Positions 1 through 64,000 of a stretch of 64,000 nt of DNA are shown here, in pieces (position 1 is the stretch's first letter; each line of letters starts with the position of its first letter). The DNA is from Luteitalea pratensis (GTDB lineage: Bacteria; Acidobacteriota; Vicinamibacteria; Vicinamibacterales; Vicinamibacteraceae). The stretch spans positions 62,001 to 126,000 of the forward strand of contig NZ_CP015136.1 of assembly GCF_001618865.1 (NCBI RefSeq). Reading direction: 5' to 3'. Below the pieces are notes generated by a model that worked only from the letters and a program-made list of their open reading frames with translations, did not search any database and had not been told where the DNA came from. A program made the translations under genes and the position numbers.

Positions 1-2904
1 CCCGATGGCAAGCGCATCGCGTTCAGCAGCGATCGCGACGGCCTGTGGAACATCTGGGTGATGAACGCCGATGGCAACAAGCCGTCGCTGGTCTCGAAGG
101 AGAACCGCTGGTTCGTCAACAGCCCGACGTGGGCGCCAGATGGCCAATCGATCTACGCGCGAAAGCATTTCGTCAAGCAGCGCTCCCTCGGCGCGGGAGA
201 GATCTGGCAGTTCCACGTGGCAGGCGGCGATGGCCTGCAGGTCACCGAGAAGAACGGGTGGCAGAAGGATGCCGGCGAGCCGGCGATCTCGCCCGACGGC
301 CAGGTCCTCTACTACAGCAAGGACGTCACGCCCGGGGAGACCTTCGAATACAACAAGGACCCGTTCGGAACGATTTACGCGATCATGCGGCGCGACCTGA
401 AGACCGGCAAGGAACGGTCGGTCACGGCACGGCCGGGCGGCTCGATCACGCCGCGCGTCTCCCCCGATGGCAAGTCGCTCGCATTCATCCGTCGTGTCGA
501 CCTCGGCAGCCGCCTGTTCGTGCGTGACCTCGCAACCGGCGTCGAGCGCAGCGTGTTCGACGGTCTCGACAAGGACCTGCAGGAAGCGTGGGCGGTGCAC
601 GGCGTGTATGCGCAGTACGCGTGGACGCCGGACGGCAAGGGCTTCGTCATCTGGGGCAGGGGCGGCCTGTGGCGCGTCGATCTCGCCTCGAAGACCGGCA
701 CCAGGATCCCGTTCCGCGCCGGGGTCGAGCAGACGGTCAACGACCCGCTGCGGTTCAGTCGCGAGGTGGCGCCAGAACGCGTCCCGGTGCGGATGCTGCG
801 ACATGTGAAGGTGGCGCCCGACGGCCGCAGCGTGGTGTACAGCGCTCTCGGGCACCTGTACGTACGCGGACTGCCCGATGGCGAGCCGCGTCGCCTCACG
901 CAGGACCCGGCCCACGAGGCGTGGCCCACGTTCTCTCCCGACGGCCGCCAGATTGCGTACGTGACCTGGGATGACGAGGCGAGGGGCCGGCTGAAGGTGA
1001 TTGGCACCGACGGGCAGGGCGGCCGTGACGTCATCGCCACACCGGGACAGTACGCGGCCCCCTCGTTCTCGCCAGATGGCGCGTCGATCGTGTACCGCGC
1101 CACGGGACCCGATACCGGCCGCGACATCAACTATGCCGCCGAGAGCGGCGTGTTCATCGTGCCTGCCGCGGGCGGTACATCGAAGAAGGTCTCCGATGGC
1201 GGCCAGGAGCCACTCTTCAACCGCGATGGGACGCGGATCTTCCTTCGCGAGCGTCGCGGAGATCAGGCCGTGCTCCGCAGCGTCACCCTCGAGGGCGGCG
1301 ACGAGATCGTCCACGTCCAGTCCGAGAACGCGATCCAGATCGTGCCGTCGCCGGACAACAAGTGGGTGGCGTTCGAGGAGCGCTTCCGTACCTACGTGAT
1401 GCCGTTGCCGGCCACAGGACGCCCGGCGACCATCGCGCCTGGCGGGTCCGCCTACCCGGTGGCGCAGGTGTCGCGCGACACCGGCTTCTCGCTGCATTGG
1501 TCGGCCGACAGCCAGCGCGTGCACTGGGCGCTCGGTCCCGAGCTGTACACGCGCGACCTGACGAAGACGTTCGCCTTCGTCGAAGGCGGTCAGGACGTCC
1601 CGTCGCCGCCGGAAACGGCCGGCGTCAACATCGGCTTCACGCAGGCGAGCGACGCGCCGGCGGGCGAGATCGCCCTGGTCGGCGCCCGCATCATCACCAT
1701 GGCCGGCACCGGACGCGCCGAAGTGATCGACCACGGCGACATCGTCGTCCGCAGCAACCGCATCGTGGCAATCGGTCCGGCGGGTCGGGTCACCATTCCC
1801 TCGGGCGCGACGCGGATCGACGCGACCGGCAAGACGATCATGCCCGGCATCGTCGACGCCCACGCGCACCTGGGGGGACCAGGTGACGGGCTGATCCCGC
1901 AGGCCAACTGGCCGCTGATGGCCAACCTGGCGTTCGGCGTCACCACGTCGCACGATCCGTCCAACGACACCGAGACCGTGTTCACGATGTCCGAGATGGT
2001 GCGAACGGGCGCGCTGGTCGGGCCGCGGCTGTTCTCGACGGGCACCATACTCTACGGCGCGGAAACGCCGTTCAAGTCCGTGGTCAGCTCGATCGAGGAT
2101 GCTCGCTCGCACATGCGTCGCATGAAGGCCGTTGGCGCCTTCTCGGTCAAGAGCTACAACCAGCAGCGCCGGGATGCACGGCAGATGATCATCAAGGCCG
2201 CACGCGAGCAGGAGATGCTCGTCGTGCCGGAGGGCGGCTCGCTGCTCTACTACAACGAGACCATGATGCTCGACGGCCATACCGGCATCGAGCACAACCT
2301 GCCGGTGCCGAACCTGTACAAGGACGTGACGACGCTCTTTGCAAAAAGCGGCCTCGGCTACACGCCGACGCTCATCGTCTCGTACGGATCGCAGAGCGGC
2401 GAGAACTACTGGTACCAGCATGACGACGTGTTCCGGAACGAGCGGCTGATGACGTTCGTGCCGCGCGACGTCGTGCTGCCGCGGGCGCGGCGCCGCGGCA
2501 TGTCGTCGTCGGACGACTACGCGCACGTGCTCGTCTCGAAGGGCGCCAAGGCGGTGCTCGCGGCTGGAGGGAAGGTCCAGCTCGGCGCCCACGGACAGCT
2601 GCAGGGCCTCGGTGCGCACTGGGAACTCTGGATGCTGCAGCAGGGCGGCATGACCAACCTCGAGGCACTCCAGGCGGCGACCATCGCCGGCGCGCAGTAT
2701 CTCGGCCTGGACAAGGACCTGGGCTCGCTCGAAACCGGCAAGCTCGCCGACCTCATCGTGCTCGACGGCAACCCGCTCGCCGACATCCGCCAGAGCCAGA
2801 CGGTGCGGATGGTGATGGCCAACGGGCGGCTGTATGATGCGGCCACGTTGAACCAGCTGGCCCCCGTCGCCCAGCCGCGGAAGAAGCTGTATTGGGAGAG
2901 GTAG
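1..2904 (+). CDS. TolB-type propeller fused to amidohydrolase, 5' end outside window
   Basis: The reading frame is open from the first base, so the gene starts upstream; 967 codons are visible. The N-terminal half is a series of PD40/TolB propeller repeats (SPDG, TPDG and SPDN motifs about every 45-60 residues). The C-terminal 430 residues or so are an amidohydrolase: the metal-binding HxH sits in DAHAHL at bases 1855-1872, further histidines follow (GIEHN, LGAHG), and the end has the family's ETGKLADLIVLDGNP signature. Such fusions are usually exported metal-dependent hydrolases acting on peptides or cyclic amides. The substrate cannot be told from sequence, and any signal peptide would be upstream of the window. 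Confidence 0.9.
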   Translation, partial: PDGKRIAFSSDRDGLWNIWVMNADGNKPSLVSKENRWFVNSPTWAPDGQSIYARKHFVKQRSLGAGEIWQFHVAGGDGLQVTEKNGWQKDAGEPAISPDGQVLYYSKDVTPGETFEYNKDPFGTIYAIMRRDLKTGKERSVTARPGGSITPRVSPDGKSLAFIRRVDLGSRLFVRDLATGVERSVFDGLDKDLQEAWAVHGVYAQYAWTPDGKGFVIWGRGGLWRVDLASKTGTRIPFRAGVEQTVNDPLRFSREVAPERVPVRMLRHVKVAPDGRSVVYSALGHLYVRGLPDGEPRRLTQDPAHEAWPTFSPDGRQIAYVTWDDEARGRLKVIGTDGQGGRDVIATPGQYAAPSFSPDGASIVYRATGPDTGRDINYAAESGVFIVPAAGGTSKKVSDGGQEPLFNRDGTRIFLRERRGDQAVLRSVTLEGGDEIVHVQSENAIQIVPSPDNKWVAFEERFRTYVMPLPATGRPATIAPGGSAYPVAQVSRDTGFSLHWSADSQRVHWALGPELYTRDLTKTFAFVEGGQDVPSPPETAGVNIGFTQASDAPAGEIALVGARIITMAGTGRAEVIDHGDIVVRSNRIVAIGPAGRVTIPSGATRIDATGKTIMPGIVDAHAHLGGPGDGLIPQANWPLMANLAFGVTTSHDPSNDTETVFTMSEMVRTGALVGPRLFSTGTILYGAETPFKSVVSSIEDARSHMRRMKAVGAFSVKSYNQQRRDARQMIIKAAREQEMLVVPEGGSLLYYNETMMLDGHTGIEHNLPVPNLYKDVTTLFAKSGLGYTPTLIVSYGSQSGENYWYQHDDVFRNERLMTFVPRDVVLPRARRRGMSSSDDYAHVLVSKGAKAVLAAGGKVQLGAHGQLQGLGAHWELWMLQQGGMTNLEALQAATIAGAQYLGLDKDLGSLETGKLADLIVLDGNPLADIRQSQTVRMVMANGRLYDAATLNQLAPVAQPRKKLYWER

Positions 2905-2910
2905 AGCACA

Positions 2911-2977
2911 GTCGGCCTTGGGCCGTCGGCCGTCGGCCTTCGGTCTTCAACATTAGGCATTAGGCATTAGGCATTAC
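2911..2977. repeat. Intergenic short tandem repeats
   Basis: A short gap holds two simple runs: degenerate copies of a cggcc(t)tnggcc-type unit, then a 7-base unit (cattagg) repeated about four times at 2951-2977. Comparable but different runs lie after the next two genes, so this is a recurrent feature of intergenic spacers here, not part of a gene. Confidence 0.8.
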
Positions 2978-2990
2978 CTGAGCTCTCCAC

Positions 2991-4643
<1,653 letters not shown>

Positions 4644-4655
4644 CGGCTTCGCTGC

Positions 4656-4722
4656 CGGCCTTCACCCTCGGCCTTGGGCCTTGGGCCGTCGGCGTTCATC
4701 GTTCAGCGTTCAGCGTTCGTCA
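4656..4722. repeat. Intergenic tandem repeats between GMC copies
   Basis: Degenerate cggcctt/gggcc units run into a gttcagc(gttcagc) heptamer repeat just before the second GMC gene. The 14 bases from the stop codon of copy 1 (tagcggcttcgctg) also follow the stop codon of copy 2, which fits a tandem duplication that included the 3' flank. Confidence 0.75.
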
Positions 4723-4729
4723 GGTGACC

Positions 4730-6379
4730 ATGATCCAATCGTCCGCGAAGGTCTACCCTGTCATCGTCATCGGTTCCGGCGCCTCCGGCGGCATGGCCGC
4801 GTGGAACCTCACCCGCCAGGGCGTCGACGTGCTGTTGCTCGATGCCGGCGAGAAGTTCGACCGGGCGAAATTCTGGACGCACGTGACGCCGTGGGATGCG
4901 CGGGTGCGCCGTGCGCGCGGCGAACAGCCGCCGCCGTTCGTGCTCGATCCGGAGGAACAGCCCTGGCTGACGCCAGCGGACCGTGATTTCGAGTTGATCC
5001 GCGTCTGGGGCCTCGGCGGCAAGACCAACATCTGGGGGCGCGTCAGCCTGCGCTACAGCGAGATGGACTTCCGTGCTGGCGAGCGCGACGGCTGGGACAT
5101 CCCGTGGCCGATCCGCTACAGCGATGTCGCGCCGTACTACGACAAGGTCGATCAGCTGATCGGCGTGTGCGGCGGCGACGACGACTACGATTCGCTGCCG
5201 GGCAGCAAGCACTTCCTTCCACCGCCGGCGATGCGGTGCGCCGAGGTCGCGTTGTCTCGGGCCGGGCAGCGGCTGAAGATGCCGTTCGTCCGGATTCGTC
5301 GCGCCGTCAAGACGGTCGCGCACAATGGCTTTCCCGCCTGCCATCACTGTGGGCAATGCGGCCGCGGCTGTGACACGGCGTCGTTCTTCTGCTCGGCCGA
5401 CCACCTGCTGCCGGATGCCCTGAAGACCGGCAAGCTCGAGATCCGCTCCAACGCCGTCGTCGCCCGCGTGCTCGTGGACGACAACGGCCTGGCGAAGGGC
5501 GTCCAGTACTTCGACCGAAAGACCGGCGTGGAGCGACAGGTGCTCGGCAAGGTCGTGGTGATGGGTGCGAGCTGCGTCGATACCACTCGCATCCTGCTGA
5601 ACTCCACGTCTTCGCGGCATCCCAACGGCATCGGCAACGGCAGCGACGTCATCGGCCGCTACCTCTGCGAACAGGTGCGCTTCCATGCGCGCGGGTTCAT
5701 GCCCGCCTTGTACGGGTCGGCGACCAGGGACGACCGCGGCATCGGCGGCGAGCATGCGTACATGCCGCGCTTCAACCACCGCGACGGCCACCGGCGCGAC
5801 TACCTGCGCGGTTTCGGCATGCAGTTGTGGGCTACCGGCTGTCACGAGGACGGCGCCGGCCACTTCGCGGGACGCCTGCCAGGCTTCGGCACGGCGTTCA
5901 AGACTGATGTCCGCAAACACTACCCGGCCTGGGTGGAGATGCACCCCTACGGCGAGGTGCTGGGCTATCGCGACAACCGCATCACCGTCGACCCGACCAG
6001 GACCGATCGCTACGGAGTGCCGCTGCTGCACATCGACTACCGGATTCGCGAGAACGAGCGCGTGATGCTGCAGCACATGGGGGACACGGTCGAGGAACTC
6101 GCGAAGACTGCCGGAATCGAACTGGTCGACTACACGCGCGGCGCAACGGATCGGAACGGATCCGCCATCCACGAGCACGGCACGTGCCGCATGGGCGATG
6201 ACCCGAAGAAGTCGGCACTGAACAAGTTCAACCAGATGCACGAGGTGAAGAACGTGTTCGTCGTGGATGGGTCGTCGTTCACCACCGCCTCGGAGAAGAA
6301 CCCCACGATCACCATCCTGGCGATTGCCTGGCGAGCCACGGATTACCTGGCCGAGGAGATGAAGCGCGGCAACATGTAG
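4730..6379 (+). CDS. GMC-family FAD-dependent oxidoreductase (copy 2)
   Basis: A 549-residue paralogue of the preceding gene, alike over its whole length: [14 protein letters not shown] near the N-terminus, the C-x2-C-x2-C-x3-C cluster starting near residue 204, the HGTCRMG box and the KNPTITI motif. ATG 4730 is chosen because the product then starts like copy 1; an in-frame GTG at 4724 is the alternative. The two proteins diverge mainly around residues 80-90, 175-195 and 325-390, probably substrate-facing loops. This suggests duplication followed by a change of specificity, or two subunits of one enzyme. No cytochrome or small subunit gene adjoins them. Confidence 0.9.
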
Positions 6380-6400
6380 CGGCTTCGCTGACGACCCGTC

Positions 6401-6506
6401 GTCCTTCGGCCCTCGGCCCTCGACATCAGGCATCTGGCAGGAGGCGTCAAGCGTCAAGCGTCAAGCCTCAAGCGTCAAGCGTTAGGCGCTAAGCGTTAGG
6501 CGTCAA
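6401..6506. repeat. Intergenic repeat tract (agcgtca / agcgtta units)
   Basis: After the duplicated stop-flank motif come ggccctcggccct repeats and about ten head-to-tail copies of a 7-base unit (agcgtca, drifting to agcgtta). The tract fills the whole spacer up to the mechanosensitive channel gene. The unit differs from those in the two preceding spacers although the style is the same. Confidence 0.8.
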
Positions 6507-6556
6507 TGTCCGCCGCCGAGTTGGCGTCGCCACGGAGCCCGGTGTGGAATGGGGGT

Positions 6557-8212
6557 ATGGCCCAGACCTTCCCTTCGCTGCGGTGCGCCGTGTTCGCCTT
6601 GGCGGTGCTGCTCGTCCTGACGACCCCGGTCCTTGCGCAGATGCCGAAAGCGCCGGCGCCCCAGGCAGCCCCTGTCGCGCCACCCGAGGCCGAACCACCG
6701 CCGGAGGAGATTGCGAACGACTCCCCGGCCGCCTCCGTCCGTGCCTTCCTCGAGGCGGCCAACCGCAGCCGCTGGGACGAGGCCGGCCGGTACCTGTCGC
6801 TCACCGCGGCCAACGCCTCCAGGCGACGGGAACTCGCCGAGCGGCTCAAGGGCGTCCTCGACAGCCGTCGGCTGATCGACGTCGACACCCTGTCCGGTGC
6901 GTCGGCGGGCAAGTTGGACGACGGTCTGCCGCCTCAGGTCGAGCAGGTTGCTGTGCTGGCGATCGACGGCGAGGACCAGCCACTGCGCTTGAGGCGCACC
7001 TCCGACAAGGTCGGCACGTACTGGGCGTTTTCGCCGATGACCGTCTCGCACATCGACGACTGGTACAGCGAGCTGCCCGACCGGTGGATTCGCAGCCTCC
7101 TGACTGGCGGTCGTACCAACTTTCTCCTGAGCGCCGGACCGCTCGGGCTGCTGTGGTGGCAATGGCTCGCACTGCCGATCCTGGCTGGCCTCTCCTGGGT
7201 CGCGGCGCGGTTGCTGCGGGGGGTGTCGGGGCCGCTGATCGGCATCATCACCGCACGCACGACCAATCCCTGGGTCGACCAACTCGCCGCCAGTCTCGGC
7301 CGGCCACTCACGCTGGCCTTCTCCTTGATGGTGTTCGGCCTCGGTTGCAGCGCCATGCAATTCAGCGCGTCCGCCCTCGGGTGGGTGGGCGCGCTGGTGC
7401 GGTCAGGCCTGGTGTTTGCCCTGTTCTGGGCGCTCTGGCGCACGATTGCCGTGTTCGCGGCGTTGACGCTCACCAGGCCGTGGGCACGGACCAATCCCGC
7501 CACGCTCAGCCTGTTGACCGTGGGTTCCAACATCCTCCGGGGGGCGGTCGTGGCGCTCGGCGTGCTGGCCATGGTCGCGGCCCTGGGCTATCCGGTCGGC
7601 ACTGTGCTCGCTGGCCTCGGCATCGGAGGCCTGGCGCTGGCGTTCGGCGCGCAGAAGACCGTGGAGAACGTCTTCGGCTCCATGGCGCTCGCCGTCGACC
7701 AGCCGTTGCGGGTCGGGGACCTCGTCAAGGTCGAGGACTTCGTCGGCACCGTCGAGGACATCGGCCTGCGTTCGACGCGGTTCCGCACGCTCGACCGGAC
7801 GGTGGTCAGCATTCCGAACGGCAAGCTGGCCGACCAGCGGCTCGAGTCGTTCCAGTTGCGTGACCGGATGCGGCTCGCGACGACGGTGGGACTGACGTAC
7901 GCCACGACGCGGCAGCAGATGCAGGCCGTGCTCGCGGGCTTCGAGCGGGTCCTGCGGTCGCATCCCCGCATCTGGGCGGACACGGTGATCGTCAAGTTCG
8001 AGGCGTTCGGCTCGAGCTCGCTCGATATCGAAGTCATGGCCTGGTTCGAGGTGACGACTTGGACGGCGTTCGAGGAGTGCCGGCAGGACGTGCTGCTCGA
8101 GTTCATGCAGGTGGTCGAAGAAGCCGGCTCGAGCTTCGCCTTTCCGACACGGACCATCCATCTCGTACAAGATCAGCCGTCGCGGAGTCCAGTCGATCCG
8201 CGCCCGGCGTGA
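6557..8212 (+). CDS. Mechanosensitive ion channel, MscS family
   Basis: A 551-residue protein when started at ATG 6557. That start places a clear signal peptide at the N-terminus (hydrophobic core FALAVLLVLTTPVLA), while the longer frame from 6506 would bury it. A periplasmic region of about 200 residues precedes several membrane helices. The pore helix and beta domain are typical of MscS: GLGIGGLALAFGAQKTVEN, then VGDLVKVEDFVGTVEDIGLRST and SIPNGKLADQ. It should act as an inner-membrane tension-gated channel that releases solutes on osmotic downshift. The extra exported N-terminal domain puts it among the larger MscS relatives. Confidence 0.92.
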   Translation: MAQTFPSLRCAVFALAVLLVLTTPVLAQMPKAPAPQAAPVAPPEAEPPPEEIANDSPAASVRAFLEAANRSRWDEAGRYLSLTAANASRRRELAERLKGVLDSRRLIDVDTLSGASAGKLDDGLPPQVEQVAVLAIDGEDQPLRLRRTSDKVGTYWAFSPMTVSHIDDWYSELPDRWIRSLLTGGRTNFLLSAGPLGLLWWQWLALPILAGLSWVAARLLRGVSGPLIGIITARTTNPWVDQLAASLGRPLTLAFSLMVFGLGCSAMQFSASALGWVGALVRSGLVFALFWALWRTIAVFAALTLTRPWARTNPATLSLLTVGSNILRGAVVALGVLAMVAALGYPVGTVLAGLGIGGLALAFGAQKTVENVFGSMALAVDQPLRVGDLVKVEDFVGTVEDIGLRSTRFRTLDRTVVSIPNGKLADQRLESFQLRDRMRLATTVGLTYATTRQQMQAVLAGFERVLRSHPRIWADTVIVKFEAFGSSSLDIEVMAWFEVTTWTAFEECRQDVLLEFMQVVEEAGSSFAFPTRTIHLVQDQPSRSPVDPRPA

Positions 8213-8287
8213 CGGCAAGAGCCAAGCATCAAGTCATTCACGATTCTTGGGGTGCCGCGACCTTGTCGTGACCGCTATTCTGGGAGG

Positions 8288-10936
8288 ATGCGCCGCCTCG
8301 ATTCTCCTCAACGGCGTCAGCCACACACGCTACGTGCCGCGCTGATCCTGCTCGCCTCACTCGCCTTCGCACCCGCCATCGGTCGTGCGACCACGCAGCC
8401 TCCGCAGCACCCGACGTCCGATCAGGACACCCGGGAGGCAAGCGGCCACCTGATCGTCATCGTGAAGGACGGTCAGGGCGGACGCCTGCCGGGCGCGACC
8501 GTCGTGTTCTCGAGCCCCGGCGCCGACGCCGGCGGCGGTCCGCGCGTCCTGGTGACCGATGCGTCGGGTGAGGCGACGCTGGACGTGCCGCCCGGAGATT
8601 ACCGGCTCGTGGTGGAACTCCCCGGGTTCGAACCGGCCACGGTCGAAGCGTCGGTGCGACCCTCGGAGACGGCCGAGGCCGTCGCGACCTTGTCGATCGG
8701 CGGATATGCCGAACAGGTGGCCGTGCGCGCCCAGCCTGAAACCTTCGTGCCGCCGACTGCCGATGGACAGGTCGAGACCTTGAGTCCGAAAGAGATCGAG
8801 CAATTGCCCGACGATCTCGATGAGCTCGCACTCGCGATCGAAGCCCTTGCTGGCGTCGGCGCGGAAATCCGCGTCAACGGATTCGAGGGTGGCGCGCTCC
8901 CGCCGAAGAACCAGATCCAGGTCGTGCGCATCCGGAAGGACCCGTTCAGCACCGACAGCATGGGCGCCGGGCAGGTGCGCGTCGAGATCATCACGCGTCC
9001 GGGCGGCTCCACGTGGACGCACGAGGTCTCGGCCGGACTCCGCGATCAGTCTCTGGACGCCCGGCCGCCCTTCTCGCAGGTCCACCCGGACGGACGCACG
9101 CGGCGGCTGAACTGGAGCTTCAGCGGCCCGATCGTCAGGCAGCGCTCGTCGATGTCGGGTCGTTTATCCGTGCGCGACGGCTACGATGCGCAGCCCATCA
9201 TCGCCACGGGCGCCCCGACCGAGGTCCCGTCCCTGGCGAACACGGAGCACAGTCGCTTCGATGCCGAACTGCGCGTCGAGCACGCGATCAATGCCACCCA
9301 GACGCTGCGCGGCGAGTACCAACGCTGGGACTCGAGAGGCGACAACCTCGGCGTCGGTGAGTTCGAGCTGCCCGAGCGCGCGTTCAGCGACGACAGCATC
9401 GGCGATATCGCGCGGATCTCGGCCATCGGCACCATCGGCAGGCACTTGCTCAACGAGGTGCGGCTCGAGTACGTGGATATCCGCAACTCGGTGGACTCCG
9501 TGAGCAACGCCGTCGGCATCAACGTGCCCAATGCCTTCCGATCCGGCGGCGCCCAGCGGGCCGGTGGACGACGGGACCAGGAGATCGAGATCGCTCAGAC
9601 CGTCGACCTGATCAGTCATCCGAAGCACAAGGTGCGATTCGGCTTCGAAACAGAGCTCGGGTGGACGCGCACCGACCGCATCGACAACTACGTCGGCGTG
9701 TTCACCTTCTCGAGCCTGGCTGACTACGAGGCGGGCACGCCGCAGCAGTTCTCGCGCCGCACCGGTAACCCGCTCGTGACGTACGACCGGCAGGAGTTCA
9801 GCTGGTTCGCCTACGACGAGGTCGAGATGCGCGAGGGCCTGCGCTTCGGCTTCGGCTTCCGGCACGACATCCAGTCGTTGCTCGACGATGCCAACAACAT
9901 CGCGCCGCGGGCGAGCCTGTCCTGGACGCCGAAGGAGCGGCCGAAGACGACGGTGACGGCCGGCGTGGGTCTGTTCAACGAGTGGTACCAGCCGTGGGTG
10001 TACGAGCAGTCGCTGCAGCTCGATGGCACTCATCTGCGCGACGTCATCATCCGCGATCCCGGCTACCCCAATCCGCTGGACGGCCAGGGCGCGGAGGCCT
10101 TGCCGCCACCGAGCATCATCCGCGAGTCCGCCGCGGACCTCGACATGACGTACACGGCCCGCGCGTCGGTAGGCGTCGAGCATCGCTTCTCGCAACAGCT
10201 GCGCGTGCAGTTGAACGTCTATGGGCAGTCCGCGCAGGATCGGCTCCGGAGTCTCAACGCCAACGCGCCGGTCGCCGGCGTCTTTCCCGACCCCGAATTC
10301 GAGCGCATCACCGAGATCGAATCCACCGGTCGCGCGCGATCGGCGGGGTTCGACTCGAGCGTCCGGCTCGCGCGACAGGACGGCAAGGCGTCCGGCCTCG
10401 TGCGCTACCAGTACGCACAGGCGTGGAACGACTCCGACGGACCGACGACGCTGCCCGCAGACAGCCGGGACCTCGACGCGGAGTGGGGACCGGCGTCATG
10501 GGATGTGCGGCACCGCGTGTTCGGCTTCGTGCGCATGGAGTTGCCGATGGGACTGCGCGCCAACGCGTGGGGCGATCTCGCGTCGGGCGCGCCGTACACA
10601 GTACGTACGGGGCTCGACGACAACAGCGACACGGTCTTCACCGATCGGCCCGAGGGTCTCGGCCGCAACACCGAGCGCGGCACGTGGCAGCGCACGCTCA
10701 ACCTGCGCCTCGGATGGCGCCCGGAGCTTCTCGATGGCGGGTCAGCCTCGGACGGTGCGACACCGGGTCCGAAGCCGAGTCCGCGCGGTGTCGAGTTCTA
10801 CGCGCAGGCCTGGAACATTCTCAACGAGACCAACTTCTCGCGCTACGCCGGCGTGATGACCTCACCGTACTTCCTGCAGCCGACCGCCGCTGCGCCAGCG
10901 CGCCGATTCGATTTCGGAACACGGGTGTTTTTCTGA
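8288..10936 (+). CDS. TonB-dependent receptor-like outer-membrane protein
   Basis: An 882-residue protein from ATG 8288; GTG 8252 is an alternative but would put 12 residues before the signal peptide (AALILLASLAFAPAIGRA). Mature residues about 30-120 form a carboxypeptidase-regulatory-like beta-sandwich (GQGGRLPGATVVFSSPG). A plug-like segment follows, then a long beta-barrel region that ends in an aromatic residue (RRFDFGTRVFF), the usual assembly signal for outer-membrane barrels. This architecture is common in Acidobacteriota and Bacteroidota receptors for large or complexed nutrients. The substrate is unknown and no SusD-like partner is adjacent. Confidence 0.88.
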   Translation: MRRLDSPQRRQPHTLRAALILLASLAFAPAIGRATTQPPQHPTSDQDTREASGHLIVIVKDGQGGRLPGATVVFSSPGADAGGGPRVLVTDASGEATLDVPPGDYRLVVELPGFEPATVEASVRPSETAEAVATLSIGGYAEQVAVRAQPETFVPPTADGQVETLSPKEIEQLPDDLDELALAIEALAGVGAEIRVNGFEGGALPPKNQIQVVRIRKDPFSTDSMGAGQVRVEIITRPGGSTWTHEVSAGLRDQSLDARPPFSQVHPDGRTRRLNWSFSGPIVRQRSSMSGRLSVRDGYDAQPIIATGAPTEVPSLANTEHSRFDAELRVEHAINATQTLRGEYQRWDSRGDNLGVGEFELPERAFSDDSIGDIARISAIGTIGRHLLNEVRLEYVDIRNSVDSVSNAVGINVPNAFRSGGAQRAGGRRDQEIEIAQTVDLISHPKHKVRFGFETELGWTRTDRIDNYVGVFTFSSLADYEAGTPQQFSRRTGNPLVTYDRQEFSWFAYDEVEMREGLRFGFGFRHDIQSLLDDANNIAPRASLSWTPKERPKTTVTAGVGLFNEWYQPWVYEQSLQLDGTHLRDVIIRDPGYPNPLDGQGAEALPPPSIIRESAADLDMTYTARASVGVEHRFSQQLRVQLNVYGQSAQDRLRSLNANAPVAGVFPDPEFERITEIESTGRARSAGFDSSVRLARQDGKASGLVRYQYAQAWNDSDGPTTLPADSRDLDAEWGPASWDVRHRVFGFVRMELPMGLRANAWGDLASGAPYTVRTGLDDNSDTVFTDRPEGLGRNTERGTWQRTLNLRLGWRPELLDGGSASDGATPGPKPSPRGVEFYAQAWNILNETNFSRYAGVMTSPYFLQPTAAAPARRFDFGTRVFF

Positions 10937-10944
10937 ATAGTGGT

Positions 10945-11272
10945 AATGCCGGAATGCTGCGAATGCCGGGAATGCCGAACGTGGTCGCCGGCCTGGTCGG
11001 CCGGCGCAGTCTTTCCCACACCGCTGACGGCCAGTTATCGGGCGGGGTGCGATTCCTTGCTCGACGCGTCGGAGATGACCGACGACAGGCTACCGGGTAG
11101 CGCCGGGCTGTCCCAGCCAGGCGTCGGCTGTCGCTGTCCGGCCTTGCCGGGACGACGGTTCCTTCTTGACAAAGACCATAACGCAGGCGGCAAGACAAAT
11201 CGGCGCCGGCCGATCAGGCCGGCGTCCAGGTTAGGCATTCGGCATTCGCGGCATTCGGCATTCCCGCGTCCC
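10945..11272. repeat. Long imperfect inverted repeat between convergent genes
   Basis: The 336-base gap between the receptor (+) and the SDR (-) is bounded by two arms in opposite orientation: 10945-11012 and 11202-11272. Each arm contains copies of gaatgccg/cggcattc and a compact palindrome (cgccggcctggtcggccggc on the left; its near complement ggccgatcaggccggc on the right). The 190 bases between carry no recognisable gene. The arms could form a large cruciform or a bidirectional transcription stop, or mark the ends of a small non-autonomous element. Confidence 0.65.
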
Positions 11273-12037
11273 TTACCTTCCTCCGCTGACATCGACGATC
11301 GCGCCCGTGATGTAGCTGGCCTCGTCCGAGAGCAGCCACATGATGGTGCTCGCGACTTCCTCCGGTTCGCCGCCGCGTTGCATCGGGATCGCAGTCTTGA
11401 TGCGATCGATGCGTCCCGGTTCGCCGCCGCTGGCGTGGATCTCGGTGCGGATCGGCCCTGGCCGCACGCAGTTCACGCGGACGCGTTCGGTGGCGGTCTC
11501 CCTCGCGAGGCCGATAGTCATCGAGTCGACGGCCCCCTTCGACGCCGCGTAGTCGACGTACTCGTTCGCGCCACCGATCACCGAGGCCATCGACGACAGG
11601 TTGACGATCGCGCCGCCGATCCCGCCGTGTTTCGTGGACATGCGTCGCACCGCTTCGCGCGCGCAGAGGAAGCTGCCGACGACGTTGGTGGTCAGCACGC
11701 GTGTCCATCGACGCACGTCCATCTCGTCGAGGCGCATCTGGCGCTCGAGCACTCCCGCGTTGTTCACGAGCGCCGTGAGTGTGCCGAGGCGTGAGTCCAC
11801 TTCGCCGAACACGCGCAGCACGTCGGCTTCCACACTGACATCTGCCTGGAGCGCCAGTGCCGTCCCGCCTGACGACGTGATCTCGTCGGCGAGCGCCTGC
11901 GCGGTCGCGGCCCGTTCAAGATATGTCAAGGCTACGGCGTAGCCGCGGACGGCCGCGAGCCTGGCGGTGGCCGCGCCGATGCCGCGACTGCCACCGGTGA
12001 TGAGGACGATTGGAGAAGGCGACGTCACGTTGGCCAT
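11273..12037 (-). CDS. Short-chain dehydrogenase/reductase
   Basis: A classical SDR of 254 residues. It has the TGGSRGIG cofactor motif at 14-21, NNAG at 92-95, the catalytic serine in NLSSM near 148-149, and YxxxK as Tyr163/Lys167. The protein should form a Rossmann-fold NAD(P)H-dependent oxidoreductase of the FabG-like group. ATG 12037 is followed directly by the expected first beta strand, so the start is secure. The gene converges with the upstream receptor across the inverted repeat and is divergent from the AlkD-like gene. The substrate is not predictable. Confidence 0.93.
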   Translation of the reverse strand: MANVTSPSPIVLITGGSRGIGAATARLAAVRGYAVALTYLERAATAQALADEITSSGGTALALQADVSVEADVLRVFGEVDSRLGTLTALVNNAGVLERQMRLDEMDVRRWTRVLTTNVVGSFLCAREAVRRMSTKHGGIGGAIVNLSSMASVIGGANEYVDYAASKGAVDSMTIGLARETATERVRVNCVRPGPIRTEIHASGGEPGRIDRIKTAIPMQRGGEPEEVASTIMWLLSDEASYITGAIVDVSGGR

Positions 12038-12145
12038 TCTAGAACTCCTCGCGACGCACCGCGTGGCGGGGTGAGCGTTGCCGTGCGAGGTCGCGCAGCG
12101 CCCGGACCATGGCTAGAACGCGCATCGAAGTACCATGCGTGCCAC

Positions 12146-12871
12146 ATGGCCAGACCCGCCCTTTCGCCGATCCCCCCCCTTGCGGAGATCCTGCAGTCGC
12201 TCGAGGCACTTGCGACTCCGCGTGACCTGGCCAACCTCCAGCGCTTCGGCATCACGTCGGCCAACGCACTGGGCGTGTCGATTGCCAACGTGCAGAAGCT
12301 GGCGCGTGGCATCGGCTGCGACCATGCGACCGCGGAGGCGCTGTGGACGTCGGGCGTGTACGAGGCCAGGCTGCTTGCGGCCTACGTGGACGATCCGGCG
12401 GCTGTCACGGTGGCCCAGATGGACCGGTGGTGCCGCGACTTCGACAGCTGGGGCGTGTGCGACACCCTGTGCTTCGTGCTCTTCGATCGCACGCCGCATG
12501 CGTGGCGTTGCGTCGACCGATGGGCGCGCGCCAGGCATGAGTTCGTGCGTCGCGCGGCGTTCGCGCTGATGGCCAGTCTCGCCGTCCACGACAAGATTTC
12601 GGAGGACGCACCGTTCTCCGGGCGGTTGCCGCTCGTCGAGGAGGCCGCGGCCGATGAGCGCGACCTGGTACGCAAGGGCGTCAGCTGGGCCCTGCGCACG
12701 ACGGGACGCCGGAATGTGGCCCTGCACGGCGCGGCCCTGGCGGTGGCGAGGCGTCTCGCGGCCACGTCCGATGCCGGCAGCCGTTGGGTGGGGAAGGACG
12801 CCGTCCGCGAGTTGACCGGACCGATCGTCGCGCGTGCACTTCAGCGTCGGCGGGCGGCGAAGAAGCGTTGA
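12146..12871 (+). CDS. DNA alkylation repair protein, AlkD-like HEAT-repeat glycosylase
   Basis: A 241-residue helical-repeat protein started at ATG 12146; GTG 12071 would add 25 residues of low-complexity character. The motifs FDSWGVCDTLC, RRAAFALMASLAVHDK and VRKGVSWALRTTGRRN are typical of the DNA alkylation repair (AlkC/AlkD) superfamily, which removes N3- and N7-alkylpurines by wrapping DNA in a HEAT-like solenoid. It is divergent from the SDR with a 108-base gap and convergent with the following reductase gene (7-base gap). Confidence 0.85.
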   Translation: MARPALSPIPPLAEILQSLEALATPRDLANLQRFGITSANALGVSIANVQKLARGIGCDHATAEALWTSGVYEARLLAAYVDDPAAVTVAQMDRWCRDFDSWGVCDTLCFVLFDRTPHAWRCVDRWARARHEFVRRAAFALMASLAVHDKISEDAPFSGRLPLVEEAAADERDLVRKGVSWALRTTGRRNVALHGAALAVARRLAATSDAGSRWVGKDAVRELTGPIVARALQRRRAAKKR

Positions 12872-12878
12872 GCATCGC

Positions 12879-13418
12879 TTACCGCACGACGTCGTATTGG
12901 AGCAGTACGGTGCCGGTGCCGGGATAGATCCGATGTGAGCGCAACGACAGGCGCATCCGCGCGCCTTTGGGCAGGAGCGGTATGCCCGAGCCGAGGAGCA
13001 CGGGCACAAGGGCGACTTCGACCGAGTCGACCATGCCCGCGTCCGCGAGCTGGCGGAACAGGTTGCCGCCGCCAAAGATCCAGATGTCGCCACCCGGCTG
13101 CCGTGTCAGCTCGGCGACCACGGCCGCCGGATCCTCGGTGGTGACTCGCACGTTCGGATGGTCGGCTGGATTCAGCGTTCGCGAGAAGACGATGGTCGGC
13201 TTGCCGTAGACGCCGTTGTCGTTGACGCCGCCCTCGTACGCGAGCATCACCTCGTAGGTGAGCCGTCCCATGACGAGCGTGTCGAAGCGCGCGAACAACG
13301 CCGGGAAGTCGATGTCCGGATCCATGGGGATCCAGTCGTAGCTGCCATCCTCCGCGGCGATGAAACCATCGAGGCTCGAGGCCACGTGGTAGCACACACG
13401 ACGCGATGCATTGGTCAT
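12879..13418 (-). CDS. RibD C-terminal/DHFR-like reductase
   Basis: A 179-residue member of the dihydrofolate-reductase-like fold found in the RibD C-terminal domain and in the YyaP/YwjB stand-alone proteins. Visible signatures are VASSLDGFIA near residues 12-21, DTLVMGRLTYEVM, the nucleotide-binding GGDIWIFGGGNLFR and the terminal SGIPLLPKG block. Stand-alone members are NADPH-dependent reductases of mostly unknown substrate. They are not normally part of riboflavin operons, and no rib genes are nearby. Confidence 0.88.
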   Translation of the reverse strand: MTNASRRVCYHVASSLDGFIAAEDGSYDWIPMDPDIDFPALFARFDTLVMGRLTYEVMLAYEGGVNDNGVYGKPTIVFSRTLNPADHPNVRVTTEDPAAVVAELTRQPGGDIWIFGGGNLFRQLADAGMVDSVEVALVPVLLGSGIPLLPKGARMRLSLRSHRIYPGTGTVLLQYDVVR

Positions 13419-13437
13419 GGTCGCTACGTTAGCGCAC

Positions 13438-13680
13438 GTAGCCGTCGACCTTCCGCCTTCGCCAAGGCTCCGGCGGACAAGTCAGGTCGACGGGCGCCGT
13501 TCCGTATTGCCGGCTGGTCTGAATCCCGAATCCCCAATCCCGGCATGGGAAGGCGAAGCGCGACACCTACTCTGAGGGGTAGCCGTCGAGCTTGCTCGAC
13601 GGGCATCTCTGACGCGCAGCGGTTCCAGACTCCCGACTCCCCACTCCCGACTCCCGACTCCCGACTCCCGATGTGTACGA
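13438..13680. repeat. Composite repeat spacer with GTAGCCGTCGA palindromes and actcccg heptamers
   Basis: This spacer is built almost wholly of repeats. At 13438-13493, gtagccgtcgacct and aggtcgacgg bracket an internal hairpin (ccgcc..ggcgg); the outer arms are complementary. At 13579-13602 a compact copy reads gtagccgtcgagcttgctcgacgg. Degenerate gaatccc units occur at 13520-13547, and six or so 7-base (ctcccga) units at 13628-13671. The next gene starts 15 bases after the heptamers. Confidence 0.8.
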
Positions 13681-13686
13681 TCACCC

Positions 13687-14751
13687 ATGCTCATCCGTGC
13701 CCTGCTCCTCGTCCTGCTGGTCGCGCGGCTGGTCGCTGCCCAGCCAGCCACCGTCACCGAGGCCGATTACGTCATCGGTGACTTCCGTTTCGCTTCGGGC
13801 GAGGTCTTGCCGCAACTGCGGCTGCACTACCGCACCGTCGGCACACCCCAACGCGACTCCAGCGGACGCGTCCGCAACGCCGTCATCGTCGTCATGCACG
13901 GCACCGGCGGGACCGGCGCGCAGTTTGTCGGGCCCGGCTTTGCCGGCGAGCTGTTCGGCGCCGGCCAGCCCCTCGACGCCGCGAAATACTTCATCGTCAT
14001 GCCGGACGCGATCGGCCATGGCAAGTCGAGCAAGCCGAGTGACGGCCTGCGTGCGAAGTTCCCGCGCTACGGCTACCAGGACGTCGTGCGAGCGCAGTAC
14101 CTGCTGATGACCGAGGGGCTTGGCGCGTCACGACTGCGGCTGGTGATGGGCACGTCGATGGGCGGCATGCTCACATGGGTGTGGGGTGAGACCTACCCCG
14201 GTGCGATGGACGCCTTGATGCCGCTGGCGAGCCTGCCCGACCAGGTGTCTGCTCGCAACCGGGCATGGCGCCGCGTGGCGATCGATGCCATCCGCCGGGA
14301 TCCGGAGTGGAAGGACGGCAACTACACGACGCAGCCGCGCGGGCTTCGCACCGTGGCGCAGATGCTGTGGCTCATGGGCAGCAATCCGATCATCCGGTTG
14401 AAGCAGGCGCCGACGCTTGCCGACGCCGACCGCGTGCTCGACGAGTACGTGGATGCCTACATGAAGACCGGCGACGCCAACGACATCCTCTACGCGATCG
14501 AGGCCTCGCGCGACTACGACCCGAAGCCGGGCCTCGAGAAGATCGTCGCGCCGCTTGTCGCGATCAACTCTGCCGACGACATCATCAACCCGCCGGAGTT
14601 GGGCGTGCTCGAGCGCGAGATGGGTCGCGTGAAACAGGGCAAGGCAATGGTGCTGCCGCTCAGTGACAAGACGGTCGGCCACGGCACGCACACTGCAGCG
14701 GCGGTGTGGAAGGAACACCTGGTGGCGCTCCTCACAGCGACGGAGAAGTAG
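13687..14751 (+). CDS. Exported alpha/beta hydrolase of the MetX (homoserine acetyltransferase) family
   Basis: A 354-residue protein with an N-terminal signal peptide (LIRALLLVLLVARLVAAQ), then a MetX-like alpha/beta-hydrolase fold. It contains HGTGGTG (oxyanion region, residues 71-77), the nucleophile elbow MGTSMGG with Ser157, the acid in NSADDIINPPE near 295, and the histidine in GHGTHT near 334. MetX-like proteins with a signal peptide are likely exported esterases, acyltransferases or hydrolases, not biosynthetic homoserine O-acetyltransferases. No methionine genes adjoin it. No clear ribosome-binding site precedes ATG 13687, because the repeat tract lies immediately upstream. Confidence 0.85.
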   Translation: MLIRALLLVLLVARLVAAQPATVTEADYVIGDFRFASGEVLPQLRLHYRTVGTPQRDSSGRVRNAVIVVMHGTGGTGAQFVGPGFAGELFGAGQPLDAAKYFIVMPDAIGHGKSSKPSDGLRAKFPRYGYQDVVRAQYLLMTEGLGASRLRLVMGTSMGGMLTWVWGETYPGAMDALMPLASLPDQVSARNRAWRRVAIDAIRRDPEWKDGNYTTQPRGLRTVAQMLWLMGSNPIIRLKQAPTLADADRVLDEYVDAYMKTGDANDILYAIEASRDYDPKPGLEKIVAPLVAINSADDIINPPELGVLEREMGRVKQGKAMVLPLSDKTVGHGTHTAAAVWKEHLVALLTATEK

Positions 14752-14773
14752 CGCCGTGTGTGCGTCTCTGTGC

Positions 14774-14866
14774 GTAGCCGTCGAGCTTGCTCGACGGACG
14801 ATCTAGCCGTAGCCGTCGCCCGTCAGGCTTTGGGCCGCCGGAGCCTTGGCGAAGGCGGCTCGACGG
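14774..14866. repeat. GTAGCCGTCGA palindrome pair
   Basis: Directly after the MetX-like gene, gtagccgtcgagcttgctcgacgg (14774-14797) repeats the copy at 13579. It is followed at 14809-14866 by a longer version, gtagccgtcg...gctcgacgg, whose interior (ccgccggagccttggcgaaggcgg) is the reverse complement of the interior hairpin at 13438-13493. The two composite copies therefore flank the gene in opposite orientation. Confidence 0.75.
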
Positions 14867-14898
14867 TCACCGAGCTTGTGGGCGCCCGCCTGCGGCAT

Positions 14899-15270
14899 TC
14901 AGGGTCGCGCGGCGGTCGACGACAGGATGATCGCCCGTTCGCGGGCCGTTGGCTTGACGTCGCAGTGAGGGAACTCGTCGTTCCTTGCGGCGGGATAGAT
15001 CGACATCGTGTGTGCCGTGTCCCATTCGAAGTGGCGCGACCCGTCTGCCCGCGCGGTCGCAGTTCGGCCGGTCGTCCGCTGATAGTGGGCGACGACGCTG
15101 TCAGGGGAATCGGCGGTCGCGTAGGACTCCCAGGAGATGTGCATCGCGGCGCCACTGACGTGCTCGGAGCAGAGGCGGCGAGCGCCGGGGTATCGGGACG
15201 GGGGAAGTCCAGGGCCAGCTTGTCCGAGGCCGGACGTCACCAGCACGCAAACGGCAAGCAGGCGAACCAT
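14899..15270 (-). CDS. Small exported protein of unknown function
   Basis: A 123-residue protein started at ATG 15270; a longer frame reaches 15315 but would precede the signal peptide. The N-terminus (MVRLLAVCVLVTSGLGQA) is a plausible signal peptide. The mature part begins ARRLCSEHVSGAAMHISW and carries two cysteines. I recognise no family. The phrase SWESYATADSPDSVVAHYQ resembles small proteins that measure per-sample or periplasmic traits only in a general way, so no function is claimed. Confidence 0.55.
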   Translation of the reverse strand: MVRLLAVCVLVTSGLGQAGPGLPPSRYPGARRLCSEHVSGAAMHISWESYATADSPDSVVAHYQRTTGRTATARADGSRHFEWDTAHTMSIYPAARNDEFPHCDVKPTARERAIILSSTAARP

Positions 15271-15324
15271 CGCAGGTCCTTCCTCGTCGGGGGCGCGCCC
15301 GAACGAGGCCAGCATAGGGCGGAC

Positions 15325-15354
15325 TTGCCGCGTTCGCGCGAATTTCGCTACACT
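15325..15354 (+). promoter_or_regulatory. Probable sigma70-type promoter of tRNA-Gln
   Basis: A -35 box TTGCCG (15325-15330) and a -10 box TACACT (15349-15354) are separated by 18 bases. A start about 7 bases downstream would give a short leader before the tRNA at 15387. The same TTGCCG-18-TACAAT arrangement precedes the CBS-nuo block at 54114. Confidence 0.55.
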
Positions 15355-15386
15355 ACTGTTTCCTCTCGGGCGTCCGCGCCCTGTGC

Positions 15387-15460
15387 TGGGAGGTCGTTCA
15401 ACGGTAGGACACCGCGCTCTGGACGCGGTTATCGGGGTTCGAATCCCTGCCTCCCAGCCA
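15387..15460 (+). tRNA. tRNA-Gln (anticodon CTG)
   Basis: The 74 bases fold into a complete cloverleaf. The acceptor stem is TGGGAGG/CCTCCCA with discriminator G and an encoded CCA. The anticodon stem is CCGCG/CGCGG around loop CTCTGGA, giving anticodon CTG (15419-15421). The T-arm contains GGTTCGAATCC. The U1-A72 pair is the hallmark of bacterial tRNA-Gln. It decodes CAG. An integrase remnant begins 21 bases past its 3' end, so this tRNA is the probable insertion site of a mobile element. Confidence 0.95.
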
Positions 15461-15480
15461 ATTTCCTAAGTCATTCTCTT

Positions 15481-15983
15481 TCAAGTATTTAGCACTGCTT
15501 CTGCGTGTCTGTTTGGCACGGCTGGTTTGCTCTGCAGTAGGCCCGATCTTGAAAGAATCTTGAACTCTGTGCGTCGCTCGCGGACGGAATCGGGCTCGGG
15601 TGGATCGCCTGCGGCCTTCGGCCTACGGCCTGCCGCGGTTTGGTAGGGCCGGCTCTCCGGGCCGGCCATCGCCTCCATCTCGCGCCCGACCTCATCCACT
15701 GATACCGCTCGGAAGGCGAGCCCGCGCTCCAATCTCGCCGTCGCCACCTGCAGGTTCGCCAGCGTCTGGTTGTCGTACCACTCCGTGGTCGTGATCGACG
15801 CGTGCCCCAACAGGTCGCCTGCGCCAGCGGCACCGCGTGCTCCACCAGGCGCGACACGTACTCAGGCCGCAGGTCGTGCCACCGCAGGTTGATGCGCCGG
15901 AACGTCTCCCGCGACTCGTCGGACAGGCCCTGGTCGTTCAGCCGCGGGTTCCACGTCGGCGTATGGCCATGCGACTTCAGCAC
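15481..15983 (-). pseudogene. Tyrosine integrase remnant (frameshifted, N-terminally truncated)
   Basis: Two adjoining frames together read as the C-terminal catalytic domain of a phage-type tyrosine recombinase. The upstream part (15983 to about 15826) has RWHDLRPEYVSRLVEH with the box II arginine. The downstream part has MGHASITTTEWYDNQTLANL with the LGH histidine and the nucleophile tyrosine. A short deletion near 15820-15826 shifts the frame between PLAQ and LLGHAS. The N-terminal half is absent. The gene points toward the tRNA 3' end, as expected for an element integrated in tRNA-Gln. Its decay implies that the island can no longer excise by itself. Confidence 0.85.
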
Positions 15984-16119
15984 GATGGGACGTGTGACTG
16001 AACGGATGTCGCGTTGGAGACCGTGACTGGGCGCGACGATGGACCTGGTTGCGGGTCCCTGGTACGAGTGAACGCATGCCGGAAGGGCACGGCTGCCGTG
16101 GTTGGCTCGTCTTGCTGAT

Positions 16120-16509
16120 CTAGTCCGGAACCAGCAGCCGCAAGCGTTGTCCGATCCAGAGTCCCGCGAGCACGACTAGTACGTACGCATAGCCAACCAT
16201 CACCACAAGCATTGTCGTCTGGTCACGAAATCCCGAAGCATGCATTAGCGACCATCCAACGGCCGCAAGCGGCGGCATCGTCAGCGCGGCAAGTCCGTGC
16301 GCTCGCGAAGATGACCGCCAGAGCACGAGTAGCGTGAGGGCAACCAGCGGCACGTACACCGGCATGATGATCCAGCCCCGCCCAGCCCAAGAACGCCAGA
16401 ATCTCGGCGAGGGTACCTTTCCTCAGCCAACCGTAGCCCCCACCAACAGGAAAGGCATTGGCAGTAGAGGCAACCCTGTGCTCAGGCGCAGGTAGGTTCG
16501 TGAGGTCAC
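16120..16509 (-). pseudogene. Small membrane protein gene, two frameshifts
   Basis: Read from GTG 16509, three frames join into one coherent protein with about four membrane helices: LRLSTGLPLLPMPFLLVGAT, then WLRKGTLAEILAFLGWAG, then VYVPLVALTLLVLWRS through YVLVVLAGLWIGQRLRLLVPD at 16120. The frames change near 16435 and 16380. The last 81 residues also form an open frame from ATG 16365, so a shorter membrane protein could still be made. I do not recognise the family. The decay matches its neighbours in this region. Confidence 0.5.
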
Positions 16510-16709
16510 GCGTCGGCAGCTTGGCTCCTTCGTCCTATCGGCGCGCCCCACGATTTCATAAGGCCGTTGTGCCGAGGCTCAGCTTCCGATGGGCGAAGGG
16601 ATACAGCAGCGTTGCACGGAATTCGGGATACCGCCGATTCTTTGCAGTGCCGGCCGGCAGTCGCCTGGGTGACTGAGAAGCGACGCCGCCACCGAATCCG
16701 ACAGAGCCG
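16510..16709. other. Spacer without a recognised gene
   Basis: No frame with recognisable features is seen. A minus-strand stretch ending near 16560 (FRATLLYPFAHRKLSLGTTA then stop) could be the tail of a lost gene, but nothing confirms it. Confidence 0.3.
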
Positions 16710-17471
16710 ATGTCCAGAGCGCTCCTTGCCGCACCTTCGCTACCGCTGTGGACTCGTGCGCTCTATGTGTTCGTACACGTGGTGATTGCTCTGCTCGCAG
16801 TACCCGTGGCTGGGGTTGAGGTCCATGCCTTGGCGCAGGGTCCGAGTTCGCCGGCCGCGCTCCCGTTCTGCGGGCTCAGCGCACCGCTGGATACCAGGTT
16901 CCGGCCGCGGCTCCTGCCGCGCGACGAGGCTGCACGCCATCCTGATTTCCTCGCCTTTCGGCGACAGCTAGGGCGCGGGGTGCTGCGGAGGGATCGGGCG
17001 GCGATTCTGCGCATAGCGGAACCCGACGTCAACATCGACTTCGAGGGCGAGGGCATCGAGTTCCTGAAGGCGTTCATCGACGATGCCGGGCGAGACTTCT
17101 GGGGTGAGTTTGGCCGGGCCCTGGCGATGGGCGGGACGTTCGACGGAAACGCCAGCTTCTCGACGCCTTATGTCTATTCAGCCTGGGCAGACCGGGCTGA
17201 CTCGGTCGAGTGCAAGGCGGTCACGGGCACGGGCGTGAGGCTCCGCGAGCAGCCGAGTGCCGGCGCTCGAGTGCTGGCGTCGCTGGATTTCGACATAGTG
17301 GAAAGGGTCGACAGCGACAGGGACGTTCCCGGGTGGGAGCAGGTCCGTCTGTCCACCGGTCTGAAGGGCTACGTGGCCTCCGGCTTCATCAGAAGCCCAA
17401 TCGATTATCGAGCGTGGTTTGTTCTCACCGAGAGCGGTTGGCGGTTGAAAGCGTTCGTCATTGGGGATTAG
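16710..17471 (+). CDS. Exported protein with C-terminal SH3b-like domain
   Basis: A 253-residue protein. A hydrophobic segment (LYVFVHVVIALLAVPVAGVEV, residues 18-38) acts as a signal peptide or anchor. The middle part is charged and unrecognised (FLAFRRQLGRGVLRRDRAAI...DVNIDFEGEGIE). Residues about 165-230 look like a bacterial SH3 domain: VRLREQPSAGARVLASLDFD..ERVDSD..GWEQVRLSTGLKGYVASGFIRS. Such domains bind cell-wall peptides or protein partners. The protein probably lies in the periplasm. It is intact although its neighbours are broken. Confidence 0.7.
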   Translation: MSRALLAAPSLPLWTRALYVFVHVVIALLAVPVAGVEVHALAQGPSSPAALPFCGLSAPLDTRFRPRLLPRDEAARHPDFLAFRRQLGRGVLRRDRAAILRIAEPDVNIDFEGEGIEFLKAFIDDAGRDFWGEFGRALAMGGTFDGNASFSTPYVYSAWADRADSVECKAVTGTGVRLREQPSAGARVLASLDFDIVERVDSDRDVPGWEQVRLSTGLKGYVASGFIRSPIDYRAWFVLTESGWRLKAFVIGD

Positions 17472-18350
17472 CCGAAAAAGACCACACTCTCTTTTTCCCA
17501 TGCGGCGACGCGGATCCAAGCATTCCTGTCGAGGGCAGCCGGTGCCAAGTACTAGTTCCACAGTCGTCTCGCGTATCCGATCTGCTCACTCAGATATCTA
17601 TTCAGAGGGACAGTTTCACGGGCGTCTGCGTTCCAGATCAAGAACTGCAGTTTGCTGCCAACATCGATGGTCGCGCCGGCACAGCCGTCTACCAGAGTGT
17701 GCACTGCGGAGATCCCGATCTCAGCGAAGGAGAGGGCTATTGCCTGAAGGCGGAGAAACACGCGCCAGGTCTGGACGACGTCTCGAGAGCGGTTCAGCGT
17801 CTCGACTTCCGGTCAGCCGAGCCTGCTTACAGTTCACCAGGAGGCGTTGCCACTCACGAGGAACAGCTGAGCACGGCTGTGGTGTGGGGAGATGGTCGAT
17901 CGCATGTGGTGTCGCGATCCGGTGGTCAGGCGCCCATCGACGTGTGGCAAGCGCAGCAACTGTTGCTGGGGGTGGTCGCCACCGACTGGCGGCGGAATGC
18001 TCGGCGTGTGCCCTGCGATTCGCTCACTTGGCCTCGACCCTGACACCCGGCACACCCGACCGAGACAGCTTTCGTCGTTCTAGCAGTGACGCGTCGACTC
18101 GCCGGCTCACGTCAAGATGTCCTCGAGGCGCGACGCGTAGTAGTCCAGGAGCATGGCCACTCGGCTCCCGGCATCAATGTGCAAGCGATGTTTCCTGGCC
18201 AACGCCGTGTCTCTGCCCGCCAGTCCAAGCACGACCTTTACGCAAGACGACGGGACGGTTTTGACGTGTCGCGATCGGCTCGTTCGGTGCAAGCGGTACG
18301 CATCGCGTGCAGCGCTCCGGCAAGATTAGAGACAGGTCGAGCCAGCTACT
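17472..18350. other. 880-base stretch without a convincing gene
   Basis: Several overlapping frames of 60-200 codons exist on both strands (for example 17552-17761 minus with RLQAIALSFAEIGISAVH, and a 61-codon TTG-started minus frame at 18107-18292, 59 bases beyond the Fic gene). None shows a family motif, a ribosome-binding site or consistent codon use. The stretch is most simply decayed island DNA. Confidence 0.4.
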
Positions 18351-18947
18351 CTAGGACCGCGCGAAGGCGAGCAGGGGCGTCAGGTCATGGTTGTCCGCCG
18401 CCCTGAGCGCGTCGATGTAGCGGCGACGGACCTCGTCCGCGTCCCGCAGGTTGGCGCTGCCCCATGTGAAGCGTTCGCGACCCAGCTGCATCACGAGCAG
18501 ATCTGCCATCAGCCGAGAATGCCGGCCGTTGCCGTTGGGGAACGGGTGGATCTGCACGAGCCGATGATGAAGGCGCACCGCGATCTCGTCGGGCGGGTAG
18601 GCCTTGTGTTCGATCCAGGTCGCGGCGTCGGCGAGCAATTGTCGCAGCGCCACGGGGATCTCGCAGTGCGGCATTCCGATGTTGCGCTCACTGATCCTGA
18701 ACTGGCCGGCCCAGCGCCAGACGTCGCCAAGCATGCGGCGGTGCAGGTCCTTCACGAACTTCTCAGTCAAGAGGTTGCGACGACGGGCGAGCGCCCAATC
18801 GTGGGCCCGCACGATATTGTCCTGCTCGGCCCTGTTCAGCTCGCTGCGGTAGGCGATGTCCGATGGGATCAGTCCCTTGCGCCCGTCGGGCGTCAACGGC
18901 GTGGCATCGTCTGGCTCCTCGAACAGGTCGGTCACGATGCGCGTCAA
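18351..18947 (-). CDS. Fic-domain protein, 'mobile mystery protein B'
   Basis: A 198-residue Fic protein. The core motif HPFPNGNGRHSR (His134 to Arg145) is complete, so AMPylation or a related nucleotide transfer from ATP is plausible. The N-terminus (SDIAYRSELNRAEQDNIVRAHDWALAR) matches the 'mobile mystery protein B' subgroup, which is always found with an HTH partner. Translation probably starts at TTG 18947, overlapping the stop codon of the HTH gene (TTGA), so the two are coupled. The pair behaves like a toxin-antitoxin or regulated effector cassette in mobile DNA; the actual target is unknown. The inhibitory helix motif [S/T]xxxE[G/N] is not evident in this protein. Confidence 0.88.
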   Translation of the reverse strand: MTRIVTDLFEEPDDATPLTPDGRKGLIPSDIAYRSELNRAEQDNIVRAHDWALARRRNLLTEKFVKDLHRRMLGDVWRWAGQFRISERNIGMPHCEIPVALRQLLADAATWIEHKAYPPDEIAVRLHHRLVQIHPFPNGNGRHSRLMADLLVMQLGRERFTWGSANLRDADEVRRRYIDALRAADNHDLTPLLAFARS

Positions 18948-19399
18948 TCCCAGAACACGCGAGGGCTCGTGTCGCGGATGGCGTCCTCGACTTCCGCGTC
19001 GGTGATGCTGTCCTCGACCCGCTGATCCTCCAGCAGCATCGTGTGCTCGACGGGCTGGCGCCGCCGAAGAAGCAGCGCACGTGCGCGCTCGCGGACCGTC
19101 ACGCCGAGCGGCTTGTTCGGAACGAGCCCGTACACGAGTGTGCAGTCGAGGGCCTCGGCCGCGCGCCGCAGCGTCGCCAGCTGGATGGTCTCCTTCTCTT
19201 CTGACTGCTCGAGACCGACGATGCTGGGCTGGCTCACGCCCATGCGTCGCGCCATCTGCGCCGTATTCATGCCGAGGGCCTCGCGGACGGCCTTGATCCA
19301 GCCACGAGCGGGCGGCCGATAGCGCTCAGCGGGCCCTAATCGGGCGAGACGCTCGTCGAGACGGGCCCTCGATTTCGCGGCGATCCTTGGCGATTTCAT
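18944..19399 (-). CDS. HTH regulator, 'mobile mystery protein A'
   Basis: A 151-residue protein from ATG 19399; a TTG at 19408 is in frame but less likely. An XRE-type helix-turn-helix occupies about residues 40-75: LGMNTAQMARRMGVSQPSIV followed by LEQSEEKETIQLATLRRAAE. The length, the N-terminal LDERLARLGPAERYRPPARGWI segment and the coupling to a Fic gene identify the 'mobile mystery protein A' family. It should be the DNA-binding repressor, and probably the antitoxin-like partner, of the downstream Fic protein. Three palindromes upstream and across its start are the likely operators. Confidence 0.88.
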   Translation of the reverse strand: MKSPRIAAKSRARLDERLARLGPAERYRPPARGWIKAVREALGMNTAQMARRMGVSQPSIVGLEQSEEKETIQLATLRRAAEALDCTLVYGLVPNKPLGVTVRERARALLLRRRQPVEHTMLLEDQRVEDSITDAEVEDAIRDTSPRVFWD

Positions 19400-19481
19400 A
19401 GCCTTCAACCTATTCCATTCAGCAATTCCAATAGTTTATAGCCTATTGATTATATAAATTTCAATAGTCTGTGGGCTATTT
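19396..19481 (-). promoter_or_regulatory. Promoter with three phased operators of the HTH-Fic operon
   Basis: On the minus strand a -35 box TTGAAA (19459-19464) and a -10 box TATAAA (19435-19440) are 18 bases apart in a locally AT-rich stretch. Three dyads of form CAATAG-N8-CTATTG occur: 19462-19481 (11 of 12 positions), 19429-19448 (perfect) and 19396-19415 (weaker, 9 of 12). Their centres lie at 19471.5, 19438.5 and 19405.5, exactly 33 bp apart, about three helical turns. The first overlaps the -35 box, the second encloses the -10 box and the third covers the HTH start codon. This is the layout expected for tight autorepression by the HTH protein. Confidence 0.75.
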
Positions 19482-19583
19482 AAACGTCGGGCATTCAGCT
19501 GAGGGCAGGGAAAGCACTATCCGCGTAACCGCCAAGCCGTCCAGCAAAGGGGCGCGGGCGACGAGATCAATTGCTTGGCAGCG

Positions 19584-20225
19584 TCAGTCGACCGGCGACG
19601 AACTCATCACGACATCCTTCCGAACGGTCGTTCGCCAGTTCCCCTTGACGCTCACCTCGAGGACGGCAAACGGGCCAGGATCGAACGCAGGAAGCCGCAC
19701 GATCGCATCGCGACCCCTGGTCCACGGCGCCCACACGTGACGGCCATCCCGGACCTGCAGACGTGCCCACCCATCCGTGGCCAGCGGCTGGCCATCAGGT
19801 GCCCGAGGCGAAGTGACAAGCGTGGTCCAGGGCCGGCAAGCGTCCGACGTCCGAGCATGCGCTCCGGCCTCACGACGTGGCTGCCCGGTCGGTACTGCCC
19901 GATCCGGACAGCCCCGACCTGCATACGCTGGCCATCCTTTATCGGAACATTCATCACCGCCCGCTCGACCAGGTCGAACGACACGGAGCCTGTATTACCC
20001 AAGGCCACGGAACGCACCTCGTTCGAGCCATCGGAGACCAGAAGCAGCATCGCTTCCAACTCGAAGCTGCGGGTGTCGTACACGGCAAGCCGCTGGTCGT
20101 TGATGACGAACCCGACCTTGCGGCTGTCTGGCGACCACACGATCGCCCGGCTCCAGTCCGCGTCCGGAGCCAGCGCCATAACCTCGTGCGGTCGCTCGCC
20201 GGGACGGGCGATGTAGAGGTGATCT
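19584..20225 (-). pseudogene. Propeller-like protein remnant, 5' truncated and frameshifted
   Basis: The coding frame enters from about 20225 (DHLYIARPGERPHEVMALAP) and continues with a TolB-type segment (VWSPDSRKVGFVINDQRLAVYD). Near 19825 the frame shifts by one, and the other frame carries on as TTLVTSPRAPDGQPLATDGW and ends VSVKGNWRTTVRKDVVMSSSP with a stop at 19584-19586. There is no start: the reading frame is cut where the oppositely oriented MFS remnant begins. An ATG at 20179 could start a shorter product. I read it as the 3' part of a lost gene. Confidence 0.6.
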
Positions 20226-20226
20226 G

Positions 20227-20694
20227 CTGGGCGGCGTGGTGACAGACCGGCTGGCTTCGCGCTATGGCCTGCGCGTGGGGCGATGCGGCCTTGGTGCGGT
20301 GTCGTACCTCATCGCGGGCGGCGCATTGCTGGCCGCCGCCCGCTCGTCGTCGCCCGTCGCAGCGGCCGTTCTGATCGCGGCAGCGACCGGGATGACCATG
20401 TTTACGCTCGGTGCCGCGTGGGCGACCGTGATCGAGGTCGGACGTAACCAGGTGGGCGTCGTGGGTGCGACGATGAACTCGCTCGGAAACCTGGCTGCGA
20501 TGCTGAACCCGCTGATCGTGGCGTACTCAGTGCAGTGGTTCGGCAGCTGGGACGTGCCGCTGTATCTGATGGGCATATTCTTCTTGGTGGGCGCCGCCTG
20601 CTGGTTGATGGTGGACCCGGAGCGGCCGGTGTTCGACGAGAGCCAGGCGCCCTCGTCCCTGGTGCGTTCGGCCGCGACGTTGGCCGATCCTTGA
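20227..20694 (+). pseudogene. MFS transporter remnant, C-terminal part only
   Basis: The frame starts at the intracellular MFS signature LLGGVVTDRLASRYGLRVGR, which normally lies mid-protein, and continues through about five helices of an ACS/anion-symporter-like MFS carrier (NSLGNLAAMLNPLIVAYSVQ). The N-terminal half is missing. GTG 20236 could start a 152-residue product but this would not be a working transporter. The stop is 12 bases before the intact SDR gene, so the pair was probably an operon. Confidence 0.75.
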
Positions 20695-20706
20695 AGGAGT
20701 CATGTT

Positions 20707-21501
20707 GTGGAGCTGAACCTGCGAGGCAAGGTCGCCGTGGTCACCGGTGCGAGCAAGGGCATCGGTCTGGCGATCACCAGGGCACTGGTCGCCGAGGGCG
20801 CGCGCGTGATCGCTGGCGCGCGCGACGTTGGCGGTGAACTCGGCGCGCTGGCGTCACACGATGCCGTTCGCGCGGTGTCAGTCGATCTCTCCACGCCCGA
20901 TGGGCCCAAGGCGCTGGTTGCTCGCGCAGAGGAATTCGACCGGCTCGACATCCTCGTGAACAACGTGGGGGCGGTTGCCGTGCGCCTCGATGGGTTCACG
21001 AGCGTCACCGACGACCAGTGGCTCTCATCGCTGAACCTGAACTTCATGGCGGCCGTGCGGACAACGCGTGCCGCGCTGACGCCGATGCTGGCACGGGGCG
21101 GCGGCACCATCGTGACCGTCAGCTCGGTCAATTCCTTCCTTCCCGATCCGGGCGTCATCGACTACTGCGCGGCGAAGGCAGCGCTGACAAACTTCTCGAA
21201 GGCGCTGTCCAAGGAAGTCGGGCCCCGTGGAGTTCGGATGAATACCGTGAGCCCCGGCCCGGTCGAGACGGCGCTGTGGCTCGGTCCGGAAGGAGTGGCG
21301 GCGACCGTTGCGAAGGCGTCGGGTGTGGATCCCGAGACTGCTCGCCAGCACGTCGTCGCATCACAAGGAGGCTTCGTGACGGGCCGCTTCACACGCCCCG
21401 ACGAAGTCGCCGATCTGGTGCTCTTTCTAGCCAGCGATCGCTCGGGGAACATCACGGGCGCGGACTTCGTGATCGACGGCGGCCTGATCAAGACGCTGTG
21501 A
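20707..21501 (+). CDS. Short-chain dehydrogenase/reductase
   Basis: An intact 264-residue SDR. The start is GTG 20707, preceded by gaaggag at 20693-20699; a nearby ATG is out of frame. Motifs: TGASKGIG (13-20), NNVG (85-88), SS at 139-140, Tyr153/Lys157. The C-terminus has SDRSGNITGADFVIDGG, as in FabG-like NADP(H) oxidoreductases. It was probably co-transcribed with the MFS carrier whose remnant lies just upstream, suggesting uptake and oxidation of a small carbohydrate or acid. The substrate is not predictable. Confidence 0.9.
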   Translation: MELNLRGKVAVVTGASKGIGLAITRALVAEGARVIAGARDVGGELGALASHDAVRAVSVDLSTPDGPKALVARAEEFDRLDILVNNVGAVAVRLDGFTSVTDDQWLSSLNLNFMAAVRTTRAALTPMLARGGGTIVTVSSVNSFLPDPGVIDYCAAKAALTNFSKALSKEVGPRGVRMNTVSPGPVETALWLGPEGVAATVAKASGVDPETARQHVVASQGGFVTGRFTRPDEVADLVLFLASDRSGNITGADFVIDGGLIKTL

Positions 21502-21599
21502 CAACGCCTAGTCGGTGAGCGCCCGCGCCTTGCGCAGCGAGATGCCGACGGTCGCTCGCCAGCGCCAAGACCGGTGAATTAGGCGCGGCAGCTCTGTCG

Positions 21600-22065
21600 C
21601 GACCTCGTGTTCGTAGGCGGACATTTCGACGAGTATCAGCGGCTCGGCGCTGCGGCCATCGACGTGCTGGGCGACGTCACGCCGTCGATCGAGCGCATGT
21701 CCATCGACGAGGCCTTCGCCGACGGCGCAGGCTGCATGCATCCCTTCGGTTCGCCGGCAGAGATCGCAGGGATCCGGTCGGCGAGGTGATGGAGAATCAC
21801 CCTGACGAGAAGACGATTTCGCTCTTGGCGATCTCGGTGTCACATCTCGAGAAGCAGTCGATCGTTCAACTGGAGCTGCCGATTGCGCGTCCGACGAGGG
21901 ACGCCGTCCTGGCACGAAGAAGGGCGTGGCGCGATCGCGCGCAGACCAGGCCACCGACGCCATCAAGCGCTTCGGAGGGCAAGCCGTCGATTACGGTTCA
22001 GCGCTGCAAAGCGTGCGTCAGTGCCAGAGGAGTTCCGACGTCTTGCTGAACGAGAGCTGTGAATG
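21600..22065 (+). pseudogene. DNA polymerase IV (dinB) remnant
   Basis: Pieces of a Y-family polymerase are recognisable. 21607-21786 reads VFVGGHFDEYQRLGAAAIDV then ERMSIDEAFADGAGC, the catalytic SIDEAF palm motif. After a large internal loss, 21786-21890 reads HPDEKTISLLAISVSHLEKQ from the C-terminal little-finger region. The frame then shifts, and 21893-22065 continues as RRPGTKKGVARSRADQATDA to the Pol IV tail (EEFRRLAEREL in a third frame). The segment just upstream (RSEMPTVARQRQD at about 21540) may be more of the N-terminus. The gene cannot make a working polymerase. Confidence 0.75.
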
Positions 22066-22084
22066 AGCCATGAAGCGATCATCT

Positions 22085-22350
22085 CGCGACGCTGCATGGC
22101 TGACCCGTGCGTTCCCGACATCTCTGGAAGAAGGCGTGAGTCTTGGCTACGAGCGCCGTGCCGTCCGCAATCGTCATGCGATCGATGGCGCGAGCGTTCC
22201 GCCGCATGTCGAGCTCTCATTGGCGTCGGTCGCCGCGCGAGATCTCGACGTACGCGTTCACTGTTCCGTCGGCGTTGCTCGGAGGCGTATCGCGCCAGAC
22301 GTGCCTGGCGTGAGGGTGCGCGGCGCTCTCGTCGCCAACCGCGGATGCTA
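22085..22350 (-). pseudogene. Possible inorganic-pyrophosphatase-like fragment
   Basis: Minus-strand translation from about 22350 gives the end of a possible signal peptide (LASAVGDESA), then HPHARHVWRDTPP and NAYVEISRGDRRQ, a stop codon, and ELDMRRNARAIDRM. This resembles the N-terminal strand of soluble inorganic pyrophosphatases (xAYxEIxxGxxxKWExD), with the tryptophan codon turned into TGA. Beyond DRM the similarity stops. The assignment rests on about 45 residues recalled from the family and is tentative. Confidence 0.35.
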
Positions 22351-22427
22351 GGATCGCGGTCCACCGGTGACGGCCCGAGTCTCAGCCCAGAGCTCTGGCT
22401 GCACACCGTCGATTCCGCGGGGGAGTC

Positions 22428-23495
22428 ATGGCGAGCACGAACACACCTGAGCCGACGATGTTCATCTCCACCGATGCACTGCTCGGGCACTGGCAGGGCC
22501 ACCGCCGACTGACGCGGCGGGTCATCGAGATGTTCCCCGACGACCAGCTGTTCACGTTCTCGATCGGCGGCATGAGGACATTCGGGGACCTCGCCAACGA
22601 ACTGCTCAGCACGGCTGGACCAATGGCGCACGGGTTGGCGACGCTCGAGTGGGGCGGCTACGCGCCGCCGAAGTCAACGTCGAAGGCCGAGATCCTTCGG
22701 CTCTGGGACGAGGGCACGACCGCCGACGCCGAAAGCCCACGTGCTGAGCGACGCCGAGCGTCAGTCCCTGGCCGGGCGTTCACGACGCTGCCACCCGTAC
22801 ACCAGCGTGTGCTGCGTGAACGTCTGCGTCGGATCAGCTTCCTTGATGGGATGCCCAACACGGCGCTGACGTCGACGGTCGATCCGGATGCACCAGCGCC
22901 TGTGTACGACCTGACGATCCGCGCCGGCGTGCTGCACGAGAACGTGTCCGAGCTCCTCACCAACAAGGAACGCACCTGCTTCGACTTCGACGGGTCGGCG
23001 CGGACGGTCGTGATCGGGGCTGGCACGCTCGAAGCCATCGTGTAGGTGCTGCTCCACGAAGCGACCCACATGGTCAACAGTGCGTTGGGTCTGACGCCGG
23101 CCGCAGGCCCTCGTCCCCAGGCTGATGCAGAACTGCTGACGACTGGTGTGTGGACGGACAGGCTGACCATTGCGAGCGCTTACGCGAACCCGCTGCTGGA
23201 CGGGCTGGCATATCGCCGCGGCGGCCGTCCCATCCCCGTCTCGGACGCGCAGAACGTGTACGGCGTGCTACAGCGAACACCATTCGTGTCGCTGTACCGC
23301 AGCAGCAATTGGCACGACGATGTGGCCGAGCTGGTGGCGTGGCACCACTTCACGAGCCGCATGGGTCAGAGGTACCGCATCGTGCTGCGCGAGCGAGACC
23401 AGGATGTGTTCGTCTACGAGCCAATGGCGTCTCCACTCGTCCAGCGCCGGCTGCGGCTGCTGACGCCGATGTACGAGGCCCCGCCTGTGTGTGAA
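22428..23495 (+). pseudogene. Chimeric remnant: DinB-fold domain joined to HEATH metallopeptidase-like gene with in-frame TAG
   Basis: 22428-22727 encodes the first half of a DinB/YfiT four-helix-bundle protein (STDALLGHWQGHRRLTRRVI, FTFSIGGMRTFGDLANELL). It then runs into a different gene. Residues LSDAERQSLA are in one frame and GRAFTTLPPVHQRVLRERL in another (shift near 22765), continuing ISFLDGMPNTALTSTVDPDA. At 23043-23045 an in-frame TAG interrupts GAGTLEAIV, and the same frame resumes with VLLHEATHMVNSALGL, a zinc-protease HExxH motif (His at 23055), to about 23495. A deletion fused the two genes, and point changes then broke the peptidase. A 205-residue product could still be made from ATG 22428. 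Confidence 0.65.
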
Positions 23496-23627
23496 GCGCA
23501 CGTCGGGCTCGGCTCATTCACAAACCGGAGTTCGGCAAAGGGGACTCATGAAACAGAATCCGCCTGCGTCGCCCCTTGCCGGCGACGCCGTCAGGGGCGC
23601 AGGTCGCCGCTGGGCCATGCGAGAGGT

Positions 23628-24056
23628 TTACCGCTCGTCGCCGATGACGTGAACGACGACCGATCGGGTGTGCGGTACTCGTCGGTGCTCCCACACGTAG
23701 ATCCCCTGCCAGGTGCCGAGGCACAACCGTCCACCAGACACCGGCACGCTCAGGTTCACCGTCGTGAGCGCCGTCCTCACATGCGCTGGCATGTCGTCGT
23801 CGCCCTCTGCGGTGTGGACGAAGAGCGCATCGCCGTCCGGCACCAGCCGCGCGAAGAACCGCTCGAAGTCACGACGCACGTCGGGGTCGGCGTTCTCCTG
23901 GATCAGCAGCGAGGCGGAGGTGTGCTGCAGGTGGAGCGTGCAGAGGCCCGTCTGCACGCCTGCCTGCGCGACCCGCCCCTGGACGTCGCGCGTGATCTCG
24001 TGGAACCCGCGGCCCTTCGTCGCAACCTTCAGCGTGACGAGCGTCTGGCGCATCAT
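23628..24056 (-). CDS. YjbQ/UPF0047 family protein
   Basis: A 142-residue protein from ATG 24056 (another ATG follows at 24053). It contains the family's hallmark blocks GRGFHEITRDVQGRV, TLHLQHTSASLLIQENADP, DMPAHVRTALTT and LGTWQGIYVWEHR. The compact trimeric fold has been linked to thiamine phosphate synthase activity in some bacteria, but the physiological role is unsettled. The protein is soluble and cytoplasmic. The gene is intact among remnants and stands alone. Confidence 0.92.
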   Translation of the reverse strand: MMRQTLVTLKVATKGRGFHEITRDVQGRVAQAGVQTGLCTLHLQHTSASLLIQENADPDVRRDFERFFARLVPDGDALFVHTAEGDDDMPAHVRTALTTVNLSVPVSGGRLCLGTWQGIYVWEHRRVPHTRSVVVHVIGDER

Positions 24057-24294
24057 CTGCCCGGAAATGTTACGCCGTTGACCAACGGGAGAGCCCGACC
24101 GCAAGCGGTGAGGGTCGACTGGCCGCCCGACGCCGCTCGGAATGCATCTCCGTCACTGGTTGGCCGCCCCCCCGGCGCGCAGACGTGTTCGCACGCTGAA
24201 CCTCGGTCGGCAGTTCAGCTGCGCGAGTGACCGCCAGCCCTGCGCCGCCTCATGCTACGCTCGCGACTCCCAGACACGAGGCGAGCCGATCAGC

Positions 24295-25353
24295 ATGTCC
24301 ATCACCAGACGCCAATTCGGACGAGTCGCACTCGCGGGTGTCCCCGCCCTCGGCGTGGCACTACGCGGGACCGTTGCAGCAGCCGGCGCGCAGGCAGCCG
24401 CGCCGATGTCGCGCTGGGCCGGCGTGCAGGTGGGGCTCAACGTGCCCTACAGTCTCGGTCTCGGCAACAACATCCCCGCCGAGGACCTTTTGAAGCACCT
24501 GGTCGATCTCGGCGTCGGCTCGGTCGAACTGCGCGCGCAGCCGGTCGAGCATTTCCTCGGATCGCCCACGGTGCGCGCCGCCGCAGAGGCCGCCAAGGCG
24601 CGCGAGGCAGCCCGCGCGGTGGGCCAGGTAGTGCCGACACCACAGCAGATGGCGCAGGGTGGCCTCGGAAGCGGACGGACGCAGACGCCCGAGCAGGTCG
24701 CCGCGGCACGCACGCAGGCGGACGAGGTCCGTAAGTGGCGCCTTTCAGTCTCGTCCAGCCGCGTGAAGGAGCTGCGGCAGCTGTACGCAAAGGCCGGTGT
24801 CCTGATCGACGTGCTGAAGGTGGACGACGTCTATGCGGTCTCGGACGAGGAACTCGACTACTTCTTCGAGATGGCGCGCGACCTCGGCGCTCGAGCCATC
24901 TCGAGTGAACTGCCGCAGGCGCGCAGCGACACGAAGCGCATCGGCGCCTTTGCCGACAAGCACAAGGTCTTCATGGCCTACCACCACCACGCGCAAGGGA
25001 CGGTCGCGCTCTACGAGGAGATCTTCGGCGAGGCGCGGTACAACGGCGCCAACATCGACATCGGCCACTGGACGGCGACGCACAACCAGTCTCCGCTGCC
25101 TTTCATCACCAAACACGTCGATCGTATCCCGCACATCCACGTCAAGGACCGGCAGCTCGGGAGCAACGGCGGGCAGAACATGCCGTTCGGCCAGGGCGAC
25201 ACCCCCGTCCGCCAGACCTTGCAGGCGATCCGCGACGGCAAGTGGGACATCCGGCCGATTCTCGAGTTCGAATATCGCGTCCCCGAGGGCTCGACGCGTC
25301 CGGCCGAGATCCGCAAGAGCTTCGAGTACTGCCGCGACGCGTTGCTGGCCTGA
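24295..25353 (+). CDS. Tat-exported sugar phosphate isomerase/epimerase-like TIM-barrel protein
   Basis: A 352-residue protein from ATG 24295. The N-terminus MSITRRQFGRVALAGVPALG is a twin-arginine signal. The mature part is an AP-endonuclease-2 type TIM barrel: VGSVELRAQPVEHFLG, AISSELPQAR, MAYHHHAQG, NGANIDIGHWTATH, PHIHVKDRQ and a final PILEFEYRVPEG. His, Glu and Asp residues in these blocks form the metal site of the family. Tat export implies folding with its metal in the cytoplasm. The substrate is probably a periplasmic sugar derivative. Confidence 0.9.
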   Translation: MSITRRQFGRVALAGVPALGVALRGTVAAAGAQAAAPMSRWAGVQVGLNVPYSLGLGNNIPAEDLLKHLVDLGVGSVELRAQPVEHFLGSPTVRAAAEAAKAREAARAVGQVVPTPQQMAQGGLGSGRTQTPEQVAAARTQADEVRKWRLSVSSSRVKELRQLYAKAGVLIDVLKVDDVYAVSDEELDYFFEMARDLGARAISSELPQARSDTKRIGAFADKHKVFMAYHHHAQGTVALYEEIFGEARYNGANIDIGHWTATHNQSPLPFITKHVDRIPHIHVKDRQLGSNGGQNMPFGQGDTPVRQTLQAIRDGKWDIRPILEFEYRVPEGSTRPAEIRKSFEYCRDALLA

Positions 25354-25419
25354 CAGCACGCGTCGCACGTTCAACCCCTCTGCGATACGCGTGGCAGGCG
25401 GCACCTCGCCGCTGCAGAT

Positions 25420-26645
25420 CTACTGACGGGCGCTCGGCCCGTCGACGCGTCCCACCGATGGCCACCAGCGAACGCTGATGCGACCCCAAAAATAGTCGCT
25501 CGGGACCGCGCCCCAGTGTCGGCTGTCCGAGCTGTTGCGCCGGTGAAGCGCCGTGATAAGCGAAGCCGCCACGGCCATGTTGCCATGAGCAAGCCGGACG
25601 TCTCGGTCTACGCCACTCGCCACCAGCGGCGCCAGGTGCAAATACTGCCGCTTCAGCGGCACGAATTCCACCCGCGCCTCCTTCCGCTGCATCTTGTCCA
25701 GCAGCACGCGTGTCACGACGCCGGAGAGGGCAGCCATGCGACGCTGCTTGAACTGGCGATAGAGCGAGGCACACCGCGCTGTCTTGAAGCGGCGCTCCGC
25801 CTCGTCGAAGCGCCGGTCGCTGGCGGGTGACGGGTCAGACTCGCGGTGCAGGCGCTCCTGGCAGTACCACTCCAACTCCTGGAGGTCGACTCAGGGCCAT
25901 GGGTGCGAACAGCTCTTCGCGGATCACGCTCCAGTAGCGGCCCTCGACGCCATGGAACGGGCGCGGGAGGGCGACGCGCAGCATCCACGGGCCACCGAAA
26001 CAGAGCAACCAGTGGTGGCGCTGCAGGAACGCTCGGAAGTCGATCGGGTTGCGCGCGTGACGAGGTACGTGAACACGTGCGTGTCGGGCTCCTGCGTTAT
26101 CGTGCCGATCGGGAACTTGTCGGGAATAGCCGCAGCACGCGGTCGCGCCCGATGCCGTAGCGCAGATGCGGCAGGTCCACATCGTCGAGGCGCTTGTCGC
26201 CGTCCAGCTCGGTGAAGGACTGCCGCTTGTCGCAAGACGTGCCGAGCCAGAGGCGCGACGGCTCGTCGAGCACCAGGTCGAGCAGCATCAGTCTCGACGC
26301 GAGCGTGCCGATGGGCGCGGGTCTCCTTTTGCGGTTGTCGGGCTCGCCGATGGCTGCGTACAGACGCTTGTGGTGCACATGGTAGAGGCGTCCGCGGTGC
26401 AGCGCGCCCGGACGCACCTCGCGCGCCAGCCCGCTCCCGGTGAGCCGACGCAGGAAGTCGTGCGTCTTCTGGCCGTGCGTGATGCCTGCATACGCGCACT
26501 ACTGCCGCTCAACGAACACGCCCGAGTGCTGCAGCACGAGCAACAGGAAGGCCGCCTGCTTCGGAGTGAACCCTTCCTGCCGCAGTCTCACCTCGTGCAC
26601 TATGTGCTGACGTCTGAGACGTTCCACGATGTGGAGGTCGATCAT
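25420..26645 (-). pseudogene. Large unknown gene, frameshifts and in-frame TAG
   Basis: Starting at ATG 26645, the frame reads MIDLHIVERLRRQHIVHEVR, EGFTPKQAAFLLLVLQHSGV, then a TAG at 26499-26501 directly after FVERQ. It resumes CAYAGITHGQK and, with at least three further frame changes, continues through GALHRGRLYHVHHKRLYAAI, KFPIGTITQEPDTHVFTYLV, HHWLLCFGGPWMLRVALPRP and FKTARCASLYRQFKQRR to a stop at 25420. The assembled protein would be about 400 residues with an N-terminal winged-helix-like part. I recall similar unnamed proteins in mobile regions of other bacteria, but cannot name a function. Its start overlaps the stop of the upstream broken gene (ATGA). Confidence 0.6.
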
Positions 26646-27100
26646 CGGAGGAGTTCCTCTGCGAGTCCACCGCGGGGACCGCTACCCCTGCGGCTGCCTC
26701 CATGACGCCCGGAGAGCCCGCCACCGCGATGGCAGGCGAAGCCGGCGCGTGCCGTGGCGGCGGCATGCCCGCCCCGGTAGTGCGGCGTCGTAACCTTCCA
26801 CGCCGCAGTGCTGGTCGCGTGCCGTGGCGGTCTTCGTACTCGACGCGGCAGTCCGGGAAGTGCGCCTGGTCGTCGAACCACGGCAGGTCGCGCTGGTCGG
26901 CCCATTCGTGCGCCTCGTCGCGTCGCGTAACGATTTCCTCGCGAACGACGCCACTTGTCGATTCCGAAGGCCACTGCGGCCGCCGCCCAACGCGGCGCCA
27001 ATCCAAACCACCTCCTCACGCTCCCTTCGACGTGGAGTTTGCACGGGTTCGCAACCACGGCGTGGAGATCTCGTCCATCCCCGTTCGGAATGTCGAACAT
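26642..27100 (-). pseudogene. Unknown gene upstream of and coupled to the preceding one, frameshifted
   Basis: Joined frames read KWRRSRGNRYATRRDEAHEW, QRDLPWFDDQAHFPDCRVEY, EDRHGTR, then (shift near 26825) VTTPHYRGGHAAATARAGFA and the end GGLAEELLR. The stop (26642-26644) overlaps the next gene's ATG as ATGA, so this was a translationally coupled pair. The DCRVEYEDRHGTR..DVEVTTPHYRG pattern looks like a small nuclease-like or relaxation-like beta core, but that is a guess. The start may lie beyond 27100. Confidence 0.5.
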
Positions 27101-27567
27101 GAGCGTTTATGCAGTCAACTCTCGATTTCCGAAGTCAGCGCCAATAGGACCGTTACATGAGCATGACTGCCGAACCGGAGAAGCAGCCGAATACCGTGCC
27201 AGAGTTGTCGCAGGTCGCGCTCTACAACTGAGCAGCAGGATCTGCACTTCGATGGCTGTCGTCGTTCGTCTCCCTAGCTGAACGCCTGCTTCGTAGAGGT
27301 TGGGGGCCTGCGTCGGAGAATTTCACGCGCGTCGGTTTGAGTCAACGAGATCCCTTCCACCTCGCGAGGGTCCGTTGGTCGGGACTGACAATCGGGAATC
27401 CACATCATGCGAGGCCGACGATCATGGCCTGCCTGCGGACGCCACGTGCCAGGCGATCGCGGGGCAGTGAGAACCGCCTGGATGGTTCATGCCGGCGGTG
27501 ATGGTGGCGACCAGAACTCGGCCTCGAAAGGCCGCCTCGACCCGCTGGGAGCATTCGCGTAAAGTGG
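27101..27567. other. Spacer without a recognised gene
   Basis: About 470 bases with many stops in all frames and no motif seen. It lies between the coupled remnants and the HAD gene. No repeat family found elsewhere in the window occurs here. Confidence 0.4.
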
Positions 27568-27681
27568 ATGACCGGTCCTGCGACCGCGGAGATTCGCGTG
27601 AGGACGGCAGTCACCGACTTTCAGCATCATTTTCGGAAGGCACGCGAGATCGGGATCCTCATCGAATCCGTTTCTGTCTGA
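27568..27681 (+). CDS. Possible 37-codon small ORF upstream of the HAD gene
   Basis: ATG 27568 opens a short frame (TAEIRVRTAVTDFQHHFRKA... ending ILIESVSV) that stops 15 bases before the HAD start. It has no strong ribosome-binding site. Spacing and direction allow it to be a leader peptide or small partner, but chance is equally likely. Confidence 0.25.
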   Translation: MTGPATAEIRVRTAVTDFQHHFRKAREIGILIESVSV

Positions 27682-27696
27682 GAGCTGAAATTCCCT

Positions 27697-28152
27697 ATGG
27701 CTGGAACCGTGGTGTTCTTCGACCTCGGGGACACGCTTGGCGTCGGGCGCGTCGGAGCCGGCGGCAGCATCACGGGGTTCGACCCGTTTCCGTTCGCCAC
27801 GGACATTCTGAAAAGGCTGAAGGATCCACCCCCATCGGGTCTCGGACTCAGGCTCGGTGTGATTTCGAACACGCCCACGGGCACGACGGCCGCCAACATG
27901 GCTGCTGTGCTCGGCGCTGCGGGCGTCCTCGCCTTCTTCGACCCGGCCTTGCTCCTCTACAGCTCCGTGGAAGGCTTGGACAAGACCAAGAAAGCCTTCT
28001 TCACTCTCGCGGCCTCACGCGCGGCAACTTCGCCACAGCGCTGCGTTTTTGTCGGTGAGGATGCGTCGGAGCGGACTGTTGCGTCATCGGCTCATTTTGC
28101 TACCGCGTTCCACCCGCTGCACCTCTTTCACGTCTTGAAGACGATGCCGTGA
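27697..28152 (+). CDS. HAD-superfamily hydrolase
   Basis: A 151-residue HAD-like protein. Motif I is FFDLGDTLG (first Asp as nucleophile; the second acid is replaced by Gly-Asp spacing typical of divergent members), motif II is ISNTPTG, motif III is the lysine pair in LDKTKKAFF, and motif IV is VFVGEDASER. It lacks an evident cap domain and should hydrolyse a small phosphate ester or act as a protein phosphatase. It lies 53 bases upstream of the M4 protease in the same direction. Confidence 0.75.
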   Translation: MAGTVVFFDLGDTLGVGRVGAGGSITGFDPFPFATDILKRLKDPPPSGLGLRLGVISNTPTGTTAANMAAVLGAAGVLAFFDPALLLYSSVEGLDKTKKAFFTLAASRAATSPQRCVFVGEDASERTVASSAHFATAFHPLHLFHVLKTMP

Positions 28153-28205
28153 ACGCATCGCCAGTCGAGACGTAGCAACCTGGCTCTTGCAGGAGACGAA
28201 TCGCC

Positions 28206-29918
28206 ATGGCAACCAAGTCTGCAAAGAAATCCGCGAAGAAGACAGCTGACAGAAAAGCCGGGGCAACCCTTCGGTCCAATGGCTTGAGCCGTTTCAACAT
28301 GCACGCTCTCGACAAGAAGAGCGAGCGCCTCTTCTCGGCTCTTCGATCCGAACGGCGTGACTTCGCCGGATTCGCCGGCGCCGCCACCAACGTCTCCGAG
28401 ATGGATCCCGAATCCGCTGCCCGCCTGTATCTGAAGCAGGCGCTCGAGAGCGATTCGGTTCCCGGTCTTGTGGCGCCCGTCGCCGACGGCGCCGTAAGCG
28501 AGTACCGGACTCTCGGAACCGAGAGCATCCCCCTGACGGGAACGACGATGGTGAAGTTTCGCCAGCAGCTCAACAAGATTCCGGTATATGGCTCGCTCGT
28601 ATCGGTCGAGCTGGATGAGAAGAACAGTCTACTGAGCGTCACTTCAGCCTGCGGCAAGCCTTCGAACGTGAGCGCGGTCGCGAAGATTTCGCCGGCGGAG
28701 GCAATGGACACCGTCAAGAGGGCGCCCGGCCTGAAGAAGGCACTCGATGGCATCACGCCGCAGCTCAACTACTACTACGATGCCGACGACTCCAAGTGGC
28801 GCCTGGTGTACATCGCGCAGGACGTGCCGGTAGGCCCCGCCCACAAAGGCAAAACCGCGGTTCGCGTGCCTCTCCGCATGGACTTCGTCGTCGACGCGCA
28901 CACCGGCAAGTTGGTAAAGGAGTTGCCGCGAACCGCGATGATGGCCGCCGTTACCGAAGCCGCCGTTGACGGCTTCGGTACGAGCAGGACATTCGAAGCC
29001 GCGAAGACTGGTGCGAAGAAAACGATGGTGGATGCCTCGCTCAACATCCAGACGTTCGACTTCCGCTTTAAAGATCTCGACAATCCCGCGAACGCGCTGC
29101 CGGGTGGCCTCGTCGCCAATCCTCCGACCTGGGATCCCGGCGCCGTCAGTGCACATGCCAATGCCGCGGTCGTCGCCAAGTTCATGCGCGACACGTTGAG
29201 CCGCAATGGCCTCGACAACCGGGGCGGCACGCTCATTTCCAGCATCAACTGCATCGCGTCGAGCGAACCGGCTGGTCCCAGAGAATGGTTCAACGCAGCT
29301 TGGGTCGGTACTCAAATGGTGTACGGCCAACGCCGCAACGGGACCTCGATGCTCTCGTTGTCGGCAAACGTCGACGTCGTCGGGCACGAAATGTTTCACG
29401 GCGTCACCGATCACACCTCCCGGTTGGAGTACCAGGGCCAAGCCGGCGCGATGAACGAGTCGTACTCGGACATCTTCGGGATTCTGATTTCCAATCTCGG
29501 TAAAGCACTCGGCGCGTTCGACTGGGAGCTCGGTGAACGCCTGTTTGCGAATGGCAGGCCGCTCCGCGACCTCAGCGATCCGACACGTTTCAGCCAGCCA
29601 AAACACATGCGCGATTTTGTCGTCACCACGCGCGATCACGGCGGCGTTCACACCAACAGCGGCATCCACAACTTCGCCGCGTTCAAGGTGATGACGGCCA
29701 AGGATTCTTCTGGTGACTTCGTCTTCACCCCGAAAGAATGCGCCGCAATCTTCTATCTGACGCTGACGCAACGCCTGTCGCGAACATCTCAGTTCATCGA
29801 TAGCCGTGTCGGCGCCGTGGCGTCGGCGCAGTCGCTGTTCCGCAACGACCCAGCGGCTACTCGAGCCAAGAAGATTCAAACCGTGGAGCAAGGCTTCTCG
29901 GCGGCTGGCATCGTGTAG
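28206..29918 (+). CDS. M4-family (thermolysin-like) metalloprotease without signal peptide
   Basis: A 570-residue protein. A propeptide-like region (FTP/PepSY type, residues 60-230, including KIPVYGSLVSVELDEKNSL) precedes the catalytic domain. The zinc motif HEMFH is His394-Glu395-His398, the third ligand Glu418 lies in GAMNESYSDIFG with exactly the thermolysin spacing, and GGVHTNSGIHNFAAF carries the transition-state histidine. Unusually, the N-terminus (MATKSAKKSAKKTADRKAGA) is lysine-rich and shows no signal peptide, so either export follows another route or the enzyme acts inside or after lysis. A ribosome-binding site (aggag) precedes ATG 28206. Confidence 0.92.
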   Translation: MATKSAKKSAKKTADRKAGATLRSNGLSRFNMHALDKKSERLFSALRSERRDFAGFAGAATNVSEMDPESAARLYLKQALESDSVPGLVAPVADGAVSEYRTLGTESIPLTGTTMVKFRQQLNKIPVYGSLVSVELDEKNSLLSVTSACGKPSNVSAVAKISPAEAMDTVKRAPGLKKALDGITPQLNYYYDADDSKWRLVYIAQDVPVGPAHKGKTAVRVPLRMDFVVDAHTGKLVKELPRTAMMAAVTEAAVDGFGTSRTFEAAKTGAKKTMVDASLNIQTFDFRFKDLDNPANALPGGLVANPPTWDPGAVSAHANAAVVAKFMRDTLSRNGLDNRGGTLISSINCIASSEPAGPREWFNAAWVGTQMVYGQRRNGTSMLSLSANVDVVGHEMFHGVTDHTSRLEYQGQAGAMNESYSDIFGILISNLGKALGAFDWELGERLFANGRPLRDLSDPTRFSQPKHMRDFVVTTRDHGGVHTNSGIHNFAAFKVMTAKDSSGDFVFTPKECAAIFYLTLTQRLSRTSQFIDSRVGAVASAQSLFRNDPAATRAKKIQTVEQGFSAAGIV

Positions 29919-29958
29919 AGTCCAGTCGAAGGAGAGGCCCTGAGTCAGCGCACGAGCA

Positions 29959-30205
29959 TCAGGCGACTTTCTGAGGCTCCATCGACGAGACCCGGATGAT
30001 CAAGACGCCGGTTGGCCGGCGTTGCCTCGATGCGTCGGTTCGATCCCATGAGAGCGGTCGTGAACCGCCGGCCGGCCGTTGTTCGTCCACGAGCCCGCGA
30101 ATGGGATCGCCGGAACGGTCCCAGATTCGCACGGTGATGCCTCGGAGCGAGTGAGGCTCGAGTATCCTGGCGCCGCCGTGCCGCCACCGACCGTCCCGTC
30201 GTCCG
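29959..30205 (-). pseudogene. C-terminal tail of a FlgD-Ig-type domain protein
   Basis: Minus-strand translation from about 30205 gives GRWRHGGARILEPHSLRGIT, VRIWDRSGDPIRGLVDEQRP, PLSWDRTDASRQRRPTGVLI and a stop at 29959. This is the shape of the FlgD-like immunoglobulin repeat that ends many secreted propeller and protease proteins (VRIYD..G..VR.L....AG...W.G.D..G..V..G.Y). No start or upstream body remains, because the DUF2075 gene occupies the other side. It is the 3' stump of a lost gene. Confidence 0.4.
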
Positions 30206-30222
30206 GTTCAGCTTCAGGCGCT

Positions 30223-32211
30223 ATGCCCCAGGCCAGCGTGAGGGGGACGTCCGCCTACTACAGCGCCTCCGTCCAGGCGTTCCTCGCCACACCCTTTGAT
30301 GAGGTCATCGGGCGGCTCACGATGGCCGACCCGCATCGAGCCCTCGAGTCCACGCAGAAGCTGGCGTGGGCAGAGGAACTTCAGCTTCTTCGGGAAGCGC
30401 TCAGCGGGCTGGACGTCGAGGCGGCACTCTTCCTCGAGTTCGACGTCCCGCGTCTCGGCAGCCGGATCGACGCCGTCGTGATCGCAGGGCCCGTCGTCAT
30501 CCCGGTCGAATTCAAGTGCGGAGAGAAGGTGTTCACGACCGCGGGCTACAACCAGGCGTGGGACTACGGCCTTGACCTCAAGAACTTCCACCTGGCCAGC
30601 CACAAGGCGCCGATCTTCCCGGTGCTCGTAGCCACGCGGGCGAGGTCAGGCGACGCAGGGTGGGAAACGCCGCACGTCGATGGCGTCCGTCCACCTCGTA
30701 AGGTGGCGCCAAGGGAACTCCGGCAGGCAATCGCGGACGCACTGCGGGATGCCAACGGCCCCGTCATCGACGCGGACAGTTGGGGCCGCTCGCCGTATCA
30801 GCCGACACCGACGATCGTCGAGGCCGCCCGCGCGCTCTACTCCAGACACTCGGTGCAGGCGATCACGCGGAACGACGCCGGTGCCAAGAACCTGCAGATC
30901 ACCTCCGGCACGGTCGAGGAGATCATCGAACGCTCCCGCGAGAACCGCGAGAAGGCCATCATCTACGTGACTGGCGTGCCTGGGGCCGGCAAGACGCTGG
31001 TGGGCTTGAACGTCGCCACTCAGCGGCGCGACTTCGGCGAGACGCGCGCCGTGTTCCTGTCCGGCAACGGTCCATTGGTGGCGGTGCTGCAGGAGGCGCT
31101 GACGCGCGACGAGTATCGCCGCCAGAACGGTGCAATGCGCAAGGGCGCCATCCGGCAGCAGGTCAAGCCGTTCATTCAGAACGTGCACCACTTCCGCGAC
31201 GATGGCGTGCGCGATCCGGCGGCACCCGGCGACCACGTCGTCATCTTCGACGAGGCGCAACGAGCCTGGAACCGCGAGAAGACCGCCGACTTCATGAAGC
31301 GGCGAAAGGGCAGGGCCGACTTCGACCAGTCCGAGTCGGAGTTCCTGATCTCCTACCTCGATCGTCACGACGCATGGGCGGTGATCGTCTGCCTGGTCGG
31401 TGGCGGCCAGGAGATTCACACCGGCGAGGCTGGGATCAGCGCGTGGCTGGATGCCGTGGCGCGCCGGTTCCCGCACTGGCGGACGTACCTGTCGCCCGAC
31501 CTCTCGGCCTCGGAGTACGGCGCCGGCACGTCGATCGCCGAGATGAGCGCGTCCGGGCATCTGGTCCAGGACCAGCGCCTTCACCTGTCGACGTCCATGC
31601 GATCGTTCCGGTCCGAAAAGGTGTCGGCATTCGTGAAGGCATTGCTCGACTGCGACGAGGAAGGCGCCCGGGACATGCTCCGCGAGGTCGTCGCCCGCTA
31701 CCCCGTCATCGCGACGCGCGACCTCGCCCTGGCGAAGCAGTGGATCCGCGACCAGGCGCGGGGCTCCGAGCAGTACGGCCTGGTGGCCTCCTCGCAGGCC
31801 CTGCGCCTGAAGCCACATGCGATCGACGTGCGAGTCAGCGTCGATCCGATTCACTGGTTCCTGGGGGATCCGGAAGACACGCGCTCGAGCTACTACCTGG
31901 AGGACGCCGCCACCGAGTTCCAGGTGCAGGGACTCGAAGTCGACTGGGCCTGCGTCACATGGGACGCCGACCTTCGCCGCATCGATGGCCAGTGGCGCTA
32001 CCACGCATTCAGGGGCGATGCCTGGACGAACGTCAAGCAGCGCGACAGGCAACGCTACCTGCTGAACGCCTATCGCGTGTTGCTGACACGCGCTCGTCAG
32101 GGGATGGTGATCTTTGTCCCTCCTGGCGACCGGCGAGACCCGACACGGCTGCCAGGGTTTTACGACGAGACGTTCGGCTACCTGCGCGACGTGGGCGTTC
32201 CTGTGCTTTGA
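30223..32211 (+). CDS. PD-(D/E)XK nuclease-DUF2075 helicase fusion
   Basis: A 662-residue protein from ATG 30223; earlier in-frame ATG/GTG codons give a low-complexity leader. The N-terminal 130 residues look like a restriction-type nuclease: a core LFLEFDVPRLGSRIDAVVI with Asp83, then VEFK with Glu96 and Lys98. The rest is a DUF2075/Schlafen-type superfamily 1 helicase-like ATPase: Walker A GVPGAGKT (251-258), Walker B VVIFDEAQ with Asp343-Glu344, and a motif VI-like NAYRVLLTRARQGM near the C-terminus. Nuclease plus helicase in one chain, in a mobile-element hotspot, suggests a single-gene defence system or a DNA-repair nuclease. No methylase or partner gene is adjacent. Confidence 0.85.
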   Translation: MPQASVRGTSAYYSASVQAFLATPFDEVIGRLTMADPHRALESTQKLAWAEELQLLREALSGLDVEAALFLEFDVPRLGSRIDAVVIAGPVVIPVEFKCGEKVFTTAGYNQAWDYGLDLKNFHLASHKAPIFPVLVATRARSGDAGWETPHVDGVRPPRKVAPRELRQAIADALRDANGPVIDADSWGRSPYQPTPTIVEAARALYSRHSVQAITRNDAGAKNLQITSGTVEEIIERSRENREKAIIYVTGVPGAGKTLVGLNVATQRRDFGETRAVFLSGNGPLVAVLQEALTRDEYRRQNGAMRKGAIRQQVKPFIQNVHHFRDDGVRDPAAPGDHVVIFDEAQRAWNREKTADFMKRRKGRADFDQSESEFLISYLDRHDAWAVIVCLVGGGQEIHTGEAGISAWLDAVARRFPHWRTYLSPDLSASEYGAGTSIAEMSASGHLVQDQRLHLSTSMRSFRSEKVSAFVKALLDCDEEGARDMLREVVARYPVIATRDLALAKQWIRDQARGSEQYGLVASSQALRLKPHAIDVRVSVDPIHWFLGDPEDTRSSYYLEDAATEFQVQGLEVDWACVTWDADLRRIDGQWRYHAFRGDAWTNVKQRDRQRYLLNAYRVLLTRARQGMVIFVPPGDRRDPTRLPGFYDETFGYLRDVGVPVL

Positions 32212-32474
32212 TTACGGTGGTGGCCGCACGTCAGTTGCATCATGGCGCGCCGGTCGAGATGAGGCGCCTGGACCGCGGCATCATTGACGAGCTGCGCATC
32301 GCGCTGATCACCGCACCGAGTTGAAGCTCACGCATCGCGGGGTCCCGAAGGCGCTCATCCCGCGGACCGAAGATCGGTGGCGCCAGAACTACGGGCTGCC
32401 AATGAAGCGAAAGCTCGCCGAGCCGGCGCGTGAGCCACGGCCGTCCCCCCTCGTGACCAAAGAAACGACGCTTC

Positions 32475-33457
32475 GTGACCCGCGACCTGGTCGAGTGGCT
32501 CCTGGACTCTGACCCCGCGCTGCGGTGGCAGGTCCAGCGCGACATTGCTGGAGCACTGCCAGAGGTCTGGAAGGCCACGCGGGATCGCGTCGCCACCGAA
32601 GGTCATGGCGGCAGGCTGCTGGCGCTCCAGGACGCCGACGGCCAGTGGGCAGGCGGCGCGTTCTTCCCGAAAGATTTCGACTTCGGCGGTCGCGAAACCG
32701 CCGAGGGTGCCGGGCAACCGTGGACAGCCACGACATGGACGCTCAACACGCTCCGCGACTGGGGCGTGGACGCATCCACGCTCGAAGGCACAGCGGAGCG
32801 CCTCGCCACTAACAGCCGCTGGGAGTACGAGCGCCTGCCGTACTGGGGCGGCGAGGTGGACTGCTGCATCAATGCGTACACGCTCGCCAACGGCGCCTGG
32901 CTCGGAGTCGATGTGTCGGGCATCGGCCGATGGTTCCTCGAGCATCGCCTCGAGACGGTGGCTGGAACTGCGAGTGGGTGAACGGCTCGACTCGATCATC
33001 ATTCCACTCGACGCTGAACACTCTGAAAGCGCTGCTGTTCCATGAGATTGCCACCGGAGGCACCGACGCGCTCCGGGCCGCGCGACACGCCGGTGAGGCC
33101 TACCTGCTCGAGCGTCGCCTGATGCGCCGGTTGTCCACCGGCGAACTCGTGGCGCCGTGGTTGACGACGTTCGCGTATCCGTTCCGCTGGCGCTACACCA
33201 TCCTGCACGCGGCGGACTATTTTCGCGACGCCACCGCGCACGACGGCACCGCGCCAGACCTTCGCATGGCCGAGGCCATCGAGACAATCCGTCAGGCTCG
33301 CCGGCCAGACGGCACCTGGCTGCAGGAGCAGCGGTATCCCGGACGCGTGTGGTTCGATGTGGACGTGCCACCCGGCCAGCCGTCGAAGTGGCTGACGTGC
33401 ATCGGCACGCGCGTGCTCGCGTGGTGGGACGCCCATCTGCATGCGACGCGCGCGTGA
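32475..33457 (+). pseudogene. Terpene-cyclase/prenyltransferase-like protein, one frameshift
   Basis: Two frames overlap at 32930-32981 and join smoothly. The first, from ATG/GTG near 32475, reads VEWLLDSDPALRWQVQRDIA to GRWFLEHRLE. The second continues DGGWNCEWVNGSTRSSFHST through VLAWWDAHLHATRA. Restoring one base in ctcgagacggtgg near 32954 gives an uninterrupted protein of about 327 residues with the helical-barrel repeats (PDGTWLQEQ, DGQWAGGAFF) of the squalene-cyclase-like fold. The single lesion may be a sequencing error or recent. Such stand-alone small proteins have no assigned reaction. Confidence 0.7.
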
Positions 33458-33566
33458 TGAGCAGCGCCAGGTGATCAGCGGCTCGCGCGGGACATGCCAG
33501 AACGGATTTCGGACAGCTCCGGAGGACCAGCGCCGGAAAGTTCACAGTCACACGTCGATGCGCGCG

Positions 33567-34310
33567 CTACTCGAGGTCCGCGAATGTTCGGATGATCTGG
33601 TCGGCACCGGGTTCGCGTGACGTCGACTGGTCCGAGCGCACGGCGAGCACCACCTGAAGCCCGGCAAGGCGAGCAGCAGCCAGCTCCTCCCCGACGTCAG
33701 ACACGAAGAGGATGCGCGATGGTGCGTGGCCGAGCGCCGTGGCGATGTGCGCGTAGCTGTCGGATGACTGCTTCGGGCCGACCGCCGTATCGAAGTAGTG
33801 CGAGAAGTATTTTGTGAGGTCGCCTGCGGCCGTGGTGGAGAAGATCAGCTGCTGCGCCTGCACGCTGCCCGACGAGTAGATCGCCAGCGTGATGCCGGCT
33901 GAGTGCCATCGTTCAAGCGCTTGCGGCACGTCGTCGTAGACGACGCCCTGCAGAGCGCCACGCCGGTACCCTTCGGCCCAGATGTGCCCCTGAAGTGTCT
34001 TGAGAGCTGGCGACTTGCGGTCGCGAGCCATGAGCCACACGGCGTACGAGATGACCGAGCGCCGGCGCTTCTCCGCAGTCGAGGCGTACCATTGCGGGGC
34101 GGTGGGGTCGACTTCGGCAGCGCGTTCCTGCTCGAGTCGCACCGACACTCCGGCCACGACCTCGTCGTTTGCCGGGTCCCCGACAAATGCGTCGAGGTGC
34201 GCCCGGGCGTACGGGAACAGGACGTCGTGCACGAATGACAGCGGCGTGGTCGTGCCCTCGATGTCCAGCACGACCGCCTCGACGCCGCGTAACCGTAAGG
34301 CCGCGCTCAC
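33567..34310 (-). CDS. mtnC: Acireductone synthase (enolase-phosphatase E1)
   Basis: A 247-residue HAD enzyme started at GTG 34310, whose GTGA overlaps the mtnD stop; the frame is open upstream but that region belongs to mtnD. Motif I is [13 protein letters not shown] (Asp16, Glu18), followed by [14 protein letters not shown] (motif II) and [16 protein letters not shown] (motif IV). It converts 2,3-diketo-5-methylthiopentyl-1-phosphate to acireductone by enolisation and dephosphorylation in methionine salvage. Length and motifs are normal for the family. It is the last gene of the mtnB-mtnD-mtnC operon. Confidence 0.95.
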
Positions 34311-34873
34311 ACGCCCGGCGGTACGACCGGAAGGTACGACACCCCGAAACACATCGGCTGGAAACCGGCGTCCACCCCGCTGCCGGTGTAATGCGGTGTC
34401 CATCCCGATGGATCTTGGAACAAGCGGATCGCGCGAATGCGGTGCTCCTGGCACAGGTCGAACCAATGGTGGGTGCCGCGCGGCACCCGGATCAGGTCTC
34501 CTGCCTCCACTTCGACGGCAAACACCGGACCGTTGGCCGGATGGATGTGGAACACGCCCCGACCTTCGATGATGAAGCGAACTTCGTCCTCGTCGTGCCA
34601 GTGCTCGGTCTTGAATTTCTGCAGCATTACATCGAGGTTGGGCGTATCGGGGAAGACGTCGATGACGTCGGCGGTCACATAGCCGCCACGAGCGCTGAGT
34701 TCGGCGATCTTTGAGGCATAGGCCGCCAGCACGTCGGCGGCCGGCGCTCCTGGGGCCAGGGGCACCGAGGGGCTGGCACGTTCGTAATCGATGTCGTGGC
34801 TGGCGAGAAACGCCGTGACGTCCGTGGTGCCGGTGATCGTGCGCTGTTGTTCAGGAATGCGGATCAGGCTCAT
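34307..34873 (-). CDS. mtnD: Acireductone dioxygenase
   Basis: A 188-residue cupin. The metal ligands have the exact known spacing: His91 and His93 in EHWHDEDEV, Glu97, and His135 in [10 protein letters not shown]. With Fe2+ it makes the 2-keto acid precursor of methionine plus formate; with Ni2+ it runs the off-pathway reaction. The start ATG 34873 lies inside the end of mtnB (23-base overlap), and its stop overlaps the mtnC start, so translation is coupled throughout. Confidence 0.96.
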
Positions 34874-35477
34874 GACGTTCTCCTATGACCTGAAACAGGA
34901 ATTCCAATGTTTCCACGTGTCGTTCCGCGTCGGCCAGCGTCCGCCCCCACGTGTAGAGCCCGTGCCCGCGCAGGAGGAACCCGTGGATGGATGGGTAGTC
35001 GCGGAGGAGGTGCCCCACTACGCCCCGAAGGCGGATCATGTCCTGGTCGTTTTCGACGATCGGGACCCACTCGCGATGGGTGTGCGTCGTGACGCCATCC
35101 AGCCCTTTCAGCATCTCCAGGCTCTGGATGGCGATACCACCAGCTGCGGCATGACGCTCCGAGAGCACCGTGCTCCACACCGAGTGGGTGTGCAGCACCG
35201 CACCGGCTCCCCGTGCCTGCACAATTTCGACGTGAAGCTGAGCCTCGGCCGAGGGCCGGGCCTTCCTGCGCCCAGCCACTCGGCCGCTGGCGTCGATGGT
35301 CAGAAACTGCCCTGCAGTCAGGGTGCCCTTGTGGACACCACTCTGCGTGATGAGCAGTCGCAATGGCGACACCGAGCTGACCATGCTGAAATTGCCACTG
35401 GTCGCCAGCACCCAACTGCGGCCGTAGAATCTGCGGCCCGCGGCGATGAGGGCCTGTACGCGTGCCGTTTCCGCCAT
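34851..35477 (-). CDS. mtnB: Methylthioribulose-1-phosphate dehydratase
   Basis: A 208-residue class II aldolase-fold protein from ATG 35477. It shows the phosphate-binding ATSGNFS loop (25-31), the zinc-site residues around His96 and His98 in [12 protein letters not shown], and RGHGLYTWG near the C-terminus. It dehydrates 5-methylthioribulose-1-phosphate in methionine salvage. Overlapping mtnD by 23 bases, it heads a three-gene salvage operon. mtnA and mtnK/mtnN, needed earlier in the pathway, are not in this window. Confidence 0.95.
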
Positions 35478-35709
35478 TCCTGCCAGAAAAACGACGATAT
35501 CCCAAGTCCACGTGATGACGGTAACCGTTTCGAGATGAGCGCGACGCGCAGCCGTCATCCTCGCCGCGCTCGCCAGTGGTGACCCGATTCTCGCTCTCCT
35601 GCTCGACGCGGCAGAGGAGTAGTGAGCCGATCGGGGATGGGCCGCGATCGCACTGTGCATCAGTTTCGGTTCCCGGTGGAGACGTGGTCGGCGAACCGAC
35701 GCTGGCTGT

Positions 35710-35739
35710 GATCGAGAGCGCAGGGTAGCGCTCTCGATC
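35710..35739. other. Perfect 12-bp stem-loop in the yqgE-mtnB spacer
   Basis: In the 339-base gap between the YqgE-like gene and mtnB, GATCGAGAGCGC (35710-35721) and GCGCTCTCGATC (35728-35739) form a perfect stem with a 6-base loop. No T-run follows on either strand, so it is not a canonical intrinsic terminator, but its position 78 bases after the YqgE-like stop would suit RNA 3' end formation. The remainder of the gap shows no gene and no recognisable SAM riboswitch. Confidence 0.6.
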
Positions 35740-35816
35740 GCGCTGTTGGGAGTGAAGCTGTTGTCGGGCTGCGGCGGCGGACGGCCTGACGCACGCACAC
35801 GTGCGGCACGGCAACG

Positions 35817-36521
35817 TCATCGTCCGACAGTAGAACCCACATGTTCCGGTATCGCTGTTCGCGCGAGCACGGTTTCTGTTTGCCTGATCACCCGCCGCCA
35901 CAAGGTCTCGGGATCCGGATCGAACACGATGCGAGCATCGGCGTTGAGGACGTGCCACGCGCGTTGCCGTGTTTCGGCCTCGAGCTGCCCCGGTCCCCAG
36001 CCGGCGTAACCGAGGTACACGCGCAGCTGGCGCACGTCCGCTCCCTTGGCGAGCTTCTGCAGCGCGTCCGCTGTGTTGACCAGATACACGTCGCGGCCGA
36101 GGAGTGGGCAGGCGTCGCAGGCCACCCGAGACAGCGCCAGCACGGCCTGCTGCGAGACCGGCCCGCCGATGAACACCGTTGCCACGGCGCCGGCAGCCGC
36201 CGCGACACCGGGCAGCGCTCGCGACAGCGGGACATCCGACGGCCGATTCATCACGAGCCCGGCGGCGCCATCACGCGAGTACTGCACGAGGAGCACGACC
36301 GTGTCCGTGAAGTTCGGGTCCGGCAGGTTGCGCGCCGCGACGAGCAGCTTGCCGGCGGCGAGTTCGCGGACGATGACGTCACGTCCCGGCTGCAGCGTCG
36401 CTGCCCGTGGCTCCACCAGCATTGCGGCCACCGCTGCGGCGATCAGCAGCAGGCCCCACACGTCGGGGAGCCGACCCGCGCGGCCGGTCCGGACACGGGC
36501 CCAGGGAGTCGAGCTGCGCAT
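35817..36521 (-). CDS. YqgE/AlgH-family protein with N-terminal signal or anchor
   Basis: A 234-residue protein from ATG 36521. The C-terminal 180 residues are UPF0301/YqgE: GKLLVAARNLPDPNFTDTVV, GAAGLVMNRPSDVPLS, VFIGGPVSQQAVLAL and YLGYAGWGPGQLEAE. Unlike the usual cytoplasmic YqgE, it begins with a hydrophobic segment (LPDVWGLLLIAAAVAAMLVE), so it is probably exported or anchored. The family's role is unclear (linked to alginate regulation in pseudomonads). It is divergent from the DUF1326 gene with a 145-base gap. Confidence 0.88.
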   Translation of the reverse strand: MRSSTPWARVRTGRAGRLPDVWGLLLIAAAVAAMLVEPRAATLQPGRDVIVRELAAGKLLVAARNLPDPNFTDTVVLLVQYSRDGAAGLVMNRPSDVPLSRALPGVAAAAGAVATVFIGGPVSQQAVLALSRVACDACPLLGRDVYLVNTADALQKLAKGADVRQLRVYLGYAGWGPGQLEAETRQRAWHVLNADARIVFDPDPETLWRRVIRQTETVLARTAIPEHVGSTVGR

Positions 36522-36666
36522 GGCGCCATCAGCATCGCATGAACGCGTGCATGACGACGCGCCCGTCGCATCGACTACGGGCACGGCCGCCTGGCTTTGC
36601 TGCCTGGGTCCCAGCGCTGCAAGATGCGAAGATCGCGATTCACGGATACCTGATTCTAGGCGAGCC

Positions 36667-37308
36667 ATGACCCCTCATCCATCCTGGTACGTCCGCGGCC
36701 TGATCTTCGAGAACTGTTCCTGCGCGCTCGTGTGCCCCGGCCACATGCACTTCAGCCAGAACTGCACGCACGAGCGCTGCAAGGGCTACTGGGCGCTCCG
36801 CATCGACGAAGGCGTGTTCGGCGCCGTCTCGTTGGCGGGCACGCGCGCGATAGTCGCCTTCGACACGCCGCAACGGATGATCGACGGCGGCTGGCTGCAG
36901 ACGATCATCATCGACGAGGTGGCATCCGAAGCTCAGCGCCGAGCGCTGGAGACGATCCTCCTCGGACTGGCGGGCGGGCCCTGGGAGAAGCTGGCAGGGT
37001 TTGTGGCGACGCGCCAGCCGACGGAGTTCCGCGCCATCGCCATCGAGGACGATGGGCCAGTCAAGCGCGCCTCCATCGTCGATCGACTCACGACCGTCGT
37101 GACCCGGATTCGCGGCCGCGACAAGTCGAAGCCCGTGCTGTTCGAAAACATCTTCAACCAGATCCATGCCCCCACGCAGGTAATTGCCCTCGGCGAATCG
37201 GAGTACGACGATGGCGTCGTCCGGTTCCGGACGTCCGGGTCGCACGGCCTCTTTTCGCACTTCGAGTGGCGCGTCGACGGTCGGTCACCGTCCCCGGCGC
37301 CGATGTGA
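36667..37308 (+). CDS. DUF1326 protein
   Basis: A 213-residue protein from ATG 36667. The N-terminus YVRGLIFENCSCALVCPGHM, with three cysteines, is the family hallmark, followed by GVFGAVSLAGTRAIVAFDTP and a C-terminal SGSHGLFSHFEW. No signal peptide is present. DUF1326 genes commonly sit beside DUF2182 genes; here the stop and the next start overlap by one base (TGATG). The cysteine motif suggests metal or thiol chemistry, but the function is unknown. Confidence 0.9.
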   Translation: MTPHPSWYVRGLIFENCSCALVCPGHMHFSQNCTHERCKGYWALRIDEGVFGAVSLAGTRAIVAFDTPQRMIDGGWLQTIIIDEVASEAQRRALETILLGLAGGPWEKLAGFVATRQPTEFRAIAIEDDGPVKRASIVDRLTTVVTRIRGRDKSKPVLFENIFNQIHAPTQVIALGESEYDDGVVRFRTSGSHGLFSHFEWRVDGRSPSPAPM

Positions 37309-37946
37309 TGAACGGCCACGCGCACGCGGTCGTCGACGGCGCCTTTGCCACGCTGACGGTGATGTGGTTCGGCATGATGGCGGCGATGATGGCGCCAACT
37401 GCATGGCCCTGGGTTCGCGCCTATCATCGCTTCAGCGGGGCGCAGCGGGGCACCGAGATCGTGGCGACGACACAGTTTGCCGCCGGCTATTTGCTGGCAT
37501 GGCTTGCTTACGCGCTCGGCGCCGCACTTCTGCAGCGCGGTCTGCAGCGGACGGCCCTGATGGAACCATCCGGCGATGTCGTCGTACCGCACGCCGCCGC
37601 GCTCATCTTCCTCGTCGCCGGGATCTATCAGTTCGCGCCGCTCAAACGCGCGTGCCTGACCCATTGCCGGACGCCGCTCGGCTATTTCCTGACACGGTGG
37701 ATCGACGGGCCGATAGGTGCCTTGCGCATGGGGGTGCATCACGGGCTCTTCTGCGTCGGCTGCTGCTGGGCGCTCATGGCCACCGCGTTTGCGGTCGGGG
37801 CAATGAATCTGTGGTGGATGACGGCCCTGGGAATTGTCGCGCTCCTGGAACAGACGACGCCACATGGCGAGCTGCTGCGTCGCGCACTTGGGGCCGCGTT
37901 CCTGGTCGCTGGCCTCTGCGAGGTTGGTCTGATCACCTACAATTGA
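37308..37946 (+). CDS. DUF2182 integral membrane protein
   Basis: A 212-residue polytopic membrane protein with the family's methionine-rich first helix (MWFGMMAAMMAPTAWPWV), a CLTHCRTPLGYF loop and GVHHGLFCVGCCWALM. Met, His and Cys residues in membrane helices suggest metal binding or transport, and the family is annotated as predicted metal-binding. Translational coupling with the DUF1326 gene indicates a two-part system, perhaps a cytoplasmic or peripheral metal handler plus a membrane component. Confidence 0.9.
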   Translation: MNGHAHAVVDGAFATLTVMWFGMMAAMMAPTAWPWVRAYHRFSGAQRGTEIVATTQFAAGYLLAWLAYALGAALLQRGLQRTALMEPSGDVVVPHAAALIFLVAGIYQFAPLKRACLTHCRTPLGYFLTRWIDGPIGALRMGVHHGLFCVGCCWALMATAFAVGAMNLWWMTALGIVALLEQTTPHGELLRRALGAAFLVAGLCEVGLITYN

Positions 37947-38000
37947 CGCGCTCTGGCGGAGAGTGGGATGTGCATCAGCTTTCCCGAAATGGGTACTCCG

Positions 38001-38804
38001 ATGAACGTGCTGACGCACCGGGTCATCGCTTGCGCGATTCTCGCGGCGCTCTGGCCGACGTGTGCTCCTTCCGCGCTCGCGCAGGCTCAACAATCCTTCA
38101 CGGTTTCGAACGTCAACATCCGTTACGGCTGGACTTTTCAGGAGCCGGGCATCGCGGAGGACGTTCCCAAGAACATCTTCACGTTCGAGAACACGGCGGC
38201 CGGCCGGTGGTGGAGCAGCTACCTGTTCGTCGACGTTCTTCGATCGTGGAGCGATGCCGACGCGAACGCGAAAGAGGTGTACGGCGAGTGGTATCCGACG
38301 TTGAGCCTCCGGGCTCTCAGCGGACGGGAACGCTCGAAGGGGATCCTCGGTGACGTCGGGGTCACCGTTGGACTGAACACCGGCGTCCGCAGCACAGGAC
38401 CGAGCCCGTTCGTCGTACTGCCGGGACTGACGTTCAGCTTGAACGTACCGGGGTTTGCCTTCCTCGCAGTCAATACGGTGGCCTACATCGATCGCGGCCG
38501 TTTCCAGGGCCAGCCCACCGATTGCACGGCAACGGCTTTCCAGGTCACTCCCTCCTGGTCGCTGCCGATCCGCGCTGGCAAGACGTCTCTGAAAGTGAAC
38601 GGCTTCGTGGATTTCACCACCCGCCACGCCAACTGCGCGGCGCAGATTCTGTCGACGCCGAGAGTGATGCTCGATCTGTCAGCGTACTGGCAGAAGCCCG
38701 GTGTGTTGTACGTCGGCGTCGACTGGGTGTATTGGCACAACAAGTACGGAATCTCGGGCTTGAAGGACAACCTCGTGCTCCCCGTTGTGGTCCTGGTGCT
38801 GTGA
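38001..38804 (+). CDS. Tsx-like outer-membrane channel protein
   Basis: A 267-residue protein from ATG 38001, with signal peptide VIACAILAALWPTCAPSALA. The mature part has alternating strands with aromatic girdles (WSSYLFVDVLRSWSDADANA, GVLYVGVDWVYWHNKYGI), like the DUF5020/Tsx 12-stranded nucleoside channel family. It should form a small outer-membrane beta-barrel for a nucleoside-like or other small solute. Placed 54 bases after the DUF2182 gene in the same direction, it may belong to the same transport unit. Confidence 0.75.
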   Translation: MNVLTHRVIACAILAALWPTCAPSALAQAQQSFTVSNVNIRYGWTFQEPGIAEDVPKNIFTFENTAAGRWWSSYLFVDVLRSWSDADANAKEVYGEWYPTLSLRALSGRERSKGILGDVGVTVGLNTGVRSTGPSPFVVLPGLTFSLNVPGFAFLAVNTVAYIDRGRFQGQPTDCTATAFQVTPSWSLPIRAGKTSLKVNGFVDFTTRHANCAAQILSTPRVMLDLSAYWQKPGVLYVGVDWVYWHNKYGISGLKDNLVLPVVVLVL

Positions 38805-38920
38805 GCGCGGCGCAGCAACGATGGGCGGCCACGCTTGCCGCGTTCATGACGGTGGCCGGCGCGGCGCTTCTCGTGTTCGCACCGAGTGACGTCGTCATCG
38901 ATGGGCCTGGCTGGGTGTGA
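38801..38920 (+). CDS. 39-residue possible membrane peptide, GTGA-overlapping the Tsx-like gene
   Basis: GTG 38801 overlaps the Tsx-like stop in a GTGA. The product has one hydrophobic segment (TLAAFMTVAGAALLVFAP). The overlap favours translation by reinitiation, but nothing else supports it. No family is recognised. Confidence 0.4.
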   Translation: MSAAQQRWAATLAAFMTVAGAALLVFAPSDVVIDGPGWV

Positions 38921-39090
38921 CCGTCGCTCTTGGTCGCCCTCCTCGGCCGAACGGCCATGTGCGTCACCACGATCTGCACAATTGCACACGAACGTGGGTC
39001 GTGTAGTCGGCCGCTGAAGTTAACCGATGCGGTTGCAGACAGACGGCATGCTCCGGAAGCGGTAAGATGTGACGACAATCAGGAGGGCTG

Positions 39091-41292
39091 ATGGGCGATC
39101 TGACGAAGCAGGCGCGATCGTTTCTCGCCGGGGAATGCTTGTATTTCAAGGATGCGGACGCCCTCTGGCGGGGCCTCCGCGACCACGAAAACGAGCCGTC
39201 GCTCGCCCGGGCGGTGCTGGCGCGGCTTCGTGACAGCGACCGTGAGAGTGAAATCGTCATCGACAGGTTCACGCGCGATCGGTCTCTTCGCGCCGAACTA
39301 TGCCAGCAGGAAGCACTCCTGACGAGTAAGGACGAGGAGCTCAGCGCTGCCGCCCGACACACGCGCGCGATCGAATTGCTGGAGAACGAGTTCGGCGATC
39401 TGCTTGCGCTGACAGACGCTGAAACGCTCGGCATTGCCGCCGGAATCTACAAGCGCAAGTGGTTCGACCTCGGCCAACTGCCGGATCTCGAGGAGTCGGC
39501 GAAGTTGTACCAGCGTGGCGCAGAGGGCGAGCTGGGCGACGACGCGTATCCACACATCAACGCCGCGTTTCTGGAGGATGTCCTCGCGGCACGCGGCAGT
39601 AACCCGGTCGTACGGCAGGCGCGCGCCACGGCATTGCGGGAGCGCATCGTCGCGGAGCTGCCGGTCAAGGGCAGCTGGTGGAACGCGGCGACAAGGGCCG
39701 AGGCTCTCTTCGGGCTTAGACGCTACGCCGAGGCGACCGCTACACTCGCCGACGCGAAGAGACCTCCGCTTTGGAAGCTCGAGACGACGGCACGACAGCT
39801 GGCGACGCTGGCGCACCTCCACACGGCGCGGCCGCTCGAGCAGCCGGCGATCCGCCAGTTCTTCGAGGCCCTTCTGCCAGGCGCCTCGGCGGCCGTACGA
39901 TCGGCCTTCATCGGCAAGGTCGGCCTGGCGCTGTCAGGCGGCGGCTTCCGTGCGTCGTTCTATCACCTCGGAGTGCTGGCGCGGCTCGCCGAGCTCGACG
40001 TGCTGCGACACGTCGACGTGCTCTCGTGCGTCTCCGGCGGCAGCATCGTCGGCGCCGCGTATTGGCTGGCAGTGCGCGAGCGCCTGCTCGACCCCGCGCC
40101 GATGGGCCCCGACGCCTACATGACGATCGTTCGGCGGTTGATCAAGAGTTTCAGCGATTCGGTAGCCCTGGATCTTCGCGCGGGCGTGCAGCCGTCGAAA
40201 GCCGCAGTCGCGATCGGGTTCCTGTTCAGGAGCAAGAAGGGGGCGATGAACGGCGAGGAGGTCGCCGACCTGCTCGAGGAGAACTTCTATCGTCGGTTCC
40301 TGCCTGGCAAGGCGGGGCCGATCTACATGGACGATCTGCCCTTCACGCCCGCGGACTACGACGCGAAGATCGTCAACGAGCAGCCCTTCAATCCGTCGCG
40401 GCACAACTGGCTGCGCGCTCACAAGGTCCCGGCGCTGGTGATCAACGCCACGACCGTGAACACCGGACATGGGTGGCAATTCACACCGACGTGGATGGGG
40501 GAATCGCCGTGGGCGGTGCACGAAGACACCGACCTCGTCCCGCGGTTGCAATGGTCGCGTTACGACCGCGACCACTGGCGGATGCGGCTGGGGCGCGCGG
40601 TGGCCGCGTCGGCCTGCGTGCCCGGTGTGTTCGAGCCGATGACACTGGACGCTCCGTACAAGACACCGATGGACGTCAAGCTAGTGGATGGCGGCGTCTA
40701 CGACAACCAGGGGACGGTGGCGCTGCTGGCCAGCAACTGCAATGTGCTGCTCGTGAGCGACGCGTCGGGCCAATTGATGCTCGAGCCGCGGCCCACACCC
40801 GGGGTGAAGGGACTCCTGTCGTACGCCTCGCGCGCCATGGATACGCTGATGGAACGGGTGCGGCAGTCCAATTACGGCGATCTGTCGTCGCGGCGGATGA
40901 CGGGCTTGGTTCGCGGCATGATGTTTTTGCACTTGAAGGCGGGCCTCGACGCCGATCCGATTCGACTGAGCTTCGCCGACGAAGCATACACAATCAGGCG
41001 CTCGACGCTGAGCCCGTCGGGCGTGCGTAAGGATCTGCAGCAGGCGATCGCCGAGCTGCGCACCGATCTCAACGTCTTCACCCCCGACGAGTCGCAGTCG
41101 CTGATGGCGTGCGGTTACCAGATGGCCTCCAAAATGTTCGAATACCACCTCGGTCACCTTCACGAACTGGCCGATGCCGCGACGCGGGCCGACGATTGGC
41201 CGTTTGCAGAACGGCTGAAGGACCTCACCTCCACGAGTCCTCGCGACTTGCTGCTGGCGAAACTGCAGGCGGGACAGGCGGTGGAACTTTGA
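39091..41292 (+). CDS. Patatin-like phospholipase with helical N-terminal domain
   Basis: A 733-residue protein preceded by a strong ribosome-binding site (aggagg at 39081-39086). Residues 1-280 are helical and TPR-like (tetratricopeptide-type repeat of about 34 residues). The catalytic part has the oxyanion loop SGGGFRASF (Gly283-285), the nucleophile Ser315 in CVSGGS (C in place of the usual first Gly) and Asp533 in VDGGVYDN. It should be a serine lipid acyl hydrolase. The helical N-terminus suggests regulated recruitment, as in patatins acting as phage-defence or immunity effectors, but no nucleotide-cyclase gene is adjacent. Confidence 0.9.
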   Translation: MGDLTKQARSFLAGECLYFKDADALWRGLRDHENEPSLARAVLARLRDSDRESEIVIDRFTRDRSLRAELCQQEALLTSKDEELSAAARHTRAIELLENEFGDLLALTDAETLGIAAGIYKRKWFDLGQLPDLEESAKLYQRGAEGELGDDAYPHINAAFLEDVLAARGSNPVVRQARATALRERIVAELPVKGSWWNAATRAEALFGLRRYAEATATLADAKRPPLWKLETTARQLATLAHLHTARPLEQPAIRQFFEALLPGASAAVRSAFIGKVGLALSGGGFRASFYHLGVLARLAELDVLRHVDVLSCVSGGSIVGAAYWLAVRERLLDPAPMGPDAYMTIVRRLIKSFSDSVALDLRAGVQPSKAAVAIGFLFRSKKGAMNGEEVADLLEENFYRRFLPGKAGPIYMDDLPFTPADYDAKIVNEQPFNPSRHNWLRAHKVPALVINATTVNTGHGWQFTPTWMGESPWAVHEDTDLVPRLQWSRYDRDHWRMRLGRAVAASACVPGVFEPMTLDAPYKTPMDVKLVDGGVYDNQGTVALLASNCNVLLVSDASGQLMLEPRPTPGVKGLLSYASRAMDTLMERVRQSNYGDLSSRRMTGLVRGMMFLHLKAGLDADPIRLSFADEAYTIRRSTLSPSGVRKDLQQAIAELRTDLNVFTPDESQSLMACGYQMASKMFEYHLGHLHELADAATRADDWPFAERLKDLTSTSPRDLLLAKLQAGQAVEL

Positions 41293-42029
41293 GCGAGGTG
41301 GAGCAGGGGTTAGCGCCACACCCAGCCAGACCAAGTCGTGCGACATAGCCGACCTGGTGACCGCTGCTCCTGGACAAATCATGGTCACAATCGCCGACGC
41401 CACGGATCTCTTCACGATCCTCGGGTGATGGCGCGCGCTGCTGCGCTGCGGGGCCGGCGCCTTGAGACCCGACCGCGCCGTTCGTCGAGCCGCCGCTATA
41501 CCGCGAGGAGTGACGACACGCTCGAATCCCTGCCCTGACGCGTAGTGGGGCGTCTGCGGCGAGCTCGACCGACGATTGAGATCGAAGTCGTCCCCCCGCT
41601 GGAGGGTCTCTCCAGCGTAGAGAACGACTGTAGCCGTCGACCTCAGGTCGACGGTCCGTGATCGTCCCGTGGATCCTGGCGGGAGCCGTCAGCACCGGTC
41701 TCGCGCTGACACTCTCGGGAGTGTCCTTCGGCCAACTCGCCGGCGCGACGAAGTGCTCCGGAGTGCTGTTCCTCACGCACGTCTTCCTGCAGGTGCTGAT
41801 TGTCGGGCGTGCCCAGGTGAGCGCGTTTCCCTCCTCGACGAGAATGCCGATGCGGTTCTCGACGGCAGCACTACAATAGGTCGACCGCATGCGAGCTTCC
41901 TTCACCGTAATGCGGCTGTTACGGCGTCGTCCCGCAGCCGGGACCGTCGTCCCTCACGTGCGCGCCAGCCTTGAGTATCTGTCGGCCCGAAAGGCCCATG
42001 CTTGTCCCATTCTCGTGAAGGAAATATCG
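41293..42029. other. 737-base spacer with palindromes and a possible att relic
   Basis: No gene is recognised. A hydrophobic frame at 41658-41879 lacks a ribosome-binding site and conserved features. The stretch contains gtagccgtcgacctcaggtcgacgg at 41630-41654, the same palindrome family as at 13.4-14.9 kb, and a second hairpin cgctggag/ctccagcg at 41597-41617. A 13-base match to the tRNA-Gln T-arm (tcgaatccctgcc) lies at 41522-41534. Confidence 0.5.
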
Positions 42030-43118
42030 ATGAGAACAAAATTAGCCCTGGTCGGCGGGTTGTTCCTGATGCTGTCGGGGATGGCTGCTGCGCAGCCGAC
42101 GCTCAGACCACCCGTGAACCTGAAGATCGGCACGTGGAACACGATGCTGCAGCCCTGGTTCACCAACGAGGCCGACGTTGTCACGACGATCGCCGACTCC
42201 AAGTTCGACGTGCTCGTGCTGCAGTCGGTGTGGACCGACGATGCGGCGAGTCGCATCCTGGCCGATCCCGCCGTGAGCCGCAGGTATGGCTATCACTACT
42301 ACGCCACCATGGCGCAGGATCCTGCGGGTGCCGACCTGACCGACCCGACCATGAACTATCTCGTCCAGCAGTACGTGGGCTGCCTGATTGCGTACGGCGT
42401 GAACACGACGCAATTGCTGCAACTCGTGCCGCCGATGCCGTCCGAGTGCCTGACCTTGCGCATCGGCATTGGCATCCACAACTACAACCCCTTCAACCAG
42501 CTGGCGGCGGCCTGCCTCGACAACGCGATGCAGTTCCTGCCGCGCGACGCGGCGTTCCGTTCCGTCGCCATCTGTGGCGAGACCCAGGGTGTGAAGTATG
42601 GCCACCTGGGCAGACCCGGCCTGCTCGTGCTGAGCCGGAGCCCGCTGAGCAACATCCAGGAGGTGCCTTACGAGACCGCGGGCATACGACGCGCGGCCAT
42701 TTACGCGACGATCTCGCACGTGCGGTTCGCCTTCGCGCACTTCCCCACCAACGATCTCGAAGACATCGACCCGTCCCTGTCGGTGCTCCAGTACGGCAAC
42801 TCGGCGAGCAACATGGCGCAGGGCGCGATCGATGCGGGGGCAGACCTCGTCGTCGGGACGGTCAACTCCGGCCTGGACTACCAGCCGGCCGCCCACGAAC
42901 TCCTGCTGTCGAACGGGTTCTCCGCCCTCTTCGCCGAGCCGACGTACTGCCCTGCGGCGACGCATGCCAACCTTGCGCAGTGCCAGGGCCAGACGCCTCG
43001 CGGAGTCGACAACATCTACGTGAAGGAGGGCTTTGGCGCCTGCCACACGGAGACGTTCGCGCTGCAGCCGATCTCGGACCACATCGGGTTGTCGGCGGCG
43101 TGCCTGCTGGGCAAGTAG
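42030..43118 (+). CDS. Exported endonuclease/exonuclease/phosphatase-fold hydrolase
   Basis: A 362-residue protein from ATG 42030 (aagga box upstream). It has a signal peptide (KLALVGGLFLMLSGMAAA) followed by the EEP fold: KIGTWNTMLQPW, then FDVLVLQSVWTDDA, GLLVLSRSPL, and the closing SDHIGLSAA with the catalytic Asp-His. The usual acidic residue of the second motif (QE) is replaced by QS, which may weaken metal binding. Related secreted proteins are sphingomyelinases and phospholipases. The substrate here is unknown. Confidence 0.8.
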   Translation: MRTKLALVGGLFLMLSGMAAAQPTLRPPVNLKIGTWNTMLQPWFTNEADVVTTIADSKFDVLVLQSVWTDDAASRILADPAVSRRYGYHYYATMAQDPAGADLTDPTMNYLVQQYVGCLIAYGVNTTQLLQLVPPMPSECLTLRIGIGIHNYNPFNQLAAACLDNAMQFLPRDAAFRSVAICGETQGVKYGHLGRPGLLVLSRSPLSNIQEVPYETAGIRRAAIYATISHVRFAFAHFPTNDLEDIDPSLSVLQYGNSASNMAQGAIDAGADLVVGTVNSGLDYQPAAHELLLSNGFSALFAEPTYCPAATHANLAQCQGQTPRGVDNIYVKEGFGACHTETFALQPISDHIGLSAACLLGK

Positions 43119-43132
43119 GGATGTGACTCATC

Positions 43133-43164
43133 GAGGAGGCGCGGTCGCTGACCTGCGTCTCCTC
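43133..43164 (+). terminator. Candidate terminator hairpin after the EEP-fold gene
   Basis: gaggaggcgc (43133-43142) pairs with gcgtctcctc (43155-43164) over 10 bp in RNA (one G-U pair) with a 12-base loop, 15 bases after the stop codon. Only a weak pyrimidine tail (ctcttc) follows, so termination efficiency is uncertain. Confidence 0.4.
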
Positions 43165-43503
43165 TTCACCCCGCGCCGATGGTAGGGTGTCGATCAGGAT
43201 TCCTGCGCCGCCCGACGTTGGACTGGCTGCACTTCGGGCGCGCTGACGTTCTGTCCCGGAGAAGACGAGACGTGATTCTGATGCTTGTCATCGCAGCGAC
43301 GCTCGCAGGCGGTTGAGCCTCTGTCGCCGTGGTGCTCCACCTGCATCGGCTGCATGCGATCCTTCGCCGCGAGCCTGCGAGCGCAGCGGTCTGTCCGTAG
43401 GTGAATTGTGACCGCGTCGATCACGCGCCGACGTTGGTCTTCGTCACTCTGACGTCGACGCCGCCCACCGAGCACGTACACCCGCGGATGCACGTGCGAT
43501 TGG

Positions 43504-43740
43504 TCAACGCAGCTCCTCTCCTTCGCACCGTCGGTGCACGAACAGGTCGAAGTCATCGCGTCGATCACGATCGTCTGTGAGTCGCCGCGACGAAAAGGCG
43601 ATGACGTTCCCGCTTCCGTCAATGGCGGGGGACCGGCGTGGCTCCATCCAGCCGGACTCCGGATCCTTGCTGAGCCGCGTGATGACTCCGCTCGAACGAT
43701 CGAACACGACCACGTCGAAGCGCAGATTGACGAGTCCGGC
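43504..43740 (-). pseudogene. PD40/TolB-type propeller fragment
   Basis: A minus-strand frame reads GLVNLRFDVVVFDRSSGVIT, RLSKDPESGWMEPRRSPAID, GSGNVIAFSSRRLT and DDFDLFVHRRCEG, a single PD40 repeat plus flanks, then stops at 43504. The start is absent: the frame is lost near 43740, in front of the oppositely oriented hydrolase gene. It is the remnant of a longer propeller gene. The 339 bases between it and the hairpin at 43133 hold nothing recognisable. Confidence 0.5.
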
Positions 43741-43918
43741 TCTCGATTTCGCTCGGGCCCGATGCTACGCTTCACGCTTCATCGCCGTCGTCCTCAATGG
43801 AACCGCCGCCCGCCGCGTCCGCTTCGGTCCGTTCCGCAGTGACATTCAGATGATCGAGGGATCGTGGTAGCCCCCGCACAAGTGACGGCGATGTCGCCGC
43901 TGCCAGCGAGGTAGATCT

Positions 43919-46267
43919 TTGCGAACCCTCTTGATACGAGTCGCGGTCGTGATGCTGACGGTGGCGGTGCGGCTCGAGTCGCCAATCGGTTCGCAAGCGA
44001 CAAACAGTCAGCCCCCGGCGGCAGAACCGCTGGCGCAAACGACCGCGCTCGACTGGCCCGAGGAGGATCTGTCCGGCCGCCTCATGGACGGCGCGCATCG
44101 GTTCGTCGAGCGCCAGATCGCCGAGACGCAGGCGCGATCCAACCGATTCTGGACGTACGACCGCTCGTCGCGCGCCGCGTGGGACGCCTCGCTGCAGGGC
44201 AATCGCGATCGTCTGCGCGAGATCATCGGCGCCGTCGATCCGCGCGTCCCTCCAGCACTCGAACGCTACGGGGACGACGACAACCCCGCACTGGTGGCCG
44301 AGGCAGCTGGCTACCGCGTGTGGCAGGTTCGTTGGCCGGTGCTCGACGGGATGACGGCCGAGGGGTTGCTGGTCGAGCCCACAAGTGGCGCGCCGTCAGC
44401 GTCTCTGGTCGCCGTGCCCGATGCCGGGCAGACCCCAGAACAGATCCTTGGCCTCGCACCGGGGTTGACGCCTGACCGTCAGTTCGCCCGGTTGTTGGCC
44501 GAGAGCGGCTGCGAACTGATCGTCCCGACGTTGGTCCAGCGGACGCCGATTCAGACAGACGATCCGCAGCTTCGTCAGAGCCAGCAGACGTGGCGGGAGT
44601 GGATCTATCGGCAGGCCTTTCACATGGGCCGGCATCCGATCGGCCTCGAGGTCCAGAAAGTGCTCGCGGCCGTCGATCGCTTCCGCGCCCGCCGTGGTGA
44701 CACCGCGAAGATCGGCGTTGTCGGCTATGCGGAAGGCGGGCTGATTGCCTTCTATGCCGCGGCCATCGACACGCGTATCGATGGGGCGCTCGTGAGCGGC
44801 TATTTCGATCGCCGCGGACGCGTCTGGCAAGAGCCCATCGATCGCAACATCTGGAGCCTGCTCGAACGGTTCGGTGATGCCGAGATCGCCGCGCTCGTCG
44901 TGCCGCGGCACCTGGTCATCGAGCACGCCGAGGTGGCCGCATTCACCAGCAGCAAGGGCGCCTGGCAAACGCCGTCCGGCACATCGGTTCGCGCCGAGTT
45001 CGATCGCATTCCGGTCCTTGCGGCGTTCCCCAGGCCGTCACTCGTCGCCGGCGCCGGCGATCAACCGGTGGTCGCGATATCCACGCGCGCGCTCGGCGAT
45101 TTTGCAGCACGACTGGGCTTCACGCTCACGGCACGTTCGGCCGGCCCGCTCGAGGACCGTCGACAGCGATTCGATCCCGCCGCGCGCCACGCCCGGACAG
45201 TGCTCGACATGGAGCGGTACGTCCAGTCATTGGTGCGAGAGGCCGAGCACATTCGCGACCGGGCGTTTCTTTACGCCGTCCTGCCGGCATTGACCGAGTT
45301 GAAGTGGAACACCGAGAAAGTGCGGCCGACGTGGCCGCCGGACACGTTCATCGAAGGCGCGCGTGTCTATCGCGAGCGCTTTCGCCAGGACGGCATCGGC
45401 GTGTTCGACCAGCCATATCTTCTGCTCAACCCGCGCACGCGCAAGGTCGGTGAGACCGACAGATGGACCGCCTGGGATGTCGTGCTCGACGTCTGGCCCG
45501 ACGTGTTCGCCTGGGGCGTGATCGTGGTGCCAAAGGGCATCGCGGCGGGCGAGCGGCGGCCGGTCGTCGTGGTTCAGCACGGCCGCAATGGCCTGCCGCG
45601 CGAGACGATCGATCGCCACGTGTCGTATTACAACGATTTCGGGTCGGCGCTCGCCGATCGCGGCTTCGTCGTTTTCGCGCCGCACAACCTGTATCGCGGC
45701 GAGGATCGGTACCGGTGGCTCAGTCGCAAGGCCAACACGATTCGCGCCACGCTGTTCTCGTTCATCCTTGGCCAGCACGAACGCATTCTCGAGTGGCTCG
45801 GATCGCTGCCCTTCGTCGACGCCGATCGCATGGCCTTCTATGGTCTGAGCTACGGCGGCGAAACGGCCGTGCGCATTCCGGCGATTCTCGAGAAGTACGC
45901 ACTTTCGATCTGCTCCGGCGACTTCAACCAGTGGACGCGCAAGGTCGCCGCGACCGACGAGCCCTTCAGCTTCATGCGCACGATCGAATGGGAGATGCCG
46001 TACTGGAACTGGGGACACACGTTCGACTACGCCGAGATGGCCTACCTGATCTTCCCGCGACCGTTCATGGTCGAGCGTGGGCATCTCGATCTGGTCGGGC
46101 GCGATCAGTGGGTCGCCCACGAATACGGCAAGGTCCAGTTCCTCTACGCGCAGCTCGGCCTGGCCGATCGGACCGAGATCGAGTACTTCCAGGGTGGCCA
46201 CAGTATCAACGGCCAGGGCACGTTCGCGTTCTTGCACAAGCACCTGCGGTGGCCCGAGCCGAAGTGA
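43919..46267 (+). CDS. Exported protein with two alpha/beta-hydrolase domains
   Basis: A 782-residue protein with an N-terminal signal segment (LLIRVAVVMLTVAVRLESPI) and two hydrolase-fold domains. In the first the nucleophile elbow is GYAEGG, with Ala271 where Ser is expected, so it is probably inactive or structural. In the second the elbow is GLSYGGET with Ser644, and the histidine is His761 in GGHSING; VVVVQHGRNGLP is the oxyanion strand. This resembles dienelactone-hydrolase/acetyl-xylan-esterase proteins that act on exported substrates. No neighbouring CAZyme cluster is present, so the substrate is open. Confidence 0.85.
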   Translation: MRTLLIRVAVVMLTVAVRLESPIGSQATNSQPPAAEPLAQTTALDWPEEDLSGRLMDGAHRFVERQIAETQARSNRFWTYDRSSRAAWDASLQGNRDRLREIIGAVDPRVPPALERYGDDDNPALVAEAAGYRVWQVRWPVLDGMTAEGLLVEPTSGAPSASLVAVPDAGQTPEQILGLAPGLTPDRQFARLLAESGCELIVPTLVQRTPIQTDDPQLRQSQQTWREWIYRQAFHMGRHPIGLEVQKVLAAVDRFRARRGDTAKIGVVGYAEGGLIAFYAAAIDTRIDGALVSGYFDRRGRVWQEPIDRNIWSLLERFGDAEIAALVVPRHLVIEHAEVAAFTSSKGAWQTPSGTSVRAEFDRIPVLAAFPRPSLVAGAGDQPVVAISTRALGDFAARLGFTLTARSAGPLEDRRQRFDPAARHARTVLDMERYVQSLVREAEHIRDRAFLYAVLPALTELKWNTEKVRPTWPPDTFIEGARVYRERFRQDGIGVFDQPYLLLNPRTRKVGETDRWTAWDVVLDVWPDVFAWGVIVVPKGIAAGERRPVVVVQHGRNGLPRETIDRHVSYYNDFGSALADRGFVVFAPHNLYRGEDRYRWLSRKANTIRATLFSFILGQHERILEWLGSLPFVDADRMAFYGLSYGGETAVRIPAILEKYALSICSGDFNQWTRKVAATDEPFSFMRTIEWEMPYWNWGHTFDYAEMAYLIFPRPFMVERGHLDLVGRDQWVAHEYGKVQFLYAQLGLADRTEIEYFQGGHSINGQGTFAFLHKHLRWPEPK

Positions 46268-46457
46268 GTGTCGGCCCCGCCGGCCACGCGCGTCAAAAAG
46301 GGGACGCCTCAGAACCTGACGCCGACTCATCAATGATGGTCAGGGGGATCGCATACCATTGACGCGACTACCGTTGGTGGCGTGCGTGTGTCTGCCGGTG
46401 GCGCTCGCCGCATCCCGGCTCCAGCTCATGTGACAGGGCTTGCCGTCGGGAGGGCTC

Positions 46458-48419
46458 ATGGCGATGGGTATCGCGCGCCTGCTACACCGCGCCTCGCGCG
46501 CTGCTGATGCCACGGCAGGGCTCGGTCAGCATCTCGAGCCACGCGCGCCAGCTGGTCCCTCCAGCCTCGAGCATCAACGTCAGGTACGTACGGCAGAAAC
46601 TCACCTGCTGTACGAGAACGCCGACACGGGGACGGCCGTCTCCTTCGTCATCGCGTCGCTGCTCGCCTACGCGCACTGGGATTCGATTCCTCGCGTTGTG
46701 GTCGTGGCGTGGCTGCTGTACATGCTGCTGATCTCCGCGGCCAGATCGGTGCTGGTGCGCCTGTATCGGCAGGCGTCACGGAGCGACGGGGAGGTGGGTC
46801 GATGGAATCAGGCGTTCGTGATCGGGACCGCGATGGCCGCGCTCGGTTGGGGGGCCGGCGCGTTCGTACTCAACCCGGCGAGTCAGCCCACGAACGAGAT
46901 CCTGCTTGTCTTCGCGGTCGGCGGTGTCATGCTCGGCGGCGCTTCGCTTCTTGCGGCACGGCCAGAGGCGTTTCTCACCTTCCTTTTGCCAGCCGGTTTT
47001 CTGACCGCGTTACGCCTGGCCACCGCGGGCGATCCCGACCACATCATGATGGCCTTCCTCGCCGCGCTGTTCACCGTGGCGACGGTGGTGACGAGCTGGC
47101 GATTCCATCTGGCGATTGAGTCCTCGTTTTGGCTCCGATTTGCCAACCGGGATCTCATCGAGGGCCTCCAGCGCGCCAAGAACGAGGCGGACGCACTCAA
47201 TCGACAACTGGAGCTCAGGGTCCGCGACCGTACAGCCAGGCTGACCGAGGCGGATCAGCGCAAGGATGAATTTCTCGCGACGCTGGCGCACGAGCTCCGG
47301 AATCCCCTGGCCCCGATTCGCTTCGCCCTGGAGGCGCTGAAAGTCGATGCCCCGGCGGCGATTGCGGCCCGTGCCCGCGATGTGATCGAACGCCAGGTCG
47401 GGCAGCTCGTGCGCCTCGTCGATGATCTGCTGGATGTGTCCCGGATCACGGCAAACAAGATCCAGTTGCGTCGCGAGCCGCTCGACATCACCCGCCTGAT
47501 GGCGATCGCCGCCGAATCCATCTCACCACTCGCGACCGCCGCGGGGCAGACACTGCACGTTCAGCCGCCCTCCAGCCCTATCGTCGTGGACGGTGATGGT
47601 GCGCGGCTCGTGCAGGTCTTCACCAATGTCCTGCAGAACGCGGTGAAGTTCACGCCTCGTGCCGGGCACATCTGGTTCACCGCCGACGAGCAATCCCACC
47701 AGGCTGTCGTGTGCATCCGCGACACCGGGGTCGGAATCGCCTCCGACGTCCTCCCGCGAGTGTTCGACATGTTCCATCAGGCGGAGCCGATTCTCGAACG
47801 CACGACCGGTGGCCTGGGCATCGGCCTGACACTGGCGCGGCGCTTGGTGGAGATGCAAGACGGGCAGATTGGTGTACGGAGCCCAGGGCCGGGCCACGGG
47901 ACCGAGGTGGAGATTCGGCTGCCGATCACGGTGGAAGCCGCGACGGCCGTCCCGTCCGAACGGCCGAAGGTCGCCGCGGACCGCGCTCTTCGCGTGCTGA
48001 TCGTGGAAGACAACCTCGATGCCGCGGAGATGCTGGAGCTTGCGGTCTCACGTCTCGGCCACGACACGTGGCTGGCCCACGATGGCGGCACCGCGATCAC
48101 GGTCGCCACCCAGTGCGACCCTGACGTGATCTTCCTGGACATCGGTCTTCCGGTGATCAACGGGTATGGCGTTGCGCGACGACTGCGAGAAATGCCGGAA
48201 ATGAACCACGTCCACATCGCCGCCTTGACCGGGTGGGGGCAAGACGAGGATCGTCGCAAGGCGCACGAAGCCGGATGCGATTATCACCTCACGAAGCCCC
48301 TCTCGCCGGCGACGCTGGAAGATCTGCTGGCGACGATCGCGCAACGCCCGATCGCGCGGCCCAGCGAGGCCGGCACCCCGCGTACACGGCGCACCGATTC
48401 GGGTGGCGCACTCGGCTGA
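46458..48419 (+). CDS. Membrane hybrid histidine kinase with C-terminal receiver
   Basis: A 653-residue protein from ATG 46458, three bases after a gggaggg box. About six membrane helices lie in residues 55-235 (SFVIASLLAYAHW through FLAALFTVATVVTSW). A coiled stretch leads to the HisKA domain with the phospho-accepting His278 in LAHELRNPL, then the HATPase_c domain (NVLQNAVKFTP, GVGIASDVLPRVFDMF, GGLGIGLTLARRLVEM). The receiver domain has Asp561 in VIFLDIGLP. No separate response regulator gene is adjacent, so output probably passes to a distant partner. The signal is unknown. Confidence 0.93.
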   Translation: MAMGIARLLHRASRAADATAGLGQHLEPRAPAGPSSLEHQRQVRTAETHLLYENADTGTAVSFVIASLLAYAHWDSIPRVVVVAWLLYMLLISAARSVLVRLYRQASRSDGEVGRWNQAFVIGTAMAALGWGAGAFVLNPASQPTNEILLVFAVGGVMLGGASLLAARPEAFLTFLLPAGFLTALRLATAGDPDHIMMAFLAALFTVATVVTSWRFHLAIESSFWLRFANRDLIEGLQRAKNEADALNRQLELRVRDRTARLTEADQRKDEFLATLAHELRNPLAPIRFALEALKVDAPAAIAARARDVIERQVGQLVRLVDDLLDVSRITANKIQLRREPLDITRLMAIAAESISPLATAAGQTLHVQPPSSPIVVDGDGARLVQVFTNVLQNAVKFTPRAGHIWFTADEQSHQAVVCIRDTGVGIASDVLPRVFDMFHQAEPILERTTGGLGIGLTLARRLVEMQDGQIGVRSPGPGHGTEVEIRLPITVEAATAVPSERPKVAADRALRVLIVEDNLDAAEMLELAVSRLGHDTWLAHDGGTAITVATQCDPDVIFLDIGLPVINGYGVARRLREMPEMNHVHIAALTGWGQDEDRRKAHEAGCDYHLTKPLSPATLEDLLATIAQRPIARPSEAGTPRTRRTDSGGALG

Positions 48420-48559
48420 CTGCCACCCCCGGTGCCGGGCACTCCATCGCTCCTTCGGCGCGTCGGTGCCGAGACGGCGCCCGGGGCCCACCGACAGCGT
48501 CCAACCAGTGATCACCGGACTCGCGCTGCGAACGTCCGCACGCCGTATGAGGCCCGGAG

Positions 48560-51500
48560 TCAACGCCTCCGGACTGCGTACAGCGATCGGTGCGTGAGCA
48601 CGTACAGCGTGTTGCCGTCACGACCACCGAATCGCAGCCCGATCGGTCGCTCGGGTATGTCAATCCGCCCGGTGAATTCGCCGGATGAGCGGAAGATGAA
48701 GATCTGCCCGTTGGCGACGTACACGTTGCCGTCCCGGTCGCTGACGACCGCCTCACCGCCCCGCTCCGCGAATCGAGCGAGATCGCCCAGTGTGCCGTCG
48801 TCGCGCACGACGGCGCGATAGGTGCGGTTCTCGGCACCGCTCGTGACGTACACGCGATCGCCGGCGCGCGCCGTGATGAGGCTGTACGCGTCGAGCGCAT
48901 GCGACCAGCGCCAGCCGGTCTCGTCCATGCCCGGGTAGGCACCGTCGGGGCCTTGCGTGAAGACGCGACTCGCGGGAATCTGCAGGCTGCCGTCCGGTGA
49001 CACGTACGCCTGCGGCATGGCCGTGGTCACCGCTCGCGCGAACATCTGCGCATGTGTCTCGTACTCGTACGTCGCCAGGTCGAGGTGGTTCCTGAACTGG
49101 CCGTCTGCCCAGACCGTCGCCGGCAATGCGAAGGCGGTGCCCGCCTGACGAGGCTGTGGCTCCAGCACCGTGAGCGCATCACGCGGACCGTCGGGCCGGA
49201 ACGTGTACACGGTGCTCTCCCGCCCTGCCGAGGAAAGCACCAGCAGGTTGCCTGACTGGTCGAACGCGAGGTTCACCGGGTCGAGCCGCGCATCGCGGAC
49301 GATCTTCAGCCGGCTCTGCGACGACCACGAGAAGATGCGCTGCTGGTGTGCGTCGATGAAGTAGATCGTGCCGGCGGCGTCGACCGCTGCCCCTCCGATC
49401 GAGTGGAATCCGCCTTCGAGCTTCTCGACGGCGAAACCCATTGATGGTGGGGCGTCTGGTCGTGACTGCGAGCCCGGGAGGGCCGGGTCCAGATCGAGCA
49501 CGGCCACGTTGCGCTCGCGCACCTGCCGGCCGCGCGTGACGTCCTCGAGCATGTTGTCGTAGGCGAACTTGCCGGCGCGCAGGATGGTGCCGCACCCGTG
49601 CTCGTCGCACACGCCGTAGCCATGCTCGGCGTTGACGTAGACGTTGCGGAACCGAATGCGGTCCGACGTGTAGACGCGCACGGCCGCCGGGAACGGCGCG
49701 TAGCTGCGCGTCACGCGATAGGCACGATAGTTCGCGATCAGGATGTTTTTGGAATCCGTGATCTCGAAGGCGACGGCCTCGGCACTCGTCGACGCCTCCT
49801 CTTCGGTCTGTGGCCCGTGGAACTCCCAGTTCTCGACGCGATCCAGCTTGATCTCACCAAACAGGTGGTGTTCGGCGGACAACTCGTAGACGTACCCCGG
49901 CGTCGTGGTGTCCGACACATGGAAACCTGACTGCGCGTACGTATTCGGACTCCAGATGTTGTGGAACGTTCCGCCGCCCCCGCGCGTCACCCAGATGCTC
50001 GGATACTGCGCGCCCCATCGCCCGGGCGCGAACGATCCCCTCGGCCGTTCGGGTCCGAACACGGTCGCGCTGACTGCAGGTGGAAAGAACGTGCCGGCAA
50101 ACCCATGGATCTGGATGTCGTCGAGGAGCGAGTCCTTGCCTGCCATCCAGAGCACGGCCGTCGCCCGCGGGTTGGTCGATCCGGTGAAGAGCCCGAGGCC
50201 GCTGACGATGTTGGTGCCGCCCTGCGGTGCCTCGAGCAGCGCCTTCGGAGCGCCGACGCCCTCGAAGCCGCTGGTGCGGTCCGGCAAGTCGAGCTGTGTC
50301 GTGTTCGGGTGCAGCGCAATCAACACCGTTTCCGGTCTCAGCCGGACCGTGTCGCGGATGATGTAGAAGCCGGACGGGAAATAGAGAACGCGATGTGCAT
50401 CGATGGCCGCCTGGAGGGCGCGCGTGTCGTCGGTCTCGCCATCACCCTTGACGCCGAGCGTGTGGACGTTGACCCAGTCGGTCATGGCCGGCAGCGCACG
50501 GATCGCGGCCGGAGGCGGCGCAGGCAAGGCCCGTAGCGGTTCCGCCTCGAACTGCGTTTCGATGCCGCCCGTGCTGTCCGCGTCGCGCACGTGAAGGCCA
50601 TGGTTGAAGCGCGTGACGCGGTACACGGCTGCCGGTCCCGTGCGCGCCTGGGCGCTCTCCCTGTAGCGCGCGAAGACCGGCACGTTCGAGCAGAGGGCGT
50701 CGGCCACGCCGATCTGCGTGGCCGGGTTCTGCGCCTTGTCGATGACGATGGCCGCTGTCGTGACGTTCTCGAAGCGCGCGTCCTTCAGCCAGAGGTGATC
50801 GGAGTAATCCTTATCGATGCTGATCCCGACCGGCACGTTGCGGAACGTCGTCCGCACCACGGTCAGCCCGGCCATGTGCTCGCGAATGGACGCCTCGCGC
50901 TGGCCGTCGAACATCGAGTCGATCAGCGTGTAGGGCCAGAACGGCGAGGTGTTGCTGGTCAGGATGCCGTAGCGCCCTCCATAGAACCGCAGGGCCTGCC
51001 CGACGTTGCCGATGTCGGTCAGCGCGGCGAGACCGGAGCCGATGCGGAAGTCCATGTGGCTCAGCACGCCGTGCTGGGCGACGTGGAACCGGATGGCGAC
51101 GGCGGCGGGATTGCCTTCACCGATCTCCATGTCGATGTTCATCATCGACGAATAGAACGTCCCCTGGTTCGCGTCCGCGATGCCCTCGGTTGGCGGGACC
51201 AATCCGGGAGGCGGAAAGGGGACCTGCGTCGGCTTCTGCCCGTTGCGCGGCGGTCGCGCGCTCGTGAAATGGACCATCAATCCCATTCCTGTCTGGAAGC
51301 CGGGTGTCCGATCCGGTAGCGCGAGGACCGGACGTGTGGCGCCGTAGCCGATGACACGCACGGCCCGCCACACGATCAGCGTGCGCGACACGCGGTACCG
51401 GCCCGCCGGGACGAAGACGATCCCGCCATTCGGGTTGTCGGCAGCACGATCCAGCGCTGCTTGCAACACGCCGCTGTGATCACCGGCCGCTGCCGGCGTC

Positions 51501-51616
51501 GCGGGGTCGATGTAGACAGCCGTCGGATCGTCGGGCCGCGAGGTGAACACCGACTCCGGCCAGGCCGGCGACGAGACGATCGACAGCGCCAGGCAAACAA
51601 GAAAGCGTGTCAGCAC
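48560..51616 (-). CDS. Exported pectate-lyase-type beta-helix protein with C-terminal propeller
   Basis: A 1018-residue protein from GTG 51616 with signal peptide LTRFLVCLALSIVSSPAWP. Two Pectate_lyase_3-type beta-helix starts are seen: VLQAALDRAADNPNGGIVFV..GRYRVSRTLIV near residue 45, and TRALQAAIDAHRVLYFPSGF near residue 410. A long region follows with NILIANYRAYRV and IRFRNVYVNAEHG turns. The last 280 residues look like an NHL/SMP-30-type propeller (AVDAAGTIYFIDAHQQRIFS, VVSDRDGNVYVANGQIFIFR). Such proteins bind or cleave polysaccharides outside the cell. The frame is open a further 147 codons upstream, but that region lies within the YdeI gene. Confidence 0.85.
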   Translation of the reverse strand: MLTRFLVCLALSIVSSPAWPESVFTSRPDDPTAVYIDPATPAAAGDHSGVLQAALDRAADNPNGGIVFVPAGRYRVSRTLIVWRAVRVIGYGATRPVLALPDRTPGFQTGMGLMVHFTSARPPRNGQKPTQVPFPPPGLVPPTEGIADANQGTFYSSMMNIDMEIGEGNPAAVAIRFHVAQHGVLSHMDFRIGSGLAALTDIGNVGQALRFYGGRYGILTSNTSPFWPYTLIDSMFDGQREASIREHMAGLTVVRTTFRNVPVGISIDKDYSDHLWLKDARFENVTTAAIVIDKAQNPATQIGVADALCSNVPVFARYRESAQARTGPAAVYRVTRFNHGLHVRDADSTGGIETQFEAEPLRALPAPPPAAIRALPAMTDWVNVHTLGVKGDGETDDTRALQAAIDAHRVLYFPSGFYIIRDTVRLRPETVLIALHPNTTQLDLPDRTSGFEGVGAPKALLEAPQGGTNIVSGLGLFTGSTNPRATAVLWMAGKDSLLDDIQIHGFAGTFFPPAVSATVFGPERPRGSFAPGRWGAQYPSIWVTRGGGGTFHNIWSPNTYAQSGFHVSDTTTPGYVYELSAEHHLFGEIKLDRVENWEFHGPQTEEEASTSAEAVAFEITDSKNILIANYRAYRVTRSYAPFPAAVRVYTSDRIRFRNVYVNAEHGYGVCDEHGCGTILRAGKFAYDNMLEDVTRGRQVRERNVAVLDLDPALPGSQSRPDAPPSMGFAVEKLEGGFHSIGGAAVDAAGTIYFIDAHQQRIFSWSSQSRLKIVRDARLDPVNLAFDQSGNLLVLSSAGRESTVYTFRPDGPRDALTVLEPQPRQAGTAFALPATVWADGQFRNHLDLATYEYETHAQMFARAVTTAMPQAYVSPDGSLQIPASRVFTQGPDGAYPGMDETGWRWSHALDAYSLITARAGDRVYVTSGAENRTYRAVVRDDGTLGDLARFAERGGEAVVSDRDGNVYVANGQIFIFRSSGEFTGRIDIPERPIGLRFGGRDGNTLYVLTHRSLYAVRRR

Positions 51617-51645
51617 CCGGCGAGTGTACGCTCGGAGGTACGGGC

Positions 51646-52206
51646 CTACTTCAAACCGAGCTTCCTCCCGGCTGCCAGCAGCGCCACCGACTCCTGCAGG
51701 CGTCGAGCGCGAGTGTCGGCCCGTTTGGCCGTGTGAATCCAGACCACGAAGTTGCGCCGGTAAGTAGGAGCCAGCTCGCGAAAGAACGCCCATGCTTTCG
51801 GATTCGCCTTCAGCGCCGTGGCGATGTAGGCCGGCAGTGTCGGGATGACCGGTCGTGACGCATAGGTGGTGTTGGTCGGTGCTGCCGCACGCCCGGCTGC
51901 CGTGAGCAGGCCGGCGGCCTCGAGATCGCTCCAGCGTCGTCGGTTGCTCTCTGACCACTTGCTCGTCGGCTTGCGCGGCGTGACCTTGGTCGCATACCGA
52001 TCGTCGTCCAGGCGCTTGACCAGGCTGTCGACCCACCCGAAGCAGAGCGCTTCGCACACGAGGTCTTCATAGGTCATCGACGTGACGCCGGTGTGCAGCT
52101 TGTGGCGGACGATCCAGACGCCTGGACTGGACGCGTGGTGCGCGGCGAGCCACGACCGCCATTGTCGGCGACTCGTGACCTGCAGGGTCGTGAGCGCTGT
52201 CGTCAT
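51646..52206 (-). CDS. YdeI/OmdA-family protein
   Basis: A 186-residue protein from ATG 52206 with gcggaggc upstream. Recognisable blocks are WLAAHHASSPGVWIVRHK, MTYEDLVCEALCFGWVDSLV, WSESNRRRWSDLEAAGLLTA, IATALKANPKAWAFFREL and YRRNFVVWIHTAKRADTRAR, all typical of the bacteriocin-protection/YdeI family (DUF1905-associated). The family's biochemical role is unsettled; some members affect antimicrobial peptide resistance. The frame is open upstream into a short membrane segment described in the findings, so a longer fused form from ATG 52338 is possible. Confidence 0.9.
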   Translation of the reverse strand: MTTALTTLQVTSRRQWRSWLAAHHASSPGVWIVRHKLHTGVTSMTYEDLVCEALCFGWVDSLVKRLDDDRYATKVTPRKPTSKWSESNRRRWSDLEAAGLLTAAGRAAAPTNTTYASRPVIPTLPAYIATALKANPKAWAFFRELAPTYRRNFVVWIHTAKRADTRARRLQESVALLAAGRKLGLK

Positions 52207-52338
52207 TGCTGCCGGTGCCTCCGCAACGCCGCCGGGCGCGTCTTCAGTATCCCCGACATAGATGCCAGCAGCGCCAATGCCCAGACCAATCGCGACAAGA
52301 CCGAGAGCGATGACCACGTTCGCGGCAGAGGAACTCAT
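52207..52338 (-). other. In-frame upstream membrane segment, probably a truncated small protein
   Basis: From ATG 52338 the YdeI frame reads MSSSAANVVIALGLVAIGLG, then IGAAGIYVGDTEDAPGGVAE, and continues without a stop into the YdeI start. IGxxIGAAGIYVGDTxDAPG is the N-terminal half of a small membrane protein I recognise from other acidobacterial-type genomes, where it would continue with a second helix. Here that second helix is missing, and the frame runs on into YdeI. It is either a remnant or an unusual membrane-anchored YdeI. Confidence 0.45.
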
Positions 52339-52429
52339 GAGCCACTTGACGCGCGACACGCAGAAAGGGAACATCTGAGTCCAGCTCAGCCATGCATGCA
52401 AGAAAACAGCTGACCGGAGGAGTGCTCCC

Positions 52430-52873
52430 ATGCGACCGCTGATACTCACCGTGGGCACCTTGATCTTCGCCGCTGGCTTCGTCGCCGGAGACCGCATGCA
52501 GGCCCCGGTCGGGGCCCAGGGTTTCTCGGTCGTTATGGAGTGCGGCGCCTCATCGACCCCGCAGGCCCGGACGACGCTCTACTTCGGGCTGGCGCGGCCG
52601 AAGGGCGCCGTGACCGAACTCGAGTGGCAGATCTTCCTGCGCGACGAAGTGACCGCGCGGTTCCCCCAGGGGCTGACCGTGTGGGAGGCGGAGGGCCAGT
52701 GGAAGTCGGCCGCTGGCAACATCGATCACGAGCAGTCGAAGGTCCTGCTGCTTGTCCATCCCGATACGGCGGCGGCGCGGATGTCGGTGATGGCCGTCAT
52801 CGAGGCGTATCGCAAGACGTTCGAGCAGGAGTCGGTCCTGTGGGACAGCGCGCGCGTGTGTGTCGCGGCGTAG
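52430..52873 (+). CDS. Exported DUF3574 protein
   Basis: A 147-residue protein preceded by ggaggag (52415-52421) and opened by a signal peptide (LILTVGTLIFAAGFVAG). The mature part has the DUF3574 pattern: RTTLYFGLARPKGAVTELEW, FLRDEVTARFPQGLTVWEAE and VIEAYRKTFEQESVLW. Members are small alpha/beta proteins of unknown function, often lipoproteins; here no lipobox cysteine is evident. It converges with the catalase-fold gene over a 54-base gap. Confidence 0.88.
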   Translation: MRPLILTVGTLIFAAGFVAGDRMQAPVGAQGFSVVMECGASSTPQARTTLYFGLARPKGAVTELEWQIFLRDEVTARFPQGLTVWEAEGQWKSAAGNIDHEQSKVLLLVHPDTAAARMSVMAVIEAYRKTFEQESVLWDSARVCVAA

Positions 52874-52927
52874 TTCGGTGCATCCCGACTCGATCTGTCC
52901 GCCAGGGACCTGACCCCCTTCGACGCC

Positions 52928-54001
52928 TCAGCGGACCTTGACTTTGTTGAGGCGCGTGGCCGTCGCCGGGTCGTCGCGATCCTGCCGCCATGTCGGATGC
53001 GCAAAATGAATCACGGCATCGCCGTTGTGCGACACGACGGCGTTGTCGAACACCAGGCTCCCGATCCGCCGCCAGTTCCGGAATGTGCGGCGCACGCGGA
53101 ACGGCGTGCCCGACGTGTCCCCATCGTCGGTGACATCGATCGTGAACGTCAGGGTCCGCTTCGGCACCGGGTCGCCGCGGTCGAAGATCTGGGCCATGAC
53201 TTCGTCGCGCACGTCGAGGTCCTCCCCGGCAATGACGGGTTGCTCGGGTGCGACGAGCAATCGCATGAAGGCCGGTGCCCGTGTTGGCTCGTCGCCTGCC
53301 TTCCCCAACTCCGCAATCGGATAGAGCTGGCGGATGGTTGGCTCCGCGTCCACGCGCCTGAACACGGACGCCACCTTGATCAGCAGCGTCCCGGCGGGGC
53401 CGCGGCGGAAGACGGTCACGTCTGGCGCGTTGCGCAGTTCGGCGGCATTGATCGAATCGCTTCGCTCCCCACCGATGTCCTGCTGCGTGATGAAGTTCGC
53501 GGTTCGTAGCGGCATGTGGTGGTCGGGGTCCATCGTTGGAAACAGCTTGCCGACCAGCGCCAGCGATCGAATCCGACCGCGCCGGTTCCCTCCTCCTCCG
53601 CTCGAGTACCGGGCGACCACGAGTGCCTTACTGGCTCGACGGAAATAGCCGGAATACGGCGTGTCTTCGGTGATCTGCCAGCGGCCCACAAGGCAGACGC
53701 CGGTTGGGTGAAGGAAGCGCGCGAACCCCTTCCGATCCGATCCCCATCGCAGGTCGGCAGCGGAGTCGAGCGTTCGTGCGGACGCGCCCTCGAAGCGGGA
53801 AGACCTGCCACGGGCAAGAAGTCCGCCGAAGACGCTCTTGATGGTCTGTTCCCGATCCGGCAGCGGCGGTTCGCCTTCCCGACCCCACACCGTTTGATAC
53901 GGGTTTGCAAACAGCGCATCGACGACGTCCCGGAAGCGCGATCCGGAGTACCGGCGGTCTTCATCGGTGAACTGTTCCGGCCCGGTGAGCTCGTCAGTCA
54001 T
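52928..54001 (-). CDS. Catalase-fold (SrpA/AOS-like) protein
   Basis: A 357-residue protein. The central part resembles the catalase-related superfamily: HPTGVCLVGRWQITEDTPYS, KALVVARYSSGGGGNRRGRI, RSLALVGKLFPTMDPDHHMP and RTANFITQQDIGG correspond to the heme-binding and active-site strands of catalase-like proteins (compare GVFxxGKxYPVxARFS and the DxRGFAxKF block). Those members usually bind heme and may act on organic peroxides. No signal peptide is seen. Its start is divergent from the CBS-nuo block, sharing a 189-base intergenic region. Confidence 0.6.
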   Translation of the reverse strand: MTDELTGPEQFTDEDRRYSGSRFRDVVDALFANPYQTVWGREGEPPLPDREQTIKSVFGGLLARGRSSRFEGASARTLDSAADLRWGSDRKGFARFLHPTGVCLVGRWQITEDTPYSGYFRRASKALVVARYSSGGGGNRRGRIRSLALVGKLFPTMDPDHHMPLRTANFITQQDIGGERSDSINAAELRNAPDVTVFRRGPAGTLLIKVASVFRRVDAEPTIRQLYPIAELGKAGDEPTRAPAFMRLLVAPEQPVIAGEDLDVRDEVMAQIFDRGDPVPKRTLTFTIDVTDDGDTSGTPFRVRRTFRNWRRIGSLVFDNAVVSHNGDAVIHFAHPTWRQDRDDPATATRLNKVKVR

Positions 54002-54113
54002 TGCGACCTCCCACCAGAACTCTAGCGCTTCCGCCGACGCCGTTGCCCGCCGTCGTCACCGATGAGTACGCGGTGCGTCCCTCACCGCCGGATCTCTCCC
54101 CCTGGTCATCCCG

Positions 54114-54143
54114 TTGCCGACCGGCGCCGTTTGTGCCTACAAT
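54114..54143 (+). promoter_or_regulatory. Probable promoter of the CBS-nuo block
   Basis: A -35 box TTGCCG (54114-54119) and a -10 box TACAAT (54138-54143) are 18 bases apart. A start near 54150 gives a leader of about 40 bases to the GTG at 54191. The same -35 and spacing occur upstream of tRNA-Gln. Confidence 0.55.
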
Positions 54144-54190
54144 GCCGCCCTCAATCAAGCAATCGACACACCTCATCAAGGGGGTCGCTG

Positions 54191-54640
54191 GTGAAACTCC
54201 ACGACTCGGTTGACCGCATCCTCAGGCAAAAGGGATCCGGGGTGTATTCCATCAGTCCCGACGAGACCGTCTACAAGGCTCTCGAGACGCTGGAAGAAAA
54301 GAACGTCGGAGCCCTCCTCGTCATGTCCGGCGACACGCTCGTCGGGCTTCTCTCCGAGCGCGACTACGTTCGCAAGGTCAAGCTCAAGGGCCATTCCTCG
54401 ACAGAGCTGAAGGTCAGCGAAATCATGTCGACCCCGGTTGTCAGCGTCACATCGACGGCGACCGTGGATGAGTGCATGCACCGCATGACGAACAAGCGCT
54501 GCCGCCACCTCCCCGTCGTCGACGACGGGAAGGTCGTCGGTGTGCTCTCGATTGGCGATCTCGTCAACTGGATCATGTCGGTTCAGGACGCCACGATCCA
54601 TCAGCTCGAGGACTACATTTGCGGCAAGTACCCCGCCTAG
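54191..54640 (+). CDS. CBS-domain pair protein at the head of the nuo block
   Basis: A 149-residue protein from GTG 54191 (gggg box upstream), consisting of a tandem CBS pair: residues 10-65 (VYSISPDETVYKALETLEEK, GALLVMSGDTLVGLLSERDY) and 75-130 (MSTPVVSVTSTATVDECMHR, RHLPVVDDGKVVGVLSIGDL). Such Bateman modules bind adenine nucleotides or SAM. It ends five bases before nuoJ, so it is very likely co-transcribed with the complex I genes. A role as an energy-charge sensor for the complex is an inference from position only. Confidence 0.92.
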   Translation: MKLHDSVDRILRQKGSGVYSISPDETVYKALETLEEKNVGALLVMSGDTLVGLLSERDYVRKVKLKGHSSTELKVSEIMSTPVVSVTSTATVDECMHRMTNKRCRHLPVVDDGKVVGVLSIGDLVNWIMSVQDATIHQLEDYICGKYPA

Positions 54641-54644
54641 TCCG

Positions 54645-55163
54645 ATGGGAACCCTTGCGGGACAGGCGGCCTTCTATTACCTAGCGGCAGCCAGCATCGC
54701 CAGCGCGGCGCTGGCTGTCACACGCAGCAATCCGATCCACAGCATGCTGTGGGTCCTCGCCCTGTTCCTGCACGTCGCAGGGATATTCGTGCTCGTCGGC
54801 GCCCAGTTCCTGGCGGCGGTGCAGGTCATCGTCTACGCGGGCGCCATCCTCGTCTTCTATCTGTTCTTCGTCATGCTGCTCGATCTGCCGAGCGAAACGG
54901 CGGCGCGCCGTTTCGGTGCCCATTGGCCGCTGGCCGCCGCAGCCGGAGCGGTCTTTGCCTTCCTCCTGATGCGCTGGTACCAACCGGGACTGGCGACACC
55001 GACGCCGGCCGCGACTGTTGACGCTGCGCCGATGCCGCACGTTGCGGCCGTCGGAATGCTGCTCTTCACCGAGTTTGCGCTGCCCTTCGAAGTCGTATCG
55101 CTGGTGCTCCTGGTGGCCATCCTCGGTGCTGTCGTCGTCGCCCGAAGAAAGACAGCGTCCTGA
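54645..55163 (+). CDS. nuoJ: NADH-quinone oxidoreductase subunit J
   Basis: A 172-residue membrane subunit from ATG 54645 with five helices. The conserved NPIHSMLWVLALFLHVAGIF, FLAAVQVIVYAGAILVFYLF (with the pi-bulge helix) and the final VVSLVLLVAILGAVVVARR are diagnostic. NuoJ links the quinone-binding arm to the antiporter chain. The stop overlaps the nuoK start by one base (TGATG). Confidence 0.95.
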   Translation: MGTLAGQAAFYYLAAASIASAALAVTRSNPIHSMLWVLALFLHVAGIFVLVGAQFLAAVQVIVYAGAILVFYLFFVMLLDLPSETAARRFGAHWPLAAAAGAVFAFLLMRWYQPGLATPTPAATVDAAPMPHVAAVGMLLFTEFALPFEVVSLVLLVAILGAVVVARRKTAS

Positions 55164-55465
55164 TGGTGACCACGGGCGCGTTGCTGGGGCTCAGCGCGAT
55201 CCTCTTCGGGATTGGCCTGGTCGGCTTCCTCAGCCGGCGCAACATCATCCTCATGCTCGTCTCCCTCGAGATCATGCTCAATGCCGTCAACGTCAATTTC
55301 GCGGCTTTCGGTCATCACCTGCTCGAGGAGCGCGGCCAGATCCTCGCGCTCTTTGTCATCGCCGTGGCGGCGGCCGAAGCGGCGATCGGCCTGGGACTGG
55401 TCATCGCGCTGGCTCGCAACAGGCCCGATGTCAGGATCGAGCACCTGACCGAGTTGAAGTGGTGA
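55163..55465 (+). CDS. nuoK: NADH-quinone oxidoreductase subunit K
   Basis: A 100-residue, three-helix subunit. NIILMLVSLEIMLNAVNVNF carries the conserved membrane glutamate of the first channel, and FVIAVAAAEAAIGLGLVIAL the second. It forms part of the proton channel between NuoJ and the antiporter-like subunits. Its stop overlaps the next gene's GTG start. Confidence 0.96.
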   Translation: MVTTGALLGLSAILFGIGLVGFLSRRNIILMLVSLEIMLNAVNVNFAAFGHHLLEERGQILALFVIAVAAAEAAIGLGLVIALARNRPDVRIEHLTELKW

Positions 55466-56922
55466 GTACGCCACTCCTGGCGATTCTCGTGGCCGCGGCA
55501 GCCGCCCTGCTTGTCGTCGCCACTGGAGAACGACGACGCAATGTGAGGGAGTTCTGGTCGGTGGCGGCGGGAGTCCTGCAGTTCGGGCTGGTCGCGTCGA
55601 TGGCTCCGCAAGTGATTGCGGGGGCTACTCCGGAAGGTGTGCTCGTCCAGCTTGTTCCCGGCGTGACGATCGCATTTCGTGCCGATGGCCTGGGCCTGTT
55701 GTTTGCCCTGGGCGCATCGCTTCTCTGGATAGCCACGTCGTTCTACTCGATCGGCTACGTGCGCACGCTCGGTGAGCACGCGCAAACTCGCTACTTCGCC
55801 TGCTTCGCACTGGCGCTTTCGGCGACGATGGGCGTGGCATTTGCCGCCAACCTGTTCACCCTGTTCCTGTTCTATGAAGCACTGACGCTGGCCACATATG
55901 CACTCGTCGCACACAAGGAGACACCGGAAGCCAGGGCGGGCGCCCGCAAGTACGTCGTCTATCTGTTGGGGGCCGCCAAGCTGTTACTGCTGCCCGCGAT
56001 CGTCCTGACCTATCAAGTGGCAGGGACCCTCGACTTCCGGCCCGGAGGCATCCTGCCGGCCGGCCAGGTAGCTGCTCACCCGACGCTGCTTGCGATCGTC
56101 TTCGCGCTGTTCATGTTCGGCCTCGCAAAGAACGCTGTCATGCCGCTGCATGGCTGGCTGCCGGCAGCGATGGTAGCGCCGACGCCGGTCAGCGCGCTCC
56201 TGCACGCGGTGGCCGTCGTCAAGACCGGAGTCTTCGCCACGCTTCGCGTCTTCCTGTTCGTCTTCGGCACGGAATCGATGCGACAGCTCGGCGTCGATAC
56301 GATTGCCATGGGTTTCGCTTCTGCGACGATTCTCCTGGCCTCGGTCCTGGCGCTCTATCAGGACAACCTGAAGGCCAGGCTCGCGTTCTCGACGATCAGC
56401 CAGCTCTCCTACATCGTTCTGGGAGGAGCGCTGCTCACCACCAGCGGGATCGTCGGCGGCATCGCCCACATCACCAATCACGCGGTGTCGAAGATCACGC
56501 TCTTCTTCTGCGCCGGCTCCATCTACGCGTCGGCTCACAAGACCGACGTCAGCCAGATGTCGGGGCTCGCCAGGAAGATGCCGTGGACGATGGCGGCGTT
56601 TGCCATCGCCTCGTTGAGCCTGGTCGGCATTCCTCCGTCGTCCGGCTTCATCTCGAAGTGGTATCTCGCGGTGGGATCGGTCGAGCGCGGAAACCCGTGG
56701 GTGCTGGCCGTGCTGCTGGTCAGCTCGCTGCTGAACGCGGCTTATCTCGGTCCGGTCGTGTACAAGGCGTACTTCGAGGTGCCGACAGCGAGCCACGATC
56801 ACGATCACATTCGCGAAATGCCGTTGATGGTGGTCCCGATGGTGTTCAGTGCCGTCCTCAGCCTGCTGCTGGGCATGTATCCCGATCCGGTGCTGAAGTT
56901 GGCGGGAATGGTGAAGCCGTGA
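55462..56922 (+). CDS. Antiporter-like subunit (MrpD/NuoM type) in complex I cluster
   Basis: A 486-residue protein from GTG 55462 (overlap of 4 with nuoK). It is a proton-translocating antiporter-like subunit with about 14 helices. The TM5 glutamate is Glu139 in LFYEALTLATYAL. The TM7-8 region FGLAKNAVMPLHGWLPAAMV keeps the lysine and histidine, and HAVAVVKTGVF has the next lysine. LSLVGIPPSSGFISKW lies near the C-terminus. It is nearer to MrpD/HyfB-type than to NuoL, lacking the long C-terminal arm. This is an extra module not found in standard nuo operons. Confidence 0.85.
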   Translation: MSTPLLAILVAAAAALLVVATGERRRNVREFWSVAAGVLQFGLVASMAPQVIAGATPEGVLVQLVPGVTIAFRADGLGLLFALGASLLWIATSFYSIGYVRTLGEHAQTRYFACFALALSATMGVAFAANLFTLFLFYEALTLATYALVAHKETPEARAGARKYVVYLLGAAKLLLLPAIVLTYQVAGTLDFRPGGILPAGQVAAHPTLLAIVFALFMFGLAKNAVMPLHGWLPAAMVAPTPVSALLHAVAVVKTGVFATLRVFLFVFGTESMRQLGVDTIAMGFASATILLASVLALYQDNLKARLAFSTISQLSYIVLGGALLTTSGIVGGIAHITNHAVSKITLFFCAGSIYASAHKTDVSQMSGLARKMPWTMAAFAIASLSLVGIPPSSGFISKWYLAVGSVERGNPWVLAVLLVSSLLNAAYLGPVVYKAYFEVPTASHDHDHIREMPLMVVPMVFSAVLSLLLGMYPDPVLKLAGMVKP

Positions 56923-57140
56923 AGCTCAAGCGCGCGTTCTACGCATCGTTGGTGGTGCTCGCCCTTGCCGAGGCGATTGCCCCGTGGATCCTCTACGACG
57001 AGCACGCTCACTTCGCCTTCGAGGACTGGCCCGCGTTCGGCTCCGTCTATGGCTTCTTCTCCTGTGTCGCGATCATCCTCGTCTCGAAGTTCCTTGGGAA
57101 GCACTGGCTGATGCGCCCGGAGGACTCCTATGAGTCCTGA
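56919..57140 (+). CDS. Small two-helix membrane protein between the antiporter-like genes
   Basis: A 73-residue protein from GTG 56919, overlapping the previous stop (GTGA) and the next start by 11 bases. Helix 1 is ASLVVLALAEAIAPWIL. A conserved-looking loop (YDEHAHFAFEDWPAFGSVYG) precedes helix 2 (FFSCVAIILVSKFLGKHWLM) and a charged tail. Similar small proteins occur beside Mrp-like antiporter genes in other bacteria as I recall, but the function is not established. Tight packing suggests a structural subunit of the complex. Confidence 0.8.
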   Translation: MKLKRAFYASLVVLALAEAIAPWILYDEHAHFAFEDWPAFGSVYGFFSCVAIILVSKFLGKHWLMRPEDSYES

Positions 57141-58896
57141 GTGGATTCATCCAGGCCTCGTGCTGATTGCCGGCGCGTGGCTCATCCCGCTGCTCGGGGG
57201 CACGGCCAAGCGCGTCGCCATGATCCTGGTGCCGGCCGTTGCGCTGATCGACTGCCTGCTCCTGCAGCCGGGAACCTATGGCGTGGTGCACTTTGTCGGG
57301 CAGGATCTGACGTTCGGCCGTGTCGATCGATTGAGCCTCGTGTTCGCGTACGTATTCGCGCTGATGACCCTCGTGGGCATGGTGTACGCGCTTCACGTGA
57401 ACGACGACGCGCAGCACGTGTCGGCGCTGACCTACGCGGGTAGCGCGCTCGGAATCACATTCGCGGGAGACTTCCTGTCGCTCTTCCTGTTCTGGGAACT
57501 GGCGGCGGTATCGGCGGTGATGCTGGTATGGCTGCGCCGCGAACGCACCGCGGTGGCAGCGGGGTTCCGGTATCTGCTCGTCCACGTGTTCGGCGGGTTG
57601 TGCCTGCTCGGGGGGATCGTCCTCTACTGGTCGGATTCCGGATCGCTCGCGTTCGTTGACATGTCGGCCCACGCGGGGACTACCGCGTTTGCGCTGATCC
57701 TCGTCGCCTTCCTCCTCAATGCAGCGGTGCCGCCGCTGGGCGCCTGGCTGCCTGACGCCTATCCAGAGGCCACCGTCACGGGCGCCGTCTTTCTGACGGC
57801 GTTCACCACGAAGTCGGCGGTCTATGCCCTGGTGCGGGGATTCGCGGGCACCGAGCTCCTGGTGTGGTCGGGCGCCGCGATGGCGGTCTATGGCGTCGTG
57901 TACGCCGTGCTCGAGAACGATGCCAGGAGGCTGCTCGCGTACCACATCATCAGCCAGGTGGGCTACATGGTGTGCGGCGTCGGCCTTGGCACGGAGATGG
58001 CGCTGAACGGCACGACCGCACACGCGTTCTCGCACATCCTCTACAAGGCACTGCTCTTCATGGGCGCTGGTGCGGTGCTGGAGGTCACGGGCCGGAGAAA
58101 ACTGAGCGAGATGGGCGGCCTTCACAAGACCATGCCCGTGACGCTCGGTCTCTACATGATTGGCGCGTTCGCCATTTCAGCCGTGCCGTTGTTCAGCGGC
58201 TTCGTCAGCAAGTCGATGGTCGTGTCCGCGGCCGGCGAATCCCACAGGGCGGCGATCTTCCTGACGCTGACGCTGGCCTCGGCGGGGACGTTCCTGCATA
58301 CGGGACTCAAGCTTCCGTATTACATGTTCTTCGGTCGTGATCGCGGTCTCGCTGCTCACGAGCCGCCGTCGAACATGCTCGTCGCGATGGGCCTGGCCGC
58401 GGCCGCCTGCATCATCATTGGCGTCTTTCCGGGCCTGCTGTACGCGCAACTGCCGTACCACGTCGATTACGCGCCCTACACGGTACGCCACGTGCTGTCG
58501 ACGCTCGGCGTGCTCAGCTTTACGGCGCTCGGGTTCTTCGCCCTGCTGTCCCACCTCGACCCAGAGCCCACGATCAGTCTCGACACGGACTGGTTCTACC
58601 GGCGGGGTCTGTCGACGGCAATGGCTCATAGCTATTCCGCGCTCGTGCGCGTGGAGAACGCTCTCGCGCTCGTCTATGAGGGTTTCGTTGGGCGCCTGCT
58701 GCTGGGTACCGCAGCCCGGCTGCGTCAGGTCGACGCGTCTGTCGTGGACCGCGCCGCCGAGGGCATCGGCAACATTACCGACGCCGTGAGCCAGAGCCTG
58801 AAGCTGGTGGTAACCGGTCATGCTCAGCATCACGGGCTCATGATGGCGGCCGGCGTGCTGATCGCCATGGCCATTGCCCTGTTCGCACGACAATGA
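57130..58896 (+). CDS. Second antiporter-like subunit with C-terminal extension
   Basis: A 588-residue membrane protein. The TM5 glutamate is Glu123 in FLFWELAAVSAVML. In TM7 the usual lysine is replaced by Asn in AFLLNAAVPPLGAWLPDAYP, while the TM8 lysine remains (FTTKSAVYALV). GAVPLFSGFVSKS-like motifs (AVPLFSGFVSKSMVV) follow. Beyond the barrel, residues 470-588 form an amphipathic stretch (DWFYRRGLSTAMAHSYSALV) and a last helix, reminiscent of the NuoL lateral arm. It may take the place of NuoL, which is otherwise absent from the visible cluster. Confidence 0.85.
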   Translation: MSPEWIHPGLVLIAGAWLIPLLGGTAKRVAMILVPAVALIDCLLLQPGTYGVVHFVGQDLTFGRVDRLSLVFAYVFALMTLVGMVYALHVNDDAQHVSALTYAGSALGITFAGDFLSLFLFWELAAVSAVMLVWLRRERTAVAAGFRYLLVHVFGGLCLLGGIVLYWSDSGSLAFVDMSAHAGTTAFALILVAFLLNAAVPPLGAWLPDAYPEATVTGAVFLTAFTTKSAVYALVRGFAGTELLVWSGAAMAVYGVVYAVLENDARRLLAYHIISQVGYMVCGVGLGTEMALNGTTAHAFSHILYKALLFMGAGAVLEVTGRRKLSEMGGLHKTMPVTLGLYMIGAFAISAVPLFSGFVSKSMVVSAAGESHRAAIFLTLTLASAGTFLHTGLKLPYYMFFGRDRGLAAHEPPSNMLVAMGLAAAACIIIGVFPGLLYAQLPYHVDYAPYTVRHVLSTLGVLSFTALGFFALLSHLDPEPTISLDTDWFYRRGLSTAMAHSYSALVRVENALALVYEGFVGRLLLGTAARLRQVDASVVDRAAEGIGNITDAVSQSLKLVVTGHAQHHGLMMAAGVLIAMAIALFARQ

Positions 58897-60371
58897 CGTA
58901 TCCAGTCCTTACGGCATCGACGTTCCTGCCGTCAGTAGGGGCGGCTCTCATCTTCCTGTGCCCCGTGCGACTGGCGCGCTGGATCGCGCTCGTGACGACG
59001 ATCGCCACGCTGGCGGTGTCGGCACCGCTCTACCTGTCGTTCGACAAGACCTCGAGCGCTCTCCAGTTCGTCGAGAGCCGGCCATGGATCCCGTCCTGGA
59101 ACGTGGCCTACGGCATGGGTGTCGACGGCATCAGCCTGCCGTTCATCGGCCTCTCGGCATTTGTCAGCGTGCTGTGCGTCGCCGTGTCGTGGAATGCCAT
59201 CCAGGTGCGGGTGTGGGAGTTCTACGCGACGTTGCTCGTTGCCGAGACGGCGATGATCGGATTGTTTGCGGCGACGAACTTCTTTCTCTTCTACATGTTC
59301 TGGGAACTCATGGTCGTTCCCATGTTCCTGCTCATCGGCGTGTGGGGAGGGACGGGCCGCGTTCACGCCGCGCTGAAGTTCCTCATCTTCACGCTGGCGG
59401 GGAGCCTGTTGATGCTCGTCGGTCTCATCTCGCTGCTGCACACGAGCGGCACGCTCGACTTCGAGGCGCTGGCGAGGACCGACCTCGGGCTGACACAACA
59501 GGCGTGGCTCTTCGTCGCGTTCTCGGCCGCCTTCGCGGTAAAGGTGCCGATGTTCCCCGTGCATACATGGCTTCCGGATGCGCACACCGAGGCACCGACT
59601 GCCGGGAGCGTGATCCTGGCCGGGATCCTGTTGAAGATGGGCGGCTACGGGTTGCTGCGGATTGCGTTGCCGATCCTCTCTGATGCCGTCCGCCTGTTCC
59701 TGACGCCGATGCTGGTGTTATCAGGGGTCGCGATCGTCTACGGCGCGTACGTGACGCTGGCCCAGACCGATATCAAGCGCCTCATTGCGTACTCGAGCAT
59801 CAGTCACATGGGCTTTGTGACGCTCGGAATCTTCTCGCTCGACCGCAGCGGCATCGAGGGCGCCATCCTGCAGATGATCAATCACGGGATCATCACCGGC
59901 GCTCTCTTCCTGTGCGTGGGAATGATCTACGAGCGTACTCACACCCGCGACGTCGCGAAGTACGGGGGACTGTTCAAGGTCGCGCCAATCTACTCGACGT
60001 TCCTCGCGATCTTCTGTCTCGCCGCTGCAGGCACGCCAGGGCTCAATTCATTCGTCGGGGAATTTCTCATCATTCTCGGGGCGATCAGGGTCTGGCCGTT
60101 GATCGGCGCGATGGCAGTGTGGGGTGTCGCGCTGGGCGCTGCCTATGTGCTGTGGCTGTTCTACCGGATGGTCATCGGCGAGCTCGGTCCAGGTGTGCAG
60201 GGAGTGCGACTGGACCTCAACATCCGCGAAGTCGTGACCCTCGCGCCGTTGGTCGCGCTGGCTGTGGTCATCGGCCTCTACCCCGAGTCCGTGCTCGGTG
60301 TCCTTCGCGGGTCGGTCACACAGTTGCTGGCAGACGTGGCCTCGAGCGGCGGAATTGCGGGGCGGCCGTGA
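58893..60371 (+). CDS. nuoM: NADH-quinone oxidoreductase subunit M
   Basis: A 492-residue subunit starting at ATG 58893 (4-base overlap). Key features: TM5 Glu138 in MFWELMVVPMFLLIGVWGG, the TM7 region AFAVKVPMFPVHTWLPDAHT with Lys and His, LLKMGGYGLLR with the TM8 Lys, and SSISHMGFVTLG. All residues for proton transfer are present and the length is standard. It ends in a GTGA overlap with nuoN. Confidence 0.96.
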   Translation: MTYPVLTASTFLPSVGAALIFLCPVRLARWIALVTTIATLAVSAPLYLSFDKTSSALQFVESRPWIPSWNVAYGMGVDGISLPFIGLSAFVSVLCVAVSWNAIQVRVWEFYATLLVAETAMIGLFAATNFFLFYMFWELMVVPMFLLIGVWGGTGRVHAALKFLIFTLAGSLLMLVGLISLLHTSGTLDFEALARTDLGLTQQAWLFVAFSAAFAVKVPMFPVHTWLPDAHTEAPTAGSVILAGILLKMGGYGLLRIALPILSDAVRLFLTPMLVLSGVAIVYGAYVTLAQTDIKRLIAYSSISHMGFVTLGIFSLDRSGIEGAILQMINHGIITGALFLCVGMIYERTHTRDVAKYGGLFKVAPIYSTFLAIFCLAAAGTPGLNSFVGEFLIILGAIRVWPLIGAMAVWGVALGAAYVLWLFYRMVIGELGPGVQGVRLDLNIREVVTLAPLVALAVVIGLYPESVLGVLRGSVTQLLADVASSGGIAGRP

Positions 60372-61783
60372 GAGATCTGCTCGTCCTGCTCCCCGAACTG
60401 GTCCTTGCAGGTGTGGGCCTGGTCCTGATCGTCGCCGCACGTCGGATCACACGCGCAGGTGTTGCCGCAGGCCTGGCGATCGTGGCGGCGGCTGTGGCCG
60501 CCTTCGCTGGCCTTGCCATGGACGTCCCGACCATGGGCTTCGGAGGTACGGTGACAACCGACGGCTACGCCGTGTTCTTCAAGCTGCTCTTCGCGGCGAA
60601 CCTGGCGTTGGTGGCACTCCTGTCGGTGAGGCATTTCGATGCGGAGCGCGTCCGGCCTGCCGAGTACCATGCGCTGCTCGTGCTGGCCACCACAGGAATG
60701 ATGCTGACCGCATCGGCCGTCGAGTTCCTGATGCTGTACCTGGGGCTCGAGCTGATGTCGCTGTGCGCCTATGTGCTGGTCGGCATCACGCGCGACAAGG
60801 CCGTCTCGAATGAGGCGGCGATGAAGTACTTCCTGCTGGGGTCCTTTGCATCGGCCCTGCTGCTGTATGGAATCAGCCTCGTTTATGGCGTGACAGGCGC
60901 GACGGACTTCGCGACAATCGCCGCCCACCTGAAGGCCGGCACCGCGTCGGGCGCTCAGGCGCCATCACCACTGCTGGGAATCGCCGTCGCGCTCATCGTC
61001 GCCGGGCTGGCATTCAAGATTGCGGCAGTCCCGTTCCACGCGTGGGCACCCGATGCCTACGAGGGTGCCAGCACGCCAGTCGCCGGGTTCCTGGCGGCCG
61101 GCTCGAAGGCCGCAGGGCTCGCGGCGCTGGGACGCGTGTGCATGGTGGCATTCGTGTCCGAGCAGGGCGTCTGGTCCTCGATCATGGTCGTGCTCGCCGT
61201 GCTGTCGATGACCGTCGCCAGCCTCCTCGCGCTGGCGCAGACGTCGATGAAGCGGATGCTTGCCTATTCGTCGGTGGCGCATGCCGGGTACGCGTTGCTG
61301 GGTCTCATCGCCGGGACGGCCGACGGCGCCTCGGCGACGATGACGTACGCATTCGTGTATGCATTCATGACGCTCGGGGCATTTGGCATCGTGGTCGGTA
61401 TGGGCGAGCGCGGCGAGACCCTCGACGGCTATCGCGGACTGGCGGCGACCACGCCGTGGACGGCGTGGCTGATGTTCCTGTTCCTGTTGTCGCTGACCGG
61501 CATACCGCCGACGGCCGGATTCGCGGCCAAGTTCGGCGTGATTCTCAGCGCGGTGCAGTCCGGCCATCTCGTCCTGGCCGTTGTCGCCGTGTTGTGCAGC
61601 ATCGTGTCCGCATTCTTCTATCTGCGCGTGGCTGTCCTCATGTTCATGAGCGACGTGCAGACACCGGCGCCCGGCCGCTTTCCGGCAGCAGTGTCGGCGG
61701 CGGTCGTGCTTGCGGCGTTCGTCACGATTGTCGGCGGCATCTTCCCGGGGACCTTCGCCGTCTGGGCGTCGGCACAGCCGTGA
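60368..61783 (+). CDS. nuoN: NADH-quinone oxidoreductase subunit N
   Basis: A 471-residue subunit from GTG 60368. Glu128 in LYLGLELMSLCAYVLVG is the TM5 glutamate, FKIAAVPFHAWAPDAYEGAS holds the TM7 lysine, and SKAAGLAALGR and SSVAHAGYALLG follow the family pattern. It is the antiporter-like subunit nearest the quinone arm. A 71-base gap then precedes nuoA, the only real gap in the block. Confidence 0.95.
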   Translation: MRDLLVLLPELVLAGVGLVLIVAARRITRAGVAAGLAIVAAAVAAFAGLAMDVPTMGFGGTVTTDGYAVFFKLLFAANLALVALLSVRHFDAERVRPAEYHALLVLATTGMMLTASAVEFLMLYLGLELMSLCAYVLVGITRDKAVSNEAAMKYFLLGSFASALLLYGISLVYGVTGATDFATIAAHLKAGTASGAQAPSPLLGIAVALIVAGLAFKIAAVPFHAWAPDAYEGASTPVAGFLAAGSKAAGLAALGRVCMVAFVSEQGVWSSIMVVLAVLSMTVASLLALAQTSMKRMLAYSSVAHAGYALLGLIAGTADGASATMTYAFVYAFMTLGAFGIVVGMGERGETLDGYRGLAATTPWTAWLMFLFLLSLTGIPPTAGFAAKFGVILSAVQSGHLVLAVVAVLCSIVSAFFYLRVAVLMFMSDVQTPAPGRFPAAVSAAVVLAAFVTIVGGIFPGTFAVWASAQP

Positions 61784-61854
61784 ACGGCCCTCGGACCTCG
61801 ACCGAGGCGTAGAATGATGGGGTCTATTCCCATCCGAAAGCGGGGCCTTTGCTG

Positions 61855-62208
61855 ATGAGTGAATACGTCGGCATCGTGGTCACTTTTGTGCTGGCGGGGG
61901 CGCTCGTCGCCGCGTTCATCGCCCTGGCATCGACGCTCGGCCCCAGGATGCCGTCCGCCGCGAAGTCCGTGCCTTTCGAGTGCGGACAGGACCCCCTCTC
62001 GCTGCCGACAGGCCACCTGTCGATCAAGTTCTACCTGACCGCGATTCTCTTCATCCTGTTCGATGTCGAGCTGGTCTTCCTGTACCCGTTGGCGGTCGTG
62101 TTCCGCGATCTCGGGATGTGGGCACTGGCCGAGGTCGTCATCTTCCTGGGCGTGCTCATGGCCGGGTTCTTCTACGCCTGGGACAACGGCGCCCTGGAAT
62201 GGCAATAG
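61855..62208 (+). CDS. nuoA: NADH-quinone oxidoreductase subunit A
   Basis: A 117-residue three-helix subunit from ATG 61855 (a TTG six bases earlier is in frame). [11 protein letters not shown] holds the conserved flexible loop with its cysteine, and [20 protein letters not shown] the acidic helix. A weak -10-like TAGAAT lies at 61810-61815 without a good -35 box, so this may be read through from nuoN or from a second promoter. Placing nuoA after nuoN is unusual. Confidence 0.96.
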
Positions 62209-62222
62209 AAAGGTAACGAGAG

Positions 62223-62738
62223 ATGTCTGGCGAAGGCGGATTCGTGACGAGCCGTCTGGACGAGGCCATCGGCTGGGCCCGGAAGTTTTCGATCTTCCAG
62301 TACCCCTTCGTGACGGCGTGCTGTGGCATGGAGTACATGGCCACGGCCTGCGCTCACTACGATGTCGATCGCTTTGGCGCCGGCCTGCCGCGATTCTCGC
62401 CGCGCCAGGCCGACGTGCTCTTCGTGGTCGGCACCATCAGTCACAAGATGGCGCCGATCCTGAAGCGCATCTACGACCAGTTGGCCGAACCCAAATGGGT
62501 CGTCTCGTTCGGCGTGTGTACCTGCACGGGCGGCTTCTACGACAACTACGCCACCGTCATGGGCATCGACACGATCATTCCCGTCGACGTCTACATCCCG
62601 GGCTGTCCTCCACGACCCGAGTACGTGCTGGATGGCCTGCTCAAGCTGCAGGCACGCATCGCCGAGCAACATGCCACCGGCCAGCGCCCCGTGCCGGAGC
62701 TCAGGCCGGCGATGCAGAGGCCGGTGTTCGAGCCATGA
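62223..62738 (+). CDS. nuoB: NADH-quinone oxidoreductase subunit B
   Basis: A 171-residue subunit. The N2 [4Fe-4S] ligands have the canonical spacing: Cys33-Cys34 in TACCGMEYM, Cys99 in FGVCTCTGG and Cys128 in IPGCPPRPE. It passes electrons to quinone at the membrane interface. A ribosome-binding site (gaaaggtaacgag region) precedes ATG 62223. The stop overlaps the nuoC ATG (ATGA). Confidence 0.97.
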
Positions 62739-63316
62739 GCGCCGTGTCACTGATTCAGGCGGTGCGCGATCGTTTCCCCGCCGCCGTGACGGCGTCGCAT
62801 TCGTTTCGCGGCGATGCCACGGTGATCGTCGCCAGAGCCGCCCTGCTCGAGGTCATGCGATCACTCAAGGAGGACGCGGTCTTCCAGATGAATGTGCTGA
62901 TGGACCTGACGGCCGTCGACTTCTCCGCCTTCGGAAAGAAGCCGTCACGCGCATTCTTTTCCTCGTCCGGTGTGGCGGTGCGTCCGTCATCCGGAATTCC
63001 CACGCTCGACCCGTGGCCCGGTCCGCCTGCGGATGCCCGCTTCGCCGTCGTCTATCACTTCTTCTCGTTGCCGCTGAAGCATCGGCTGCGCGTGGAAGTG
63101 CTCCTGCAGGAGGACGATCCGGAAGTCGATTCCGTGACGCCGCTGTGGGCAGGTGCCGACTGGCTCGAGCGCGAGGTCTGGGACATGTTCGGCATCCGTT
63201 TCCGTGGGCATCCCAACCTGAAGCGCATCCTCATGTACGACGAGTTCGTCGGCCATCCGCTCCGGAAGGACTACCCGGTCGACAAGCGGCAGCCCCTCAT
63301 CGGCCCGGTGAACTGA
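62735..63316 (+). CDS. nuoC: NADH-quinone oxidoreductase subunit C
   Basis: A 193-residue peripheral-arm subunit from ATG 62735. [13 protein letters not shown] opens the domain, [20 protein letters not shown] is the core sheet and [20 protein letters not shown] with [12 protein letters not shown] is the C-terminal signature. It carries a somewhat long insert around residues 75-105 ([20 protein letters not shown]). The stop overlaps nuoD by one base, so NuoC and NuoD are separate, not fused. Confidence 0.95.
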
Positions 63317-64000
63317 TGAACACGCGCGAGATGCTGCTGAATGTCGGGCCCGCGCATCCCGCCATGCACGGGATCATCAGGATCGTCACGACGCTCGACG
63401 GGGAGCGGATCGTCGACATCGACGTCGAGATCGGCTACCTGCATCGCGGCTTCGAGAAGATGGCCGAGACGGTCGACTACAACGGCGTCATGCCGTACAC
63501 CGACCGCCTCAACTACGTCTCGCCGCTGATCAACAACATGGGCTACTGCATGGCCGTGGAGAAGCTGCTGGGGATGTCGGTCCCGGATCGCTGCCACTAC
63601 ATCCGCGTGATCATGTCGGAGATCTCGCGGATTTCGGATCACCTCACGTGCGTGGGCGCCAGCGCGATGGAGCTGGGCGCGTTCACGGTGTTTCTCTACA
63701 TGATCAAGGCCCGCGAGTACTTGTGGGACCTGGTGGAAATGGTGACCGGGGCGCGCCTCACGGTGACGTACTGTCGCGTCGGCGGAGTGAAGGGGGATCT
63801 TCCCGCGGGTTTCGACGAGGCGTGCGCGAACGCGTTCAAGGAAACGCGCCTGGTGATCAAGGAGTCGGACACGCTGCTGACGCGCAATCGCATCTTCGTC
63901 GATCGCATGTCGGGGACAGGAAAGATCTCGGCCGAGGATGCGATCTCGCACGGCATCACCGGACCGTTCCTGCGCGGCTGCGGCGTCGCCTATGACGTAC
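63316..64000 (+). CDS. nuoD: NADH-quinone oxidoreductase subunit D, 3' end outside window
   Basis: 228 codons are visible from ATG 63316 (TGATG overlap with nuoC). NVGPAHPAMHGIIRIV carries the quinone-site histidine, EIGYLHRGFEKMAET and NNMGYCMAVEKLLGM follow, and the segment ELGAFTVFLYMIKAREYLWD is typical of the 49-kDa subunit. The rest, including the C-terminal part, lies beyond the window. Confidence 0.96.
   Translation, partial: MNTREMLLNVGPAHPAMHGIIRIVTTLDGERIVDIDVEIGYLHRGFEKMAETVDYNGVMPYTDRLNYVSPLINNMGYCMAVEKLLGMSVPDRCHYIRVIMSEISRISDHLTCVGASAMELGAFTVFLYMIKAREYLWDLVEMVTGARLTVTYCRVGGVKGDLPAGFDEACANAFKETRLVIKESDTLLTRNRIFVDRMSGTGKISAEDAISHGITGPFLRGCGVAYDV

Follow-up and report, generated by a model that had tools for sequence, protein, structure and literature searches.

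A probable green-type complex I of Luteitalea pratensis with two Mrp-like antiporter subunits in place of NuoL

Results

Gene content of the locus

The analysed window is a stretch of 64,000 nucleotides from Luteitalea pratensis (contig NZ_CP015136.1; genome coordinates are window coordinates plus 62000). Its open reading frames include the larger part of a complete complex I cluster, which extends beyond the window and has the order J-K-D1-s73-D2-M-N-A-B-C-D-EF(fused)-G-H-I, where D1 and D2 are antiporter-like subunits and s73 is a protein of 73 residues. The features are:

54062..54640, + strand: CBS-pair protein, 192 aa from the first start; Pfam CBS E 5.8e-28, two stretches
54648..55163, + strand: nuoJ, 171 aa; Pfam Oxidored_q3 E 1.1e-35
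55163..55465, + strand: nuoK, 100 aa ORF; 51% to the canonical-operon frame of the same genome
55462..56922, + strand: D1, antiporter-like subunit, 486 aa; Proton_antipo_M E 5.8e-55
56919..57140, + strand: s73, 73 aa; occurs in 75/75 loci with D1 and D2
57130..58896, + strand: D2, antiporter-like subunit with C-terminal arm, 588 aa; NF009310 719.8 bits
57718..57720, + strand: Asn197 codon of D2, at the TM7-lysine position (row alignment)
58705..58884, + strand: NuoL-type tail of D2, ~residues 526-585, end of the lateral helix and TM16 (profile comparison)
58893..60371, + strand: nuoM, 492 aa; TIGR01972 583.7 bits
60368..61783, + strand: nuoN, 471 aa; 44% to the canonical-operon frame of the same genome
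61849..62208, + strand: nuoA, 119 aa
62223..62738, + strand: nuoB, 171 aa
62735..63316, + strand: nuoC, 193 aa
63316..64000, + strand: nuoD, first part; ends at genome 126638; one of the genome's two Complex1_49kDa matches
Genome 126635-128473: NuoEF fusion (ORF and E/F domain matches)
Genome 128461-130044: NuoG (ORF and family match, 385.3 bits, below the curated cut-off of 470)
Genome 130041-131132: NuoH (ORF)
Genome 131132-131728: NuoI (ORF and family match)

The original prediction had placed K, the 486-, 73- and 588-residue proteins, M, N and A to D correctly, but the beginning of its span, 54191 to 54640, belongs to the CBS-domain protein, and NuoJ starts only at ~54648. Several acidobacterial loci, among them L012, L013, L014, L018 and L019, have a relative of the CBS protein ahead of J; the protein is possibly a regulator and not a complex I subunit. 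The D1-s73-D2 block is flanked by K and M, so that nuo genes adjoin it on either side, and its genes overlap. From 54648 to genome 131728 all genes apart from these three are nuo genes, and the make-up of an Mrp antiporter operon (MrpE, F, G, B and C, no redox subunits) is not found. The proposed hybrid complex I with four antiporter-like subunits is thus borne out, as D1, D2, M and N lie in one cluster, and the downstream search that had been advised returned the EF fusion, G, H and I past 64 kb.

A canonical complex I (A-F, H, J-N) is encoded on the minus strand at ~5.842-5.853 Mb and includes an ordinary NuoL of 702 residues within a NuoL/M/N set at 5.842-5.847 Mb. The cluster with the Mrp-type end is therefore a second complex I beside a standard one; a canonical NuoL is lacking in this operon, as had been claimed, but not in the genome. 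The original prediction was to fall if a normal nuoL and a complete second operon existed elsewhere and the block encoded a stand-alone antiporter. The first half of this applies, since an ordinary nuoL and another complex I are present, whereas the second does not, as the block is continued by the EF fusion, G, H and I. At 7.32 and 3.68 Mb lie additional NuoG-like and NuoI genes, the second NuoG match scoring 399.9 bits (curated cut-off 470), so the canonical operon need not obtain these two subunits from the green-type cluster. In three of ten searched genomes with green-type loci (L035, L067 and L029) no NuoL above the model cut-off was found, and there the green-type enzyme may be the sole complex I, subject to possible gaps in the draft genomes.

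Comparison with described complexes

In the green complex I of rhizobia, two MrpD-like subunits are described as substituting NuoL (PMC9040806), and its expression is described as raised in symbiosis (PMC7415380). The window cluster is alike in the two MrpD-like subunits, in an order rearranged relative to nuoA-N and in being a second operon beside a standard complex I (PMC9040806, PMC7415380). At locus L069 of Rhizobium freirei PRF 81 the genes run J K D1 s73 D2 M N A B C D E F G, which agrees in order with the window cluster from J through G; loci of other rhizobia share this order, and the D2 proteins of window and rhizobial loci are ~57-61% identical. The window cluster differs in its fused NuoE and NuoF and its acidobacterial host. 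This arrangement is already published as green complex I, and the window cluster is a further example. Given the full subunit set in one collinear cluster, the rhizobial gene order from J through G and the published description, we assign to it, with a probability of roughly 0.8, a green-type complex I, i.e. a complete NADH:quinone oxidoreductase.

Complex_I_3 of Ca. Manganitrophaceae also has two MrpD-like subunits, which are stated to be closest to those of rhizobial green complex I, but its description includes a further NuoM and a D2 arm lengthened by an insertion of 26 residues (PMC9040806); the window cluster has one M and the common arm span. The 2M complex I of Nitrospira (Chadwick et al. 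2018, cited in PMC9040806) likewise has four antiporter-like subunits; according to that citation it retains NuoL and has a second NuoM as the fourth, so this type is ruled out for the window cluster with its one M and no NuoL. MBS of Pyrococcus furiosus contains the adjacent antiporter subunits MbsH and MbsH', the second with a lateral helix, but is described with another redox module and with Glu (MbsH) and Lys (MbsH') at the TM7 position (PMC7684303).

Among Mrp antiporters, those of the irregular Group 3 are given as mrpCD1D2EFGAB (PMC5703873), and in a Ca. Nitrospira alkalitolerans locus two genes after mrpD are described as resembling NuoM and NuoL (PMC7784846). Compared by their published descriptions, such operons are alike in carrying extra NuoM/L- or MrpD-like genes (PMC5703873, PMC7784846). 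The nearest relative found of the window cassette is the D1-s73-D2 set of acidobacterial Mrp clusters; of 20 loci read from Acidobacteriota, 15 have it beside Mrp genes. Mrp antiporters differ in lacking redox subunits, and 20 Mrp-side D2 are without the NuoL-type tail.

D1, s73 and the core of D2

D1 is MrpD-like, of NCBIfam type PRK08375.1, with an NF006236 score (654.7 bits) slightly below the cut-off of 663. It has no C-terminal arm, and its closest solved chain is 6u8y_H. Glu139 and Lys223/254/344/399 are retained (conservation over 75 rows), and the TM7 lysine is present in 75/75 D1 rows.

D2 belongs to NCBIfam PRK12668 (NF009310, cut-off 564). In agreement with the original prediction it carries an asparagine, residue 197, at the TM7-lysine position nine residues ahead of the conserved Trp, where D1, M and N have a lysine. 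The asparagine occurs in 81/81 complex-I-type D2 rows, the lysine in 19/19 NuoL rows and in all MrpA and MrpD rows compared. Lys306 and Lys361 are retained in D2, and the TM5 Glu and TM8 Lys are kept in D1, D2, M and N alike. The TM8 Lys is common to all rows of D1, D2, MrpA and MrpD, while the 19 NuoL have Thr, Ala or Val. Neither D2 (133.7 bits) nor D1 (186.7 bits) reaches the curated cut-off of the NuoL model TIGR01974 (407.5). At the helix VIII His, Thr, Met and Val positions described as common to NuoL and MrpA (PMC4938563), all four residues are found in 19/19 NuoL rows, none in D2 and two (His, Val) in D1.

The predicted D2 fold matches the NuoL-type chain 8e9g_L (Z 44.0) and the MBS chain 6u8y_X (Z 42.4), and MrpD- and NuoM-type chains match almost equally (Z 41-43), so that the fold does not tell the subunit type. 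Among solved-chain matches of D2, MrpD 7qru_D comes first and 6u8y_X second.

The small s73 was found in every locus holding D1 and D2, the window's included. Helices are predicted at residues 2-24 and 40-64 by a weak model (pLDDT 68, pTM 0.40), and Gly45, Ser48, Cys49, Ser56, Lys57, Gly60 and Tyr71 are invariant. Comparison with Pfam and NCBIfam gave no family at a meaningful score.

Phylogeny

As had been recommended, D1 and D2 were compared with NuoL, MrpA and MrpD, and each forms one clade separate from these (SH-aLRT 100). This 86-row tree comprised 13 of 80 loci plus the window, with NuoL, NuoM and NuoN labelled by best BLAST match and Mrp and Hyf by NCBIfam. In a tree with 20 further acidobacterial loci, in which the complex-I side was represented by the window and at most 26 of the 80 loci, the complex-I D1 and D2 again each form one clade (99/97 and 100/99). 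With outgroups they fall beside one of the two groups of these further loci; nesting of the complex-I copies among the Mrp-side copies reaches an SH-aLRT of only 88 (D1) and 66 (D2). The row L157_opMrpD of the outgroup tree is identical to L157 D2 and mislabelled. AU tests reject none of the groupings D1+D2, D2+MrpD, D2+NuoL and D1+NuoL, and the trees constrained to D1+D2 and to D2+MrpD had a slightly higher likelihood than the unconstrained quick tree. No deep grouping was supported or rejected, and "MrpD" need not denote ancestry.

In the 86-row tree, the M proteins from green-type loci do not form a single group (three changes, all forced by starred branches), nor do the N proteins (two changes, one forced). 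The complexes hosting the D1-s73-D2 cassette may therefore differ in descent, which complicates a single origin.

The C-terminal arm of D2

The arm claimed for the 588-residue subunit was recovered by its match to the NuoL-arm profile. In 80/80 complete D2 rows (those of 560 residues or more) the Mrp-D2 arm profile comes first along the arm and the NuoL-arm profile last, the latter with 17.3-65.3 bits; judged by this match, D2 has the C-terminal lateral helix and TM16 of NuoL. The window D2 scores 25.1 bits, the lowest among ten rows printed. The change-over from Mrp-type to NuoL-type arm was placed between ~residues 510 and 538. The Mrp-type profile fits only up to about this point in 7/10 printed rows, but the change-over is not sharp, as the match extends to residue 548, 578 or 581 in the other three.

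The NuoL-arm profile matched none of 20 Mrp-side D2 (maximum -0.7 bits), and the Mrp-arm profile reached at most 3.1 bits on 18 NuoL; letter-shuffled tails, as a control, gave a maximum of 3.5 bits. The profiles by design give high scores to their own classes, the NuoL profiles to NuoL and the Mrp profile to Mrp-side D2. Two HyfB match the NuoL-arm profile weakly (8.4 and 11.2 bits). This search was restricted to matches that begin within the final 200 residues, a filter that excluded the MrpA arm; repeated without it, one of three MrpA matched with 13.8 bits and two of two HyfB with 9.5 and 11.4 bits. The NuoL L168, whose C-terminus is cut off, was left out of the identity comparison, the two-profile comparison and the tail tree, and remained among the 19 NuoL tails of the profile used with the shuffled-tail control.

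By pairwise identity (same permissive aligner) the window D2 shows 33% to the best NuoL tail and 34% over the core, and the 80 complete rows have median identities to NuoL of 42% (tails) and 34% (cores). For Mrp-side D2 tails the median is 35%, and one of them reaches 47%. Plain pairwise identity thus does not reveal a chimera and separates the classes poorly; only the profiles separate them. In a tree built from the tails alone (58 columns), those of NuoL and D2 intermingle and are not resolved.

The arm span of the window D2 is 73 residues, the same as in most relatives. Arm length is 54 residues in three measurable ordinary NuoL and 78 in two long-armed NuoL, compared with ~74 in D2 by a hand count on similar anchors. 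Arm lengthening as a strict ruler was dropped, since the L067 arm is ~26 residues longer with one M seen in its operon; the two long-armed NuoL contradict it as well. In the AlphaFold model, residues 471 to 570 of D2 are of low confidence (block means 41-58).

Discussion

In the enzyme as we picture it, NADH would be oxidised by the fused NuoEF and NuoG, and electrons would pass via B, C, D and I to quinone. The membrane arm would run H-A-J-K-N-M, followed by D1 and D2 in the place of NuoL, an order that, like assembly and pumping, we infer, in this case from gene order and homology. D1, with every charged residue checked in place, would act as a pump, s73 would be a constant small partner of D2, and D2 would form the distal cap and carry the arm. 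An Mrp-type body with a NuoL-like end of ~60 residues would allow an Mrp end module to dock on the complex I arm, consistent with the suggestion that the 588-residue subunit can stand in for NuoL.

That the block is a stand-alone Mrp-like antiporter merely adjoining nuo genes is very improbable. The related D1-s73-D2 genes in acidobacterial Mrp clusters would fit such a view, but the window block lies among overlapping nuo genes, the same position between K and M recurs in loci of Pseudomonadota, Planctomycetota, Nitrospirota and Thermodesulfobacteriota, the complex-I copies form their own clade, and the redox subunits EF, G, H and I that follow led us to reject it here.

From the profile comparisons, D2 is probably an Mrp core joined by a splice to a NuoL tail, the direction of the exchange being inferred. 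The arm could instead be an old common feature: an ancestor of D2, NuoL and MrpA would have had the tail, the complex-I copies would have kept it for arm contact and the Mrp copies lost the likeness, all without recombination. We consider this unlikely. It agrees with the arms of MrpA and HyfB and their weak NuoL-tail likeness, with a pairwise identity of D2 tails barely above that of Mrp-side tails and with the mixed tail tree. However, the MrpA core groups with NuoL (SH-aLRT 95 and 97) and yet its tail match is far weaker than that of D2, whose core falls outside the NuoL group in the same trees; the stop of the Mrp-type profile near the change-over in most printed rows also speaks against a common old arm. 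The splice is part of a wider scenario that we put forward tentatively, at slightly less than even odds. The D1-s73-D2 cassette would derive from an Mrp antiporter, as its terminal part, at a time when D2 already lacked the TM7 lysine; joining D2 to a NuoL tail by a splice in the lateral helix would have enabled NuoL replacement, and the cassette would then possibly have been passed between complex I lineages. The resulting enzyme would have four antiporter-like subunits, three with full channel residues, and s73 would be an unrecognised core subunit here and in the Mrp relatives. Open-licence PMC text on Mrp-like complex I, green complex I and a NuoL-tail chimera, which lacks most of the subscription literature and with it the 2016 article on green complex I, yielded no description of the D2 chimera or the TM7 asparagine.

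The residues of D2 suggest that it may pump differently or not at all; as it lacks the TM7 lysine, a loss probably older than its entry into complex I, the count of antiporter-like subunits is not simply convertible into protons. We regard it as doubtful that all four pump and together move five protons per NADH, a proposal published for the rhizobial form. The TM5 Glu and TM8 Lys in all four subunits and Lys306 and Lys361 in D2 would support four pumps, as does a published reading of 5 to 6 ions (PMC9040806), and MbsH is described as a proposed pump with Glu at TM7, so that this position can vary (PMC7684303). An uncharged asparagine in every D2 row, against lysine in every NuoL and D1 row, argues against it.

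Research on complex I is actively concerned with how proton stoichiometry depends on the number of antiporter subunits, and a natural enzyme with four of them, one without the TM7 lysine, is a ready experiment on this question. The small s73 would be a subunit missing from descriptions of the complex in the accessible literature. If the tail of D2 is truly that of NuoL, modules of Mrp and complex I would be exchangeable by a break inside the lateral helix, which would also alter the length of the arm.

Gene cluster and complex I genes of the genome

From window position 54648, the genes nuoJ, nuoK, D1 (the 486-residue antiporter-like subunit), s73 (a 73-residue protein), D2 (the 588-residue antiporter-like subunit), nuoM, nuoN, nuoA, nuoB, nuoC and nuoD follow one another. 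Beyond the window edge, a fused nuoEF, nuoG, nuoH and nuoI complete the cluster, which ends at genome position 131,728 on a single contig of 7,480,314 bases; the window itself covers positions 62,001-126,000 of this contig. Neighbouring genes mostly overlap or are separated by a few bases, the largest gap of ~65 bases being found upstream of nuoA. Domain searches detected Oxidored_q3 in NuoJ and Proton_antipo_M in D1, D2 and NuoM. The block had been predicted to start at 54191, but the stretch from there represents most of a CBS-domain protein, which may act here as a nucleotide sensor for complex I.

Window 54062-54640: CBS-pair protein (CBS domain), directly upstream of nuoJ
Genome 126635-128473 (10635-12470 of locus L008): NuoEF fusion of 612 residues, 2Fe-2S thioredoxin-like and Complex1_51K domains in one chain

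On the 3' side of nuoI, two further genes (genome 132294-135943) have starts that by eye resemble a TIR-type and a large P-loop protein.

Green complex I is the rhizobial type with two MrpD-like subunits in place of NuoL (PMC9040806, which also covers the related Complex_I_3 of Ca. Manganitrophaceae). PMC7415380 describes it as having a rearranged gene order, occurring beside a standard operon and being upregulated in symbiosis. The window cluster shows the testable features of this type and is a member of it; the gene arrangement noted in the original prediction is real, and its kind is already known. The genome contains seven genes with the antiporter domain. Four belong to the window cluster; the other three form a canonical L-M-N set located at 5.842-5.847 Mb. 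The latter is preceded on the same strand by A-F, H, J and K, the operon spanning 5.842-5.853 Mb. NuoG and NuoI were looked for in this operon and not found there; distant candidates are a NuoG-like gene at 7.32 Mb and an additional NuoI at 3.68 Mb. NuoD is present twice. With this second set of genes, the genome can make two complexes I. The suggestion that NuoL is missing hence holds for the window operon, but not for the genome, which has a canonical NuoL of 702 residues elsewhere.

D1 and D2 are distinct from NuoL

Against the NuoL model TIGR01974, D1 and D2 scored 186.7 and 133.7 bits, both below the cut-off of 407.5. A tree was built from 86 proteins of the antiporter type, with D1, D2, NuoM and NuoN taken from 13 of 80 related loci and the window; in it, D1 and D2 each formed a clade (SH-aLRT 100), separate from NuoL (100), MrpA (96) and MrpD (99). 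Four residues of helix VIII, given as NuoL/MrpA-specific in PMC4938563, are all present in 19/19 NuoL rows, while D1 has two and D2 none of them; a lysine in TM8 is common to D1, D2, MrpA and MrpD and absent from the 19 NuoL. Approximately unbiased tests rejected none of the groupings D1 with D2 (p = 0.654), D2 with MrpD (0.625), D2 with NuoL (0.355) and D1 with NuoL (0.259), the first two constrained trees having a slightly higher likelihood than the quick tree built without constraint. On these results, the operon lacks a canonical NuoL, and "MrpD-like" serves as a label without a proven line of descent. NuoM and NuoN of the green-type loci were mixed with their canonical counterparts and formed no single groups (3 and 2 changes, respectively), so the D1-s73-D2 cassette may have moved between complex I lineages.

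Distribution and gene order

A scan of GTDB genomes gave 357 D2 relatives, and the analysis was carried on with the best 80. According to the record titles, these originate from Acidobacteria, Planctomycetota, Nitrospirota, deltaproteobacterial lineages, many rhizobia including Rhizobium freirei PRF 81, one Acidimicrobiia MAG and some Rhodospirillaceae MAGs. With genes labelled by best match, the core K-D1-s73-D2-M is constant wherever the contig extends, and the flanks vary. Within the reach of the loci, the order is J K D1 s73 D2 M N A B C D E F G in Acidobacteria, Planctomycetes and rhizobia, D E F G H I J K D1 s73 D2 M N in three Nitrospirota loci (L027, L030, L035), and A B C D H I J K D1 s73 D2 M N in several deltaproteobacterial loci (e.g. 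L062, L064, L071), where E and F were unmatched and G-like matches lay only outside the gene run. E and F are fused in four acidobacterial, six planctomycete and one Acidimicrobiia loci, i.e. in all of these that show both genes, and separate in rhizobial and Nitrospirota loci. Relatives of the CBS-pair protein precede nuoJ in several acidobacterial loci too, e.g. L012, L013, L014, L018 and L019.

Among plasmids, 383 records had a D2 match at E 1e-5, most frequently from Sinorhizobium (75) and Rhizobium (63), although other antiporters will be among these; at least 80% of D2 was covered at one place in 100 records. A NuoL above the curated cut-off was found in 7/10 genomes with green-type loci and in none of the other three, and judging from these gene contents the D1/D2-type complex may be the sole complex I in some lineages.

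The small protein s73 lies between D1 and D2 in 75/75 loci having both, the window's own included. It had no match in the NCBIfam search and nothing close to the cut-off in Pfam. A weak model predicts two helices, and Gly45, Ser48, Cys49, Ser56, Lys57, Gly60 and Tyr71 are invariant in 79 rows.

Channel residues

In D1, the TM5 glutamate is found in 74/74 rows with a letter, and Lys223, Lys254, Lys344 and Lys399 in 75/75 each. NuoM and NuoN keep the glutamate and lysines (in TM12 of NuoM, lysine or glutamate) in every row with a letter at the site. D2 has Glu123, Lys228, Lys306 and Lys361 in 81/81 rows, while its TM7 position, in these complex-I-type rows, is Asn197 in 81/81. The position is fixed by a conserved tryptophan nine residues later in D1, D2, NuoM and NuoN, and the scan patterns that seeded the loci did not include the TM7 residue. 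In the joint alignment, TM7 carries lysine in 19/19 NuoL, 3/3 MrpA and 3/3 MrpD.

The C-terminal arm of D2

The final 60 residues of many D2 copies inside nuo operons resemble the NuoL tail (D..VVDG.VNG....LRR.QTG.V..YA), more weakly in Acidobacteria and Planctomycetes. A NuoL-tail profile matched 81/82 rows of these (the window counted twice) with a median of 46.7 and a lowest score of 23.6 bits, compared to at most 8.8 bits on D2 of 20 further acidobacterial loci (Mrp-side D2) and no more than 3.5 on tails after shuffling; among three MrpA, whose core groups with NuoL, one reached 13.8 bits and two were below 0. Profiles of the whole arm, the lateral helix plus last TM helix, split D2 in 80/80 complete rows, with the Mrp-D2 type first and the NuoL type last. 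The Mrp-D2 arm profile (median score 82.6, at most 3.1 on 18 NuoL) ended at a median residue of 538; in ten rows printed, the end fell at 508-535 in seven and at 548, 578 and 581 in three. The NuoL-arm profile (median 41.9, lowest 17.3) started at a median of 526; it gave at most -0.7 on the 20 Mrp-side D2, while two HyfB reached 8.4 and 11.2.

Complex-I and Mrp-side D2 are ~60% identical in the core, a value that drops to 34% over the tail. Pairwise identity to NuoL hardly shows a splice: with a permissive aligner, the window D2 and its best NuoL share 33% in the tail and 34% in the core, the medians over 80 rows are 42% for tails and 34% for cores, and the median for Mrp-side tails is 35%. 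In a tail-only tree, which has too few columns, NuoL and D2 tails were intermixed. On balance, the profiles argue that D2 is probably (about 0.7) an Mrp-type core joined to a NuoL-type tail.

In Desulfuromonadales locus L067, whose operon shows one NuoM, the D2 arm is ~26 residues longer (span 99 versus 73-74) with a second VDG.VNG-like repeat, and recalls the 26-residue arm insertion reported for Ca. Manganitrophaceae.

Related cassettes in Mrp clusters

The D2 family model detected 33 of 297 Acidobacteriota genomes above the cut-off, and 20 of the 32 non-window genomes were read, gene presence being judged by BLAST within 8-15 kb at all loci except L148. In 15/20 loci, D1-s73-D2 occurs on one stretch with matches to MrpE, F, B-type, C, D and MbhD/E-type proteins, MrpG missing once; the operon of L148, read gene by gene, ends with D1-s73-D2. 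L139, L154 and L156 have D2 with an adjacent s73-like frame and a TM7 lysine, with D1 and small Mrp genes not matched within the 15 kb read; small Mrp genes were likewise not matched at L143 and L157, where the contig is short or the locus lies at its start. An s73-like frame accompanies D2 in 20/20 loci (23-66 bits), and the TM7 residue is lysine in ten and asparagine in ten.

Complex-I D2 formed one clade (100/99), and so did complex-I D1 (99/97), in trees that set the window and 26 of the 80 loci (24 for D1) against 20 of these acidobacterial loci (17 for D1). Drawn with midpoint rooting, both adjoin the same nine loci, all with asparagine, eight having Mrp genes and the ninth being L157 on its cut contig. 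In an outgroup tree with ten of the 20 loci, the complex-I copies fall within the Mrp-side copies (support 88 for D1, 66 for D2). The simplest account would be that an Mrp antiporter first lost its TM7 lysine and that the cassette later entered complex I; because of the rooting, its strength is moderate, not firm.

Working model

Electron transfer from NADH to quinone would be that of an ordinary complex I, with coupling presumably via NuoH, A, J and K to NuoN, NuoM and D1, which have full channel residues. D2 would be last, at the tip, held back to the complex by its arm. The same principle, a lateral helix tying antiporter subunits, is seen in MBS, where MbsH' holds two of them (PMC7684303); the same source gives glutamate as the TM7 residue of MbsH, so this position can vary. 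In PMC4938563, NuoL K229A behaved similarly to unmutated NuoL in antiporter complementation at 80 mM NaCl, in contrast to the severe effects on complex I that its authors recall. D2 could hence serve as a cap, as a pump with different wiring or as a path for cations, and, depending on which, four or five protons per NADH are both possible. The TM7 asparagine of D2, s73 and the apparent splice of D2 are the features worth pursuing.
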